From assembly GCA_938092005.1 (NCBI GenBank), contig CALKOU010000001.1, positions 1-64,000 on the forward strand: 64,000 nucleotides of DNA, read 5' to 3'. The stretch's first letter is position 1. Every line of letters begins with the position of its first letter. The notes beneath the pieces are model-generated. The model was given only the letters and a program-made list of their open reading frames with translations, had not been told where the DNA came from and made no database searches. This document shows positions 1-64,000 of the stretch, in pieces. The position numbers and the translations under genes are program-made. Source of the stretch: an uncultured Flavobacteriaceae bacterium (lineage in GTDB: Bacteria > Bacteroidota > Bacteroidia > Flavobacteriales > Flavobacteriaceae).

Positions 1-276
1 GGTAAGTACAATTATCAAGAATTTACTACCTTTTATCAAAAGAATTATGATAACACTAAAGATTTTGTTCTTAATCCTGAACTAATTGCATCCAATAAAG
101 AACTATCTGTATTAAGTGCCTTATGGTTTTACAAAAAGAAGGTGTTAGATAAAATTACGGTGGACGACGACACAAGTGTTGAAAAAGTAACTGAACTTAT
201 AAATGGAGGAGACAACGGTATCGAACATAGAGAAGAGCTTACTGAAAAGGCAAAGAAAGAAATAGATTGTGATTAA
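1..276 (+). CDS. C-terminal part of a GH19 chitinase/muramidase-like protein (5' end outside window)
   Basis: Open frame 1 from base 1 to TAA at 274-276; translation ends ...NPELIASNKELSVLSALWFYKKKVLDKI...VEKVTELINGGDNGIEHREELTEKAKKEIDCD, with the GH19-like 'T..INGG.NG...R' motif. Confidence 0.7.
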   Translation, partial: GKYNYQEFTTFYQKNYDNTKDFVLNPELIASNKELSVLSALWFYKKKVLDKITVDDDTSVEKVTELINGGDNGIEHREELTEKAKKEIDCD

Positions 277-287
277 AATATAAAAAC

Positions 288-671
288 ATGAAAAAAACAA
301 AAATCATAGGATTTGCACTGTTAGCACTGCTATTGATTGGTACTACAACATTACTGCAACAAAAAGATCATAACAAATTAATTGTAGGTAATTGGAAGTC
401 GGAAGGGTGTTCTACCTGCATATGGGAGTTTAGGGATGATGGGAAAATTAAAAGGTATTATAAAGGAAGTTTATACAAAACCTACACCTACACCATACAA
501 TCTGAAAAATCTTTAAATGGAAAGTTCACGATATGGTATTTAAAGCTTACAAATATTAATGATTTAAATGATATTTATGAGTATGATATCATTGGTTTAA
601 GTAAAGATACTATGCGTTTAGATTATGCTGGGAATTTAAATACAAAATTATCTGTGTTTATTAAACAATGA
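288..671 (+). CDS. small secreted/membrane-anchored lipocalin-like protein (copy 1)
   Basis: N-terminal hydrophobic signal/anchor, then GNWKSEG...W.F.DDGKIKRYY resembling lipocalin-like domains; near-identical 5' end to the following gene. Confidence 0.6.
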   Translation: MKKTKIIGFALLALLLIGTTTLLQQKDHNKLIVGNWKSEGCSTCIWEFRDDGKIKRYYKGSLYKTYTYTIQSEKSLNGKFTIWYLKLTNINDLNDIYEYDIIGLSKDTMRLDYAGNLNTKLSVFIKQ

Positions 672-1071
672 AAAAAACAAAAATCATAGGATTTGCAATG
701 TTAGTACTGCTATTGGTTGGTGCTACAACATTACTGCAACAAAAGGATCGTAAAGAAATGATCATAGGGGATTGGAAGTCGGAAGGGTGTTCAACTTGCA
801 TTTGGAGTTTCCATGATGATGGAAAAATTAAAAGGTATTATAAAGAAGTTTATACAAAACCTACAACTGGTCGATCGAAACAACGAGTCCCCAGTGTGGT
901 ATTAATGTAACTACAGGTAGTAACTTTAGTTATCTTAAATTGGTTAATGTTCACGATACTAATGACATCTATTGCTATGAAATAACCAACCTAGGTGAGG
1001 AAAATTTGGCGTTATGGTATTTGCTTTCAGGTGCTTCAGGAATTACTTTGTTTAAGCGAGTAGAAGACTGA
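668..1071 (+). pseudogene. tandem duplicate of the preceding gene, frameshifted
   Basis: ATG overlaps the TGA of copy 1 (ATGA). The first ~60 codons match copy 1; copy 1 'aaaggaagttt' is 'aaagaagttt' here (about 842-851). Restoring one G gives KGSLYKTYNWSIETTSPQCGINVTTGSNFSYLKLVNVHDTNDIYCYEITNLGEENLALWYLLSGASGITLFKRVED* ending at 1071. Confidence 0.75.
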
Positions 1072-1090
1072 GAAATTGCCGCAATTAATG

Positions 1091-1135
1091 CCTCCGCTAG
1101 CACGAGAGTCACTCCTTCCAAAAAAAAACTTAAAC
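1091..1135 (+). repeat. degenerate copy of REP-like repeat
   Basis: ccgctagcacgagagtcactccttccaaaaaaaaacttaa resembles ccgctggcgcgagggtcctctctcgtgccaaagaaaacttaa at 54.5 and 55.1 kb. Confidence 0.45.
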
Positions 1136-1144
1136 CCAAACCTT

Positions 1145-1696
1145 ATGAAAACAACCTATATCTTACTAATCACACTAAGTATTTTTAGTTTTACCCATGC
1201 ACAAAATGCAAACAGCTCTGCCTTTGAAGACTGGCGCAATATTGTGCTGGTTTCTAAGGTTGAAAGCACTAACACTACGGGCGTACATTTTGAGTATTTG
1301 CAAAATCGCAACCAGTGGTGGGGCGATTGGCTGCTGCCGTGGGCACTTCGTTTCCAATCAACAGAGCTACGCGACAAAACCTTTAACAAAACCAACTATC
1401 GAACTGCGTCTGTTGCCCAGCTAACCGTTGGGGTTAATGGATACAAACCCCTAACCAGTAACTTACTTCTTAATCTTGACGGTGGTGTGATCATTGGAAA
1501 TGAAAAACTCACAAACTTTTCTGGCGCCTATACCGAGCGAGTGTATGTTGGACTTAGCTTATTCCAAGGCATCCTATTTGTTCCAAAGATTAGTGTGCCA
1601 ATTGTTTTAAAAGCTGGAGTATATGAAGAACTGCTTAGCTCAAAACTCTACAACTTTGATATTGGTTTGAAAGTAGGGGTAGGCTTAAAGTTTTAA
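1145..1696 (+). CDS. hypothetical secreted protein
   Basis: ORF with signal peptide MKTTYILLITLSIFSFTHAQ; internal ATG at 1145 preferred over the ORF-track start at 1076. Confidence 0.6.
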   Translation: MKTTYILLITLSIFSFTHAQNANSSAFEDWRNIVLVSKVESTNTTGVHFEYLQNRNQWWGDWLLPWALRFQSTELRDKTFNKTNYRTASVAQLTVGVNGYKPLTSNLLLNLDGGVIIGNEKLTNFSGAYTERVYVGLSLFQGILFVPKISVPIVLKAGVYEELLSSKLYNFDIGLKVGVGLKF

Positions 1697-2277
1697 GTCG
1701 CTTTCTTTTTAAATGCATCACAATGCTGTTGCAAATCGGGATAAAAACGGACAAACCCATCTTGCAAGATATCGTAATGTGCTGCCAAGCTTTTTGCTCC
1801 ATCTGCCAATTCGGTCAACCCGCTACGGTTTGCCATTTTTTGTAGAATATGCGCAATGCCCTCTTGAGTTTGGTATTTTGCTAACCAATCTTGTGAAACC
1901 ATTCCCGCCAAATAACGTTGTGCCGTGTGAGGCAAAACGGATTCGTGTTTCTGAAGTAAAGGCTGCACGTTTGCAATAAATAATGAGAGAGGCATATCGT
2001 AACACGCACTAAAATGTTTTGCCAAAAAATGGTCGTAAAATACATCTATAAGCACACGTGCCAAGTGGCGGTGTGTGGCAAAGAGCAACTGCCGTAGCTC
2101 AATGGTAACGGGGTGTTTATCTGTAAAGCTGTCAATGCTTCTGTGCATGGTAACACCCGCTTGAATATCGTTTGAATAAGCAGCTAAGTCTTTATTACGA
2201 ATGTGATCTCCAATAAAATTTCCTACTACCAAGCCTTCATAAGGGTATGATAACGCTAAGTGTGCTAAATAATTCAT
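1693..2277 (-). CDS. acyl carrier protein phosphodiesterase (AcpH-like)
   Basis: MNYLAHLALSYP...VGNFIGDHIR...GVTMHRSIDSFTDKHP typical of the family. Confidence 0.8.
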   Translation of the reverse strand: MNYLAHLALSYPYEGLVVGNFIGDHIRNKDLAAYSNDIQAGVTMHRSIDSFTDKHPVTIELRQLLFATHRHLARVLIDVFYDHFLAKHFSACYDMPLSLFIANVQPLLQKHESVLPHTAQRYLAGMVSQDWLAKYQTQEGIAHILQKMANRSGLTELADGAKSLAAHYDILQDGFVRFYPDLQQHCDAFKKKAT

Positions 2278-2294
2278 AGGTGCAGGGGTATGCT

Positions 2295-2302
2295 TATATT
2301 TG
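2295..2302 (+). promoter_or_regulatory. Bacteroidota -7 promoter element TATATTTG upstream of glmM
   Basis: Matches TAnnTTTG, 13 nt upstream of the ATG at 2316. Confidence 0.5.
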
Positions 2303-2315
2303 ACAAAACAAAAGT

Positions 2316-3701
2316 ATGACTTTAATTGCGTCCGTTTCAGGAATTCGAGGAACCATAGGCGGTGAAATCAATCAAAACTTAACTCCTGTTGATATTGTTT
2401 CTTTTGCAGCTGCTTATGGAAGTTGGATCAAAACCAAACACCAATCCTGTGTGGTTGTTGTGGGCAGAGATGCACGTATCTCGGGGCCAATGGTTCAAGC
2501 ACTGGTTCAACAAACATTGGTTGGGTTAGGCATTGATATCATTGATGTTGGGCTATCAACAACTCCAACTGTTGAAATGGAAGTTGTTCGTCAACACGCT
2601 CAAGGCGGTATTATCATCACGGCAAGTCATAATCCCAAACAGTGGAATGCATTAAAGTTACTCAATGAAAAAGGAGAGTTTATCAACGCAACTAACGGCG
2701 AGGAGCTTATGCAATTTGTGTCTGATCAATCCTATGACTTTACAGACGTTGATAGCCTAGGAAGTATTACCACTAGCAAAGATGCGTTAGAAGCACATAT
2801 TGAAGCTATTTTGGCGTTACCGCAAGTTGATGTTTCGGCTATAAAAGCAGCTGGATTTGCTGTTGTTGTCGATGGCGTTAATTCATCGGGTGGTGTTGCT
2901 GTTCCGCAACTGTTACACAAACTGGGCGTTACTGTAACTGAAATTCACTGTACTCCTAATGGTGAATTTCCACATAACCCAGAACCTCTTAAAGAAAACC
3001 TTACTGATTTAACTACAGCTGTTACTACACACAGCGCGCACTTGGGCATTGCAGTTGATCCAGATGTTGACCGACTTGTGTTTGTAGATGAACAGGGAGT
3101 GTTGTTTGGAGAAGAATATACGCTTGTTGCATGTGCAGACTATATCTTACAAAAAGATAAAGGTGCTGTGGTTTCAAACTTGTCTTCTAGCAGAGCATTG
3201 GCAGATTTGGCTACTGATTACAATGTATCATATCACGCTAGTGCAGTAGGTGAGGTTCATGTAGTTTCAAAAATGAAAGCAGTAAACGCTATTATTGGAG
3301 GTGAGGGCAACGGAGGAATTATTTTTCCCGCTTTGCACTATGGTCGTGATGCGCTTGTGGGAATTGCCCTCTTTTTGTCTTTTTTGGCAAAGGAAAAGAA
3401 AACAGTTTCAGCCCTAAAAAAACAATATAGCAACTATGTCATGAGCAAGAAAAAAATCCAATTGTCGCCAGAATGGGACGCTGATGCTTTGCTTGTTGCG
3501 GTTGCTGATACATTCAAAAATGAACGTGTTACCACCATTGACGGAGTAAAAATTGATTTTGATGATTCGTGGATTCATCTACGAAAATCAAATACGGAAC
3601 CTATCATCCGTTTGTATGGAGAAGCGAAATCGCAATCACAAATGGACGAGCAGATTAAAAATATAGAGGCTGCAATTGCTACTTTTGTCGCATCAGTTTA
3701 A
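2316..3701 (+). CDS. glmM: phosphoglucosamine mutase
   Basis: Phosphohexomutase motifs: SVSGIRGTIGG, GGIIITASHNPKQWNALK, DPDVDRLVFVDE, RKSNTEPIIRLYGEA. Confidence 0.85.
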   Translation: MTLIASVSGIRGTIGGEINQNLTPVDIVSFAAAYGSWIKTKHQSCVVVVGRDARISGPMVQALVQQTLVGLGIDIIDVGLSTTPTVEMEVVRQHAQGGIIITASHNPKQWNALKLLNEKGEFINATNGEELMQFVSDQSYDFTDVDSLGSITTSKDALEAHIEAILALPQVDVSAIKAAGFAVVVDGVNSSGGVAVPQLLHKLGVTVTEIHCTPNGEFPHNPEPLKENLTDLTTAVTTHSAHLGIAVDPDVDRLVFVDEQGVLFGEEYTLVACADYILQKDKGAVVSNLSSSRALADLATDYNVSYHASAVGEVHVVSKMKAVNAIIGGEGNGGIIFPALHYGRDALVGIALFLSFLAKEKKTVSALKKQYSNYVMSKKKIQLSPEWDADALLVAVADTFKNERVTTIDGVKIDFDDSWIHLRKSNTEPIIRLYGEAKSQSQMDEQIKNIEAAIATFVASV

Positions 3702-4554
3702 AGCGATTGTGCGTCCAAAAATACAACGCAGGGTCTTCTTTTATTTGCGATTCTAGCTCGGTGTAAAACATATCCGTTATTTCAAAATCGGTATGTGCTT
3801 TTGGATTTTCTGTTAATACGCTAAACGTAGTTTCGTAATATCCTCTTTTAACACGTTTGATTTTAGCCATCAAAACAGGAACATCAAACTTTTTTCCAAG
3901 GCGTTCTGCTCCGGTAAAAACAGGAACTTCATGTCCAAAAAAAGTACGGAAGTAATTTTTTTTGTTTGGCAGTGGTGATTGGTCAGCGGCGAAACCGATT
4001 ACGGTTAATTCCTTTTTGCGTTGCATGGCTGTAAACTCATCAACAAATTTTCGGCGAGATATAAGAAAAGAACCGTGCTTTGAACGTACTTTTCGAATGT
4101 AATTATCAAAGTATTTGTTCTGCAACGGGGCATAAATACCGTATGGGATATGAGAGGTGTGATAGCCCAACGAAAGTAACCACTCAAAATTTGCGTAATG
4201 CCCCGTCATAACAAATATAGACGAGCCCTGTCTGGCAAAGCGTTCCAAAAGTTCTGGGTTGCTAACTGTAAAACGTCGTTTCATTTGTCTCTTTGACATC
4301 CCACGCACTTTTATCATCTCTAAAAATAAGTCACATAAATAGCGAAAAAATTTACGCTCAATCGCAAGGATTTCCTTTTCATTATTAGCCAAACCAGCTA
4401 AAGTGATGTTTTTTCGCACTACTTTTTTACGATACCCTACAACGTGATAAAAAAGAATATAAAGCAGGTTAGAGAAAAGATATAATCCCCAAAAAGGCAG
4501 TAAAGCTATAATCAATAAGAACGGAGCCGTAAGAATATATATGATTCGATTCAT
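3679..4554 (-). CDS. lipid A biosynthesis / lysophospholipid acyltransferase (LpxL/HtrB family)
   Basis: Hydrophobic N-terminus, 'MTGHYANFEW' HxxxxE/N-type motif, ADQSP, FFGHEVPVFTGAERL. Confidence 0.85.
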   Translation of the reverse strand: MNRIIYILTAPFLLIIALLPFWGLYLFSNLLYILFYHVVGYRKKVVRKNITLAGLANNEKEILAIERKFFRYLCDLFLEMIKVRGMSKRQMKRRFTVSNPELLERFARQGSSIFVMTGHYANFEWLLSLGYHTSHIPYGIYAPLQNKYFDNYIRKVRSKHGSFLISRRKFVDEFTAMQRKKELTVIGFAADQSPLPNKKNYFRTFFGHEVPVFTGAERLGKKFDVPVLMAKIKRVKRGYYETTFSVLTENPKAHTDFEITDMFYTELESQIKEDPALYFWTHNRFKLMRQK

Positions 4555-4587
4555 TGCCCCTAAATTATACGTACCTGCATAAGATGT

Positions 4588-5712
4588 TTAAAGCAGTATT
4601 TTATCCAATAATGGAATAAAATCGTCTGCGTGTCGTTCTTTTGCAATCACGTTTCCCTTTTCGTCTAGCAGAAATAGTTGAGGAATAGAATTGACTCCAT
4701 ACGTAGCAGCAATAGGGTCGTCCCAGCGCATCAAATGCGAAACATGTGACCAATCTAGTTTGTCGTTTTCTATTGCTTTTAGCCAACTTCCTTTGTTTTT
4801 ATCTAACGAAATCCCAACAATTTGCAACCCTTTATCTTTATAAGTGTCATAGACCTTTACCATATTTGGACTATCAACTCTACAAGGACCACACCAAGAG
4901 GCCCAAAAATCGAGAATGGTGACTTTGCCAAGCGATGTAGATAAGGTAGTTGAACCATCGGTTGTGTTAGGAGCTGTAAAGTCTGGTGCTGGATCTCCTA
5001 CATGAACCTCACCAGCTTCATTTTCTTCAACTTCTTTTTTAGGCGTTACTAATTCATTGATCTTAACACCAGATTTTGTTTTCTTAATGGTCTTACTAAA
5101 GGCATTGTAAATGTCCAGAGCTTCTGTGTTCTCGATGGATTTATTTCGAATTAACTGCTCCAGTACCAATGCAGATACGTACGAATCAGGATTTGATTTT
5201 GTGTAATCTATTTGAAAGTCTTTAAACTTATCTTGCATATCATTTAACTGATCCTGCAAATCGGTATACCCTAAACTATCTCTTGAAATCATCGCATTAC
5301 GCATGTCGTTTTGAATTTCAAAGAAAGATTCAAAAATTGGGTTGATCTCATCAACGTAACGTCTAAATTCAATATTGGTTCTCGTACCTCCAACTTTAGA
5401 TGCTTGAATGCTGTCCTTATAGATTTCAACCGTAATTTCACCTGGTTCAATAAACACAGGAATAGAACCTCTGACACCATTTAGCCACAAGGTTTGATAA
5501 TCTGGCAACTTTGTTGACCCAGCGTAGGTAGATACGCCATCCTTTACATATAAGGTGTCAAGTATGTTAGGATTGTTTGTTTCATCAAAGCTTACCAAAT
5601 AGATTTGATAATCATCTTCTACATCAGCAGAAATATTAATGGTGTATTCACCTGATGATGTTTGGCAGGAAACAATAAGAATAAATAAAAGGGTTAAGAG
5701 AAGATTGCGCAT
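4588..5712 (-). CDS. TlpA-family thiol-disulfide oxidoreductase, lipoprotein
   Basis: Lipobox MRNLLLTLLFILIVSC; DFWASWCGPCRVDSPNM thioredoxin motif; ATG at 5710-5712 preferred. Confidence 0.85.
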   Translation of the reverse strand: MRNLLLTLLFILIVSCQTSSGEYTINISADVEDDYQIYLVSFDETNNPNILDTLYVKDGVSTYAGSTKLPDYQTLWLNGVRGSIPVFIEPGEITVEIYKDSIQASKVGGTRTNIEFRRYVDEINPIFESFFEIQNDMRNAMISRDSLGYTDLQDQLNDMQDKFKDFQIDYTKSNPDSYVSALVLEQLIRNKSIENTEALDIYNAFSKTIKKTKSGVKINELVTPKKEVEENEAGEVHVGDPAPDFTAPNTTDGSTTLSTSLGKVTILDFWASWCGPCRVDSPNMVKVYDTYKDKGLQIVGISLDKNKGSWLKAIENDKLDWSHVSHLMRWDDPIAATYGVNSIPQLFLLDEKGNVIAKERHADDFIPLLDKILL

Positions 5713-5821
5713 GTGAATGATTTTGGGCAAATTTATGAAAAAGGAATTTGTTGCAAGCGTTACTTTAGCTTAGATGGAAATATAATTCTTAATGTGGTTT
5801 TTTAGGGTATATTTATATTCG

Positions 5822-5829
5822 TACTTTTG
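5822..5829 (+). promoter_or_regulatory. Bacteroidota -7 element TACTTTTG upstream of aroC
   Basis: TAnnTTTG 14 nt before the ATG at 5844. Confidence 0.5.
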
Positions 5830-5843
5830 AAAAAACAATCTGA

Positions 5844-6908
5844 ATGGCAGGAAATACTTTTGGAAAAACATTTACGCTTACCACCTACGGCGAATCACAT
5901 GGATTAGCTCTTGGAGGTGTTATTGATGGTTGCCCAGCGGGAGTGAAAATTGATGTTGCGGCAATTCAAGAAGATTTGGATAGGCGTAGACCAGGACAGT
6001 CAGCAATTGTAACCCAACGAAAAGAACCGGATACTGTTGAAATACATTCCGGTATTTTTGAAGGTGTTTCAACGGGGACACCTATTGGTTTTTCAATTAA
6101 AAACACCAATCAAAAGTCAAAAGATTACAGCCACATAAAAGATAGTTATCGTCCTTCTCATGCAGATTATGTTTACGACCAAAAATATGGCATCCGCGAT
6201 TATAGAGGTGGTGGTAGAAGCTCCGCACGTGAAACAGCTGCAAGAGTTGTTGCTGGGAGCATTGCAAAACAGTTTATAGCTCCTGTTAACGTTACCGCAT
6301 TTGTTTCGGCAGTAGGTGAATTATCCATAGAAAATCCACACCACATTGATGATTTTTCTACCATTGAAAACAATCCCGTGCGTTGTCCAGATCCCGTCAT
6401 GGCTGCTGAAATGGAAACGTATATCAAGCAAGTACGTAAAGAAGGGGATACTGTTGGAGGTGTTGTAACTTGTGTTATAAAAAATGTACCTATCGGGTTG
6501 GGCGAACCCGTATTTGACAAACTCCACGCAACGCTTGGTCAAGCCATGCTGTCCATCAATGCAGTTAAAGGATTTGAATACGGAAGCGGATTTGCTGGAG
6601 CCGCCAGAAAGGGTAGCGCACATAACGACCTCTACAATGAGGACGGTACAACCAAAACCAATTATTCAGGGGGTATTCAAGGGGGTATTAGTAATGGTAT
6701 GGACATTTACTTTAATGTTGCCTTTAAGCCCGTTGCAACCATTATGCAAGCGCAAGAAACCATTGACAAAAAAGGAGACAAAGTTGTTATGGAAGGAAAA
6801 GGGAGACACGACCCATGTGTGGTGCCTCGCGCCGTTCCTATCGTTGAAGCCATGGCCGCATTGGTTTTGGCCGACTTTAGTCTGCGTAATAACAGTTCAA
6901 AAGTTTAG
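5844..6908 (+). CDS. aroC: chorismate synthase
   Basis: [42 protein letters not shown] motifs. Confidence 0.95.
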
Positions 6909-6910
6909 AC

Positions 6911-8215
6911 ATGAAAAAACTGCCCCTACATTGGAAAATACTTCTTGGAATGCTTTTTGGCGTTTTGTTTGGATTTCTTTTTAGTCAATTTGAGTGGGGC
7001 AAGTCTTTTGTTATTGATTGGGTTAAACCCTTTGGTACCATTTTTATCAATGTATTAAAGTTGATAGCTGTTCCGCTGATTCTTGCATCGCTAATCAAAG
7101 GGGTTTCTGATTTAAAAAACATTGCACAGCTCTCTAGCATGGGGGGACGCACCATTGGTTTGTACTTGTTCACCACACTTACGGCTGTCACCATAGGGTT
7201 GAGTATTGTCAACGTCATCAAGCCTGGAAATACTATTTCTGACGAAACACGAACAGAACTTTTGGAAGCCTATGCAGCTGACGCTGCTGCAAAACAAACA
7301 GTGGCCGCTGCACAACAAGAGGCAGGACCCTTGCAAGCACTCGTAGATTTAGTTCCTTCGAATATTTTTGCTGCCATGCAGGATAATGGTAATATGCTTC
7401 AAGTTATCTTTTTTGCCATATTTTTTGGCGTTGGGCTGGTGCTGATACCTAAAAAGAAAGCTAAAGCAGTGAAAGACTTTTTTGATGCGCTTAATGAAGT
7501 TATCCTAAAACTAATAGATTTGATTATGCTTGCGGCACCCTATGGTGTGTTTGCACTGTTAGCAGCACTTGTTGCCGAAGCACCTTCAGCCGATTTGTTT
7601 AAAGCACTTGGTTTGTATACGATAACGGTTTTGCTTGGTTTGCTTTGTATGATTCTGTTCTATTTGCTTTTGGTACGTCTTATCACGGGCAAAAAAATTA
7701 GCTTTTTTCTAAAAGGAATCTCACCAGCACAGTTATTGGCGTTTTCAACAAGTTCATCAGCGGCAACATTGCCCGTAACCATGGAGCGCGTACATGAACA
7801 TTTGGGTGTCGAAGAAGATGTTAGCAGCTTTGTGCTTCCCATTGGTGCTACTATTAACATGGACGGCACAAGTCTATATCAAGCTGTTGCTGCCGTTTTT
7901 ATTGCACAGGCCTTTGGCATGGACTTAAGTTTATCGGCGCAATTAGGTATCATTGCTACCGCAACTTTAGCGTCCATTGGCTCAGCGGCAGTTCCCGGAG
8001 CAGGAATGGTCATGCTTGTCATCGTACTTGCTCAAGCGGGTATTCCAGAAGCAGGCTTAGCTTTAATTTTTGCCGTAGACAGACCATTAGACATGTGTCG
8101 CACAACCGTAAATGTAACGGGGGATGCATCTGTTTCGATGATGGTGGCAAAGTGGATTGGTAAGCTTGGTAAACCCAAAGTAAAAAATTGGGATGATAAT
8201 TACCCTAAGAAATAA
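6911..8215 (+). CDS. dicarboxylate/amino acid:cation symporter (DAACS family)
   Basis: FSTSSSAATLPVTME, IGATINMDGTS, VDRPLDMCRTTVNVTGD motifs; multiple TM segments. Confidence 0.9.
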   Translation: MKKLPLHWKILLGMLFGVLFGFLFSQFEWGKSFVIDWVKPFGTIFINVLKLIAVPLILASLIKGVSDLKNIAQLSSMGGRTIGLYLFTTLTAVTIGLSIVNVIKPGNTISDETRTELLEAYAADAAAKQTVAAAQQEAGPLQALVDLVPSNIFAAMQDNGNMLQVIFFAIFFGVGLVLIPKKKAKAVKDFFDALNEVILKLIDLIMLAAPYGVFALLAALVAEAPSADLFKALGLYTITVLLGLLCMILFYLLLVRLITGKKISFFLKGISPAQLLAFSTSSSAATLPVTMERVHEHLGVEEDVSSFVLPIGATINMDGTSLYQAVAAVFIAQAFGMDLSLSAQLGIIATATLASIGSAAVPGAGMVMLVIVLAQAGIPEAGLALIFAVDRPLDMCRTTVNVTGDASVSMMVAKWIGKLGKPKVKNWDDNYPKK

Positions 8216-8579
8216 ACCTGTTTTTATGCGCTTGGGCTAAGCTGCATTGCGTACTTCCAAAAACGCGTTTTCTGTTTTCCGCCACAACAGTGTACAGCGC
8301 TTTTTGAATAAAATTTGGCGTTATCCAAAAAAAAAAAAGTACCCATTTAACATTAGGAAGTTTCTGGATTATATATCGAATTGCATGTTGATGCGTTAAT
8401 AATTCTTGGTTTGCTGTGCGCACGGCAACCGTTTCTTTTGACAAACTAAAAGATTGCGCAAAAGCACTGTTTAGTGATGTAAATGTAAAATGATGATGTT
8501 TGTCGTGCTTTAAAACAAATTGCACACTTCGGCTACACAATAGGCAGGTGCTATCGTAAAAAATGACAGCTGAGGTCAT
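8205..8579 (-). CDS. DCC-family thiol-disulfide oxidoreductase (DUF393)
   Basis: FYDSTCLLCSRSVQF motif and C-terminal NRKRVFG. Confidence 0.75.
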   Translation of the reverse strand: MTSAVIFYDSTCLLCSRSVQFVLKHDKHHHFTFTSLNSAFAQSFSLSKETVAVRTANQELLTHQHAIRYIIQKLPNVKWVLFFFWITPNFIQKALYTVVAENRKRVFGSTQCSLAQAHKNRFIS

Positions 8580-10747
8580 TTCTTCTTGCGTTCTACAAGT
8601 TCTAGTGCTTCAACATTAACCTGCGTTGTGAATATGCCATAATTTACAATGGCCTTCTTTTTTTCTAAGGTGTCAATAGTGCCAACGGCTTTGCCGTCAA
8701 ACATGCGGACTTTATCACCTAATTGAAACGTAACCTTTGGTCGGAATGTTTCTTTAGGCTTTTCAGCTTTCTGTTTCTTTTTTTCTTCTCGCACCACTTC
8801 AACCTTTGCTGCTACTTCTTTTTTAATAGCGCGTTTTTCTTGTTTTTCTTTCTTGTGTTCTGCAACAGATTTTCGCTTTCGTTTGGCGTTTTCAGTTTCT
8901 ACAATTCGAAGTAAATCAGCAATAAGCGGGCGTTTTTTGTTGGTTATGAAAAAGCGTTCTGCTGCCTCATTTACTTTATTGCCCAAAACGATCATGCGTT
9001 TTTCCTGATCAAACATCTCCTGATAACGTTCCAACTTTTGCTTAACTTTTGAATTTAATGTTTCAAGCTTTTCGTTTTCCTTTTTGTTTTTAACAGAGGC
9101 TTCTTGTAAAGCTTTAGATGTTTTACTCATGGTTGCGCGCTCTTTTTGGAGCTTAGCAATACTGGCATCGAAACGTACCTTTCCGCGTTCGATTTTCTTC
9201 TTTGCCTTATTGATTAAACTATACGGAATACCGTTTTTCTCTGCTACTTCAAACGTAAATGAGCTTCCTGCCTCACCGGTTACCAAATGAAATGTAGGTT
9301 GCAAACTTCTGCCATCAAACTGCATGTTGGCATTGGTCATGTGTGGCAGTTCATTAGCCAGTAACTTCAAGTTAGAGTAGTGTGTTGTTATTGCGCCAAA
9401 AGCGTTGCGTTCGTAAAACACTTCTAAAAATATTTCAGCAAGGGCACCCCCAAGTTCTGGATCGGATCCTGTACCAAACTCATCGATTAAAAATAAGGTT
9501 TTCGCATCACATTTCTTTAGAAATCGTTGCATGTTTTTTAAACGGTAACTGTAGGTACTTAATTCATTTTCAATGGATTGATTATCGCCTATATCGGTAA
9601 GTATACGATCAAAAACACTCATATGACTTGATTCATCCACTGGGATTAGAAAGCCACTTTGCAACATAATTTGCAGTAAACCAATGGTCTTAAGCGTTAT
9701 GCTTTTCCCACCAGCGTTAGGCCCTGAAATGACAACAATCCGATTTTCTGGGTGTAAATGAATGTCTTGCGGGTAGGTTGTATTTCGCTTTTTTTTGTTG
9801 CTCAAATAGAGTAGGGGGTGGAATGCTTTTTTAATATCAATCTCCTGCGTTTCACTTAAAATGGGCATCACCGCATTCATTTCCTTAGCATAATATGCCT
9901 TAGCAGCATGTGTATCAATCAATGTTAGCAGTTGAGCAAACTGTTTGAAGTCGGTTGCAAAAGGTCGCATAAAGTTTGTCAACTCACGAAGAATTAAATC
10001 GACCTCCTCTTTTTCATCGTAAATGAGGTTTTGCAGTTCTTGTGTGTGCTGCAATGTGGTTTGCGGCTCTATGTAAACAATACTGCCTGTCTTACTACTC
10101 CCGTGAATGACGCCTTTTACTTTACGTCTATACATGGCTTTTACCGCTAAAACACGTCTGTTTGCCATGACCGTTTCCCGAATCTCATCTAAAAAACCAG
10201 AACCTTGATAAGTGCTAAGCGCAGCACCAAAACTCTGACTTATTTTAGATCGAACGCCGTTCATCTGTCTACGAATTACATATAGCTTATCTGATGCACG
10301 ATCTTTTACATCGCCAAATTTATCAATGACACGGGTTATTTCGGTAGGAATTTCTTTGATTGGTGTTTGTTCGCCCGTTGCTTCAAAAAGTGAAGGATAA
10401 CGTTCCTTGTTCTTTTTTAAGAAAGTAATAAGCGTATTTGTTGTATCCACCAACAATAGCAGTTTTCTAAATCCCTCGATTTCAATTTTACTATTTTCAA
10501 TATTAAGTAACGAAACTTCAGCGGCAACATCATCAAAGCCATGGTTGGGTATCGGCTTTTCTTCACCAAACGAACACGCATACTCGTTTGTGCGCAACAA
10601 AGCGCGCTTTACGGAGTTTTCATCACTTGAAGGAGTCGTAGTAATCATTTGTGCTTTTCCAGACTCCGTAGCACAGCGTAAGGCAGCTTGTTCAAGAACT
10701 ACTCCAAACTCTAAATCATCGAGTGCTTTTTGTGCTATTTTTTTCAT
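8576..10747 (-). CDS. MutS2-type ATPase lacking a recognisable C-terminal Smr domain
   Basis: Walker A GPNAGGKSITLKT, DIGDNQSIENELSTYS, FLIDEFGTGSDP; ends at a KOW-like DKVRMFDGKAVGTI segment. ATG at 10747 preferred. Confidence 0.88.
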   Translation of the reverse strand: MKKIAQKALDDLEFGVVLEQAALRCATESGKAQMITTTPSSDENSVKRALLRTNEYACSFGEEKPIPNHGFDDVAAEVSLLNIENSKIEIEGFRKLLLLVDTTNTLITFLKKNKERYPSLFEATGEQTPIKEIPTEITRVIDKFGDVKDRASDKLYVIRRQMNGVRSKISQSFGAALSTYQGSGFLDEIRETVMANRRVLAVKAMYRRKVKGVIHGSSKTGSIVYIEPQTTLQHTQELQNLIYDEKEEVDLILRELTNFMRPFATDFKQFAQLLTLIDTHAAKAYYAKEMNAVMPILSETQEIDIKKAFHPLLYLSNKKKRNTTYPQDIHLHPENRIVVISGPNAGGKSITLKTIGLLQIMLQSGFLIPVDESSHMSVFDRILTDIGDNQSIENELSTYSYRLKNMQRFLKKCDAKTLFLIDEFGTGSDPELGGALAEIFLEVFYERNAFGAITTHYSNLKLLANELPHMTNANMQFDGRSLQPTFHLVTGEAGSSFTFEVAEKNGIPYSLINKAKKKIERGKVRFDASIAKLQKERATMSKTSKALQEASVKNKKENEKLETLNSKVKQKLERYQEMFDQEKRMIVLGNKVNEAAERFFITNKKRPLIADLLRIVETENAKRKRKSVAEHKKEKQEKRAIKKEVAAKVEVVREEKKKQKAEKPKETFRPKVTFQLGDKVRMFDGKAVGTIDTLEKKKAIVNYGIFTTQVNVEALELVERKKK

Positions 10748-10791
10748 ATCAATTTTTCCTACCTTGAGGCAACGCAAAAATAGCTTTTTTC

Positions 10792-11457
10792 ATGAAGGTT
10801 CGACTGATAAAATCGTGGCAAGAACAGTTAGCAGATGAATTTGCCAAACCCTACTTTGAAGTGTTAGCCAAATTTGTACGTGATGAGTATCAGGAATTTA
10901 GCTGTTACCCTCCTGGTAAAGACATCTTTACGGCATTTGATTTATGCCCGTTTGATAAGGTTCGCGTGGTTATTTTAGGGCAGGACCCTTATCATGGGCC
11001 AGGACAGGCTCATGGGCTTTGCTTTTCAGTTCCTGACGGGATCACGCATCCGCCATCGCTTATTAACATACTTAAAGAATTGCAGCAAGATATGGGGAAA
11101 CCCTATCCGCAGAGCGGTGCCTTAACACCTTGGGTGCAGCAAGGCGTTTTATTGCTTAACGCTACGTTGACCGTTAGGGCAGGACAGGCGGGAAGTCATC
11201 AAAAAAAAGGATGGGAACCATTTACCGATGCTGTGATTGACAAATTATCAACACATGCAAAGGGTCTTGTTTTTATGTTGTGGGGGAATTATGCCAAACA
11301 AAAAGGCAAACATATTGATCGGAACAAGCACCTTGTTTTGGAAGCAGGACATCCTTCGCCACTGAGTGCCAATAGGGGGTTGTGGTTTGGGAACAAACAC
11401 TTTAGTAAAGCCAATACTTACCTGGTTGAACAAGGCAAAACAGCCATTGACTGGTAG
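10792..11457 (+). CDS. ung: uracil-DNA glycosylase
   Basis: VVILGQDPYHGPGQAHGLCFSV, LLLNATLTVR, GHPSPLS motifs. Confidence 0.95.
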   Translation: MKVRLIKSWQEQLADEFAKPYFEVLAKFVRDEYQEFSCYPPGKDIFTAFDLCPFDKVRVVILGQDPYHGPGQAHGLCFSVPDGITHPPSLINILKELQQDMGKPYPQSGALTPWVQQGVLLLNATLTVRAGQAGSHQKKGWEPFTDAVIDKLSTHAKGLVFMLWGNYAKQKGKHIDRNKHLVLEAGHPSPLSANRGLWFGNKHFSKANTYLVEQGKTAIDW

Positions 11458-12150
11458 CTATTTTTTGGTGAATGTTATGGTGCAAAACGAAGCTTTAACC
11501 TCAGTACCATTTCCAAGAGGTTGATCTACAAATCGCGTAATTTTCGCTTTGGGCTGCGTGTCGCTATTGGCTGAAGTAAATGTTACACCATTATCAGTAC
11601 CTGCATCATAAACATGCCCCACAAGTGTTTTTGTATCAACAAATTCGCCTTTGTCATCAGTTAAATTTGCATTCACACAGGCTACATACCAATCAGGGCT
11701 AGGGGCTACCATAGTCACTAAGGATACCGCAGGGAAACCTGTATGTACTTCAATATCCATACTTATGGTTCCAACCCCACTTCCTAAACCATTGCCAACA
11801 TATGTTTTTAGTCCTTTTTTGTCATCTACAAGTGCTTGCAGTTCGGAAACTAGGGTAGACGTAGCCCCCGTTTCAGCCATGATTTCGATGCCAGCAGTAG
11901 CAATTCGTCCTGAATTAAAAAAGGGATTGTCTTTTTCATGTACCCAACCCACTAAAGGGGAAAAGTGTGGTCCCGAGGGATAATCAGTAGGGAAATCATT
12001 GCTGTTCCAATCAAAAGAAAAAGTGACCGCATAAGATACATCTTGTCTTGCTGGAATTTCTTTAGGTGGTGTTGGTGTTAACGTAATATCTTCTTTAGGC
12101 TCACAGGAACAAATTATAAGCATTAGCAATATTATGGTGTGTGTTTTCAT
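11458..12150 (-). CDS. spondin-domain-like lipoprotein
   Basis: Lipobox IILLMLIICSC; Y.VTFSFDW...FSPLVGWVHEKDNPFFNSGRIATAGIE resembles bacterial spondin-domain proteins. Confidence 0.65.
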   Translation of the reverse strand: MKTHTIILLMLIICSCEPKEDITLTPTPPKEIPARQDVSYAVTFSFDWNSNDFPTDYPSGPHFSPLVGWVHEKDNPFFNSGRIATAGIEIMAETGATSTLVSELQALVDDKKGLKTYVGNGLGSGVGTISMDIEVHTGFPAVSLVTMVAPSPDWYVACVNANLTDDKGEFVDTKTLVGHVYDAGTDNGVTFTSANSDTQPKAKITRFVDQPLGNGTEVKASFCTITFTKK

Positions 12151-12214
12151 GATTTGAGGGTTAGATTAATGTTACATTATTGGTTACCAAATTTAATGAA
12201 ACTAGTTTGTAAGT

Positions 12215-13336
12215 TTAAGCATTATTTAGCAGCATTACAGTTGCTAAGCCTCCTGCACCTGCAATTGCGGCCATTCCAACTTTTTTCGTATTTTTTAATG
12301 AGTGAAACAATCGAACTACTAAAATGGCTCCAGAAGCACCTATTGGATGCCCACGTGAAATTGCACCGCCAAATGGATTGATTATTTCTAAAGGTGCGCC
12401 GCTAAGTTTTGCACACAAAATAGCTTGTACTGCATAAGCCTCCATTAGTTCTAATTGACTGATATTATCCCATTTTAACGCATTCTGATTAAGAATTTGC
12501 TTCATAGCGCTAGCAGGCAAAATTGGAAAGGATTTGGGGTTGCCAGCAATAGTAATACCATCTGAAATTTTAACACAATATGTAGGTTTGTGTTTTTTAA
12601 CAAATGCTTCAGATGCAACACTTACAAAGGCTGCACCATCTGCTCTTGGTGCTGTATTGCACGGATGCGTATGCCCAAATTTGGCTTTCGCTTTGTTAAA
12701 AGTTTCTTGTGTAATGAGTCTGGCAAAAGGATCTATTTGATCATTTGTTGATAATGCAACAATTTCATCTTTAATAGCAACTTTATGCGCTATGGTTTTT
12801 TGATGGCTATTTTGTACCCAATCAAACACCTCTTTATCACTAATGTGATAGGCTTCCTTTAAAGATTTTATGGTAACACCAAGGGGAATAATAGGGTCGT
12901 CTTCAGGGTAAAAAGGAGGACGTTCTAAGGCTTTTGGCGTTTCGCCCCAAGCTGTTGTATAGTGTCGCTGTGGTCTTAGTGAAAAGGATGTTACACCTCC
13001 CGCCAAAATCAAGTCTGCTTCACCATTTTGAATTTGTTTTGCAGCTTGAAGAATGGCATCTAAACCACCTACACATTGTCTATCAATGGAAGTACCAAGT
13101 ATATTTTCAGAAAATCCAGCTTTAAGCGCACAAAGCCGTGCGATATTGCCACCACCACCAATGGCATTAGAAACAAAAATATCATCAACCTCCGATTTGG
13201 GAATGTTCAGACGCATAAGGTTTTCGTTGATCACAACGCTGGCCATTTCTGCAATGGGAGTGTTGCGCAAATATCCTCCAACAGGAACAACACTAGTTCG
13301 TGCTGCGCTAATGATATAGGCGTTTTTTAAACCCAT
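12215..13336 (-). CDS. thiolase-family (acetyl-CoA C-acyltransferase-like) protein, atypical active site
   Basis: SAARTSVVPVGGYL, GNIARLCAL, DRQCVGGLDA, GHPIGASGA; start placed at ATG 13336. Confidence 0.8.
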   Translation of the reverse strand: MGLKNAYIISAARTSVVPVGGYLRNTPIAEMASVVINENLMRLNIPKSEVDDIFVSNAIGGGGNIARLCALKAGFSENILGTSIDRQCVGGLDAILQAAKQIQNGEADLILAGGVTSFSLRPQRHYTTAWGETPKALERPPFYPEDDPIIPLGVTIKSLKEAYHISDKEVFDWVQNSHQKTIAHKVAIKDEIVALSTNDQIDPFARLITQETFNKAKAKFGHTHPCNTAPRADGAAFVSVASEAFVKKHKPTYCVKISDGITIAGNPKSFPILPASAMKQILNQNALKWDNISQLELMEAYAVQAILCAKLSGAPLEIINPFGGAISRGHPIGASGAILVVRLFHSLKNTKKVGMAAIAGAGGLATVMLLNNA

Positions 13337-14559
13337 GTTTTTAGTTTTTGAAGTGCTACTTTCCCATTGGCCAATAATGGCCATTCGGGGCAATGTACCC
13401 ATTTATTTGGAACACCTTGTGCACCTAATGCAGCGTATGCTTGTTTTTTAATTGATTCCCAACGAGCAGGTGTTAGATTTTTTGATGTGACCAAAACAAG
13501 TTTGTTTTCTTTTCTTTCATTGGTTTTCGAAAACAATACTAGTGCTTCTGTTGCTAATGTATTTTTATACCACGATTCAAGTTGTTCAAGGTCAACAACA
13601 TGTCCGCTTATTGAAATTTGACGCCCAGCTCTCCCAACAAAACACAAACGGTTTTGATCATCAATATATCCTTTATCACCTATTGACAAAAACTCATTTT
13701 TGAAATTTAAGGTTTCTTTTTTTTGTAAATAACCATCAAATAATTGATTGCTTTTTGCCCAAATATCACCGGGAGTTTTACGAGGAGCTTCTAGTTGATT
13801 TTTGTCTAAAATTTTCAATTGAACGTCTTTGCAAATTTCACCCTCGCTATTACTGTTATCTGTTGGCCGTTTGATGCAAATAAAACTGGCTTCAGAAGTG
13901 CCGTAAAAAGAAAATATCTGAGCTTTTGGGAAAACATTTTGAAGTGCTTTACGCTGATGTGTGCTAAACGAAGCGCCACCAACAAAAATATACCGAATAT
14001 TTGTTAAAGAATGCAGCTGATCATCTTTGAGCATGCTTATAAGAAAATCGGCATGGAAAGGCGTAATCCACAATATGTAATTGGAAGTAGGGGCTAATGT
14101 TTTAAAATGACGCATTTCTTGTGTTGGAAATACAAGAGGCCTCTGATTTCGTTGTAACGACTCCATTGCGCCAAATAGACTTAAAGAAAAGGGTAGTGCT
14201 CCAAAAACAACGGCTTTCATGTTTGGAAAATTTGCAATTTCGTTTGCAATGAGACCAAAGCTCGTTTGCCAACTTTTAAAGCTTCTAACAATTCCCTTTT
14301 GATGATTTTTAGTCCCACTTGAAAAACAAAGTATCGAGGGCTTGGTAACATTATAGGCACACGTATACACTCCTTTTATGACAGTTTTGTTAACGCATAT
14401 GTTTAGTGCCTTTATTATCTCAGTCGAAATCGGACCAATACTGTATCCAGATTGGAGTAGGGGAATAGCATGATCTAAAAAAAGAGTGCTTTGTGTTTCG
14501 TCAAAAAGTAAAATTTCTTTTTTTGGAAGCGTCACAAAATGTTGAAGGGAAGTTAACAT
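13327..14559 (-). CDS. AMP-binding acyl-CoA synthetase/ligase
   Basis: CFSSGTKNHQKGIVRS (AMP-binding loop), FYGTSEASF, SIGDKGYID..NRLCFVGRAGRQIS. Confidence 0.8.
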   Translation of the reverse strand: MLTSLQHFVTLPKKEILLFDETQSTLFLDHAIPLLQSGYSIGPISTEIIKALNICVNKTVIKGVYTCAYNVTKPSILCFSSGTKNHQKGIVRSFKSWQTSFGLIANEIANFPNMKAVVFGALPFSLSLFGAMESLQRNQRPLVFPTQEMRHFKTLAPTSNYILWITPFHADFLISMLKDDQLHSLTNIRYIFVGGASFSTHQRKALQNVFPKAQIFSFYGTSEASFICIKRPTDNSNSEGEICKDVQLKILDKNQLEAPRKTPGDIWAKSNQLFDGYLQKKETLNFKNEFLSIGDKGYIDDQNRLCFVGRAGRQISISGHVVDLEQLESWYKNTLATEALVLFSKTNERKENKLVLVTSKNLTPARWESIKKQAYAALGAQGVPNKWVHCPEWPLLANGKVALQKLKTWV

Positions 14560-14567
14560 AAATCACC

Positions 14568-14903
14568 TTAACCTCCCACACGTTTAACTTGATGTCCATC
14601 TTTTTGAAGAAAGTCTATGATTTTATCACGCATATTTCCTTGAATGATGATAGTGTCATCTTTTACGCTTCCACCAACACCACAATGCTGTTTTAACTTT
14701 TTAGCCAGGTTTTTTTGTTGTTCGGGCGTACCCTCAAAGCCTTTGATAACGGTAACCGTTTTTCCTGCGCGACCTTTGTTGCTAAAATGCGCTTCTAGGT
14801 GTTGCTTTGACGTTGCTTTTTCTTTTTTTGGCGGTGGGGTATATGCTCCTTCTGCTTCTGGAAAAACCTTTTTTAAATCTGATAAATCGTTGAGTTTTGC
14901 CAT
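14568..14903 (-). CDS. SUI1/YciH-family translation initiation factor
   Basis: GKTVTVIKGFEGTPEQQKNLAKKLKQHCGVGGSVKDDTIIIQGNMRDKIIDFLQKDGHQVKRVGG. Confidence 0.9.
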   Translation of the reverse strand: MAKLNDLSDLKKVFPEAEGAYTPPPKKEKATSKQHLEAHFSNKGRAGKTVTVIKGFEGTPEQQKNLAKKLKQHCGVGGSVKDDTIIIQGNMRDKIIDFLQKDGHQVKRVGG

Positions 14904-15853
14904 TATGATTTTAATAGACCAAGGTCAATAAGTCGTTCGCATAAAAAGTCACCTGCAGCAATATCCTCAAACTGTTTGGGTTGTGATTTGCTAATGCAAT
15001 TGGGCAGTACATCCAAAGGCATTGTTGCAACTGGGTGCATAAAAAATGGAATCGAATACCGAGAGGTTCCCCACATTTCTTTGGGTGGATTAACTACTTT
15101 ATGGATGGTTGATTTTAGGACATTATTCGTGTGTCGTGATAACATGTCGCCAACGTTCACCATAAGCTCATTTTCTCCGGCAATAGCATCAATCCATTCA
15201 CCTTTACGGTTAAGCACTTGTAATCCACGTCCATGTGCCCCCATAAGTAGAGTAATCAGGTTTATATCGCCGTGTGCCGCGGCACGTTCAGCGTTTTTAG
15301 GGGCTGTTTTGATAGGAGGGTAGTGTATAGGCCGCAAAATGCTATTGCCCGTAGCTACAAAATCATCAAAGTAGTGTTCTGTTAATCCTAGGTGAAGGGA
15401 AATGGCTTGTAACAAAGCAATCGCTGTTTGTTCTAGCGCTTTAAAAACCGTTTCTCCCACCGTATTAAAAGCAGAAAGTTCCTCTACGATAACATTGGGT
15501 GGGTAGTATGGTTTCAGTGCATTTGGTACTTCGGCATATTGTCCAAAATGCCAAAATTCTTTTAGGTCACCTTCTTTTTTGCCTTTGGCATGCTCTTTTC
15601 CAAACGATGTATACCCCCGTTGTCCGCCCAAACCTTCAATTTCATATTGCTTTTTAACAGCATCTGGCAAATTGAAAAATGCCTTAATTTGGGCATACAA
15701 CTCATCTGTAAGTGAAGCACTTAAGTAGTGTCCAGAAATGGCAACAAATCCAATTTCTTCAAACGCCTGCCCCAGGTCTATAATAAACTGTTGGCGTTGT
15801 TGTGTATTTCCCGACACAAAGTCTTGAAGGTTTAATGAAGGTATTGTATTCAT
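14903..15853 (-). CDS. isopenicillin N synthase-family 2-oxoglutarate/Fe(II) oxygenase
   Basis: IDLGQAFEEIGFVAISGH, HGDINLITLL (HxD), NVGDMLSRHTN...STIHKV, RYSIPFF. Confidence 0.85.
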   Translation of the reverse strand: MNTIPSLNLQDFVSGNTQQRQQFIIDLGQAFEEIGFVAISGHYLSASLTDELYAQIKAFFNLPDAVKKQYEIEGLGGQRGYTSFGKEHAKGKKEGDLKEFWHFGQYAEVPNALKPYYPPNVIVEELSAFNTVGETVFKALEQTAIALLQAISLHLGLTEHYFDDFVATGNSILRPIHYPPIKTAPKNAERAAAHGDINLITLLMGAHGRGLQVLNRKGEWIDAIAGENELMVNVGDMLSRHTNNVLKSTIHKVVNPPKEMWGTSRYSIPFFMHPVATMPLDVLPNCISKSQPKQFEDIAAGDFLCERLIDLGLLKS

Positions 15854-15869
15854 AACACGAAAATAGGGA

Positions 15870-16973
15870 TTAGCTTAAAACCGACAACAAATGAGTGTAG
15901 GGAAGTTTAAAAGCATCTGCAACTTCTTTGTTCGTTACTACGCCATTATAGATATTAATTCCTTTACGGATGTCAACAGGAAGGGCTTTAAGGGGGGTGT
16001 TAAGCAGTTTTAAAAGATAAGGGAAGGTTTTGTTTGATAATCCTTGTGTTGACGTTCTGGGTACAGCACCCGGCATATTGGCCACTGCATAGTGTAAGAT
16101 ATCGTCAATCAAATAGGTGGGGTCGTTATGTGTGGTAGGACGTGTGGTTTCAAAACACCCCCCTTGATCCACAGCCACATCTACTAAAACAGCACGTGAC
16201 TTTAGGAGCTTGAGCATGTTTTTGGAAATTAATTTAGGAGCTTTTGCACCTTTTACAAGCACGGCACCAATCACGACATCGGCAGTGGGTAGTTGCGCTT
16301 CAATACGTTCTTTCGAAGCATGAGAAGTGTTTATTTTTCCATTATATGTTTGCGCAATTTCTTCTAACCGAGACTCATTAATATCAAAAACCGTCACATT
16401 TGCTCCCATGCCCATTAGTACTTCTGCGGCGTTGATGCCCACCACGCCACCGCCTAAGACTAAGGCATTAGCAGGGGCAACTCCCGTAATACCACCTATA
16501 AGAATTCCGCTACCTCCTTGGGGTTTTTCGAGGTATTTGGCTGCCTGTTGACCTGCCAAACGTCCTGCAACTTCAGACATGGGCGCTAGTAGCGGTAAAG
16601 AACCGTTGTGATTTTCGATGGTTTCATAGGCAATACAAGTAGCTCTAGACGTTAACATGGCTTGTGTTAGCGTTTGTGACGCTGCAAAATGAAAAAAGGT
16701 AAACAGGGTATGATGTGCCTTAATCAATGAATATTCCTCAGGTTGCGGCTCTTTTACTTTTACGATGAATGTTGCGTTTTCATAAACGGCTTCTAATGAA
16801 GGTACCAAGCTTGCACCAGCTTGTAAATAGGCTTCGTTAGAGCAACCTGCGCCCACACCAGCATTTTTTTGCACATACACAGTATGTTGTTTTGTTAATT
16901 GCGCAACGTGTTGTGGCATTAGCCCAACACGGTGCTCTTGCTGCTTACATTCTTTGGGTATACCAATTAGCAT
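15870..16973 (-). CDS. ald: alanine dehydrogenase
   Basis: MLIGIPKECKQQEHRVGLMP, MSEVAGRLAGQ, GITGVAPANALVLGGGVVG, VDVAVDQGGCFET, YAVANMPGAVPRTST. Confidence 0.92.
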   Translation of the reverse strand: MLIGIPKECKQQEHRVGLMPQHVAQLTKQHTVYVQKNAGVGAGCSNEAYLQAGASLVPSLEAVYENATFIVKVKEPQPEEYSLIKAHHTLFTFFHFAASQTLTQAMLTSRATCIAYETIENHNGSLPLLAPMSEVAGRLAGQQAAKYLEKPQGGSGILIGGITGVAPANALVLGGGVVGINAAEVLMGMGANVTVFDINESRLEEIAQTYNGKINTSHASKERIEAQLPTADVVIGAVLVKGAKAPKLISKNMLKLLKSRAVLVDVAVDQGGCFETTRPTTHNDPTYLIDDILHYAVANMPGAVPRTSTQGLSNKTFPYLLKLLNTPLKALPVDIRKGINIYNGVVTNKEVADAFKLPYTHLLSVLS

Positions 16974-17113
16974 AGGGTGTAGGATTTGAATGCAATACGA
17001 ATGTATGTATTTTTGGAATTATATCACACAATTTAACATAATGTAAATTATCGGTCTATTAGAAAAATTAGTATATTAGAGGGCGTAACCTCACTTTTTT
17101 AAAACAACCTATT

Positions 17114-17386
17114 ATGATTATTATATGGTCACCACTTTCAGTAATTCAATTTAAAGAAATTGAAAACTATTTAAAAATAAATTTCGGGAGTAACTCAGCA
17201 AGTGAATTTTCATTTAAATTACTTAAAGCTATTCATTTAATTGCCCAAAATCCATATCTAGGAAAAAAAATATACGATGAAGTTCGTGCGCTTGTTATTG
17301 TCAAACAAATCACCATGCACTACAGAATATCAACACATATTAAAATTTTAACGCTTTGGGACAATAGACAAATGCCTATTGACTAG
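17114..17386 (+). CDS. type II toxin, ParE/RelE family
   Basis: WSPLSVIQFKEIENYL...AIHLIAQNPYLGKKIYDEVRALVIVK...ILTLWDNRQMP. Confidence 0.8.
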   Translation: MIIIWSPLSVIQFKEIENYLKINFGSNSASEFSFKLLKAIHLIAQNPYLGKKIYDEVRALVIVKQITMHYRISTHIKILTLWDNRQMPID

Positions 17387-17693
17387 CGTCTATCTTACTT
17401 TGAATTATTGCAATTACCTCTTCATTAGTGTGGTAGTTACCGCTGGCAATTTGCGCTTCCGCTTGTTTAATCTCTTGCTCAAATTTCCATTTATAGAATG
17501 CTTTAGGATCCACAAGCTCAGCAATTTTTAACATTTCGTCTGTTGTAAAATTATTGGAACTTACTTTTCTATAATAAGTAGCTGAAGTTAACCCTAATTC
17601 TTTAACAAAATGTGACGTTTTGTATTTACTCTCTGTAATTTTCTTTGGTAATTCTTCTTGTAATTTCTTGAATTCTATTATTGTTTTTATCAT
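17376..17693 (-). CDS. putative antitoxin (HTH-like N-terminus, amphipathic C-terminus), convergent to the ParE-like gene
   Basis: KELGLTSATYYRKVSSNNFTTDEMLKIAELVD (HTH-like), EIKQAEAQIASGNYHTNEEVIAIIQSKI C-terminus; 11-nt 3' overlap with the toxin. Start placed at an internal ATG (17693). Confidence 0.55.
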   Translation of the reverse strand: MIKTIIEFKKLQEELPKKITESKYKTSHFVKELGLTSATYYRKVSSNNFTTDEMLKIAELVDPKAFYKWKFEQEIKQAEAQIASGNYHTNEEVIAIIQSKIDASQ

Positions 17694-17889
17694 ATTTTGA
17701 TACATTTTAAACTTATATTTAAAACAAAAATACATTTATTTTGATAAACATTTTAATTCATAAAATAAATGCACAAGAATAATTAGAATATTGCATCATA
17801 CTAAGATTGTTAACAATACGTGGATAATAAGCCTTAGTACTAAAACACGACACATGCATAATGCAGTTAACTTTAATAAAAATTTTAAC

Positions 17890-18306
17890 ATGAACGACCG
17901 TCACAACGACTTGCTTCGAATCCGTCCAGAAATAAAGAAGCATCAAACGTTTGCTAATATGTCGGACGAAGAACGCTTTCAAAACAACACCTTACGCCCT
18001 GTTCTAAAGCTGCAAAACCCGTTGCTTATTGCTGCGTTTATCAATTATGCCAACAAACACAAAGGTGTTTTTTACACATTGTCGCTTGAGAAACGCATGC
18101 AGTACATTGAAACAGCGATTGGTAAGGATCAAAAGTTTCGCAATGCTGTTAAGGGCATGCTTATTGGGCAATTTACGGTGGAAGAATACAAGCACTACAT
18201 TCAAAATTCTTCTAAACTAAACAAACGTATGATGAATTTGGTGATTGTACGTTTACAAGATCAGGTACAGTTGTTGGTTAACGAGACCGTTTCCAAAGCA
18301 GTTTAG
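17890..18306 (+). CDS. hypothetical protein
   Basis: Uninterrupted ORF; ATG at 17890 (MNDRHNDLLRIRPEIKKHQTF) chosen over the upstream in-frame start. Confidence 0.6.
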   Translation: MNDRHNDLLRIRPEIKKHQTFANMSDEERFQNNTLRPVLKLQNPLLIAAFINYANKHKGVFYTLSLEKRMQYIETAIGKDQKFRNAVKGMLIGQFTVEEYKHYIQNSSKLNKRMMNLVIVRLQDQVQLLVNETVSKAV

Positions 18307-18347
18307 TCCATTTTTTGTATATTTAGGGGAACCTTTAATCTTACATT

Positions 18348-18770
18348 ATGAAAAAGCGTGAATCTGTACGCCATATTATGGCAACGAACCCTGTAGTATT
18401 ACACCTTAACGATGGCTTAGGAGAAGCTGAAAAACTCTTTAAAGAACATCGTGTGCGTCACTTGCCCGTAGTATCGGGATCTAAAATTGTGGGAATCCTT
18501 AGCATGACCGACTTGGCACGTATCAGTTTTGTAGACAGCTACGATCCGCATGATTTTACGATAGACACCTCTGTGTATTCGCTGTTTACCTTAGAGCAAA
18601 TTATGGTACGTAATCCTAAGTCCATTCCCGATACCACCACTATTAAAGAAGTGGGCAAAATCTTTTTGAATGCCGAGTTCCATGCCCTACCCGTTGTTGA
18701 CAAACATAACAACCTACAAGGTATAGTAACCACCACCGATTTGATACAATATTTGGTGGAGATGTATTAG
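18348..18770 (+). CDS. CBS-domain protein (two CBS repeats)
   Basis: VRHIMATNPVVLHLNDGLGEAEKLFKEHRVRHLPVVSGSKIVGILSMTDLAR and a second repeat. Confidence 0.88.
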   Translation: MKKRESVRHIMATNPVVLHLNDGLGEAEKLFKEHRVRHLPVVSGSKIVGILSMTDLARISFVDSYDPHDFTIDTSVYSLFTLEQIMVRNPKSIPDTTTIKEVGKIFLNAEFHALPVVDKHNNLQGIVTTTDLIQYLVEMY

Positions 18771-18907
18771 GATACGCATTAAAGCATTTTTTCATATATT
18801 TATATTCGAATTGACCCCAAATCAGTTCTTTAGTGCCAATTAACCTGCTTAATTTCAGTTTTTTAGTGCCGGTTTGGGGGTTTTAGTAAACCTAATGCAA
18901 TATATCA

Positions 18908-19177
18908 ATGGCCTCCCTGAACGCCAACAGCAACCTACATAAGGCAAAAAATGCCAAAAAAGACGAGTTCTATACCCAGTTAGAGGATATCGAAAAAGAA
19001 CTACGGCACTATGCAAGCCATTTTAAAAATAAGGTGGTGTATTGCAACTGCGATGATCCGCGTATCAGTAATTTCTTCCGCTACTTTGCACACAATTTTG
19101 AACGACTGGGGCTTAAAAAACTGATTACAACTTGTTATCAAAATCAAAACAAACGCTTAGCGCATGGGAGGGAATAA
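18908..19177 (+). pseudogene. N-terminal fragment of an EcoRI-like adenine-specific DNA methyltransferase
   Basis: LHKAKNAKKDEFYTQLEDIEKELRHYASHFKNKVVYCNCDDPRISNFFRYFAHNFERLGLKKLITTCY resembles the EcoRI-methylase family N-terminus; the ORF stops at 89 aa. Confidence 0.7.
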
Positions 19178-19733
19178 GACTTTTCAATTGGACCAAGGTG
19201 GTTTGGAAACGCTTTTGGTTAGGGTTCGTCGGAAAAAGGTGCTGTTGGATCATCATGTAGCGGAATTGTATGGTGTGCCTACGCGTGAGGTTAATCGTGC
19301 GGTAAAAAACAATCCAGAAAAGTTTCTAAAAAGCTATGTTATAGAATTGAATAACAATGAGTTACAGCGTTTGCGGTGGAAATTTTCCACCGCAAATACC
19401 TCCAAAAGAAGAACCCCGCCCAAGGCATTTACCGAAAAAGGGCTGTATATGTTGGCAACCATTCTTAAATCAAAACAAGCCACCAAAGCCACATTACAAA
19501 TTGTGGAAACCTTTGCCAAAGTGCGTGAATTTGGCAAAGTAGCCAAGTCTCTCGCAGTAGAAAAAGACAAGACCAAACAGCAAAGTCTTATCAATAAAAG
19601 TGGAAAACTTATCGGGGATATTTTAAATAACGAATTCGCTAAAGATACTACGAGTGAAACCACCATAGAACTCAACCTAGCCATGATCAAAATCAAGCAT
19701 ACCATCAAAAAAGAAAACAAGCATGAAAATTAA
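19164..19733 (+). CDS. ORF6N-domain protein
   Basis: LLVRVRRKKVLLDHHVAELYGVPTREVNRAVKNNPEKF...KAFTEKGLYMLATILKS. Confidence 0.8.
   Translation: MGGNKTFQLDQGGLETLLVRVRRKKVLLDHHVAELYGVPTREVNRAVKNNPEKFLKSYVIELNNNELQRLRWKFSTANTSKRRTPPKAFTEKGLYMLATILKSKQATKATLQIVETFAKVREFGKVAKSLAVEKDKTKQQSLINKSGKLIGDILNNEFAKDTTSETTIELNLAMIKIKHTIKKENKHEN
19370..19396. repeat. 27-nt near-perfect palindrome inside ORF6N gene
   Basis: TTTGCGGTGGAAA-T-TTTCCACCGCAAA, 13-bp arms fully complementary. Confidence 0.85.
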
Positions 19734-20010
19734 ATTACATGAGATCAGCATCGCTGAACTTACCAACGGCTACGTGGACAATAACGAAAGTGGTGTGCGT
19801 GGATATGACGGAAAATTGGACATACGTCCCCCCTATCAGCGTGAGTTTATCTATGACGATGCGCAACGCAATGCGGTAATTGAAACGATTTTTAAAGGTT
19901 TTCCACTGAATGCGATGTATTGGGGGCTGTGCGTGACGATGGCAACTATGAAATCATTGATGGACAACAGCGCACCTGCTGGCGTGAGGATCCTCTCTCG
20001 TGCCAATTAA
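19723..20010 (+). pseudogene. DUF262/GmrSD N-terminal fragment, frameshifted and truncated
   Basis: ELTNGYVDNNESGVRGYDGKLDIRPPYQREFIYDDAQRNAVIETIFKGFPLNAMYW; frameshift at the G5 tract 19922-19926, after which the alternate frame reads AVRDDGNYEIIDGQQRT and then runs into the REP-like repeat. Confidence 0.75.
19978..20009 (+). repeat. REP-like repeat copy at the DUF262 breakpoint
   Basis: gctggcgtgaggatcctctctcgtgccaattaa versus gctggcgcgagggtcctctctcgtgccaaagaa elsewhere. Confidence 0.7.
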
Positions 20011-20028
20011 CCCCAAAAATCTATACTT

Positions 20029-20451
20029 ATGAAAACTATAGCAGCTACTGAACAATTTGACTACAAAAACAATTCTTATGTTATTGATTTAGTACAACAT
20101 GAAGATCACTTCTACACTGTTGAAATCATACAAAGTAAATCAATAAAATCAAGCATAGAGCAAAGTAGGATTGTTATTAACCCGGCAGTGTTGTCACGGT
20201 TTATTAAAGTATTACAGAACTTCAATGCGAAATCGTTACTCAACCCAAATTATTATAAAAAGCATTTGTCGGCTTTAGATGAAAAGCATATTCAAGAAAG
20301 CTATTTAAAAGGGGTTAGCATTAAAAATTTAGCAATACAGTTTGACCAAAGTGTAGAGCTAATTGAAATGGTTTTATGCAATAATGGCATTGTTATAGCT
20401 GAAAACAAACCACCAAGGTATTGGCGTAAACCGTATAGAAGAAAAAAATAA
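20029..20451 (+). CDS. hypothetical protein with possible C-terminal HTH
   Basis: ORF of 140 aa; KHIQESYLKGVSIKNLAIQFDQSVELIEMVL looks helix-turn-helix-like. Confidence 0.5.
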   Translation: MKTIAATEQFDYKNNSYVIDLVQHEDHFYTVEIIQSKSIKSSIEQSRIVINPAVLSRFIKVLQNFNAKSLLNPNYYKKHLSALDEKHIQESYLKGVSIKNLAIQFDQSVELIEMVLCNNGIVIAENKPPRYWRKPYRRKK

Positions 20452-20563
20452 TCTAAAGCTTAACCACCCCACTGGCACGATGCTGCCTGTCGCCCGCCTG
20501 AACGGAACGGAAAAGATATACAAGACTTTGTCATTTATTAATTTGTGTAATTTTTGCACATAC

Positions 20564-20615
20564 AACGTCAGCAACAGCCGTGAACAGTACAATTTCACGG
20601 AAATGGGCTGGCGTT
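20564..20615. repeat. two-part inverted repeat (bulged hairpin)
   Basis: AACGTCAGC (20564-20572) with GCTGGCGTT (20607-20615) and CCGTGAA (20578-20584) with TTCACGG (20594-20600). Confidence 0.7.
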
Positions 20616-20636
20616 GTTATTTTAGGCTGTAAAAAA

Positions 20637-21305
20637 TTAAACCAAACTTTCCCCATCAGCATTGGTCGTCAGTACGGCACTCATATAGTCTAAAAAGGGG
20701 CGCACGGCTTGTAGGGCAGCGTCTAAGCGGTCCATAAAGTCGGGTTGGGTGCTCTCCTCCATAGTAAAGCGTTTGCTAAAAATATGCTGCTTAAAACGCA
20801 GTAAGTCAATATGTGGGTGGTCTATGGGGTAGCCTTTGGGAGCCGTTTTTACGGCATTTCCTTCGAGATTGCCCCAAATGCGTTTAAAATCAGGTTCGTT
20901 AATAAGCGTACGGTATTCGTCGCCGTCAAGGTCAATTTCTTGTCGGATACGCTTAAGGTCTGCTGGGTTGGGATCCCAAAAACCACACGCCAAAAAAACA
21001 TCGTTGGGTTTTAGGTGCAAGTAATAACCACCTCGTAATTCTGGTTTAGTGCGGTGCCAGGTGAGGCCAAAATGCGTTTTATAGGGTGTTTTATTTTTTG
21101 AAAATCGCACATCACGATACACACGAAACAACTTAAAACGGTCAACGCTATCGTGTTGGTTGAGTTGCTCCTTTAGGGCTTCACCAAATTGTTTTACTTC
21201 TGCTTCAAGTGCCTTAAATTCGGGTTTATGTATCTCAAACCACTCCCGGTTGTTGTTTTGCTCCAGTTTTCTAAAAAACGAAAAAATATCTTTACGTAAT
21301 TGCAT
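20637..21305 (-). CDS. DUF2461-family protein
   Basis: FFRKLEQNNNREWFEIHKPEFK...FRVYRDVRFSKNKTPYKTHFG...GGYYLHLKPND. Confidence 0.85.
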   Translation of the reverse strand: MQLRKDIFSFFRKLEQNNNREWFEIHKPEFKALEAEVKQFGEALKEQLNQHDSVDRFKLFRVYRDVRFSKNKTPYKTHFGLTWHRTKPELRGGYYLHLKPNDVFLACGFWDPNPADLKRIRQEIDLDGDEYRTLINEPDFKRIWGNLEGNAVKTAPKGYPIDHPHIDLLRFKQHIFSKRFTMEESTQPDFMDRLDAALQAVRPFLDYMSAVLTTNADGESLV

Positions 21306-21330
21306 GTCTTAAAATTCACATTCAAATTTA

Positions 21331-21394
21331 CTTCCCACAACTCCCTACTGCCTAATATACTATTGCCTAATCCTTACTTCCTACACAACCTACT
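21331..21394. repeat. degenerate CCTA(C/A)TG/CCTAAT heptad-like repeats
   Basis: cttcccacaactccctactgcctaatatactattgcctaatccttacttcctacacaacctactta. Confidence 0.5.
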
Positions 21395-23294
21395 TACCAT
21401 ATAACCAAGCATTACGTAAGGCTATTTGTGTGGGTGTGGCGTTGTCCATTGCCGTGATTCCTTTTGCTGGTGCAACGGCTACTCCAACAGTTCCACGAAG
21501 TGTTTTAGGCGTACCTGCACGCGCTACTTCAAACGTTACCTCTTGATCGGGTTTCCAATCAAACGAAACCCCAAACAACATATTCAAAGCACCCATATTT
21601 TCTTGTGTAAGCGCAGGGATTTCTGCACCGTTAAACACACGCAACACATCGCCTTCTTGAAAGCCAATTTCACTAAGGCGGTTGTTTAGTCCCGTTACGA
21701 CCAAATCCATGGTTCCAGCTTCGTTGGGTTGCGGCGCAATAAAGGGTTGTTGTGGTGTAGTCATGATAATGCTCGGTAGTTTTTGGTCTGTGTCTGAAAT
21801 GGTTATCCCAGCTTTTTCCAGAAAAGTGGTGTATGGAATGGGAGTTTTACCCTGCACATAGGTGTTAAAAAAGGTGCCAACTTCCGGATAGGTCATCGCT
21901 ACTATTTCATCAAAGAGTTCAGAATCGGTAAAGGGTGTAGCTACTCCGTACTTTTTAGCCAAAGCTTGCATCACATCCAAAAAGCCACGGGCTCCCCCAC
22001 TCTGCTCTCGAATGATAATGTCTAAACACATATTAATCAACGCTCCTTTTTGATATACGTTACCATAGTTGTCAGCATAAGGCTCGTCAACGATGTTGGT
22101 ACTCATTTCCGTAAACGGCAAGGTGTCGTCATACCGTTTAGATCGAGAAATCTTTTCCGACATACGACTATAGAAATTGGCTTCATCAATAAGCCCTTGT
22201 TGTATTTGAAACAAGTTTGCAAAATACTCCGTAGTACCCTCATACATCCACAAGTGTTGCGACATTACCCCTTCGTTATAGTTGAAATAATGCACTTGTT
22301 CTGAATGTACATTTAGCGGGGTTAGCGTATGGAAAAACTCATGTGATACCACATCTACCAAATACTCTTTTAAAGATTCGGCATCAATTCCTTCGTAAAA
22401 CACAACCGTTGTAGACGTGTGATGTTCCAACGCTCCTTGCATACCGCCGTAGTGTTGCAATTCTTCCATGGTCATCAACAACAACAATATGTCATAGCTT
22501 TTGGTGGCATTAGCATCGCCTAAAAAGCGTTTCTGCGCTTGCATCATTTCTTCTAACGTTTCTTTAAAATCAGCAGCCTTGTGGGTGCCCGTAGGCGAAT
22601 AAACCGCAAAATTTACTTCAATGTCCTCTAGTGAAAAAGAAACGCTATCATCGTTGGTATACAGAATAGGATCATCAATAATATTAAAATAACGACCTGC
22701 CCTAAATACATCTTGTGTAGCGGTATGGCTAATACGCTCCATAGAAGAAAACGGAACCAAATCTGAGGGAGAGTCAATCGTGACATGATACGCCCATTCT
22801 TTTCCGCCCTTAAAATAGCCTACCATACCGTGCAGGTTTAGTAAGAACACTTCGTCTTTTTCAATTTTTGTACCGCCCATCGGATACACATCACTGCCTT
22901 CATCACCATCAAATGTATCATCAACGGTGTAGGTTATGCGATCCAATTTTTTACCATTAGCAATGGTCCAAGTATTGGTTTCGTTACGCACCACTTCTAA
23001 CGGTTGATTGTTTTTATCAAATGCTTTTACATCAGAAACAAAGCGTCCAAAGTTTGAATATTCATAGGTGCCGGGAATCACACTTGGCATGTAAAATGTG
23101 ACTTCGCCTTTTGGGAACGGACCAGGATTAAGTTCAATTTCCAGTTGGTCGTTTGCAACGGAAGTTAAGTCTATATGCGCTTCTATGATATTGCTTTTTT
23201 TGGTTAAGGCATTTTGAAGCCCTCCACAACTTTGTAACAATAACGCAATGAATAAAAGAAGTAAGAAACGGTATTTTGATAAAGAATATAGCAT
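21390..23294 (-). CDS. M61-family metallopeptidase with PDZ domain, lipoprotein
   Basis: VVSHEFFHTLTPLNVHSE (HExxH), WMYEGTTEYFANLF, C-terminal PDZ-like segment. Confidence 0.88.
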   Translation of the reverse strand: MLYSLSKYRFLLLLFIALLLQSCGGLQNALTKKSNIIEAHIDLTSVANDQLEIELNPGPFPKGEVTFYMPSVIPGTYEYSNFGRFVSDVKAFDKNNQPLEVVRNETNTWTIANGKKLDRITYTVDDTFDGDEGSDVYPMGGTKIEKDEVFLLNLHGMVGYFKGGKEWAYHVTIDSPSDLVPFSSMERISHTATQDVFRAGRYFNIIDDPILYTNDDSVSFSLEDIEVNFAVYSPTGTHKAADFKETLEEMMQAQKRFLGDANATKSYDILLLLMTMEELQHYGGMQGALEHHTSTTVVFYEGIDAESLKEYLVDVVSHEFFHTLTPLNVHSEQVHYFNYNEGVMSQHLWMYEGTTEYFANLFQIQQGLIDEANFYSRMSEKISRSKRYDDTLPFTEMSTNIVDEPYADNYGNVYQKGALINMCLDIIIREQSGGARGFLDVMQALAKKYGVATPFTDSELFDEIVAMTYPEVGTFFNTYVQGKTPIPYTTFLEKAGITISDTDQKLPSIIMTTPQQPFIAPQPNEAGTMDLVVTGLNNRLSEIGFQEGDVLRVFNGAEIPALTQENMGALNMLFGVSFDWKPDQEVTFEVARAGTPKTLRGTVGVAVAPAKGITAMDNATPTQIALRNAWLYGK

Positions 23295-23419
23295 GATAAT
23301 AAGTTAAGTTTCAAATGAGCAACATCCAAATATCAGGATGATTGCACTAAAGTACAAAAATCAACTTGTTTTGTGTTTTTTTGAATTGTATACCTTTAGA
23401 ATCTCCAAATATTACAATT

Positions 23420-23578
23420 ATGGTATGGCTACTAATCATTCTTTTTTTCGTGTTTCTGTTCCAAGCAGATAAGGTATTTCCAAGAACATTTTATAAGTAT
23501 CCAATATTCAGTATACTACTTTCAATAATCGTGTTTATTTTCCTCTGCTCAGGTGTAATTGTTTGGCTAACGGAATAA
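23420..23578 (+). CDS. small membrane protein, hypothetical
   Basis: Short ORF with two hydrophobic stretches. Confidence 0.35.
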   Translation: MVWLLIILFFVFLFQADKVFPRTFYKYPIFSILLSIIVFIFLCSGVIVWLTE

Positions 23579-23585
23579 CTAAATA

Positions 23586-23636
23586 ACGCCTAGCACTATT
23601 CCCTAATTAACTACTGCCTAATTCCTCTTAACTTAA
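23586..23636. repeat. degenerate CCTACTG/CCTAATT repeats
   Basis: acgcctagcactattccctaattaactactgcctaattcctcttaacttaa. Confidence 0.45.
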
Positions 23637-23670
23637 TTAAAAAGTAGCCACTAAGTGAAACTTTTTGTTA

Positions 23671-23678
23671 TATATTTG
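23671..23678 (+). promoter_or_regulatory. Bacteroidota -7 element TATATTTG before higB-like gene
   Basis: TAnnTTTG ending 4 nt before the ATG at 23683. Confidence 0.45.
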
Positions 23679-23682
23679 TAAT

Positions 23683-24027
23683 ATGCACCCTAAAAAGTAC
23701 AGAAGCGTTATCTTCTACAAAACCTATTTTGAAGATTTCTTTGTTGAACAGCAACAAAACGTAAAAGATAAAATTATATGGACTATTGAGCTCATTGAAG
23801 AAATTAAAAAAGTTCCTGTGAAATATTTAAAACATATAACATCAACAGAAGGTCTTTATGAAATAAGAGTACAATTAGCACGTGATGTATTTAGAATATT
23901 TTGCTTTTTTGATAAAGAGAAATTAATTGTCTTAGCAAATGGGTTTCATAAAAAAACACAAAAGACACCAAGAAGAGAAATTAGTAAAGCATTAAAAATT
24001 AAAAAAGAATATGAAAGCAAAAAATAA
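23683..24027 (+). CDS. RelE/HigB-family toxin (phage Gp49-like)
   Basis: F..QQQNVKDKIIWTIELIEEIKKVPVKYLKHITSTEGLYEIRVQLARDVFRIFCFFDKEKLIVLANGFHKKTQKTP. Confidence 0.85.
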   Translation: MHPKKYRSVIFYKTYFEDFFVEQQQNVKDKIIWTIELIEEIKKVPVKYLKHITSTEGLYEIRVQLARDVFRIFCFFDKEKLIVLANGFHKKTQKTPRREISKALKIKKEYESKK

Positions 24028-24313
24028 TATACAGAATCTTGAACAATTTAAAGACAAGCATTATGGTAAACGTGGAACAGAAAAGCGTGACACATTAGAA
24101 AAAGGATTTGAAAGTTTTAAGCTTGGCAGCTTACTATTTGAAGCAAGAAAGGAAAAGGGAATGACACAGGCCGAACTTGCCGAAAAGGTTGGAACAACAA
24201 AGTCTTACATCTCAAAAATTGAAAATAACGTGAAAGAAGCAAGACTGTCAACTTTACAAAAAATAATTGAACTCGGTCTAGATGGGCAATTAGAACTCTC
24301 AGTAAAATTGTAA
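24011..24313 (+). CDS. HigA-like XRE-family antitoxin
   Basis: HTH: LLFEARKEKGMTQAELAEKVGTTKSYISKIENNVKEARLSTLQKI; overlaps the toxin gene. Confidence 0.85.
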   Translation: MKAKNNIQNLEQFKDKHYGKRGTEKRDTLEKGFESFKLGSLLFEARKEKGMTQAELAEKVGTTKSYISKIENNVKEARLSTLQKIIELGLDGQLELSVKL

Positions 24314-24333
24314 TTCTCTTCTATTATCGAAGT

Positions 24334-24390
24334 GGTATTGCCTAATCACTACTACCTACTCACTACTCACTATTGCCTACTGCCTAGCTT
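24334..24390. repeat. degenerate CCTACTG/CACTACT repeats
   Basis: gtattgcctaatcactactacctactcactactcactattgcctactgcctagc. Confidence 0.55.
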
Positions 24391-24970
24391 CCAACACACC
24401 TACCACGTCTTGAAGTGAAAAGCCTTTGGCTTGAAGTAGAATCAGCCAGTGGAATAATAAATCAGCACTTTCGTTTAAGAACAAATTATCGTCATTATCC
24501 TTAGCCTCAATAACGGTTTCCACCGCTTCTTCACCCACTTTTTGCGAAATCTTGTTAATGCCTTTAGCAAATAGGCTCGCCACATAACTTTTGTCAGTAG
24601 GGTTGTTTTTACGATCGGCAATGGTAGCTTCTAAGGCAGATATAAACCCATAAGAAGGTGTATTCGCCATATTCCAACATGTATCGCTTCCGGTGTGACA
24701 GGTTGGACCTTTTGGGTTTGCTTGTATGAGCAATGCGTCGTTGTCACAATCCACCGCCATAGACACGAATTCCAAAACATGACCACTCTCCTCACCTTTT
24801 GTCCAAAGGCGATTTTTACTACGGCTAAAAAACGTTACATGTTGCGAAGCTTTGGTTTTAGCAACCGCTTCGGCATTCATATAACCTAGCATAAGTACGG
24901 CTTTTGTCTGTGCATCTTGCACAATGGCAGGAACCAGTCCGTCGGGGTGTTTGCTGTAATCTATAGTCAT
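24377..24970 (-). CDS. hisIE: bifunctional phosphoribosyl-AMP cyclohydrolase / phosphoribosyl-ATP pyrophosphatase
   Basis: [43 protein letters not shown]-terminal [14 protein letters not shown]. Confidence 0.93.
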
Positions 24971-25719
24971 CTTACGGGTATTTTGTGTTGACGTAAATAT
25001 GTTTTGAGATCGGGTATGCCGATTTCCTTAAAATGAAATACACTTGCCGCTAAAGCAGCATCGGCATTTCCGTGTGCAAAGGTATCAACAAAATGAGTCA
25101 TATCCCCTGCTCCACCTGAAGCAATGATAGGAACACTGACCGTTTCACTTAATTTTTTTAGGGCTGCATTGGCAAAACCTTGCTTAGTACCATCGTGATC
25201 CATCGATGTAAAGAGCAATTCGCCTGCACCACGATCAACGGCCTCTTTGGCCCATTCAAACAATTTACGATCTGTTGGTAATTTACCACCTACCAAGTGC
25301 ACTACCCATTCGTTTTCTAGTTGTTTGGCGTCTATGGCAACAACAATGCACTGTGTGCCAAACCGTTGTGCAAGTTCACTAATAAGTTCTGGACGGCGTA
25401 CTGCTGAGGAATTGACAGAAACTTTATCTGCTCCATTATCCAATAATATGGCCACATCATCAACTGCGCTAATACCGCCACCTACCGTAAAGGGAATATC
25501 AATAGCACGCGCAACATCACGTACCATTTTGGCTAGTGTTTTACGCTTTTCTTCAGATGCTGATATATCTAAAAAAACCAATTCGTCGGCACCTTCCTGG
25601 GCATAACGTGCTGCCAATTCTACTGGATCGCCAGCATCACGTAACGACACAAAATTGACGCCCTTAACAGTACGTCCGTCTTTGATGTCTAAACAGGGAA
25701 TGATCCGTTTGGTAAGCAT
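24967..25719 (-). CDS. hisF: imidazole glycerol phosphate synthase subunit HisF
   Basis: [23 protein letters not shown]. Confidence 0.95.
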
Positions 25720-25720
25720 A

Positions 25721-26449
25721 TTAGTTTTGTTCCAATTGATAGTTTTCCAATTCCTTTAATGCTATTTTACCTTCGTAAATAGCTTTTCCAATAACGGCTG
25801 CTGAACAACCCAGTTCAGCACATTGGTAAATGTCGTCCATGGTCGTGATGCCCCCAGAAGCAATAAGTGAAATATCAGGCATGGCTGCTATCAGTTCATA
25901 GTACAATTCCAACGAAGGTCCTGCAAGCATGCCATCTTTTGCAACATCGGTGCAAAGCACGTGTTCAAAGCCTTTTTGAGTGTAATTCTTTACAAAATCC
26001 AGCACGTCTATACCAGAATCCTGCTCCCAACCATGTGTAGCAATACGGCGGTCTTTAGCATCGGCACCTAAAATGATTTTTTCTGTACCAAAAGTTTCCA
26101 ACCATTCCAAAACTAATTCGGGGTTACTAACTGCAATGCTTCCTAAGGTCACCATGGATGCGCCACAATCAAAAGCCGTTTGTAAATCAATTTTAGATTT
26201 GATACCGCCTCCAAAATCAACCTGTAACGACGTTTTGGTAGCAATAGCTTCTAAGACCTTACTGTTTACGATATGTTTTGCACGTGCACCGTCTAAATCT
26301 ACTACATGGACATGCGTAAGGCCTGCCCCCTCAAAGGCTTTAGCTACTTCCAATGGCGATTTGCTATACACCTTTTTGGTGTCGTAATCCCCTTTGGTAA
26401 GACGTACACATTGTCCGTTGATGATATCGATAGCAGGAACTAAAATCAT
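25721..26449 (-). CDS. hisA: phosphoribosylformimino-5-aminoimidazole carboxamide ribotide isomerase
   Basis: [43 protein letters not shown]. Confidence 0.95.
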
Positions 26450-27024
26450 AGTGCTAAAAAGTTTTGTAAAAGGGTTGCGCCCACAACACCGCTTTTTTCA
26501 GGGTGGAACTGTGTGCCGTAAAAATTATTTTTTGAAAGTGCTGCTGCAAAGGGTACTGCATATGTGCATGCTCCCACCACATCAGCGTTAGGTTTTGCAT
26601 AGTAGCTATGTACCATATAAAAATGACTGTTTGAAGGAATGCCTTGAAATAATGCCTCTTTACCATCTACCGTGTTCCATCCCATATGCGGAACGTTTAA
26701 ATTGGTTTTAAAGCGCACCACGTCTGTATTAAAAACACCCAAACCCTTTGTGTTTCCCTCCTCAGAGTGATTACACATCAATTGCATGCCCAAACAAATC
26801 CCTAACACCGGCTGTGTGAGCGTTGGAATTAGTGTGTCCAGGCCCGTAGCTTGAAGCTTTTCCATGGCAGAGCTTGCCTCGCCCACACCTGGAAAAATAA
26901 CATGCGTTGCCTTTTTAATTTCCACAGCGTCATGACTTAGTGTTGCGGTAGCACCCAAGCGCTCAAGCGCAAAACGAATGCTTTGAATATTACCCGCACC
27001 GTAATCAATAATGACTACATTCAT
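26446..27024 (-). CDS. hisH: imidazole glycerol phosphate synthase subunit HisH
   Basis: [43 protein letters not shown]. Confidence 0.95.
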
Positions 27025-28145
27025 AATTGTCCTTTGGTTGAGGGTAATATTAGTTTTTCAGCATCACGTTTGATGGCCATTTTAATGGCTTTTGCAAACG
27101 CTTTAAAAATAGCTTCAATTTTGTGGTGTTCATTGTGCCCTTCAGCCTTTATGTTCAAATTCGCTTTTGCACCATCAGCAAAGGATTTGAAGAAATGAAA
27201 AAACATTTCGGTTGGCATTTTACCAATCATTTCCCGTTTAAATTTCGCATCCCACATCAACCACGCGCGTCCACCAAAATCAATAGCTACTTGTGCTAAG
27301 CAATCGTCCATTGGCAAGCAAAAACCATAGCGTTCCATGCCAAGTTTATTGCCAAGCGCATCGGCAAAGGCCTCACCTAAAGCAATGGCCGTGTCTTCAA
27401 TCGTGTGGTGTTCGTCTACTTCTAAATCGCCTTTGGTTGTAAGCGTTATATCAATTCCGCCGTGGCGTGCCAACTGATCTAGCATATGATCAAAAAAGAC
27501 AATGCCTGTGTCAATTATACTTTTCCCCGTACCATCTAAATTTAGCTCAATATTGATAGCTGTTTCTTTAGTAGTACGAGCATGTGTGGCCCTACGCGCA
27601 CCTGCTTTTAACAGCGTATAAATGGCTTCCCATGTCTGCGTCTGTAAGGCAATGGTTTCCGCAAGCTCTTCGGAGATATTTTCTGCAAGGCGTGAATCGT
27701 TTTGGAGTAATATTCCTTTTGCATTTAGATTTTTTGCCAATTGCATGTCGCTCATGCGATCACCAATAACAAACGAGTTTACTAGATCATAATCTGGATT
27801 ATCCAAATAGGCTGTAAGCATTCCGGTTTTTGGTTTTCGCGTGGGTGCATGGTCTGCTGGTAAACTTTTATCAATATACACTTGATCAAAAGCAATGCCC
27901 TCGTTTTTGAGTGCTGTTATCAAAAAGTCATGCGTAGGCCAAAAGGTGTTTTCTGGAAAAGAATCCGTTCCCAAACCATCTTGATTGGTTACCATAACCA
28001 ATTCATAGTCGAGTTCCTTTGCAATACGCCCCAAATATTGAAATACACCGGGATAAAAAACAAGTTTGTCTAAGGCATCCAGTTGGTAATTTTCAGGCTC
28101 TAATGCCAGCGTACCGTCTCGGTCAATAAAAAGTACTTTTCTCAT
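27021..28145 (-). CDS. hisB: bifunctional histidinol-phosphatase / imidazoleglycerol-phosphate dehydratase
   Basis: N-terminal [15 protein letters not shown] phosphatase; C-terminal [35 protein letters not shown]. Confidence 0.95.
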
Positions 28146-29194
28146 ATCGATATGGATTTACATGCACGAATAAGTTGATCATTTTCTTGTGGTGTCCCCA
28201 CCGTTATACGAATACAATTGTTGCAGTTTTCTTGTGTAGAGCGGTCACGAGTTACGATGTTTTTAGCTAATAATTCACGGTAACGTTTTTGGGCATCATC
28301 TACGCGGATAAGCAAAAAGTTTGCATCGGATGGGTAAATAGTTTCTACCCAAGAAACAGCTGTTAAGGCTGACTTCAGACGGTTACGTTCTTCAATAATT
28401 TCGTTGATTTGAGATGTATATTTTTCTGTATTCGAAAGTTCTACAATGGCGCGTTCTTGACTAAGCGCGTTGATGTTATACGGAGGTTTAATACTTCTTA
28501 AAAGCGAAATAATTTCAGGGCTTGCCATGGCAATGCCCAAGCGCAATCCTGCAAGACCATACGCCTTAGAAAGGGTTTGGGTAACAATTAAGTTAGGGTA
28601 TTGTGCTAACGCAGTACTCCAACTGGGGGTGTCAGTGAAATCAATATAGGCTTCGTCAATTACCACAACCCCGTCAAAGCCTTCTAAAATACGGATGATG
28701 TCTGCGTTTGAAAATAGATTACCACTTGGATTGTTGGGACTACAGAAAAACAACGCTTTTGTCTTTGGTGTTATTGAAGAAAGGATGTTATCCGTTCTAA
28801 GTTGGAAATTGTTGTCAAGCGGCACTTCAATCATGCCCACGCTATTAATATTTGCCAAAACGGCATACATACCGTATGTAGGCGGTAAAATCACGATTTC
28901 ATCTTGATAAGGAATGCAAAATGCACGAAATATCAAATCTAACACTTCATCACTTCCATTTCCAAGTAACAGCTGATTCGTATTGCAATTGCGCAAGTTG
29001 GCAATCACTTTTTTTAACGCTGTTTGATTGGGATCTGGATAACGGTTAACATTTGTGGCATTAGGGTTCTCATTAGCATCTAAAAACGTCCACTCCCCTT
29101 CTGTTGCTGTAAAGGTGTCTCGTGCCGAGGTATAAGGTGCTAAAGCCATCATTTCAGGTCTTGCCCATTTCGATAAGTCGAACGTCTTAGCCAT
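28142..29194 (-). CDS. hisC: histidinol-phosphate aminotransferase
   Basis: [40 protein letters not shown]. Confidence 0.95.
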
Positions 29195-30473
29195 TATTTA
29201 CGTCTTTTAACCGCAAACTAACGGCATTTTTGTGAGCAAAAAGCCCTTCGGCTTCTGCCATAACTTCAATACTTGGTCCTAATTTTTGAATTCCATCTGC
29301 ACTAATACGCTGGTAGGTAATTGCTTTTGTAAATGCATCAAGGTTTACGCCGCTATATTGTTTGGTATACCCATTGGTAGGAAGTGTGTGGTTGGTGCCT
29401 GAGGCATAATCCCCAGCACTTTCGGGCGTAAAGTTTCCAATAAAAACAGATCCAGCATTGATGATTCCATCAACAAATACCGTTTCGTTTTTTGCACAAA
29501 CAATATAATGTTCTGGGCCATAGGCATTAATAAAGTCCAATGCTTCTGACTCATCATCAAAACAAACGGCAAGTGAATTGGCAAGTGCTGCTTTGGCAAT
29601 CGCTTTTCGAGGTAGTGCGGGAAGTTGTTTCTCAATTTCCGCATTCACATCACTAACAATAGCGGGTGACATAGCCACAAGTATTACTTGACTATCAACG
29701 CCGTGTTCGGCTTGTGAAAGCAAATCAGCAGCCACGTAAGCGGGGTTTGCAGTACGATCTGCAACAACCAACAGCTCAGAAGGTCCGGCAGGCATATCAA
29801 TTGCCGTTTGGTACTGAGTTGCCTTTTGCTTAGCAACGGTTACATATTGATTCCCAGGGCCAAATATCTTGTAAACCTTAGGAATAGTTACAGTACCAAA
29901 AGTCATGGCTGCTATGGCTTGAATACCTCCTACTTGTGCTACAAGAGTTACCCCACATTTGTGAGCAGCATAGCGAATCGCGGCTGGTACACCTGATTCG
30001 TTGGGCGGCGTACAAAGTACAATTTGTTTACAACCAGCTATCTGGGCTGGAATCGCTAACATCAGCACGGTAGAAAATAGCGGGGCTGTTCCTCCTGGAA
30101 TATATATTCCCACTTTTTCGATAGGTTTTTTTTCTTGCCAACAAGCAACACCTTCCATGGTATTAAGCTGTACAGGAGCTGTCTTTTGGGCAGTGTGAAA
30201 CGCATAAATGTTGGCATAGGCCACATCAATAGCAGCTACCAGTTCAGTAGACAATTCTTCTTGAGCAGTAGCTAATGCATGTTGCGAAACAAAAAGGGTG
30301 TTGGTTGTGACCCTGTCAAATTTTTGGCTGTAGGCGCGCACTGCTTCATCTCCTTGTATTCGAACGGCATTAAAAACCTCCTTCACAATGGGTTCAACAG
30401 ACGAAAAATCAGCTGTTGGACGTTGCGTTAAGGACTCCCACTGCTTACGAGATGGATTAACAACTTGTTTCAT
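29187..30473 (-). CDS. hisD: histidinol dehydrogenase
   Basis: VGIYIPGGTAPLFSTVLM, KIFGPGNQYVTVAKQ, IDMPAGPSELLVVAD, LLSQAEHGVDSQ. Confidence 0.95.
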   Translation of the reverse strand: MKQVVNPSRKQWESLTQRPTADFSSVEPIVKEVFNAVRIQGDEAVRAYSQKFDRVTTNTLFVSQHALATAQEELSTELVAAIDVAYANIYAFHTAQKTAPVQLNTMEGVACWQEKKPIEKVGIYIPGGTAPLFSTVLMLAIPAQIAGCKQIVLCTPPNESGVPAAIRYAAHKCGVTLVAQVGGIQAIAAMTFGTVTIPKVYKIFGPGNQYVTVAKQKATQYQTAIDMPAGPSELLVVADRTANPAYVAADLLSQAEHGVDSQVILVAMSPAIVSDVNAEIEKQLPALPRKAIAKAALANSLAVCFDDESEALDFINAYGPEHYIVCAKNETVFVDGIINAGSVFIGNFTPESAGDYASGTNHTLPTNGYTKQYSGVNLDAFTKAITYQRISADGIQKLGPSIEVMAEAEGLFAHKNAVSLRLKDVNNG

Positions 30474-31336
30474 TACTGTATCATTCGTTCAATAGGACAA
30501 ACTAAAATATCACATGCACCAGCAGCCTTTAACGCATCTACCATTTGCCAAAATGTATTTTTATCGACAACAGAGTGCAGCGAACTCCAACCTTCTTCTA
30601 CTAACGGCATTACCGTTGGGCTTTTAAGCACGGGTAACATGTTTGAAATTGTCTCAATGGCATCGTTTGGGACATTCATAATGACATACCTAGAATTTTT
30701 ACCAGCGTTTACCGCATTGATACGGAACATCAGGGTATCCAAAATCTCTTGTTTCTCGTTCGATAGTGCTTTACCATTAACCAGTACGGCTTCCGATTTA
30801 AACAGCACTTCAACTTCTTTTAAATTGTTTTTAAAGAGCGTAGAGCCACTCGATACAATATCACAAATAGCATCCGACAACCCAATGTTAGGTGCAATTT
30901 CAACCGAACCGTTAATGATGTGCAAATCTGCCGCAACGCCCCATTGATCTAGGTATTTTTGAACGGTTTTGGGATATGATGTGGCAATCTTCTTTCCCGC
31001 CAAGTCTTGAAAGCTATTGTACTCCGCTTCTTTAGGTACAGCTATCGAAACACGACATTTTGAAAAACCAAGTGATGTAAGGGTTTTAAGATCTTCCCCT
31101 TTTTCAATCAATAAATTCTCTCCAACAATAGCCAAATCCACGACTCCATCTCTAAGATATTGCGGAATGTCGCCATTGCGCAAGTAATAGATGTCAATGG
31201 GGAAATTAGATGCCGACGTTTTAAGTTGGTCTTTTCCATTGTTAATAGATATGCCACAGTCTTTAAGCAGCTTTAATGATTCTTCATTAAGCCGTCCTGA
31301 CTTTTGAATTGCAATTCGTATGTTCTCTTTCTTCAT
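30473..31336 (-). CDS. hisG: ATP phosphoribosyltransferase
   Basis: IRIAIQKSGRLNEESLKLLKDCG, VDLAIVGENLL, KIATSYPKTVQKYL. Confidence 0.95.
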   Translation of the reverse strand: MKKENIRIAIQKSGRLNEESLKLLKDCGISINNGKDQLKTSASNFPIDIYYLRNGDIPQYLRDGVVDLAIVGENLLIEKGEDLKTLTSLGFSKCRVSIAVPKEAEYNSFQDLAGKKIATSYPKTVQKYLDQWGVAADLHIINGSVEIAPNIGLSDAICDIVSSGSTLFKNNLKEVEVLFKSEAVLVNGKALSNEKQEILDTLMFRINAVNAGKNSRYVIMNVPNDAIETISNMLPVLKSPTVMPLVEEGWSSLHSVVDKNTFWQMVDALKAAGACDILVCPIERMIQ

Positions 31337-31340
31337 AATT

Positions 31341-31377
31341 AAAACAAAAAAACCCGTTTGATACGTTCAAACGGGTT
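31341..31377 (-). terminator. rho-independent terminator of his leader (attenuator)
   Basis: Minus strand AACCCGTTTGA-ACGTA-TCAAACGGGTTTTTTTGTTTT: 11-bp perfect stem plus U-tract ending 5 nt upstream of the hisG start. Confidence 0.85.
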
Positions 31378-31400
31378 AGTCGATAGTACATATACCTCAC

Positions 31401-31454
31401 CTAGCTCGTTTGAAACGATGACTTTGAATGATGGTGTGTATGTGTGTTATTCAT
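31401..31454 (-). CDS. his operon leader peptide MNNTHTHHHSKSSFQTS
   Basis: Minus strand ATG AAT AAC ACA CAT ACA CAC CAT CAT TCA AAG TCA TCG TTT CAA ACG AGC TAG: 4 His among codons 5-9, directly upstream of terminator and hisG. Confidence 0.85.
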   Translation of the reverse strand: MNNTHTHHHSKSSFQTS

Positions 31455-31487
31455 TTGCTTGCAAATATCGAACTTTTTTTTCAAAGT

Positions 31488-32306
31488 TTATTGATTTCCT
31501 AAAATAAGTGGCAACCCATCTTTGGAGTTTCCAATAACAATCACTTTGGCATTGGGGGATTCTGATAATTTAATGGTCGCCTCAATTCCCTTTTCCTTAA
31601 GAATATTGGATGTCAATGAAGCCGCTAAAATACGGTTTGCAACAGCTTTACCTTCGGCATCAATGCGAACTTTCTCTGCTTCTTGACGTGCTTTTTCTAA
31701 ACGGAACTCATACTCAAGTGCTTCTTGCTCTTGGGTAAGCTTTCGCTGGATAGCTTCTTTGATAGATGCAGGAAGTGTAACATCACGTACCAATACTGCA
31801 TTTAACTGCACATGTTGACCTTCTACTTTACGTTTGGTTTCCTCAAAAATTTCATTTTGAATGGCATCACGCTTCGTGGAATACAATTGTTCGGGTGTAT
31901 AACGTCCAATTACAGAACGTGCAACAGCACGAATTTCTGGCGCAATTACGATGTTAAGATAATTTTCACCTTTGGTTTTGTGCAACATACCCAGTTCATC
32001 AATCTTAGGTTGGTATAAAACAGAAACGTCTAATGAAATTTCAAGACCGTTTGAAGAAAGTACGCGCATGTCGCTTTCAAATTCTTCTTGCTGTTTAATG
32101 TTATAGGTATACACTCGATTCCACGGAGCGATAAGGTGAAACCCTTCACTTAGTGGTGCGTCAGTGGTAACGGTACCACCTCCAAAGCGTTTCCAAACCA
32201 CACCTGCTTCACCATATTGGATGTTTACGTATGATTTTGAAAGAAAAATAAAGCTTGCAATGATAAGAACTACTATGGGTAGTCCGAGTTTTGGGAGTTT
32301 TTCCAT
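31488..32306 (-). CDS. SPFH/prohibitin-family protein
   Basis: N-terminal TM, INVQYGEAGVVWKRFGG, RSVIGRYTPEQLYSTKRDAIQNEI, EQEALEYEFRLEKARQEAEKVRIDAEGKA; start set at ATG 32306. Confidence 0.88.
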   Translation of the reverse strand: MEKLPKLGLPIVVLIIASFIFLSKSYVNIQYGEAGVVWKRFGGGTVTTDAPLSEGFHLIAPWNRVYTYNIKQQEEFESDMRVLSSNGLEISLDVSVLYQPKIDELGMLHKTKGENYLNIVIAPEIRAVARSVIGRYTPEQLYSTKRDAIQNEIFEETKRKVEGQHVQLNAVLVRDVTLPASIKEAIQRKLTQEQEALEYEFRLEKARQEAEKVRIDAEGKAVANRILAASLTSNILKEKGIEATIKLSESPNAKVIVIGNSKDGLPLILGNQ

Positions 32307-32317
32307 GATTATAATTA

Positions 32318-33064
32318 TTAAGTTAACATACCGCCGTCTACGTTCAGTACTTGTCCGGTAATGTACGCCGATAAATCGGAGGCTAAAAAGATACAAGCGT
32401 TGGCTACATCCGCTGGAGAGCCGCCGCGTTTTAATGGGATACCCGCACGCCATTGTGCAACAACGTCTTCGGGAAGTTTGTCGGTCATTTCAGTTTCAAT
32501 AAAACCAGGTGCAATGACGTTGGATCGAATGTTTCGCGAACCCAACTCAAGAGCAACGGACTTTGAAAACCCAATAATACCAGCTTTCGAAGCAGCGTAA
32601 TTAGCCTGTCCAGCATTTCCTTTGACACCAACTACAGAACTCATGTGAATAAGACTTCCATAACGTTGTTTGAGCATGGTACGTTGCACCGCTTTTGTCA
32701 TGTTGAATACGGACTTTAGATTTACTTCAATAACCTTGTCAAAGTCCTCCTCAGAAATACGCATTAACAAATTGTCTTTTGTAATACCAGCATTGTTAAT
32801 CAGCACATCAATGGAATCAAACGATTCTAATACATCGTTAACCAACTGTTGGGCTGCATCAAAATCAGCAGCATTTGATTTATAGGCTTTGGCTTTCACA
32901 CCAAGTGCCGTTAATTCATCTTCCAATGCTTTGGCTGGTCCTTCAGATGAGCTATAGGTAAAAGCCACATTGGCACCCTGTTGCGCAAAGGCAAGCGCAA
33001 TACCACGTCCAATACCCCTACTGGCTCCGGTAATAATAACATTTTTTCCTTTTACTAAATCCAT
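32318..33064 (-). CDS. fabG: 3-oxoacyl-ACP reductase
   Basis: VIITGASRGIGRGIA, LINNAGITKDNLLMRI, MSSVVGVKGNAGQANYAASKAG, NVIAPGFIETEMT. Confidence 0.92.
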   Translation of the reverse strand: MDLVKGKNVIITGASRGIGRGIALAFAQQGANVAFTYSSSEGPAKALEDELTALGVKAKAYKSNAADFDAAQQLVNDVLESFDSIDVLINNAGITKDNLLMRISEEDFDKVIEVNLKSVFNMTKAVQRTMLKQRYGSLIHMSSVVGVKGNAGQANYAASKAGIIGFSKSVALELGSRNIRSNVIAPGFIETEMTDKLPEDVVAQWRAGIPLKRGGSPADVANACIFLASDLSAYITGQVLNVDGGMLT

Positions 33065-33068
33065 GATA

Positions 33069-33941
33069 TTAAGCTAAAACCTGTGCAACTGTTTTTCCAA
33101 TAGCAGCAGGTGAATTTACAACATGAATACCACAAGACTTCATGATCGCTTTTTTGGCTTCGGCAGTATCTTCTGCGCCACCAACAATAGCCCCAGCATG
33201 TCCCATGGTACGGCCTTTTGGAGCGGTTTCACCAGCAATAAATCCAACAACAGGCTTTCTGTTCCCTGTTTCTTTAATCCAATTGGCAGCGTCTGCTTCA
33301 AGCTGTCCTCCAATTTCACCAATCATAACGATGCATTCTGTTTCATCGTCTTCCATAAGCAGTTGTACGGCATCTTTGGTAGTGGTTCCAATAATAGGAT
33401 CTCCGCCAATTCCAATGGCCGTTGTAATACCATAGCCTTCTTTTACAACCTGATCTGCGGCTTCGTAAGTAAGCGTTCCAGACTTAGAAACAATACCAAC
33501 ATTTCCCTTCTTAAATACAAATCCTGGCATGATACCTACTTTGGCTTCGTCGGGAGAAATAACACCTGGGCAGTTAGGTCCTACAACACGACAATCTTTT
33601 CCCCTTACATATTCCATGGCCTTGGCCATATCGTTAACAGGGATTCCTTCTGTAATGGTGATAATGACTTTAATTCCTGCTTCTGCAGCTTCCATAATGG
33701 CATCGGCGGCGAAAGCCGGTGGCACAAAAATGATGGACGTATCTGCATGTACTTCTTTGACAGCTTCAGCAACGGTGTTAAAAACGGGTTTATCTAGGTG
33801 ACTTTGTCCTCCTTTTCCAGGTGTAACGCCACCAACAACATTGGTTCCGTAGGCGATCATTTGACTTGCGTGAAAGGTTCCTTCACTCCCCGTGAAGCCT
33901 TGTACAATAATGTTTGAATTTTTGGTTACTAATACACTCAT
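33069..33941 (-). CDS. sucD: succinyl-CoA ligase alpha subunit
   Basis: VQGFTGSEGTFHASQMIAYGTNVVGGVTPGKGG, GPNCPGVISP, GHAGAIVGG. Confidence 0.95.
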   Translation of the reverse strand: MSVLVTKNSNIIVQGFTGSEGTFHASQMIAYGTNVVGGVTPGKGGQSHLDKPVFNTVAEAVKEVHADTSIIFVPPAFAADAIMEAAEAGIKVIITITEGIPVNDMAKAMEYVRGKDCRVVGPNCPGVISPDEAKVGIMPGFVFKKGNVGIVSKSGTLTYEAADQVVKEGYGITTAIGIGGDPIIGTTTKDAVQLLMEDDETECIVMIGEIGGQLEADAANWIKETGNRKPVVGFIAGETAPKGRTMGHAGAIVGGAEDTAEAKKAIMKSCGIHVVNSPAAIGKTVAQVLA

Positions 33942-33943
33942 GG

Positions 33944-34510
33944 TTATGCTTTTACTCGTTCTATATAAGTTCCTTTTTCGGTATCTACTTTAATTTTATC
34001 TCCTTCATTGATAAATAAAGGGACATTGATTTTTGCTCCTGTTTCAGCAGTTGCTGGTTTGGTGGCATTAGTGGCCGTATTGCCCTTAACACCAGGTTCT
34101 GTATGCGTAATTTCAAGAATAACACTTGCTGGCATATCAACTGAAAGCGGATTGTTATTTTCGGTATTGGTCATTACTGTTACAACCTCTCCTTCTTTCA
34201 TCAGTTTTGGTTGATCTAAGATGCTTTCTTGAAGTTCAATTTGATTGTAGTCTTCTGTGTTCATGAAGTGATAGGTTTCATTTTCTGCATACAGAAATTG
34301 ATATTTACGTGTTTCCACACGTACGTCCTCAATCTTATGTCCAGCTGAAAAGGTGTTATCCACCACTTTTCCAGAAGTTACACTTTTAAGCTTGGTTCGT
34401 ACAAAAGCAGGTCCTTTGCCCGGCTTTACATGTAAGAACTCTATAATTTTATAAATATCATTGTTGAAATGAATGCAAAGTCCTTTGCGGATATCGGAAG
34501 TTGATGCCAT
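33944..34510 (-). CDS. efp: elongation factor P
   Basis: FLHVKPGKGPAFVRTKLKSVTSGKVVDNTF, GDKIKVDTEKGTYIERV. Confidence 0.95.
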   Translation of the reverse strand: MASTSDIRKGLCIHFNNDIYKIIEFLHVKPGKGPAFVRTKLKSVTSGKVVDNTFSAGHKIEDVRVETRKYQFLYAENETYHFMNTEDYNQIELQESILDQPKLMKEGEVVTVMTNTENNNPLSVDMPASVILEITHTEPGVKGNTATNATKPATAETGAKINVPLFINEGDKIKVDTEKGTYIERVKA

Positions 34511-34512
34511 AA

Positions 34513-35295
34513 TTAGTTTTTAATGTATCCTTTCATAATACCACGCTGCGATTGTCTTATAAACTGTAAGATTTCATCACGCTCTGTTGATGCCTCCATT
34601 TCAGCCTCGATAATTTGTGTAGCTTGAGTATTGTTTAAATTCTTTTGATATAAGATACGGTATATACTCTGAATTTCTCTGATTTTATCTGAATCAAATC
34701 CACGTCGACGTAAACCAACAGAGTTAACGCCAGCGTATGAAAGCGGCTCACGTGCTGCTTTTACATAAGGTGGGATATCTTTTCGAACCAATGACCCCCC
34801 TGCAACAAAGGCATGGTCGCCAATTGAACAAAACTGATGAACAGCGGTCATTCCAGCCAATATAACGTGGTTACCAACGCTAATGTGGCCCGCTAAAGTA
34901 CTGTTATTGGAAAAAATGCAATAATCTCCAACAACACAATCGTGTGCAATGTGGGAATACGCCATTATAAGGCAATTTTTTCCAATTTTGGTTTTTGCTC
35001 TGGATGTTGTTCCACGGTTTATGGTAACACATTCTCTAATGGTTGTATTATCTCCAATTTCTGCTGTCGTTTTTTCTCCGTTAAACTTAAGGTCTTGTGG
35101 AACAGCTCCTATTACAGCACCTGGAAAAATACTACAATTTTTTCCAATCCTAGCGCCTTCCATAATAGTTACGTTTGGGCCTATCCAAGTACCCTCACCT
35201 ATAACCACGTTTTTATCAATGGTGGTAAAAGGTTCTATGACTACATTCTTTGCGATTTTTGCATCGGAATGCACATATGCTAATGGTTGATTCAT
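34513..35295 (-). CDS. lpxA: acyl-[ACP]-UDP-N-acetylglucosamine O-acyltransferase
   Basis: Hexapeptide repeats; VTINRGT, YSHIAHDCVVGDYCIFSNNSTLAGH, AVHQFCSIGDHAFVAGGS. Confidence 0.95.
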   Translation of the reverse strand: MNQPLAYVHSDAKIAKNVVIEPFTTIDKNVVIGEGTWIGPNVTIMEGARIGKNCSIFPGAVIGAVPQDLKFNGEKTTAEIGDNTTIRECVTINRGTTSRAKTKIGKNCLIMAYSHIAHDCVVGDYCIFSNNSTLAGHISVGNHVILAGMTAVHQFCSIGDHAFVAGGSLVRKDIPPYVKAAREPLSYAGVNSVGLRRRGFDSDKIREIQSIYRILYQKNLNNTQATQIIEAEMEASTERDEILQFIRQSQRGIMKGYIKN

Positions 35296-36698
35296 ACTTT
35301 AACTTGTTCTTTACGTACAATTTGCGCCATCATTTCGGCTTCTGTAGTTATCCTTCCACGAGAGTATGCCACGGCTTGCATGTGGCAAATACCTCTACGA
35401 ATAGGTGATAATAATTCCATTTTAAAAATGAGTGTATCACCCGGTACTACAGGGTTTTTAAACTTAGCATTTTCAATTTTCATAAAAAATGTGAGGTAGT
35501 TTTCAGGGTCAGGCACTGTGTTTAGTACTAGTACACCACCTGCTTGTGCCATGGCTTCAATCTGTAAAACACCCGGCATCACAGGTTGACCAGGAAAATG
35601 CCCTTCAAAATAAGGCTCATTCATTGTGATGCTTTTTACCCCAACAATATGTGTGTCGCTAAGCTCTAAAATTTTATCAACCAATAAGAATGGAGGACGG
35701 TGTGGTAACACCTTCATAATAGCGTTAACATCCATAAGCGGCTCGGCATTCAAATCAAACTCTGGAACGCGATTACGGCGCTCCTGCTTTATGATTTTAG
35801 CCAGTTTTTTTGCAAAACTGGTATTGATCCCATGCCCAGGTTTATTCGCAATCACTTTTCCGCGAATACGGCAGCCTACTAATGCCAAATCCCCTATAAC
35901 GTCTAACAGTTTGTGGCGTGCTGCTTCATTAGGGTATTTCAAGGTAAGGTTATCTAAAATACCATTCGGTTTAACCGATATGCTATCCCGATTAAAGGCC
36001 TTACAAAGCTTATTCATCGTAGTTGTAGAAAGCTCTTTATCAACATAGACAATAGCGTTGTTCAAGTCACCTCCTTTAATTAGGCCATTTTCTAACAACG
36101 ATTCAATTTCATGTAAAAAACTAAACGTACGCGCGCTAGCGAATTCTTCTTTAAAATCAGTCAGATTTTTAAGGTTTGCGTTTTGAGTACCAAGCACTTT
36201 GGTGCCAAAGTCTACCATAGCAGTTACTTGATATTCATCTGCAGGAATGACTGTAATTTCACTACCTGTTTCTTCATCAGTATAGGTAATGTTTTCACGT
36301 ACAACGTACTCATAACGGTCAACATCTTGTTCTTCTTTTCCAGCTTCTAGCAAAGCTTCTACAAAAAACTTTGAAGAACCATCCATAATTGGAGGTTCAG
36401 AAGCATCTAATTCGATAAGAACATTGTCTATTTCCAAACCAACAAGTGCAGCTAAAACATGTTCAGATGTTTGGATGCTTACCCCGTTTTTTTCGAGGTT
36501 TGTTCCTCTTGTAGTGTTTACCACTAAGTTAGCGTCGGCCTTAATTACTGGACTTCCTTCTAAATCTACCCGCGAAAAGGCATAACCGTGATTGGGTGGT
36601 GCGGGCTTAAATGTTAGGTTAACTTTTTTTCCTGTATGAATACCTACGCCGTTTAGCGAAACAGCTTTGGCTATGGTTGTCTGCTTACTCATGGTCAA
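35292..36698 (-). CDS. lpxC/fabZ: bifunctional UDP-3-O-acyl-N-acetylglucosamine deacetylase / 3-hydroxyacyl-ACP dehydratase (LpxC-FabZ fusion)
   Basis: N-terminal LpxC (KAVSLNGVGIHTGKKV, TSEHVLAALVGLEIDN, RHKLLDVIGDLAL); C-terminal FabZ (LPHRPPFLLVDKI, NEPYFEGHFPGQPVMPGVLQIEAMAQ). Confidence 0.95.
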   Translation of the reverse strand: MTMSKQTTIAKAVSLNGVGIHTGKKVNLTFKPAPPNHGYAFSRVDLEGSPVIKADANLVVNTTRGTNLEKNGVSIQTSEHVLAALVGLEIDNVLIELDASEPPIMDGSSKFFVEALLEAGKEEQDVDRYEYVVRENITYTDEETGSEITVIPADEYQVTAMVDFGTKVLGTQNANLKNLTDFKEEFASARTFSFLHEIESLLENGLIKGGDLNNAIVYVDKELSTTTMNKLCKAFNRDSISVKPNGILDNLTLKYPNEAARHKLLDVIGDLALVGCRIRGKVIANKPGHGINTSFAKKLAKIIKQERRNRVPEFDLNAEPLMDVNAIMKVLPHRPPFLLVDKILELSDTHIVGVKSITMNEPYFEGHFPGQPVMPGVLQIEAMAQAGGVLVLNTVPDPENYLTFFMKIENAKFKNPVVPGDTLIFKMELLSPIRRGICHMQAVAYSRGRITTEAEMMAQIVRKEQVKV

Positions 36699-37713
36699 GT
36701 TTCTTTTTTAAGGATTGAAGATCTGTTATGTGTGTATGTAAATTTCTAAAATGCACATAGGATTTGTTAAAAGTAGTGTAATCAAATGCAGGATACCCCA
36801 TCACTTTTGAATCATCTTTAATATTTTTTAAAATTCCTGATTTCGCTTGAATACCAACGCGATTACCAATAGATAAATGGCCACTAATTCCAACCTGCCC
36901 TCCAATTTGACAATGGCTTCCAATTTTGGTAGAACCTGCAATGCCAGTCTGGGCAGCTATAACAGTGTGATCGCCAATTTCAACGTTGTGTCCTATTTGA
37001 ATCAAATTATCTAATTTAACTCCAGCGCCAATGCGCGTAGCTCCTAATGTAGCGCGGTCAATAGTGGTGTTAGCACCAACATCAACATGATCTCCGAGAA
37101 TTACATTACCTGTTTGTGGAACCTTATCATAAGTCCCATTATCGTTAGGTGCCCATCCAAATCCGTCGGCACCAATTACAGCATTATTATGTATTACACA
37201 ATGGCTGCCAATAATGGTATCATCAAGAATTCGTGCGCCTACATGAATGATAACATGATCGCCAATGGTAACATTTTCACCAATATACGTTTGTGTATGA
37301 ATGACACAATGTTCACCAATACTAGAATGCGCTCCAATATGTGCAAAGTCACCAATAAAAACATCCGTGGCACAGGAAGCATTTTCATCGACATACGCCT
37401 TGTCGGAAATACTGGGTAATGGTTTTTTCTTTATTTCGTTGTAGTAGTTCAATAACTTAGAAAAAGCTTCATAAGGGTCAGACACGCGTATCAGCGTAGT
37501 CTTGTATGCTTTTTCAGGAATAAAATCATCACTTACAAGCGTTATTGTTGCGTCTGTATCGTATATAAAAGGGGTGTATTTTGGATTCGCAAGAAAAGAC
37601 AAACTTCCTTCGGTACCCTCTTCAATTTTGGACAACCTAGAAACTTCAGCTTGAGCGTTACCATCCACGGTTCCAGAAACCAAATCCGCTATTTGCGAGG
37701 CGTTAAATTTCAT
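36685..37713 (-). CDS. lpxD: UDP-3-O-(3-hydroxyacyl)glucosamine N-acyltransferase
   Basis: Hexapeptide repeats; NNAVIGADGFGWAPN, GANTTIDRATLGATRIG, IAAQTGIAGSTKIG. Confidence 0.95.
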   Translation of the reverse strand: MKFNASQIADLVSGTVDGNAQAEVSRLSKIEEGTEGSLSFLANPKYTPFIYDTDATITLVSDDFIPEKAYKTTLIRVSDPYEAFSKLLNYYNEIKKKPLPSISDKAYVDENASCATDVFIGDFAHIGAHSSIGEHCVIHTQTYIGENVTIGDHVIIHVGARILDDTIIGSHCVIHNNAVIGADGFGWAPNDNGTYDKVPQTGNVILGDHVDVGANTTIDRATLGATRIGAGVKLDNLIQIGHNVEIGDHTVIAAQTGIAGSTKIGSHCQIGGQVGISGHLSIGNRVGIQAKSGILKNIKDDSKVMGYPAFDYTTFNKSYVHFRNLHTHITDLQSLKKKLDHE

Positions 37714-37723
37714 AGGTGCAAAA

Positions 37724-38941
37724 TTACGAAAAATATCCGTCTTCCTTTGGGAAGGCTAAGAAGTACTTGTAATCTTTCTGCGTGAGCATTGGAAAATGTG
37801 CAATTTCTGAAGATGAATCAAATGATTGCAGTTCACCATCGAGGTTCAAAAGTTTTATGGATGCAGCCTTTAAATCATACCCTTGAGTAGACAAGCTTCC
37901 TGAAAATACAAAATATGAAATCGCATCTTCTGACATGTCCAAGCGTTGCATAAAAGCCTGACGTTTAGCTGCTACAACATCTTTGGCATAAGCGATATTT
38001 GAGATATTGATTTTAAGCAAATTGCGATTTAAGAGCATCTTAGCCAAGGTAGATAATAAATGATCGCTTGCAGTAGTTGCCGCCTTTAAGGTCACCCAAA
38101 TGTCACTATCGTCCAGTTGTGTAAAATGATGAATTTTTGTTTTTAATTCAATGTTGCTGTGCGTAATAAGGAATGCTAAAGATGGGCTAGCTAAATTAGC
38201 CGTTTGTGATGTAGGTAATATGGCAAAACGCTTAAAAAAGCGAATCAACAACTCCTCAGCTACAAAACTTGTTTTGTGAAGGTATACCGACCAATACATC
38301 ATACGGCGTGCCAATAAAAACTTTTCTATGGAATAAACGGCTTTAGTAAAAAACACTAGCTCTTCGTCCTTAACGGTCATCATGGTAATCAAGCGTTCGG
38401 AATTAATATTCCCTTCCGTAACTCCAGAATAAAAGCTATCACGTTTCAAGTAATCGAGCCTGTCAAGGTCAATATGCGAGGAAATAAGTTGATGAAAAAA
38501 AGGGCGCTTGTAGGTGTTCGTAAACATGTCGATAGCCAAATCAAGCTTTCCATCAAAGGCGGTGTTCATGTCATGCATTAACGCAAGTGACATCTTTTCG
38601 TGTGCTGTATCAGGAAGCAACTCATGCTCAAGGGCATGAGAAAAAGGGCCGTGACCCAAATCATGTAATAGCAAAGCAGCATAAAGTGCTTCTGCTTCGT
38701 CATCTGAAATCAAAATTTCTTGTTTGCGGAGACTTGTTACCGCTTTTGTGGCTAGATGCATGGCTCCTAATGCATGTTGAAAACGCGTATGCTCTGTGGA
38801 AGGAAAAACCAAAAACGACAACCCCATTTGCTTAATTCTACGCAAACGCTGTACGTATGGGTGGTTGATGAGTGAATTAATAAACGGCGTTGGGATTGTA
38901 ATAAATCCGTAAATTGGGTCGTTATATTGCTTGAGTTTCAA
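37724..38941 (-). CDS. HD-domain phosphohydrolase
   Basis: TRFQHALGAMHLA, LLLHDLGHGPFSHALE, SSHIDLDRLDYLKRDSFY. Confidence 0.9.
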   Translation of the reverse strand: MKLKQYNDPIYGFITIPTPFINSLINHPYVQRLRRIKQMGLSFLVFPSTEHTRFQHALGAMHLATKAVTSLRKQEILISDDEAEALYAALLLHDLGHGPFSHALEHELLPDTAHEKMSLALMHDMNTAFDGKLDLAIDMFTNTYKRPFFHQLISSHIDLDRLDYLKRDSFYSGVTEGNINSERLITMMTVKDEELVFFTKAVYSIEKFLLARRMMYWSVYLHKTSFVAEELLIRFFKRFAILPTSQTANLASPSLAFLITHSNIELKTKIHHFTQLDDSDIWVTLKAATTASDHLLSTLAKMLLNRNLLKINISNIAYAKDVVAAKRQAFMQRLDMSEDAISYFVFSGSLSTQGYDLKAASIKLLNLDGELQSFDSSSEIAHFPMLTQKDYKYFLAFPKEDGYFS

Positions 38942-38971
38942 CTTTAAATAAATATGCCCAAAGATACATAT

Positions 38972-40519
38972 ATGCAGCCGATTAAACTTTTATGGATTGA
39001 TGACGAAATAGATTTGCTAGAAGCTCATGTTTTATTTCTTTCGCAAAAAGGATATGCGGTTACCAAAGCGCACAGTGGTCAAGACGCATTAGCGTTGCTT
39101 GGTGAAAAGACGTTTAACATCGTTTTGCTAGACGAAAACATGCCGGGTATGTCGGGGCTAGAAGTGTTGCAGGCCATTAAGCAAGATGATCCACTGCTTC
39201 CCGTAATTATGATTACAAAAAGTGAAGAAGAAAATATCATGGAGGAGGCTATTGGTGCTAAAATAGCCGACTACCTCATTAAACCTGTAAACCCAAATCA
39301 GATTTTGCTTGCCCTCAAGAAGAATCTGGATGCGAGCAAGCTGGTCACTGAAAAAACAATTTCTAGCTATCAACAATCGTTTCAACAACTCAATTCCGAA
39401 TTGATGCAGGCAAACTCGCTGGGGGATTGGAGTAATGTGTATAAAAAAATCCTGTATTGGGAAATGGAAATTGAAGCTATTGATTCGCCGGAGCTTGAAG
39501 AAATATTCACATATCAGAAAACAGAAGCTAACCTTGCCTTTTCACGTTACGTAGAGAAAAACTATGAAACATTGCTCTTTGAAAATGGGGATGATGTTTT
39601 TTCACATCAAGCGTTTAACAACCTAGTGGTTCCTGAGCTAAAAACAGAAAAACCAACCTTACTTTTGATGATTGATAACTTGCGTTACGATCAATTTTAT
39701 ACAATTTTGCCAAATATTACCCCTTATTACTCCGCAAAAAGCGAAACATCATATTTTAGTATACTCCCAACGGCAACCCAATATGCCCGTAATGCATTTT
39801 TTGCCGGCTTACTTCCTTTGGAAATGGAATCACACTATCCAAATTGGTGGAAAAATGATGTGGATGAGGGAGGTAAAAATCTTTTTGAGGCCGAGTTTTT
39901 AGGCGCACAATTAGAACGTTTGGACGCTGATATCAGCTATTCCTATAATAAAATTAACAAACCCAACGAAGCCAGTAAGTTTTTAGATGCATTAAAGTCT
40001 GAGCCCACCAATGACTTGCGTGTAGTGGTGTACAATTTTGTGGACATGATTTCACATTCTAAAACAGAAATGGAAGTCATCAAAGAGTTAGCAAGCTCCG
40101 ATAAAGCATACCGATCTCTAACTAAAAGCTGGTTTCAAAACAGTTTGTTGTTGGACATCATAAAAACCGCACAACAAAAAGGGTATCAGCTTATTGTCAC
40201 GACCGACCACGGAACTATAAACGTTGAACAACCTGCAAAGATTTTTGGTGATCGAGAAGCAAGCACAAACATTCGTTACAAAACAGGTCGTCGCTTAAGT
40301 TGCGACGATAAGCATGTTTTAATGATTTCAGACCCAAAAACATTTGGACTTCCAACGATAAACATGAACAGCTCCTTTGCCTTTGCAAAAGACAACTATT
40401 ACCTGATTTATCCCACACGATACAACCACTTTGTCAATTACTTTCGAAATACCTACCAACACGGCGGTATCTCGCTAGAAGAGATGTGCATTCCCTTTGC
40501 TGTATTTTCTCCTAAGTAG
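38972..40519 (+). CDS. porX: PorX: response regulator with PglZ-type domain (type IX secretion regulation)
   Basis: LLWIDDEIDLLEAHVLFL receiver; LLDENMPGMSGLEVL; PglZ region TLLLMIDNLRYDQFY...VTTDHGTINV. Start at ATG 38972. Confidence 0.9.
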   Translation: MQPIKLLWIDDEIDLLEAHVLFLSQKGYAVTKAHSGQDALALLGEKTFNIVLLDENMPGMSGLEVLQAIKQDDPLLPVIMITKSEEENIMEEAIGAKIADYLIKPVNPNQILLALKKNLDASKLVTEKTISSYQQSFQQLNSELMQANSLGDWSNVYKKILYWEMEIEAIDSPELEEIFTYQKTEANLAFSRYVEKNYETLLFENGDDVFSHQAFNNLVVPELKTEKPTLLLMIDNLRYDQFYTILPNITPYYSAKSETSYFSILPTATQYARNAFFAGLLPLEMESHYPNWWKNDVDEGGKNLFEAEFLGAQLERLDADISYSYNKINKPNEASKFLDALKSEPTNDLRVVVYNFVDMISHSKTEMEVIKELASSDKAYRSLTKSWFQNSLLLDIIKTAQQKGYQLIVTTDHGTINVEQPAKIFGDREASTNIRYKTGRRLSCDDKHVLMISDPKTFGLPTINMNSSFAFAKDNYYLIYPTRYNHFVNYFRNTYQHGGISLEEMCIPFAVFSPK

Positions 40520-40521
40520 TG

Positions 40522-40529
40522 TATTTTTG
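40522..40529 (+). promoter_or_regulatory. Bacteroidota -7-like element TATTTTTG before tsaE
   Basis: TAnnTTTG ending 4 nt before the ATG at 40534. Confidence 0.4.
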
Positions 40530-40533
40530 CAGG

Positions 40534-40938
40534 ATGCAAAAAGAATACACCATTGATGAAATAGGCGCATTAGCAAATGAGCTGATTTCATTATTTGAAC
40601 ATAAAATCATTTTGCTAAAAGGCGATCTTGGTGCAGGAAAAACAACGCTTGTAAAGGCAATTGCTCAAGCATTTGGCAACAACAATGATGTGTCAAGTCC
40701 TACATTTGGAATTGCAAACGAAGTTTTAATGGGGAATCAAACCGCTTTTCATTTAGATTTATACCGAATTGAAAAGCCAGATGAATTGGCTCAATTTGGT
40801 TTTGAAGAATATTTGCACGGAGATGGTTACTGCTTTATTGAATGGCCAGAAATTGCAGCAGCATATATCAATCAGCCACATCACATCATTGAACTTAACA
40901 CCACAACGAACAACACAAGAACGATTTCATTTATATGA
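40534..40938 (+). CDS. tsaE: tRNA threonylcarbamoyladenosine biosynthesis ATPase
   Basis: LLKGDLGAGKTTLVKAIAQAFG, SPTFGIANEV, HLDLYRIEKPDELAQFGFEEYL, IEWPEI. Confidence 0.92.
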   Translation: MQKEYTIDEIGALANELISLFEHKIILLKGDLGAGKTTLVKAIAQAFGNNNDVSSPTFGIANEVLMGNQTAFHLDLYRIEKPDELAQFGFEEYLHGDGYCFIEWPEIAAAYINQPHHIIELNTTTNNTRTISFI

Positions 40939-41258
40939 GTTTTATAAAACGATTAGGGTATTATTTAGGTGGCTTTTCCATAGGCCTTATTTTTTTGTTT
41001 TTTTTCTTTAATGGTAAAAGAACACAATGCAATTACAGTCCCTCGGCAAGAGTAAAAAGCGATATCCAAAAAAAACAATGGGTATTTGAAGACAACTTCT
41101 ACCCTATTCAAGACACCTTACAATGGTTTTCAAAAATTGATATTGATTTTAGTGAAAGTAACGTTGGTGTTGACTCTTGTAATGTGTATGTCCTAAAAGT
41201 GGACAAAAAGGCTTTTTCAGTAGAAAATTGCACAGAAACGGCCTATTTTAAACGCTAA
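40935..41258 (+). CDS. small membrane-anchored hypothetical protein
   Basis: Overlaps tsaE stop by 4 nt (ATGA); one N-terminal TM; no recognised domain. Confidence 0.6.
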   Translation: MSFIKRLGYYLGGFSIGLIFLFFFFNGKRTQCNYSPSARVKSDIQKKQWVFEDNFYPIQDTLQWFSKIDIDFSESNVGVDSCNVYVLKVDKKAFSVENCTETAYFKR

Positions 41259-42408
41259 ACTTTCGGCGTTTAAGTGCTGCCTTTATTTGATAACATTCTT
41301 CCAGCGTTTGTGTTTTCATAGCACTGTTCTCTAAAGCACGTCTAATCAAATATGGGATTGCCTGTCTAAGGGGTCCAAAAGGCACATATTTGAAAATATT
41401 TGCTCCTTGTGCGGCAAGTGAAAACGACACGTAATCTCGCATTCCAAACAATTGACTAAACCACAAGTTTTTGCTTGCTAGCGATAGCTTATTATTTTTA
41501 CAATATGCCACAACCCAATTAATGTCCAATTGATTGTGCGTAGCTACAATGCACAAATGTTGATCAAGTGCTTTCATGGCGGCATGTAGTGCAGCACGGT
41601 ATTGAGTATCTGTTTCTTCCTTAGTGTTGCACACAGGAGCGTCAATATTTAGCAAAACTGCTCTGTTGCGTTCTATTTCCATATAAGCCCCCCGAACAAG
41701 CTTAGCACCTAAGTAATAGGCATGAGTGTTGGCATCCTTCAAAAAAGATTGATATACTTGGTCGTTGCCATTAAGGTATAACTGAATGGTTATCGCAATA
41801 ACGACTTGTTTTTTATTGAATTGACGCATCAACGGCAGCACTACAGCATCAACCCCTTCTTGAATCCAACTTTCCTCTGCATCAATCATAAGAACAATTC
41901 CTGCTTCTTGAGCCTCAAAAGCCAATTGGTCTAAGCGTTGCTTGATCATATTCCAGTCTTTTTGTTCAACAGCAGAAAGTGGTTTGTTTTGTGTCTTTTT
42001 CTCAAAAAGCTTAAAAGACCCAATAGCACTTGGTTTTACAACAGCAAACGGGTATGCAGGGTTATGCTTTGCTTCGCGAATGGTTTCAATCACCACATGA
42101 GCGTTATGTTCATAATCGGCAGAAGTATTGGCGTGTTCATTGGCGTAATCCAAAACACTAAATACACGAAAAGCCATTAAGCGACTTGTGGCCCGAGTAC
42201 ATGACAGAACATCTTTTCCTGCGCAAAACTGTTCATATCCCGTAAACTTTACAAAAGGAGCTATTGGAAATCTAACTTGCAGTAAAAATCGAACTAGAAA
42301 TAACCCAATACGAACCAGAAAAGGGCGCGCTAAGAGTCGAAATAAAAAGAGTGATGCACGTAATTCACGAGTAGATTTATGTGGATATGGTTCGAATACT
42401 TTAGACAA
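41248..42408 (-). CDS. proline dehydrogenase
   Basis: VLMIDAEESWIQEGVD, LVRGAYMEIERN, CIVATHNQ, QLFGMRDYVSF, YLIRRALEN. Confidence 0.9.
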   Translation of the reverse strand: MSKVFEPYPHKSTRELRASLFLFRLLARPFLVRIGLFLVRFLLQVRFPIAPFVKFTGYEQFCAGKDVLSCTRATSRLMAFRVFSVLDYANEHANTSADYEHNAHVVIETIREAKHNPAYPFAVVKPSAIGSFKLFEKKTQNKPLSAVEQKDWNMIKQRLDQLAFEAQEAGIVLMIDAEESWIQEGVDAVVLPLMRQFNKKQVVIAITIQLYLNGNDQVYQSFLKDANTHAYYLGAKLVRGAYMEIERNRAVLLNIDAPVCNTKEETDTQYRAALHAAMKALDQHLCIVATHNQLDINWVVAYCKNNKLSLASKNLWFSQLFGMRDYVSFSLAAQGANIFKYVPFGPLRQAIPYLIRRALENSAMKTQTLEECYQIKAALKRRKFSV

Positions 42409-42486
42409 AATTTGCTTATTTAAAGCACCATGTGCCTATCAAAATTAGGAAAATATTGCAAAAAGGCAGTACTTTCGCCAACAGAT

Positions 42487-43539
42487 ATGAAAATAAAAAC
42501 CAAGCACAGCGAAGTTATTTTTGGAGGCGATTGCTGGAATGCTCTCAATCTTTGGGTAAACAACAATGCATATTCATCCATTTTTGTTTTAACAGACACC
42601 AACACAACTGTTCACTGTCTGCCCTTTGCGCATGCTAAACTTTCGTTTGCATACGACACGCTTGTAATGCCTGCTGGTGAGGAAAATAAACACATTCAAA
42701 CATGCGTTTCTCTTTGGGATCAACTGTCTGAAAAAGGCGCTGATCGAAAAAGCTTGCTTATAAATATTGGAGGTGGCGTGGTTACGGATTTAGGTGGATT
42801 TGTAGCATGTACCTTTAAACGTGGTATTGACTTTATCAACGTCCCAACTTCTCTGTTGGCCATGGTAGATGCTTCTGTTGGTGGAAAAACAGGTATTGAT
42901 TTAGGAGCACTTAAAAATCAAGTTGGCGTTATTGAAGAGCCTCAAATGGTTCTTGTAGATACTGATTTTTTAGAAACGCTCCCGCAAGTAGAATACCGCA
43001 GTGGCTATGCTGAGATGCTAAAACACGGACTCATTCAAGAACCAAGTTACTTTGAAACCCTTAGTGGTTTCTTGCCGAAAAACGCCATACTACCACATAT
43101 TTATCATTCGGTAGGAGTTAAAGCAAAGGTGGTTTCTGAAGATATTGATGAACGAGGACTACGTAAAATTTTAAATTTCGGTCATACCTTAGGACACGCT
43201 GTAGAATCTCATTTTCTGACCGATCCATCCAAAACGCGTTTACTTCACGGAGAAGCTATTGCTATTGGAATGGTATTAGAGGCGTACTTGTCTGTAAAAG
43301 TAACGGGGCTGTCTTTAGAGGATGCTCAAAAGATAAAAACTGTTTTTGGTGCCATTTATCCCAAAGTAGTGTTTGATCAAGAGACCATTTCAAAGGTAAA
43401 GGCATTGCTCACACACGATAAGAAAAATGAAAACGGGAACGTATTGTTTGTATTGCTAAAAACAATAGGCGAACCCGTTTGGAATCAGTCTGTTTCTGAA
43501 AAATGCATTGAAGAAGCTTTTAACTTCTACGCAGCTTAG
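42487..43539 (+). CDS. aroB: 3-dehydroquinate synthase
   Basis: LLINIGGGVVTDLGGFVACTFKRGIDFINVPTSLLAMVDASVGGKTGIDLGALKNQVG, RKILNFGHTLGHAVE. Start at ATG 42487. Confidence 0.95.
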   Translation: MKIKTKHSEVIFGGDCWNALNLWVNNNAYSSIFVLTDTNTTVHCLPFAHAKLSFAYDTLVMPAGEENKHIQTCVSLWDQLSEKGADRKSLLINIGGGVVTDLGGFVACTFKRGIDFINVPTSLLAMVDASVGGKTGIDLGALKNQVGVIEEPQMVLVDTDFLETLPQVEYRSGYAEMLKHGLIQEPSYFETLSGFLPKNAILPHIYHSVGVKAKVVSEDIDERGLRKILNFGHTLGHAVESHFLTDPSKTRLLHGEAIAIGMVLEAYLSVKVTGLSLEDAQKIKTVFGAIYPKVVFDQETISKVKALLTHDKKNENGNVLFVLLKTIGEPVWNQSVSEKCIEEAFNFYAA

Positions 43540-46109
43540 GCAGAGTTCCTACTAGCATTGATGTTACCAAACAACGAACGCGTTACCATTTTTTCCATCA
43601 CATCACGTTCTTCAGCACTCAACTTACTCTGTTGAATGGTTAAAAGCGCAAACTGTTGTATGGTCAACAAAGGTTGAACTATTTCTTCTCGCATATGAAT
43701 GGAAGCCTTTCCTTCTGGCTGATCCTGCATTAAGCTATCCATTTCGGTCAATTTTAAAATATACGCTTTCGAGCGTTGGTATTCTTCGTAAATCAACTTC
43801 CAAAAATCTCCGTATTCTTCGTCTTGCTCCATGTAAGCTGTTAGTTTGAAAAATGATTTTTGCAAACTCATCATGGAATTGGAAATCAACGTTCTAAAAA
43901 AAGCATTGTTATTGTATAACTGCTGTGCCTTATCAAAGTTTCCTTCTTTATCAAGAGCTTCCAAAGCTGTTCCTACGCCATAAAAACCAGGGACATTTTG
44001 CTTTAACTGGCTCCAGCTTCCTACAAAAGGAATGGCGCGAAGCGCTGAAAAATCTAATGACTTACTTGATTTACGCTTAGAAGGACGAGAACCAATATTG
44101 GTCTTTGCATAGTATTGCAATGTGCTCATGTGCTCCAAATAAGACAAGAATTTCGGGTGTGCTTTAAAGTCTTTATAAGCTGTATAGCTTATTTCGGCTA
44201 AGGCTGTCATGGTTTCTCTGTCTGCGTCGTTTAAAACAGCTGATTTAGATGAAAAAAGACGGTTAGATATCCCCGAACTTAACAATTGCTCCAAATTATA
44301 GCGACAGGTATCCATGGTTCCAAAATTAGAACTAATTGTTTGTCCTTGCACCGTAAGTTGAATTTCATCTGCTTCTACGCTTTCTCCCATAGATGCATAA
44401 AACTGGTGTGTGTTACCACCACCACGCGCTGGTGGTCCACCACGGCCGTCAAAGAAAGCAACCTTAATACCGTGTTTACGTGAAATAGCGGTCAGTTCTT
44501 CTTTGGCTTTAAAAATACTCCAGTTTGCCATCAAATAACCACCATCTTTTGTGCCATCAGAAAATCCGAGCATAATGGTTTGTTTATCACCACGTCTACT
44601 TAGATGCTCTCGATAAACAGGATTCGAATACACCTTATCCATAACAGAAACTGCAACCTCTAAGTCGGGAATGGTTTCAAATAACGGCACCACATCCACA
44701 ACAGGAGCTTCCCAATCGCTTAAGCGAATCATAGCAAACACCTCAAAAATATTTTGTGCGGTTTGGTTATTACTGATAATGTATCGGTTACAACCTTCTT
44801 CACCATTGGTTTGTTGAATTTCACGCATAGCACGAATAGAACCCAATGCCTTGCGCACAGTTTCATCTTCAAAACTATCTGGATTTACATCTCCAACTAA
44901 AGACGTTAAAAAGGCAATACGTTCATCTTCTGAAGCACCGGTGTAGTCAAAAGTTGCGTCCGTCACACCCGATTTGTTCGTGTGATCAAGCAATGTTAAA
45001 AATGCATCGTGGTGCACACGAGAATCTTGACGAATATCAAGACTTGCAAAGTGATATCCAAATACATCAACTTTAGCGATAAAGTCTCGTAGTTCATTGG
45101 CAAATAGACCGTGATAGTTTTCTTCTACTTGCGTTAAAATTTCGTTTAAACGGTCTTTTAAATCTTGAAGCGAAATCTCTGGATCTTTATCAAGGGTGAA
45201 TATGCTGTTGTACAGCTTCTTTTCAACATCTAAAACAGCTTCTTCAATTCCAGCGAACGTTAGTCTTCTTCTAAGTTTACGGATATCACGGTAGTAGCTG
45301 CGAATGATGTTACTACGAAGTAATTGTGCTGTTTTGCGTGTAATCTCAGTCGTTACAAATGGATTACCATCTCTATCACCACCAGGCCAAAATCCAAGTT
45401 TTACCGTCTTGCCTGTCAAAGGTTCGTCTTTGAAAATGTGACGCTGTACATAAGCTTGAATTTCGCCAATTGCAGGGTAAAAAACATTTGATAAATACCA
45501 GATCAAACTTTTTGCTTCGTCAAGGGGTGTTGGTTTTTTCTTCTTAAAAAATGGGGTTCTCCCCAACTGTGCCAATAAAAGCTTGATTTCTTGTAAGTCG
45601 TTTTGCTGAATACACTTTCCTAAATCTGTTATGATACCTAATACAGAACCGGGGTAAAATTGCGTAGGGTGAGCCGTCAATACAGGGCGTACGTTAATAT
45701 CTTGCAACAATGCTTTTAACTCTTTGCCCTTTTGCTTTGATTGTGCTTCTTCTTTTAAGTTACGTAAGGTACCCACACCACTCATGTTATTAACACGAGC
45801 AAAAGCAGCATCCTCAACCGCATCAAACAACACGACCCTTCTTTCAATAAATTGAATGAAGCGAAACAGCAGATCAATTTGTTGTTTGTTATCATAGTCT
45901 GGGAAATAACGCTCAAAAAAGCGTTCCACAATGGTTTTTGGATCCAATTCGCCCTCATAACCTTCAGCACAAGAATCCGCAAAAAGCGGTAATAAAGTAG
46001 CTGTGTTGGTAATTTTAGAATAGGGTAAAGTTGAAAATATACTATCGTATAGTTTAAATTTGGAGAGCACGTTTTCTTCGAAACGTTCTAGTTTGGTGCG
46101 TGGATTCAC
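43536..46109 (-). CDS. ppc: phosphoenolpyruvate carboxylase
   Basis: VLTAHPTQ, GFWPGGDRDGNPFV, MLGFSDGTKDGGYLMANW, FFDGRGGPPARGGG. Confidence 0.93.
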   Translation of the reverse strand: MNPRTKLERFEENVLSKFKLYDSIFSTLPYSKITNTATLLPLFADSCAEGYEGELDPKTIVERFFERYFPDYDNKQQIDLLFRFIQFIERRVVLFDAVEDAAFARVNNMSGVGTLRNLKEEAQSKQKGKELKALLQDINVRPVLTAHPTQFYPGSVLGIITDLGKCIQQNDLQEIKLLLAQLGRTPFFKKKKPTPLDEAKSLIWYLSNVFYPAIGEIQAYVQRHIFKDEPLTGKTVKLGFWPGGDRDGNPFVTTEITRKTAQLLRSNIIRSYYRDIRKLRRRLTFAGIEEAVLDVEKKLYNSIFTLDKDPEISLQDLKDRLNEILTQVEENYHGLFANELRDFIAKVDVFGYHFASLDIRQDSRVHHDAFLTLLDHTNKSGVTDATFDYTGASEDERIAFLTSLVGDVNPDSFEDETVRKALGSIRAMREIQQTNGEEGCNRYIISNNQTAQNIFEVFAMIRLSDWEAPVVDVVPLFETIPDLEVAVSVMDKVYSNPVYREHLSRRGDKQTIMLGFSDGTKDGGYLMANWSIFKAKEELTAISRKHGIKVAFFDGRGGPPARGGGNTHQFYASMGESVEADEIQLTVQGQTISSNFGTMDTCRYNLEQLLSSGISNRLFSSKSAVLNDADRETMTALAEISYTAYKDFKAHPKFLSYLEHMSTLQYYAKTNIGSRPSKRKSSKSLDFSALRAIPFVGSWSQLKQNVPGFYGVGTALEALDKEGNFDKAQQLYNNNAFFRTLISNSMMSLQKSFFKLTAYMEQDEEYGDFWKLIYEEYQRSKAYILKLTEMDSLMQDQPEGKASIHMREEIVQPLLTIQQFALLTIQQSKLSAEERDVMEKMVTRSLFGNINASRNSA

Positions 46110-46118
46110 AAGCGTTTT

Positions 46119-46598
46119 TTATAAGTCGTTAAAAATGGTGTGCATTAAGCGTTTTTTGTCGTTGATACTTTCTTCCAAAGAAATCATGGTTTCTGTACGT
46201 AAAATACCATCAATATCGTCAATCTTAAAGATAATTTCTTTTGCGTGTTCAGTATTTTTAGCACGGACTTTACAGTAAATGTTAAACTTCCCCGTTGTAA
46301 TGTGTGCAACAGTAACGTATGGTATTTCTTGTAAACGTTCAAGAACATACTTTGTTTGGTGTGTTTTTTCTAGATAAATCCCAACATAAGCAATAAAAGA
46401 GTACCCCATTTTATTGTAATCTAACGTTAGCGATGAGCCTTTGATAATCCCTGCCTCTTCCATTTTACGAACACGTACATGTACAGTACCTGCAGAAATC
46501 AGCAACCGTTTGGCGATGTCTGTAAAAGGCGTACGCATGTTGTCAATTAAAATATCTAGGATTTGATGATCAATTTCATCAAGCTTAAACTTTAGCAT
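46119..46598 (-). CDS. Lrp/AsnC-family transcriptional regulator
   Basis: LDEIDHQILDILIDNMRTPFTDIAKRLLISAGTVHVRVRKMEEAGIIKG. Confidence 0.93.
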   Translation of the reverse strand: MLKFKLDEIDHQILDILIDNMRTPFTDIAKRLLISAGTVHVRVRKMEEAGIIKGSSLTLDYNKMGYSFIAYVGIYLEKTHQTKYVLERLQEIPYVTVAHITTGKFNIYCKVRAKNTEHAKEIIFKIDDIDGILRTETMISLEESINDKKRLMHTIFNDL

Positions 46599-46659
46599 AA
46601 TTACTTTTTTTGCAAAGAAAACAAAAAAACACTGAATTATATCTATCTATTTCAATAAA

Positions 46660-47751
46660 TTAGTGTGAATAATGTGTTAAATTTAACATTTTCAACACTG
46701 CTTCTGTGTTGTTTTCAGCAGGCATATCATAACCGTTTTTAGCACAGAAGTCATCTAAGTATATGATTTTGTGTGCATTAAGATGTGAAAGACTACCCGT
46801 GCTATGAACTGAAGGAACAAATTGTATAGTATTATCTTTCAAAACTTCGTTGAAATAGATGGCTAGACTTGAGTGCAGGTCCTTTTTTGAAACGCGACGC
46901 ACCAATACATCAACAAATGACTTTTCAACCTCTGGAATAGATGCATATATAGCAGGTTTAAACAATTCGTTTACAATACATTCTAAAGCTGCTAAAACCG
47001 ACACGCCAAACCACTTTCTTGTTTCCTCTCTACTGTAATCCAGCCCTGACTGCCCTGACTCAAACAAAAGCGTAGGCGTACCCTTAGATTGAAAACAATC
47101 GCCCACACAATTCCCATTAAAGGTATCATCGTAACGACCAATTTGACCTGGGATATATTGTTGTAAAATCTCATTCATATAACCAATGATGCCCATAGCA
47201 CGTTTGCGTGCTGGTGTTATGGTTTTATCAACGTCTGCGGCTGGAGAAAGAAACGAAAGCATACACGCCTTATTGTCAACACCAAAAATAGTGCGTTGAT
47301 CATGTAGATTAAAACAGTAATCAGGTTTGAAAGCATCATATTGTTTAAACAAGATATTTATTTCGGGTTGTGATTGATCTCGTGCATCCCGATTTAAATC
47401 AATATGATTGGCATTTACACGTGTATATGCCTGCGCGCCATCAGGGTTCAACATTGGAATTACTTCAAGCGTCAACTGATCTAATAAAGCTGGTGTTTGC
47501 TTTAAGTAGTACAACACATCAAACAACCCTTTTGTGGAGGTAGACTCATTGCCATGCATTTGTGACCACAAAAGTACCTTAATAGGCCCGTTGCCAAGAC
47601 GTAAACTATGAATAGGTGCACCCTTGACACTTCTGCCAATTTCCGTGGCATTAAAATCTTTTAAAAACACATCTATTTTTGATTGTGTTACATAACGCCC
47701 CTGCAAAATATGAGACGGTAGTGCTGCTTGTGCTTTTAAAAATGCATCCAT
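46660..47751 (-). CDS. M14-family zinc carboxypeptidase
   Basis: LLWSQMHGNESTSTKGLFD (HxxE), MLNPDGAQAYTRVNANHIDLNRDA, FNLHDQRT, LLFESGQ. Confidence 0.88.
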   Translation of the reverse strand: MDAFLKAQAALPSHILQGRYVTQSKIDVFLKDFNATEIGRSVKGAPIHSLRLGNGPIKVLLWSQMHGNESTSTKGLFDVLYYLKQTPALLDQLTLEVIPMLNPDGAQAYTRVNANHIDLNRDARDQSQPEINILFKQYDAFKPDYCFNLHDQRTIFGVDNKACMLSFLSPAADVDKTITPARKRAMGIIGYMNEILQQYIPGQIGRYDDTFNGNCVGDCFQSKGTPTLLFESGQSGLDYSREETRKWFGVSVLAALECIVNELFKPAIYASIPEVEKSFVDVLVRRVSKKDLHSSLAIYFNEVLKDNTIQFVPSVHSTGSLSHLNAHKIIYLDDFCAKNGYDMPAENNTEAVLKMLNLTHYSH

Positions 47752-47952
47752 GTTTGCAAATGTAAACCCTTATCAGTTTCCAATTGTAAACATTTAAAAT
47801 TTAATATTGTAAACATAAATCTCCTGAAAAGCCGCCAATTAATTACAAAAGTAATTTATTTTATACTATTATCATTCAAAATGCTGTATATAAGTATTTT
47901 ACATACTTATATTAAAGTAAAACTTCTGCTTTTGAAAGCGAATTTTATAGTG

Positions 47953-47960
47953 TATATTTG
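47953..47960 (+). promoter_or_regulatory. Bacteroidota promoter -7 TATATTTG (with TTTG at 47931-47934) upstream of XRE gene
   Basis: TTTG-N18-TATATTTG matches the Bacteroidota -33/-7 pattern. Confidence 0.5.
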
Positions 47961-47988
47961 ATGAAACATTGTTTAGGTGTTTAATATT

Positions 47989-48000
47989 TTACAATTGTAA
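47989..48000. promoter_or_regulatory. 12-bp palindrome TTACAATTGTAA, candidate operator
   Basis: Perfect palindrome immediately upstream of the XRE start at 48003. Confidence 0.5.
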
Positions 48001-48002
48001 CC

Positions 48003-48425
48003 ATGAATTTAGTTGAACGTATTAAAGAACTTATGGATACCCATGAGCTAAGCGCAGCCGCTTTTTCCGATAGAATTGGTGTACAGCGCTCGTCTATTTC
48101 CCACATACTATCGGAGCGTAACAAACCCAGTTTAGACTTTGTATTAAAAATTCTAAACGCCTTCCCTACGGTTTCATCAGACTGGTTGCTCATGGGACAG
48201 CAACAACACGAAACGCTTTTTACCAAAACCGAACCCGCTACTAATCCATCAGCACCAAGCAACGCATCGGTATTAACCCCTTTTAAAAACGAAGCTGCGC
48301 CAAGTGTACAAACAACAGCTAATCAAGTAACAACGGATATGCCTAGCCCATCTAATCGAGATGTAGAGCGTGTAGTGGTGTTTTACACTGATGGAACTTG
48401 TAGTACATACCTCAACAAAAAGTGA
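48003..48425 (+). CDS. XRE-family HTH transcriptional regulator
   Basis: RIKELMDTHELSAAAFSDRIGVQRSSISHILSERNKPSLDFVLKILNAFPTVSSDWLLMG. Confidence 0.88.
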   Translation: MNLVERIKELMDTHELSAAAFSDRIGVQRSSISHILSERNKPSLDFVLKILNAFPTVSSDWLLMGQQQHETLFTKTEPATNPSAPSNASVLTPFKNEAAPSVQTTANQVTTDMPSPSNRDVERVVVFYTDGTCSTYLNKK

Positions 48426-48437
48426 TATTTTTGAAGT

Positions 48438-48815
48438 ATGCGAATGATATCCGTTTTGACCTTATGCCTTTTGGCTGTAGCTTGTTTTAAACCCGAGCGT
48501 AACTGCTCTGATTTTCAGACTGGTTCTTTTGAATTTACATCCCTTATACTTGGTGACACACTAACCACAACATTTATTAGGACAGATAGTATTGAGGTTG
48601 ATTATTACCTCAATCATGTTGATAGCTCAAGTGTACGTTGGCTTAACGACTGTGAGTGCATTGTTAAAAAGTTGCACCCTCTGTCCTATCAAGAATCAAA
48701 AGCGGTTCATATGAAAATATTGAGTACTAAAGGAAACTCCTACACCTTTGAATACAACCTAATTGGAGACACTAAAAACAAACAGCGTGGTCTGGTAACT
48801 AAAATCAGCAATTAA
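48438..48815 (+). CDS. small lipoprotein, hypothetical
   Basis: MRMISVLTLCLLAVACFKPERNC signal/lipobox; stop overlaps the start of the next gene. Confidence 0.6.
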   Translation: MRMISVLTLCLLAVACFKPERNCSDFQTGSFEFTSLILGDTLTTTFIRTDSIEVDYYLNHVDSSSVRWLNDCECIVKKLHPLSYQESKAVHMKILSTKGNSYTFEYNLIGDTKNKQRGLVTKISN

Positions 48816-49588
48816 TGGATTTTTTATTTACTCCAGAGGCACTATCTGCTTTGCTTACGCTAACATTCCTGGAGATTATTCTTGGTATTGATAATATTGT
48901 TTTTATTTCCATTGTTGTCGGGAAACTTCCAGAAGAAAAACGTGTACGAGCCACAAACATTGGTTTAGCACTTGCCTTGGTCCTTCGTGTGGTGTTGTTG
49001 TTTGCCATTACATGGGTTATTTCCATGCAAGACAGCCTATTTTCGATTGACACAGCAAAACTAAGTGCCGAAATTAACGGACAGTCATTGGTGCTGATTG
49101 CCGGTGGCTTGTTTTTACTCTATAAAAGCACCAAAGAGATTCATGAAAAAATTGACCATGCTGGTGAAAAAGATGCAAAAGTGAAAGATAAGGCTGCAAA
49201 CACCATGGGGCGAATCCTGCTTCAAATCATCTTAATAGATGCTGTTTTTTCTGTTGATTCTATTTTGACGGCAGTAGGTATGACCAGTGGTATTACGGGT
49301 GCACTATGGATCATGATTATAGCTGTGGTTGTTTCGATCTTGGCCATGATGCTATTCGCACATCCGGTTACGCGTTTTGTTCACAAACATCCATCACTGC
49401 AAATACTGGCATTATCCTTTCTTATTTTGATTGGGTTTATGCTTATTGCCGAAGGAGCACATTTGGCAGACCTCCGTGTTATGGGGCAGCATGTTGGCAG
49501 CATACCAAAGGGGTATTTATACTTTGCTATTGCCTTTTCGCTTGGTGTAGAATTTTTAAATATGCGTTTTCGTAAAAAGAAGGTCTGA
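48815..49588 (+). CDS. TerC-family integral membrane protein
   Basis: LTFLEIILGIDNIVFISIV, ILIDAVFSVDSILTAVGMT. Confidence 0.92.
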   Translation: MDFLFTPEALSALLTLTFLEIILGIDNIVFISIVVGKLPEEKRVRATNIGLALALVLRVVLLFAITWVISMQDSLFSIDTAKLSAEINGQSLVLIAGGLFLLYKSTKEIHEKIDHAGEKDAKVKDKAANTMGRILLQIILIDAVFSVDSILTAVGMTSGITGALWIMIIAVVVSILAMMLFAHPVTRFVHKHPSLQILALSFLILIGFMLIAEGAHLADLRVMGQHVGSIPKGYLYFAIAFSLGVEFLNMRFRKKKV

Positions 49589-49589
49589 G

Positions 49590-52172
49590 TTATAAGTCTA
49601 GTGTGATTTGCCCTTCATCTTCTTCACTGTTAGGCGATACTTCTTCTGAAACCATCTCAATATCGGTTAGTTCAACCTCAGGTTCTGGAGTGTAAGGCAA
49701 TGGATCATTAGCTATAATGTTTTTTAGCTTTTCTGTCGTTAACTGGTTTCCCATAGCCTTGATGCCTTTCGGGACAATAAAATCTTCAAAAGATAGCTGT
49801 TGGGGCGATTTTGCATCAGCTCCTCTAGGCTTGACAAATTGTAAGGTACAAACAGGACGCCAATCTGTTGACAACCAACTCAATTCAACTTTACTACCTT
49901 CTTTTAAGAAAATTTCTTCCTTATCAGGAGCTTCAATCAAAAAGCGTTTTCCAAAATATTTGTCTTTAGCACCATCATAATATATTGCTGAAAGAGGTTT
50001 CTTTGGCTCCCATTTCTCCAATACAAGCATATCAGGTGGAAAATGCATACTCAAATCAGGAATTAGTGTTTTCACCTTTCCTGATTGGGTAACAATAAGA
50101 ATGCGGTCTTCGCCTTTAAAAGCACCTAACAAACGACCGCGCTCGTCGGCGTTAAGGCGTTGCACGGTTTCATCATACCAAATATCACGTGGTTTTAGTG
50201 TGGATACTCCTTCTTCTTTTAAATCTACACGTTTAATGGCGTATTTAGAAACGGTATTCCCACGTACGCCCCTGCCCTTAACAACCAGGTCTGCAAAGTC
50301 TAAATCCCATTTCAGTTTTTTAATGGCACCACTTTGTCGCAAATGTATGGTCACAATCTCGGCTTCTCCGTTAGGATTTGCTGAAAAATAATGCACTTTA
50401 GACTGCGGGTTGCCATTGGTTAAGTCGTAGGGTTTATCACGAGTAACGCCTGTTACTGCAAACCGCTTGATATACGATGTTCCGCCACGACCGTCTTGAT
50501 AAATCATGTTGTAGATGGTGCGCTTGTCTTTCTTTTTAAAAACCGCTACGTGAATGATGTTCTTGCCCACAAAGGTTTTGCTTTCAACTTTGGTGACTAC
50601 CATCTTACCATCGTTGGTAAACACAATAATATCATCAATATCGGCGCAATCGGTAACGTATTCTTCTTTACGAAGAGAGGTTCCTACAAAACCCTCTTCT
50701 CTGTTAACGTAAAGTTTGGTGTTGCGCATCACAACTTTTCGGGCGTCTACATCTGCAAACACACTCACTTCTGTTTTACGTTCTTTACCTGCTCCATAGG
50801 TTTTCTTTAATCGCTTAAAATAGTCTATGGCAAATTCCACGATATGTGCCAAGTGGTAGCGAACTTGATCCAACTCAGCTTCTAACGCCTCAATTTTTTG
50901 TTGGGCTTTGTCTAGGTCAAATTTTGAAATACGCTTAATGCGAATTTCGGTAAGCCGCATTACATCCTCATCCGTAACAGGGCGCTTCAGGTTGATGGTA
51001 TGCGGTGCCAAACCGCTATGAATGGCAGCGAGTACGCCTTCCCAAGTCTCTACTTCTTCGATATCACGATAAATACGATTCTCTATAAAAATACGTTCTA
51101 GTGATGCAAAATGCCATTGTTCTTCGAGCTCATCTTTCTTAACTTCAAGTTCATCGCGCAAGAGTTCCAAGGTGTGATCGGTTGAACGTCGCAATATCTC
51201 GGACACTCCAATAAAATTGGGCTTATTATCTTCAATAACACAACCCAATGGCGATATGGATGTTTCACAGGCCGTAAATGCAAACAACGCATCAATCGTT
51301 TTATCGGGAGACACATTTGCGGGTAATAGAATTTTAATTTCAACACTTGCCGCTGTGTTGTCTTCAATTTTTTTGATTTTGATTTTCCCTTTTTCGTTGG
51401 CCTTAAGTACGGAATCAATCAAAGATGATGTGGTGGTGGTAAACGGAATTTCGTTGATAACCAACGTTTGCTTGTCTTCTTGAGCTATACGGGCACGCAC
51501 ACGTATTTTTCCACCTCTAAGACCGTCGTTGTAATTGTCAGCATCCATGACACCCCCTGTTGGAAAATCGGGCACGAGTGTAAAGCGTTTGCCTTGCAAG
51601 TGCTTAATAGAAGCATCGATCAACTCGATAAAGTTATGTGGCAGAATTTTAGTAGAAAGACCTACTGCAATTCCTTCGCCCCCTTGCGCCAATAACATGG
51701 GAAACTTTACGGGCAAGTGAATGGGTTCTTTCTTACGACCATCATAGGAAAGTTGCCACTTCGTAACTTTTGGGCTAAAGACAACATCTAAAGCAAATTT
51801 AGAAAGTCGTGCTTCTATGTAACGTGAAGCAGCTGCAGCGTCCCCTGTAAGGATATTCCCCCAGTTCCCCTGCATGTCAATAAGCAAATCTTTTTGGCCT
51901 ATTTGCACCATAGCATCTGCAATAGAAGCATCGCCGTGGGGATGGTACTGCATCGTGTGTCCCACAATGTTAGCCACTTTGTTGTAGCGGCCATCATCTA
52001 AATCTTTCATGGAATGCAGAATACGTCGCTGAACAGGTTTAAACCCATCTTCAATAGCAGGAACAGCGCGCTCCAAAATAACATAGGAAGCATAGTCCAA
52101 AAACCAATCTTTGTACATGCCTGTAACACGTATCAACTGGTCGTCAGCGATATGTTCTTGTTCTTCGTTCAT
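49590..52172 (-). CDS. parC: DNA topoisomerase IV subunit A (GyrA/ParC family)
   Basis: [66 protein letters not shown]. Confidence 0.9.
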
Positions 52173-54022
52173 GATTCTACTTTGTCTAACTCCACTTTAA
52201 GGTTATCAATAATAAAGGCTTGGCGTTGCGGGGTGTTTTTCCCCATATAAAACGACAACAATTCATCTATGGTCATGTTTTTGTCCAACATTACCGGATC
52301 TAAGCGGATATCATCACCTATAAAATGTTTAAACTCATCTGGTGAAATTTCACCTAGCCCCTTAAAGCGGGTGATTTCTGCTTGTTTGCCCAATGCTTCA
52401 AGTGCCTGTATGCGCTCTTGTTCTGAGTAGCAATAAATCGTTTTCTTTTTGTTCCGCACACGAAATAATGGTGTTTGCAAAATATACAAATGACCGTCTT
52501 TGATGAGTTCTGGAAAAAACTGGAGGAAGAATGTAATAAGTAACAACCGAATGTGCATACCATCAACGTCGGCGTCAGTAGCAATTACGATATTGTTATA
52601 GCGTAAATCTTCCATACTTTCCTCAATGTTGAGGGCGGCCTGCAAAAGATTAAACTCTTCGTTTTCGTAAACGATTTTTTTAGACATGCCATAAGAATTT
52701 AACGGCTTTCCTCTAAGACTAAACACCGCTTGGGTGTTAACATCTCTGGATTTGGTAATGGAACCACTAGCCGAATCTCCCTCGGTAATAAACAAAGTGG
52801 AATCCAAACGACGGTCTTTTTTGATATCACCCAAGTGAATGCGACAATCTCGTAGTTTTTTGTTGTGCAAACTTGCTTTTTTGGCACGCTCACGTGCTAA
52901 TTTACGAATGCCTGACAGTTCTTTACGCTCTTTTTCGGCTTGTAAAATCTTACGTTGCAACGCCTCAGCAGTAGGTGCATTTTTATGCAAGAAATTATCC
53001 AGCTGCTTCCCTATAAAATCGTTGATATAGGTGCGAACAGTAGGTAGGTTTCCACCCATATCGGTTGAGCCTAATTTGGTTTTGGTCTGCGACTCAAACA
53101 CCGGCTCCATAACCTTAATACTAATCGCTGAAATAATAGACTTCCGAATATCAGACGCATCAAATTGCTTGCCGTAGAACTCGCGAATGGTTTTAACCAA
53201 AGCTTCCCGAAAGGCAGCTTGGTGTGTTCCTCCTTGCGTAGTATGCTGTCCGTTTACAAACGAATGGTATTCTTCGTTATACTGGGTTTTACTGTGTGTG
53301 ATGGCCACTTCAATATCATCCCCTTTCAGGTGGATTACTGGATATAAAAAATCTTCGGTATTGTTGTTGTCTTCCAACAGATCTTTAAGCCCGTTTTTGG
53401 AAATAAATTTTTCGCCATTAAAAACAATGGTAAGCCCTGGGTTGAGGTACACATAGTTTTTCAGCATTTTAGCTACGTACTCATGGCGGTAGCGGTATTT
53501 TTTAAAGATGCTATCATCGGGGATAAACGACACTTGCGTACCGTTACGCTTAGAAGATGCTTCTAGCGCAGTGTCTTCTTCAAGCGTACCTTGATGAAAA
53601 CGCGCACGCTTCATTTGCCCGTCACGCACCGAGTAAACTGTAAATTCTCTAGAGAGTGCATTTACCGCTTTGGTACCTACTCCGTTTAGTCCTACTGATT
53701 TTTTAAATGCTCGAGTATCGTATTTACCACCCGTATTCATCTTGGAAACCACATCAACCACCTTGCCTAATGGAATTCCACGGCCGTAGTCCCGAACACC
53801 AACAACGCCATCTTTAATGGTGACCTCAATGGTTTTTCCAGCACCCATCACAAACTCGTCAATGCTGTTGTCTAGCACTTCTTTGAGCAAAATATAAATC
53901 CCATCATCGGGAGAAGAACCGTCGCCGAGCTTCCCGATATACATCCCGGGACGCATACGAATATGCTCTTTCCAATCTAAAGAACGGATATTATCTTCGT
54001 TATACTGCGTGGTTTGTGGCAT
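52169..54022 (-). CDS. parE: DNA topoisomerase IV subunit B (GyrB/ParE family)
   Basis: [59 protein letters not shown]. Confidence 0.92.
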
Positions 54023-54291
54023 GAGGGCTAATTTAGAACATCAGCCCCTAAAATTAAAGCCCCCTAAAACAAAGAAATTAACAATTACGAAGGGAAATTG
54101 TTAAAAGACTGATGCCAAAGGCAGTATATGCCTTTTTGGGGAGCTGGAATATTTTGTTAACTTTGTGTTAGACAAACCCAAATTGTTGACGTTAAATACT
54201 TAGCCTAATTCGCTTTTTTTATCTTTTACAGTTTAGGGGTGTTGGATATACGACATTCGTGTATATATAAATTGGCCTTAATTAAATCAAA

Positions 54292-54525
54292 ATGAAAAAA
54301 TGTCCATTATGTCTAAAACAGAAAAGTAAATTTACTAAAGAGCATTTGCCTTTTAAAGCTCTTTATAAAGGATTAGGTGTGAAAGACAATCCTGCAATAA
54401 TTAAAATTTGCCGTTACTGTAATCAGACAAAATCAATATGGGATCAAGAAATTTTAGCCCCCCCCCGCTGGCGCGAGGGTCCTCTCTCGTGCCAAAGAAA
54501 ACTTAATAAAAGACACAAGACATAG
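54292..54525 (+). pseudogene. N-terminal fragment of a Cys-rich HNH-like protein truncated by REP-like repeat
   Basis: MKKCPLCLKQKSKFTKEHLPFKAL...IIKICRYCNQTKSIWDQEI then poly-C and repeat sequence encode the remainder (LAPPRWREGPLSCQRKLNKRHKT). Confidence 0.55.
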
Positions 54526-54580
54526 CCCTGTCTGACGACAGGCAGGCTTGCGCCCGCCTGAACTTCGGGCAGGCCAGCTA
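54458..54580 (+). repeat. REP-like composite repeat (copy B): C9 tract, core hairpin, then two GC-rich hairpins
   Basis: CCCCCCCCCGCTGGCGCGAGGGTCCTCTCTCGTGCCAAAGAAAACTTAATAAAAGACACAAGACATAGCC, then CCTGTC-tgac-GACAGG (54527-54542) and GCCCGCCTGAACTTCGGGCAGGC (54552-54574). Confidence 0.8.
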
Positions 54581-54595
54581 GGGAAATATAAAAAA

Positions 54596-55075
54596 ATGAG
54601 ATTTTTAAAAAATTTAATGTTAGTTGGATTAGTTCTCTCTTTGACTTCATGTGGGATTATCAAACAGCAAAGTGGCTATTTGAAAAACTTGAGAAAGAAT
54701 GTGTATAAAAAAACACTAACATTAAACAAGGATATCAATTTTAAACAAACTAGAGGGATGATAAAAACAGAATATTATGCTTTTGCGGGAAAAGGAGATT
54801 ACAGCCTTGTGTTCGAGAGCGATTCGGGATTTTATTTTTATGCAGCCACTTCAATTTTCAGATGTGAAGACAACGAGGTAGGGGGATTATTCATGACAAA
54901 AGATCATGTTCCAAGTGTGTACTTGTGGACAAGTTTTGTGATTAATGAAGATAAATTCAAAAACAATATAACTGAACCAAAATACGTGTCTCGATTGAAA
55001 AACTTTACAAATGCGAAAAGACCCTTTGTGCATTGGTATTATGAAGTCGAATCTGAAGCGTATACGTTAGAATAA
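54596..55075 (+). CDS. lipoprotein, hypothetical, flanked by REP-like repeats
   Basis: MRFLKNLMLVGLVLSLTSCG lipobox; 159-codon ORF. Confidence 0.6.
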   Translation: MRFLKNLMLVGLVLSLTSCGIIKQQSGYLKNLRKNVYKKTLTLNKDINFKQTRGMIKTEYYAFAGKGDYSLVFESDSGFYFYAATSIFRCEDNEVGGLFMTKDHVPSVYLWTSFVINEDKFKNNITEPKYVSRLKNFTNAKRPFVHWYYEVESEAYTLE

Positions 55076-55091
55076 TATAATCGTTACTGTT

Positions 55092-55180
55092 CCCCCCCTG
55101 TTGGCGCGAGGGTCCTCTCTCGTGCCAAAGAAAACTTAATAAAAGCCACAAGACATAGCCTTGCGCCAGCGAGGGGCTAC
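55092..55180 (+). repeat. REP-like composite repeat (copy C)
   Basis: CCCCCCCTGTTGGCGCGAGGGTCCTCTCTCGTGCCAAAGAAAACTTAATAAAAGCCACAAGACATAGCC, nearly identical to copy B over about 55 nt, ending with inverted GCGCCAGC. Confidence 0.8.
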
Positions 55181-55233
55181 TATTCATATACAAGACCGGT
55201 AGATTACATTCAGCCTTTGGCTATAAATAATCA

Positions 55234-55278
55234 TAAAAAAACACTCCAACTTCATAACCTATGAAAAAGGAGTGTTTT
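55234..55278 (-). terminator. strong hairpin terminator downstream of the 55300-55797 gene
   Basis: AAACACTCC aac TTCATA acc TATGAA aaa GGAGTGTTT, with A-rich + strand side giving a U-tract on the minus transcript. Confidence 0.75.
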
Positions 55279-55299
55279 AGCAATTTATAAATACTGAAT

Positions 55300-55797
55300 C
55301 TATTCCGTCTTAGAGTTTATAGAATACACAAAAAAGCGCACCACTTTACCGTCTTTAATCTCTCCATCAATCATGTGAAGTTCAGAAGTTTCTTCACCGT
55401 CAATGGTTTGGGTCACATTATGACCAGCTATAACCCAATCTGCACCGCTAGGAACAGATTTATAAGGCATACCCCAATACGCGTCCCATTTTGGGTTTGC
55501 AGCAGCAAACCAGCCTTCTAATAATGCGGCTTGCTCTTCTTTTGTTTTAATCTCAGAACCATCAGGTCCCAAAACATAAATGGAGTCTGCGCTAATACTC
55601 ATAATGGTTTCCATATCTTGGTTGTTATGTGCTTCAAGATATTTTAACCAAACGTCCATCACGGCATCAGAACCGGTAACGAATTTCTCACCAGGCATCG
55701 GCTTAAAAAAACCTACACCTTCCACAGCAACATCTCCGGCTGGAGCTGTACAGCCTACTATGGCTACTACTAAGGTTATAAAAAGTACTTTTTTCAT
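55300..55797 (-). CDS. SnoaL/NTF2-like lipoprotein
   Basis: MKKVLFITLVVAIVGC lipobox; DAVMDVWLKYLEAHNNQDMETIMSISADSIYVLGPDG. Confidence 0.7.
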   Translation of the reverse strand: MKKVLFITLVVAIVGCTAPAGDVAVEGVGFFKPMPGEKFVTGSDAVMDVWLKYLEAHNNQDMETIMSISADSIYVLGPDGSEIKTKEEQAALLEGWFAAANPKWDAYWGMPYKSVPSGADWVIAGHNVTQTIDGEETSELHMIDGEIKDGKVVRFFVYSINSKTE

Positions 55798-55897
55798 GAT
55801 TTTGTGCTTTAAAAGTTATTCTTTATAAAATTAGTGAAATTTTATTAAACATTTTTTAATGAGATAGTTGCGTTCCTTTTTTTAATATATTTAACTC

Positions 55898-56368
55898 ATG
55901 AAAATGCCCTATTTACTCGTTTTTTTGGTGTGTTTTGCCTGTACTAATACTCCAAAAATCGATGTTCCGTCCTTATCCTATAAGGAGCTAAAGCCCATGT
56001 TATTTCAAGAAGGAAACAAGACCTATGTCGTTAATTTTTGGGCAACTTGGTGTGCGCCCTGCATTAAGGAACTCCCCTATTTTGAAACCTTAAATGAAAA
56101 ACCAAATATTGAAGTGCTGTTGGTAAGTTTGGATTTTCCACAACACAAGGAAACACGTTTACTACCGTTTATTAAGAAACACTAGTTGCAATCCAAAGTG
56201 GTACACTTAGATGACGTTAACGAAAACACTTGGATTAACGCCATTGATTCCACATGGAGTGGTGCACTTCCTGCAACTATTGTTTACAACAACCAAAAGC
56301 GCAGCTTTTATGAACGCTCTTTTACGCAAAACGAATTAGAAACTCTTGTTAAATCTTTTAATCCCTAA
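55898..56368 (+). pseudogene. TlpA/thioredoxin-like lipoprotein interrupted by an in-frame TAG
   Basis: FWATWCAPCIKELPYF in the first part; TAG at 56183-56185; the same frame continues LQSKVVHLDDVNENTWINAIDSTWSGALPATIVYNNQKRSFYER to 56368. Confidence 0.75.
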
Positions 56369-56371
56369 CAC

Positions 56372-56962
56372 ATGAAAACAATCCTTATACTAATAAGTTC
56401 TCTATTTTTATTTACGCATAATCACGGCTATAAGGTCGGAGATGTTGCCACTGACTTTTCACTTTCTAACACCAAAGGCGAAATGGTTTCCTTAGCGGAT
56501 TATGCAGATGCCAAAGGCTTTATTGTGGTGTTTACGTGCAATACTTGCCCGTATTCGGTTGCTTATGAAGACCGCATCAATGCCTTAGACGCCAAATACA
56601 AGTCTAAAGGCTACCCTGTTATTGCTATCAATCCAAACGATCCAGCAGCAAAAACAGGAGAATCATTAGATGACATGAAAACACGTGCAGCAGAAAAAGG
56701 GTTTACATTTCCGTATCTGCAAGACAAAGGGCAACACATCTATCCAAAATATGGAGCAACACGTACCCCACATGTATTCATCTTAGAAAAACAAGAAAAA
56801 GGGAGCGTGGTGCAGTATATCGGTGCTATTGATGATAGCTCTAGAAATCCAAAAAAAGTCAAACAACGCTATGTGGAAGATGCTGTTGATGCCCTTTTGG
56901 CAGGTCAACAACCTAAAGTAACCACAACCAAAGCTATAGGGTGTTCCATTAAAACCCTCTAG
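56372..56962 (+). CDS. thioredoxin-family (redoxin) secreted protein
   Basis: Signal peptide; GDVATDFSLSNTKG, VFTCNTCPYSVAYEDRINAL, KYGATRTPHVFIL. Confidence 0.88.
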   Translation: MKTILILISSLFLFTHNHGYKVGDVATDFSLSNTKGEMVSLADYADAKGFIVVFTCNTCPYSVAYEDRINALDAKYKSKGYPVIAINPNDPAAKTGESLDDMKTRAAEKGFTFPYLQDKGQHIYPKYGATRTPHVFILEKQEKGSVVQYIGAIDDSSRNPKKVKQRYVEDAVDALLAGQQPKVTTTKAIGCSIKTL

Positions 56963-57022
56963 CCTCTCTTTCATTTTGACAGATAGTTAAAATGTAGTTA
57001 CTTTGTAATAACATTATAAGTT

Positions 57023-57268
57023 ATGAAAACGGCTATTATACAAATTGGTAATTCAAAAGGCTTGCGTCTAAGCAAGACCATTTTGAAGCAGTACAATATT
57101 GTCGACGAGGTGGAACTCATTTTTGAAAAAGGGCAAATTGTGGTTAAGCCTATAAACGTGCCTAGAGCAAACTGGGAAACCGCCTTTGCAGAAATGCGTC
57201 AAAACAGCGATGATGCATTGTTAATTCCAAACGTATTTGAAGAAGAAAATCTGGAGGAATGGAGTTAA
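57023..57268 (+). CDS. MazE/AbrB-type antitoxin
   Basis: MKTAIIQIGNSKGLRLSKTILKQYNIVDEVELIFEKGQIVVKP. Confidence 0.88.
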   Translation: MKTAIIQIGNSKGLRLSKTILKQYNIVDEVELIFEKGQIVVKPINVPRANWETAFAEMRQNSDDALLIPNVFEEENLEEWS

Positions 57269-57582
57269 TCCAATATGCCATTGTTCTTGTCAATCTTGAC
57301 CCTACTGTGGGGAGTGAAATCAAAAAAACAAGACCTTGCGTTGTGATTTCCCCAAACGAGATGAACCAGCACCTGCATAAGGTAGTGCTTGCGCCCATGA
57401 CCACCAATTTAAAAAAATACCCAACACGAGTGCCTGTACTGCATCAGCGCAAAAAAAGCATGATTGCCATAGATCAAATCCGAACGGTGGATAAACGTTG
57501 TATTCTAAAAGTATATCAAAAGTTAACGACTACTGAAATTGATTCCTGCAAGGCGGTTATCAAAGAAGCCTTTGTGGATTAG
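57259..57582 (+). CDS. MazF/PemK-type endoribonuclease toxin
   Basis: YAIVLVNLDPTVGSEIKKTRPCVVISPNEMN...VVLAPMTTN...AIDQIRTVDKRCI. Confidence 0.92.
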   Translation: MELIQYAIVLVNLDPTVGSEIKKTRPCVVISPNEMNQHLHKVVLAPMTTNLKKYPTRVPVLHQRKKSMIAIDQIRTVDKRCILKVYQKLTTTEIDSCKAVIKEAFVD

Positions 57583-57584
57583 AT

Positions 57585-58679
57585 TTACACGTTAAATCGG
57601 AAGTGCATCACATCCCCGTCTTGAACGGTGTAGTCCTTACCTTCCACTCGAGCCTTTCCAGCTTCTTTTGCTTTTTGTTCTGATCCGTAAGCGTCGTAGT
57701 CCGCATACGAAATCACTTCGGCACGAATAAAGCCTTTTTCGAAGTCGGTATGAATGACTCCGGCAGCTTGAGGCGCAGAAGCACCCGCTGGGATAGTCCA
57801 TGCACGAACTTCTTTTTCACCAGCCGTGAAGTATGTTTCAAGATTTAATAGCGTGTAGGCCGCACGAATGAGTTTGGCAGCACCTGGTTCGTCTAAGCCC
57901 AAATCTTCTAAAAAGAGTTGTCGCTCGTCGTAGGTTTCCAATTCGTTAATATCGGCTTCCGTAGCAACAGCAAGAACCAACACCTCGGCACTTTCGTTGG
58001 CTACTGCTTCTTTAACTTGCGTTACATAAGCGTTTCCGCTACTAGCAGCGCTTTCGTCTACGTTACATACATAAAGTACCGGTTTATCAGTAATCAATTG
58101 TAAAGGCCTTACATAAGCCTCACGATCCCCCGCTACTATTTCAATAGCGCGAACAGATGTTGCAGCAGAAAGCCCTTGGTGAAGGGTTTCCAGCACAGTA
58201 AGTTCCTTTTGCGCTTCTTTATCTCCTGTTCGAGCAGCACGTTTTACTTTCTCTAAACGTTTTTCTACTGCTTCAAGGTCTTTTAATTGCAATTCGATAT
58301 CAATGGTTTCCTTATCACGAAGCGGATCAACAGAACCGTCTACATGAACAATATTATCATTATCAAAGCAGCGCAATACGTGAATGATAGCATCCGTTTC
58401 TCTTATATTCGCTAAAAACTGATTGCCAAGCCCTTCTCCTTTACTCGCCCCTTTTACCAATCCTGCTATATCTACAATTTCAACCGTAGCTGGGATTACT
58501 TTTTGAGGATCCACCAATTCTTCTAATCGGTTTAAGCGTGGATCAGGTACATTAACCACCCCAATATTGGGTTCTATGGTACAGAAGGGAAAGTTTGCGC
58601 TTTGTGCTTTGGCACTAGACAAACAATTAAATAAGGTTGATTTTCCTACGTTGGGTAGGCCTACAATACCGGCTTTCAT
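57585..58679 (-). CDS. ychF: redox-regulated ATPase YchF
   Basis: [42 protein letters not shown]-terminal TGS-like [19 protein letters not shown]. Confidence 0.95.
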
Positions 58680-59029
58680 GCGTCAGGGTGCATAAACTGT
58701 TGCTTGCCCAAAAGTACGGCTTCTGTTTCCTCGTGATCTTCGTCTGGTATACAGCAATCTACTGGACAAACTGCGGCACATTGAGGCTCGTCATGAAACC
58801 CTTTGCATTCGGTACATTTGTCTGGAACAATAAAATATACTTCGTCTGAAATGGGCTCCTGCATAGCATCAGCGTCTACCGCTTTTCCATTTGGAAGTAC
58901 AACATCCCCGTTCAGTGAGGTACCGTCTGCGTATTTCCAATCAAAAGCACCTTCGTAAATAGCCGTGTTTGGACATTCCGGTTCACAAGCACCACAATTA
59001 ATACATTCATCAGTTATGATAATAGCCAT
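58676..59029 (-). CDS. 4Fe-4S dicluster ferredoxin
   Basis: [17 protein letters not shown] and [22 protein letters not shown]. Confidence 0.93.
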
Positions 59030-59039
59030 AGCATTTTTT

Positions 59040-59055
59040 TAACTTTGCAAAAGTA
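59040..59055. promoter_or_regulatory. abutting divergent -7 elements: TAACTTTG (+) and TACTTTTG (-)
   Basis: + strand TAACTTTG 59040-59047; minus TACTTTTG at 59048-59055 with minus-strand TTTG (59076-59079) 20 nt upstream. Confidence 0.55.
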
Positions 59056-59081
59056 GGGTCATAAATACTCTAAACCAAAAA

Positions 59082-60122
59082 ATGACATCACACAAACAAA
59101 CAATTCAAGCGTTTTGTGCGCTAGGACAACTTTTTAGAGACTACACAGCACAAGTTTCACGAGAAGATAATTGGATTCAAAACCTTGATAATGCACTGCT
59201 TAATGCAAAACAGCTCAACAAATGGTTTACAAAAGAAAATCTACGCTTATGTATTGACGTTTGGGGGGAAACATTAACCGAAAGTGCTATTTCAATGTGG
59301 CTGTCCAACTACCCTGAACCCTCTAAACAACAACGTTTAGGCTTAGTGCTGGCAGGAAATGTTCCGCTTGTTGGGCTACACGACATCCTGTGTGGTTTGG
59401 CTAGCGGCTGTACAATTGAAGCCAAATTATCTTCAAATGACACGCTTTTACTCCCCCTAATAGCAGCATTTCTAACTGAAATGGAACCCTCATGGAAAGA
59501 CAACATCCATTTCACTCAAGATAAGTTAAGCACTTATGACAAAGTAATTGCTACGGGTAGCAACAATACTGCACGCTATTTTGAATATTATTTTAGAAGT
59601 AAACCACACATCATCCGAAAAACAAGAAATGGTGTTGCGGTATTAGACGGAAAAGAATCTAAAGAAGATTTAGCAGATCTATGCAACGACATGCTCCGCT
59701 ATTTTGGGCTTGGTTGCCGAAGCATATCCCACCTTATGGTGCCAAATGATTATGATTTTAACGATTTGTTCCTTGCACTTTATGAACACAAAGACATAAT
59801 ACACCATAATGCTTATGCGAACAATTATGATTACAACAAAGCTGTTTATTTGATGCAAGAACAGGAATTGTTGGAGAACGGATTTATGATGCTGAAAAAT
59901 GACGAAAGTCTTAACTCCCCCATTGCATGTGTGCATTACAGCCGTTATGACAACCTTAAAGAAGCAAAAGAAAAGATTAGCAATAATCAAGAAGGTATTC
60001 AATGTGTTGTTGCTAATTGTCTTGATAATGCGCTTTCTTTTGGTGAAACACAGCACCCTAGCTTGCATGATTATGCTGACCATGTTGATACCATGGATTT
60101 TTTGTTAAAAAATGAACCTTAA
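59082..60122 (+). CDS. acyl-CoA reductase (LuxC-like)
   Basis: LGLVLAGNVPLVGLHDILCGLASGCTIEAKLSSND, RKTRNGVAVLDG, YFGLGCRSISHLMVPNDYD. Confidence 0.85.
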   Translation: MTSHKQTIQAFCALGQLFRDYTAQVSREDNWIQNLDNALLNAKQLNKWFTKENLRLCIDVWGETLTESAISMWLSNYPEPSKQQRLGLVLAGNVPLVGLHDILCGLASGCTIEAKLSSNDTLLLPLIAAFLTEMEPSWKDNIHFTQDKLSTYDKVIATGSNNTARYFEYYFRSKPHIIRKTRNGVAVLDGKESKEDLADLCNDMLRYFGLGCRSISHLMVPNDYDFNDLFLALYEHKDIIHHNAYANNYDYNKAVYLMQEQELLENGFMMLKNDESLNSPIACVHYSRYDNLKEAKEKISNNQEGIQCVVANCLDNALSFGETQHPSLHDYADHVDTMDFLLKNEP

Positions 60123-60176
60123 AAAGAGTGCTTAACCGAATGTGTTTTTGTTACTTTGCCGTCAAATAAGATAAAA

Positions 60177-61241
60177 ATGAAAATGCACAACTTTAGTGCT
60201 GGTCCTTGTATCCTTCCACAGGAAGTGATGCAACAAGCCGCCCAAGCTGTTAAAGAGCTCGATAATTCAGGATTATCACTAATTGAAATTTCACACCGCA
60301 GTCCTGCGTTTATCGACATCATGGAACGTGCTACTTCCTTGGCACTTGAGCTTTTAGGACTTCAAAACAAAGGCTACCGTGCAATGTTCTTACAGGGAGG
60401 CGCAAGTCAACAATTTTTGAACGTTGCTTACAACTTACTTGAAACAAAAGCTGGCTATGCCAACACAGGAACTTGGTCAACAAAAGCCATTAAAGAAGCG
60501 AAACTTCTTGGTGAAGTTGTTGAAGTTTCCTCATCTAAGGATACCAATTTCAATTACATTCCAAAAGGATATGCTATTCCAACTGATTTGGATTACCTTC
60601 ATATCACAACCAACAACACTATTTTTGGAACACAGTACAAAACCCTTCCAGATACCAATGCAACCTTAGTGGCTGACTCATCATCAGACATTTTTTCACG
60701 TCAATTGGACTTTAGTAAATTTGGTTTATTGTATGCGGGTGCACAAAAGAATATGGGACCTGCCGGCACAACATTAGTTGTTGTCCGTGAAGATGTTTTA
60801 GGAAAGGTTTCACGTCAAATACCTTCAATGCTGGACTACAAAATACATGCTGATAAAGAGAGTATGTTCAACACACCACCTGTATTTGCGGTATATACTT
60901 CTATGCTTACGCTGGAATGGCTAAAGAATAAGGGAGGCGTTGCTGCTATTGAAAAAGAAAATGAAGCAAAAGCTGCCTTAATGTATGGGGAAATTGATCG
61001 TAATCCGCTCTTTGATGGTTTTGCAGCCAAAGAAGATAGGAGTACCATGAATGCTACCTTTACATTAAATACTCCCGCATTAAAAGAAAGTTTTGAAGGC
61101 ATGGCGAAAGAAGCTGGATTAAATGGCATTAATGGTCACCGTTCGGTAGGAGGTTACCGCGCTTCCATGTACAATGCCCTACCCCTTTCATCAGTCCAAG
61201 CACTGGTTGACGTTATGAAAACATTAGAAAAAAACGCATAA
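60177..61241 (+). CDS. serC: phosphoserine aminotransferase
   Basis: MHNFSAGPCILPQEVMQQ, MFLQGGASQQFLNVAYNLL, YAGAQKNMGPAGTTLVVV, GHRSVGGYRASMYNALP. Confidence 0.95.
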   Translation: MKMHNFSAGPCILPQEVMQQAAQAVKELDNSGLSLIEISHRSPAFIDIMERATSLALELLGLQNKGYRAMFLQGGASQQFLNVAYNLLETKAGYANTGTWSTKAIKEAKLLGEVVEVSSSKDTNFNYIPKGYAIPTDLDYLHITTNNTIFGTQYKTLPDTNATLVADSSSDIFSRQLDFSKFGLLYAGAQKNMGPAGTTLVVVREDVLGKVSRQIPSMLDYKIHADKESMFNTPPVFAVYTSMLTLEWLKNKGGVAAIEKENEAKAALMYGEIDRNPLFDGFAAKEDRSTMNATFTLNTPALKESFEGMAKEAGLNGINGHRSVGGYRASMYNALPLSSVQALVDVMKTLEKNA

Positions 61242-61243
61242 AA

Positions 61244-62200
61244 ATGAGCATGAATATTCACGCAAATGATGGGATTTCCCAATCAGGACAAGACGCACTA
61301 ACAGCTGCTGGTTTTACCATTACAACCACCAACGTAGCGCAAGAACAATTAGCTAATCACATCAATGAAAACAACATTGTTGGTATTTTGGTACGCAGTG
61401 CCACTACAGTACGTAAAGAACTTATTGATGCTTGCCCGGGCTTAAAGCTCATTGGTCGTGGTGGTGTTGGCATGGACAATATTGACGTTGATTATGCTCG
61501 CGAAAAAGGACTTCATGTTATCAACACACCTGCTGCATCATCGGCATCTGTTGCTGAGCTTGTTTTCGCACACTTATTTGGTGCTGTTCGCTTTTTGTAT
61601 GACGCTAACCGCAACATGCCTCTTGATGGTGAAACCAAGTTCAAAGTCTTGAAAAAAGCCTATGCGGGCGGAACCGAACTTCGTGGGAAAACTCTTGGAA
61701 TTGTTGGCTTTGGACGTATTGGACAGGCAACAGCTAAAGTTGCTTTAGGTTTAGGAATGGATGTTGCTGCATTTGACCCATTTATGGAAGAAGCTACTGT
61801 TGCAGTTGATTTCTTCAACGGTCAATCGGTAGACATTAACATCAAAACACGCTCTTTTGACGAAGTGTTAGCGCAGTCAGATTTTGTGACATTGCATGTG
61901 CCAGCGCAAGATAAGCCCACTATTGGCGCGGCTGAATTTGCTAAAATGAAAAAAGGCGCAGGTCTTATTAACGCTGCTCGTGGAGGTGTTGTAGATGAAG
62001 AAGCACTTGTTGATGCACTTGAAAGCAAACACTTAAGTTTTGCAGCACTTGATACTTTTGTAAACGAACCTACCCCTGCTGTCAAATTGTTAATGCACCA
62101 TCAAATTTCTCTGACCCCACATATTGGTGCTGCTACAAAAGAGGCACAAGACCGAATTGGTGTTGAGCTAGCACAACAAATTGAATCACTACTAGGGTAA
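61244..62200 (+). CDS. serA: D-2-hydroxyacid dehydrogenase (3-phosphoglycerate dehydrogenase)
   Basis: IGRGGVGMDNIDVDYAREKGLHVINTPAASSASVAELV, GKTLGIVGFGRIGQATAKVALGLGM, LINAARGGVVDEEALVDAL, LTPHIGAATKEAQ. Confidence 0.92.
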   Translation: MSMNIHANDGISQSGQDALTAAGFTITTTNVAQEQLANHINENNIVGILVRSATTVRKELIDACPGLKLIGRGGVGMDNIDVDYAREKGLHVINTPAASSASVAELVFAHLFGAVRFLYDANRNMPLDGETKFKVLKKAYAGGTELRGKTLGIVGFGRIGQATAKVALGLGMDVAAFDPFMEEATVAVDFFNGQSVDINIKTRSFDEVLAQSDFVTLHVPAQDKPTIGAAEFAKMKKGAGLINAARGGVVDEEALVDALESKHLSFAALDTFVNEPTPAVKLLMHHQISLTPHIGAATKEAQDRIGVELAQQIESLLG

Positions 62201-62506
62201 ATGCAACGATTAAAAGAACGCTGGGGCATTCAATCCAATGTTCAGTTGGTGATGATTTTTGTGGTATTTGCTGTCACAGGGTCTTCAGCTGCTAAACTTG
62301 CCGAGCCTGTTACCAATTATTTGGGTATAACGTTGGAAAATGTCAACGCATGGATATATTGGCCTATTAGAATTTTACTCATTTTCCCTATTTATCAGGT
62401 ATTACTTGTATTTTTTGGTTTTATTTTTGGTCAGTTCCGTTTTTTTTGGAACTTTGAAAAGAAGATGCTGAGTCGTATGGGATTTGGTTTTCTCTTTAGA
62501 TCATGA
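62201..62506 (+). CDS. small membrane protein, hypothetical (prolipoprotein diacylglyceryl transferase-like short family in Flavobacteria possible)
   Basis: ORF starting directly after serA stop; two hydrophobic segments; FFGFIFGQFRFFWNFEKKMLSRMG. Confidence 0.55.
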   Translation: MQRLKERWGIQSNVQLVMIFVVFAVTGSSAAKLAEPVTNYLGITLENVNAWIYWPIRILLIFPIYQVLLVFFGFIFGQFRFFWNFEKKMLSRMGFGFLFRS

Positions 62507-62507
62507 C

Positions 62508-62813
62508 ATGAAAACATCTGCACTTGTATTGCGCATTTTGCTGGTTGGGTTGCTTTTCTACCCTACTCTGGCGCAACACACGCATGTTTTATTAGATCAT
62601 GACCATCCCAAATGCGACACAAACACCACTCATTTTCATGAAGCCGAAACCCATTGTGATCTTTTAGATTATGTAACGGCTAGTACATACTTGGCACCAC
62701 TCATAGAAGGTGTACAATCCATATTCTTTGAACCTTACAGAGCACAAACAAGTGTTCATAAGTACCAAACTTCACGATTTAGCAAACACCAAAGAGGTCC
62801 GCCTACTGTCTAA
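62508..62813 (+). CDS. His-rich secreted small protein
   Basis: Signal peptide MKTSALVLRILLVGLLFYPTLA then QHTHVLLDHDHPKCDTNTTHFHEAETHCDLLDY. Confidence 0.65.
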   Translation: MKTSALVLRILLVGLLFYPTLAQHTHVLLDHDHPKCDTNTTHFHEAETHCDLLDYVTASTYLAPLIEGVQSIFFEPYRAQTSVHKYQTSRFSKHQRGPPTV

Positions 62814-62839
62814 TTCTTTTTTAGACCTCTTATCTATTT

Positions 62840-62862
62840 GATTATTCCTTTTTGGGGTAATC
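62840..62862 (+). promoter_or_regulatory. 5' UTR hairpin upstream of lipoprotein gene
   Basis: GATTATTCC-TTTTT-GGGGTAATC (9-bp stem with two G-U pairs), 36 nt before the ATG at 62898. Confidence 0.4.
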
Positions 62863-62897
62863 ATGCCTACCTATTCATTATTTTAAAAATTAAAAAC

Positions 62898-63494
62898 ATG
62901 TTTAAAAATATTCTTATAAAATCATTATGTATCACTGCTATTCTTTTTTTAGCTTCATGTGATGATAAAGATGAACCAAAAGCAATTAACGAGCACGAAG
63001 AGTTCTCGAGAGTAACCATCAAAGTTACCAAGGAAGATGATCAATCATTTGAAACGCATGAGTTTGAAGTTGAAGGTCATGATCACGATAACACCAATAA
63101 CACAGGGAATTCTGGAGACCCCCATGACGATCACGCTGAAATTGAGCTTGAAGCGAATACGTCTTATCTTTTCGAAATTCGTTTTTACAACGATGAAGAC
63201 CCAAATAATCCAGAAGATGTTACGCAAGAAATCATCGATGAAGCAGATGAGCATCAAATATTCTATGAATTAACAGATGGCGCAAACATCACCATTTCAT
63301 CTGGTCCTGGAGATACTATGGATCGTGATTCTAATCCGCTTAACTTAATTTCAAGATGGACAACTACTGGTGCTGGTGTAGCTGATGTAGAAGTGTATTT
63401 GATTCATGAGCCAACATCAAAAACAGGTACTTCGCGTGATGATTTTGGTGGTGCTACGGATGTGGAGATTGAATTTGAAGCGCACGTAGAATAA
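62898..63494 (+). CDS. His/Asp/Glu-rich lipoprotein
   Basis: MFKNILIKSLCITAILFLASCDDKDEPK lipobox; EFEVEGHDHDNTNNTGNSGDPHDDHAEIELEAN. Confidence 0.75.
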   Translation: MFKNILIKSLCITAILFLASCDDKDEPKAINEHEEFSRVTIKVTKEDDQSFETHEFEVEGHDHDNTNNTGNSGDPHDDHAEIELEANTSYLFEIRFYNDEDPNNPEDVTQEIIDEADEHQIFYELTDGANITISSGPGDTMDRDSNPLNLISRWTTTGAGVADVEVYLIHEPTSKTGTSRDDFGGATDVEIEFEAHVE

Positions 63495-63512
63495 ATATCT
63501 CGTGCTACTATT

Positions 63513-64000
63513 TTGAAAAACACTAATTCAAATACCATTTGTTGTAACTGTTCAAATCTTTACAAGGCGGTAGTCAGTATATTTATATTGACTACCAGCT
63601 TTGTTTTTTCTCAAGACTGCAATCTTACCATTAGCGGGAAGATTATTGATGTTCAGCACAACTCGCCTTTAGAGGCAGCAGTTATCGAAGTGGTAGGAAC
63701 CCGTTTAGCCGCTGTTTCTGACGCTAATGGGGATTTTATACTTAGCAACCAATGCAAAGGCAAGCTAACGCTTAAAATATCCCATTTAAATTGTGATGCT
63801 GTTTTTCGTGAAATTGATTTAGAGAGTTCCAGTTCGTATAATTTTAGACTAGAGCACCGAGTTGAAAACTTAAACGAAGTGGTCGTTTCTAAACTAAGAG
63901 TTCATGAACTTTCAGCTACAAGTAAAATACATTCCTTAACCGAATTACAAAAAGACCGTTTTAGTAGTAAAGGTCTTGCAGGAGCACTTGAGCAAATTAG
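63513..64000 (+). CDS. TonB-dependent receptor, N-terminal part (runs off window)
   Basis: Open frame from TTG 63513: signal region YKAVVSIFILTTSFVFSQ, CarboxypepD_reg-like LTISGKIIDVQHNSPLEAAVIEVVGTRLAAVSDANGDF, plug-like NEVVVSK...LTELQKDRFSSKGLAGALEQI. Not in the supplied ORF track. Confidence 0.75.
   Translation, partial: MKNTNSNTICCNCSNLYKAVVSIFILTTSFVFSQDCNLTISGKIIDVQHNSPLEAAVIEVVGTRLAAVSDANGDFILSNQCKGKLTLKISHLNCDAVFREIDLESSSSYNFRLEHRVENLNEVVVSKLRVHELSATSKIHSLTELQKDRFSSKGLAGALEQI

Follow-up and report, generated by a model that had tools for sequence, protein, structure and literature searches.

The histidine biosynthesis operon hisGDCBHAFIE of an uncultured marine Flavobacteriaceae bacterium is very probably controlled by a ribosome-mediated transcription attenuator, composed of a His-rich leader peptide, an antiterminator and a terminator that are conserved and covary across the Flavobacteriaceae. 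The element lies on the minus strand just upstream of hisG in the window, i.e., the whole 64,000-nucleotide stretch of DNA that was analysed. An earlier reading of the letters alone (the original prediction) had proposed a His-sensing attenuator of this kind, and the comparative work described below bears it out. Anatomy, conservation, compensatory change and geometry of the attenuator are directly observed, and its parts are as follows.

31462..31469, minus strand: GATATTTG, a Bacteroidota -7 promoter box with 5/6 positions of TAnnTTTG (sequence, scan of relatives)
31401..31454, minus strand: His-rich leader ORF, MNNTHTHHHSKSSFQTS, the his attenuator leader peptide (minus-strand reading)
31388..31443, minus strand: putative 1:2 "protector" helix, in which the His codons pair with sequence past the stop codon, with the antiterminator strand in its apex (leader MFE, pairing counts)
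31407..31414, minus strand: antiterminator 5' strand TTCAAACG, which begins 13 nt past the last His codon (sequence, pairing counts, spacing)
31366..31373, minus strand: antiterminator 3' strand CGTTTGAA, common to the terminator 5' arm (sequence, pairing counts)
31351..31377, minus strand: terminator hairpin with an 11-bp stem and 5-nt loop (sequence, folding, terminator scan, alignment pairing)
31341..31350, minus strand: terminator U-tract TTTTTGTTTT (sequence, terminator scan)
30473..31336, minus strand: hisG, first gene of the regulated operon (Pfam HisG and HisG_C)
24377..30473, minus strand: hisD, hisC, hisB (bifunctional), hisH, hisA, hisF and hisIE (ORFs and Pfam)

The leader ORF runs from an ATG at 31454 to a TAG at 31401, and the His-rich peptide that had been read from it, with all of its coordinates, is correct. 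The terminator consists of the arms AACCCGTTTGA and TCAAACGGGTT around the loop ACGTA, and its U-tract ends 4 nt short of the hisG ATG at 31336. The predicted 11-bp stem and U-tract just before hisG are present in the sequence. An independent scan of 12 kb (24–36 kb) found ten terminator-like sites, and none has a longer stem than the 11 pairs of the his hairpin, which ranks first. Also confirmed at the base level is the exact complementarity of the leader segment to the terminator 5' arm. This 8-nt complement sits inside the leader ORF and recurs in only 0.4% of leader-region shuffles. Counting both strands, 0.35 small ORFs containing HHH would be expected in 64 kb; the window holds two, one of which is on the coding strand and within 120 nt of hisG. 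The other, MHKTGVCYHHHALVVHHGRQRKQP, lies at 44392 on the plus strand. Downstream of the attenuator is a complete hisG-D-C-B-H-A-F-IE operon, as judged by Pfam. Convergent with the operon's end are two small ORFs (23665-24313, plus strand) whose translations, judged by eye, resemble a HigB/RelE-type toxin and an XRE-type antitoxin. Taken by itself, the window makes a suggestive case for attenuation, and the decisive evidence is comparative.

For that comparison, hisG loci were drawn from 16 genomes of the genus, from genomes of the family (169/200 of which carry hisG) and from named genome contigs. The original prediction had put forward leader conservation and covariation upstream of hisG in relatives as a check, and both were found. 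The His-rich leader, antiterminator strand and terminator occur in nearly all Flavobacteriaceae hisG loci examined, representing about 104 distinct upstream regions. A leader with at least three His codons is found upstream of hisG, on the same strand, at 114 of 125 loci; most of those below this threshold have two His codons or a GTG/TTG start, and one is truncated by a contig end. A script detected leader and terminator at all but three loci. L008 is truncated at the edge of its contig, whereas L061 and L105 possess both elements, the script having picked a different hairpin there. Such conservation makes a chance origin untenable. The typical leader reads M-x5-HHH(H)F-x4-QAR, its last three residues being encoded by the antiterminator strand CTCAAGCGAGG, itself a copy of the terminator 3' arm plus one extra A. 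What is conserved at this strand, judging from exceptional loci, is the RNA rather than the peptide. For example, the ORFs of L018 and L078 end before the antiterminator strand, which is kept nonetheless, and L043, L082 and L105 retain the strand in another reading frame (SNEL/SSEL).

Compensatory changes were assessed by counting pairs for each named structure in 57 representative sequences (alignment A1). These counts followed a run of RNAalifold on the full 104-sequence alignment, in which the terminator was the only helix recovered, the others being masked by alternative structures and changes of register. The terminator, the antiterminator and a third helix all beat their slid-pair controls. 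In the terminator, 99.7% of cells are paired (slid controls, 14–57%) and five pairs show two-sided changes. The antiterminator is paired in 92% of cells versus 15–51% when slid, and includes a C-G to U-A change at pair 51-116. Its two-sided covariation is modest (two pairs, equalled in 228/500 shuffles) because the sequence is so conserved. The third structure, the 1:2 helix, involves the His codons and had been missed in the original prediction, as had a feature of most relatives, namely further GG/CC antiterminator pairs beyond a single-base bulge. The 1:2 helix is paired in 66.7% of cells (33–48% slid), with 91 two-sided changes versus 52 in shuffled alignments and a covariation score of 0.235, compared to 0.163 shuffled and at most 0.142 slid. 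Folding z-scores average -2.4 over the 57 leaders and are -1.5, a non-significant value, for the window alone. We regard as the best structural evidence the loci whose terminators were replaced along with matching antiterminator strands: at L093 and at L102/L118, terminator and antiterminator changed together in independent replacements that yielded different terminators.

The geometry of the leader is likewise conserved. Exactly 13 nt separate the His run from the antiterminator strand in 82 of 99 loci; in 88 of 99, the stop codon follows the start of that strand by 11 nt. A ribosome covers ~12 nt beyond the first base of its A-site codon. The spacing therefore leaves the strand free when the ribosome is stalled at His codons and covered when the ribosome is at the stop codon. 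When the RNA was folded from past a stalled ribosome to the terminator 5' arm, the antiterminator formed in all 101 loci, versus 48 of 101 when the RNA was folded freely. In the window, the antiterminator (-13.5 kcal/mol) is weaker than the terminator (-14.7 kcal/mol), so the switch must be kinetic. Since the three helices are close in energy, the outcome should depend on the order of synthesis and the position of the ribosome.

From this arrangement we infer transcription start, translation, stalling, termination and the response to histidine. RNA polymerase would begin a few nucleotides before the leader ATG, followed by a ribosome along the leader ORF. If charged tRNA-His were plentiful, the ribosome would reach the stop codon and cover TTCAAACG, the terminator (31377-31351) would form, and transcription would stop before hisG. 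If charged tRNA-His were scarce, the ribosome would stall at the HTHHH codons, opening the 1:2 helix, and its leading edge would not quite reach the strand, which lies 13 nt further on. TTCAAACG could then pair with the terminator 5' arm before the 3' arm was synthesised, and transcription would proceed into hisG. Without translation, the 1:2 helix would compete with the antiterminator, and partial termination would be expected.

Two other explanations of the hairpin were weighed. One is that it serves only to terminate the upstream gene, insulating hisG, and that the His-rich ORF is there by coincidence. A gene for an SPFH/Band 7 protein does end on the same strand at 31488, some 35 nt upstream of the leader ATG. 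Inspection of the sequence and the terminator scan found no terminator other than the his hairpin between this gene and hisG. The hairpin may thus also serve the SPFH gene. As the whole explanation, this reading is very unlikely, given that the His-run leader, the strand spacing and the antiterminator are all conserved across the family, that a promoter box is located between the SPFH gene and the leader, and that L061, L105 and L131 retain an additional upstream terminator besides the leader.

The other explanation, translational control, would have the hairpin sequester the ribosome-binding region of hisG until opened by translation of the leader, and sequestration had also been suggested in the original prediction. 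In favour of the idea, the hairpin ends 14 nt from hisG in the window, but this proximity is not general: the distance is 13–19 nt in the genus and in other small genomes of marine bacteria, whereas relatives with larger genomes, whose stem and U-tract are the same, mostly have 40–147 nt. Sequestration is consequently unsupported as a general feature and would at best be a side effect of genome compactness, and as an account of the element translational control is very unlikely. The short distances of the small genomes are, as a separate observation, consistent with genome streamlining.

A -7 promoter box absent from the original prediction, GATATTTG, stands 7 nt before the leader ATG. Five-of-six matches are common in AT-rich DNA, and scores alone are only moderately above shuffles, with perfect boxes at 42 loci versus 5 expected. 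The fixed position of the box, however, is telling: in 63 of the 104 loci scanned, the best box ends 4–8 nt upstream of the leader ATG, and in another 25 the interval is 16–21 nt. According to a 2021 transcriptome study of Flavobacterium psychrophilum (PMC9723704), the box spans -12 to -5 in that organism, which would give a 5' UTR of 0–4 nt in the 63-locus group and 3 nt in the window. The transcript is accordingly predicted to start near 31457, ~3 nt from the leader start codon. The same study reports that leaderless mRNAs make up only 5.5% genome-wide in F. psychrophilum.

Similar arrangements occur beyond the family. In other families of the Flavobacteriales and in other Bacteroidia, a His-rich leader and a terminator are also found upstream of hisG. 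The terminators of these deep relatives are often unrelated in sequence (e.g., GGCTTACC...GGTAAGCC), and a leader strand is complementary to the terminator at p<0.05 in 30 of 38 uncurated loci. Several more distant genomes have neither a His-rich leader nor a terminator upstream of hisG. We put at about even the chance that the his attenuator represents an unnamed, deeply conserved RNA family that was present in the ancestor of Bacteroidia and kept its logic while its sequence was replaced, with a leader start codon at or within a few nucleotides of the transcript 5' end, so that the sensing ribosome would load without a Shine-Dalgarno sequence on an almost leaderless mRNA. The comparisons indicate that leader-peptide attenuation of histidine synthesis is a standing feature of the Flavobacteriaceae, and probably of Bacteroidia, organisms with different promoters and no Shine-Dalgarno sites. 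Tight coupling of transcription and translation in these bacteria is a prediction of such an attenuator.

The his operon attenuator of E. coli and Salmonella is hisL (Rfam His_leader, RF00514). Like hisL, the window element places a leader peptide with a run of His ahead of hisG and combines an antiterminator with a Rho-independent terminator, the two structures excluding each other; a 1:2 helix involving the His codons, supported for the family and weak in the window alone, would be a further resemblance. The window element differs in that its leader has four His codons rather than a run of seven, its antiterminator strand lies within the ORF, 11 nt before the stop, its transcript is predicted to start ~3 nt before the leader ATG without a Shine-Dalgarno site, and it is not matched by an Rfam covariance model. 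No match to RF00514 was found in the window even at E<=5, or in eight relatives at gathering scores; the T-box riboswitch model likewise had no match in these sequences, and the element matches no Rfam family in the window or the eight relatives. One weak match, to the Bacillus sRNA ncr1575 (E 0.024; 31 bits versus a gathering score of 60), covers mostly the terminator and was rejected. The description of the element as classic enterobacterial logic holds for the mechanism; the element lacks an Rfam match and, being probably widespread across Bacteroidia, is no oddity of one genome. The alignment could seed an Rfam family.

Candidate amino-acid attenuators are reportedly predicted in a large bioinformatic survey by Lopatovskaya, Seliverstov and Lyubetsky in 2010 (cited in PMC4833913), which is said to cover Bacteroidetes/Chlorobi. 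Another 2010 survey considered leader-peptide systems to be known only in Proteobacteria and Actinobacteria (PMC2965389). In the main text of the F. psychrophilum study, hisG is reported to be preceded by a structured 5' element that is conserved in other Flavobacteriaceae genera and has no Rfam match, and "strong clues" are noted that leader peptides upstream of amino-acid operons act in attenuation (PMC9723704). As described there, that element concerns the same gene and the same family as the one in the window; attenuators of this kind are thus already known, and their occurrence in this group is not entirely new. The structure of the hisG element, its leader sequence and its mechanism are absent from that main text, to which the present analysis adds anatomy, spacing, covariation and range. 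Family-wide conservation of the his attenuator, previously only hinted at in Flavobacteriaceae, is well supported by the comparisons given here.

A covariance model built from the element matches 91 of 101 family genomes, with top matches at hisG. Opposite-strand matches at hisG are the palindrome read backwards, and the other matches that were opened (L224-L231) are, by look, ordinary CCCGTTTGA-type terminators without His leaders. A weak match of the same model led to another attenuator with this design, located ahead of pheA in the same genome and outside the window (G000 contig C7:162978-163090, minus strand; locus L213). Its leader, MKTNTYYTSFYYFYNGR, is rich in Tyr and Phe, and is preceded by a -7 box, TACATTTG, 8 nt before the ATG and followed by a hairpin with a U-tract. 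Finally, two Flavobacteriales genomes of about 0.6 Mb (L178 and L179, family f15), probably those of insect endosymbionts, have a -7 box and a hairpin, AAAAGCTTAC...GTAAGCTTTT, upstream of hisG with no His leader, a region that looks like a decayed attenuator.
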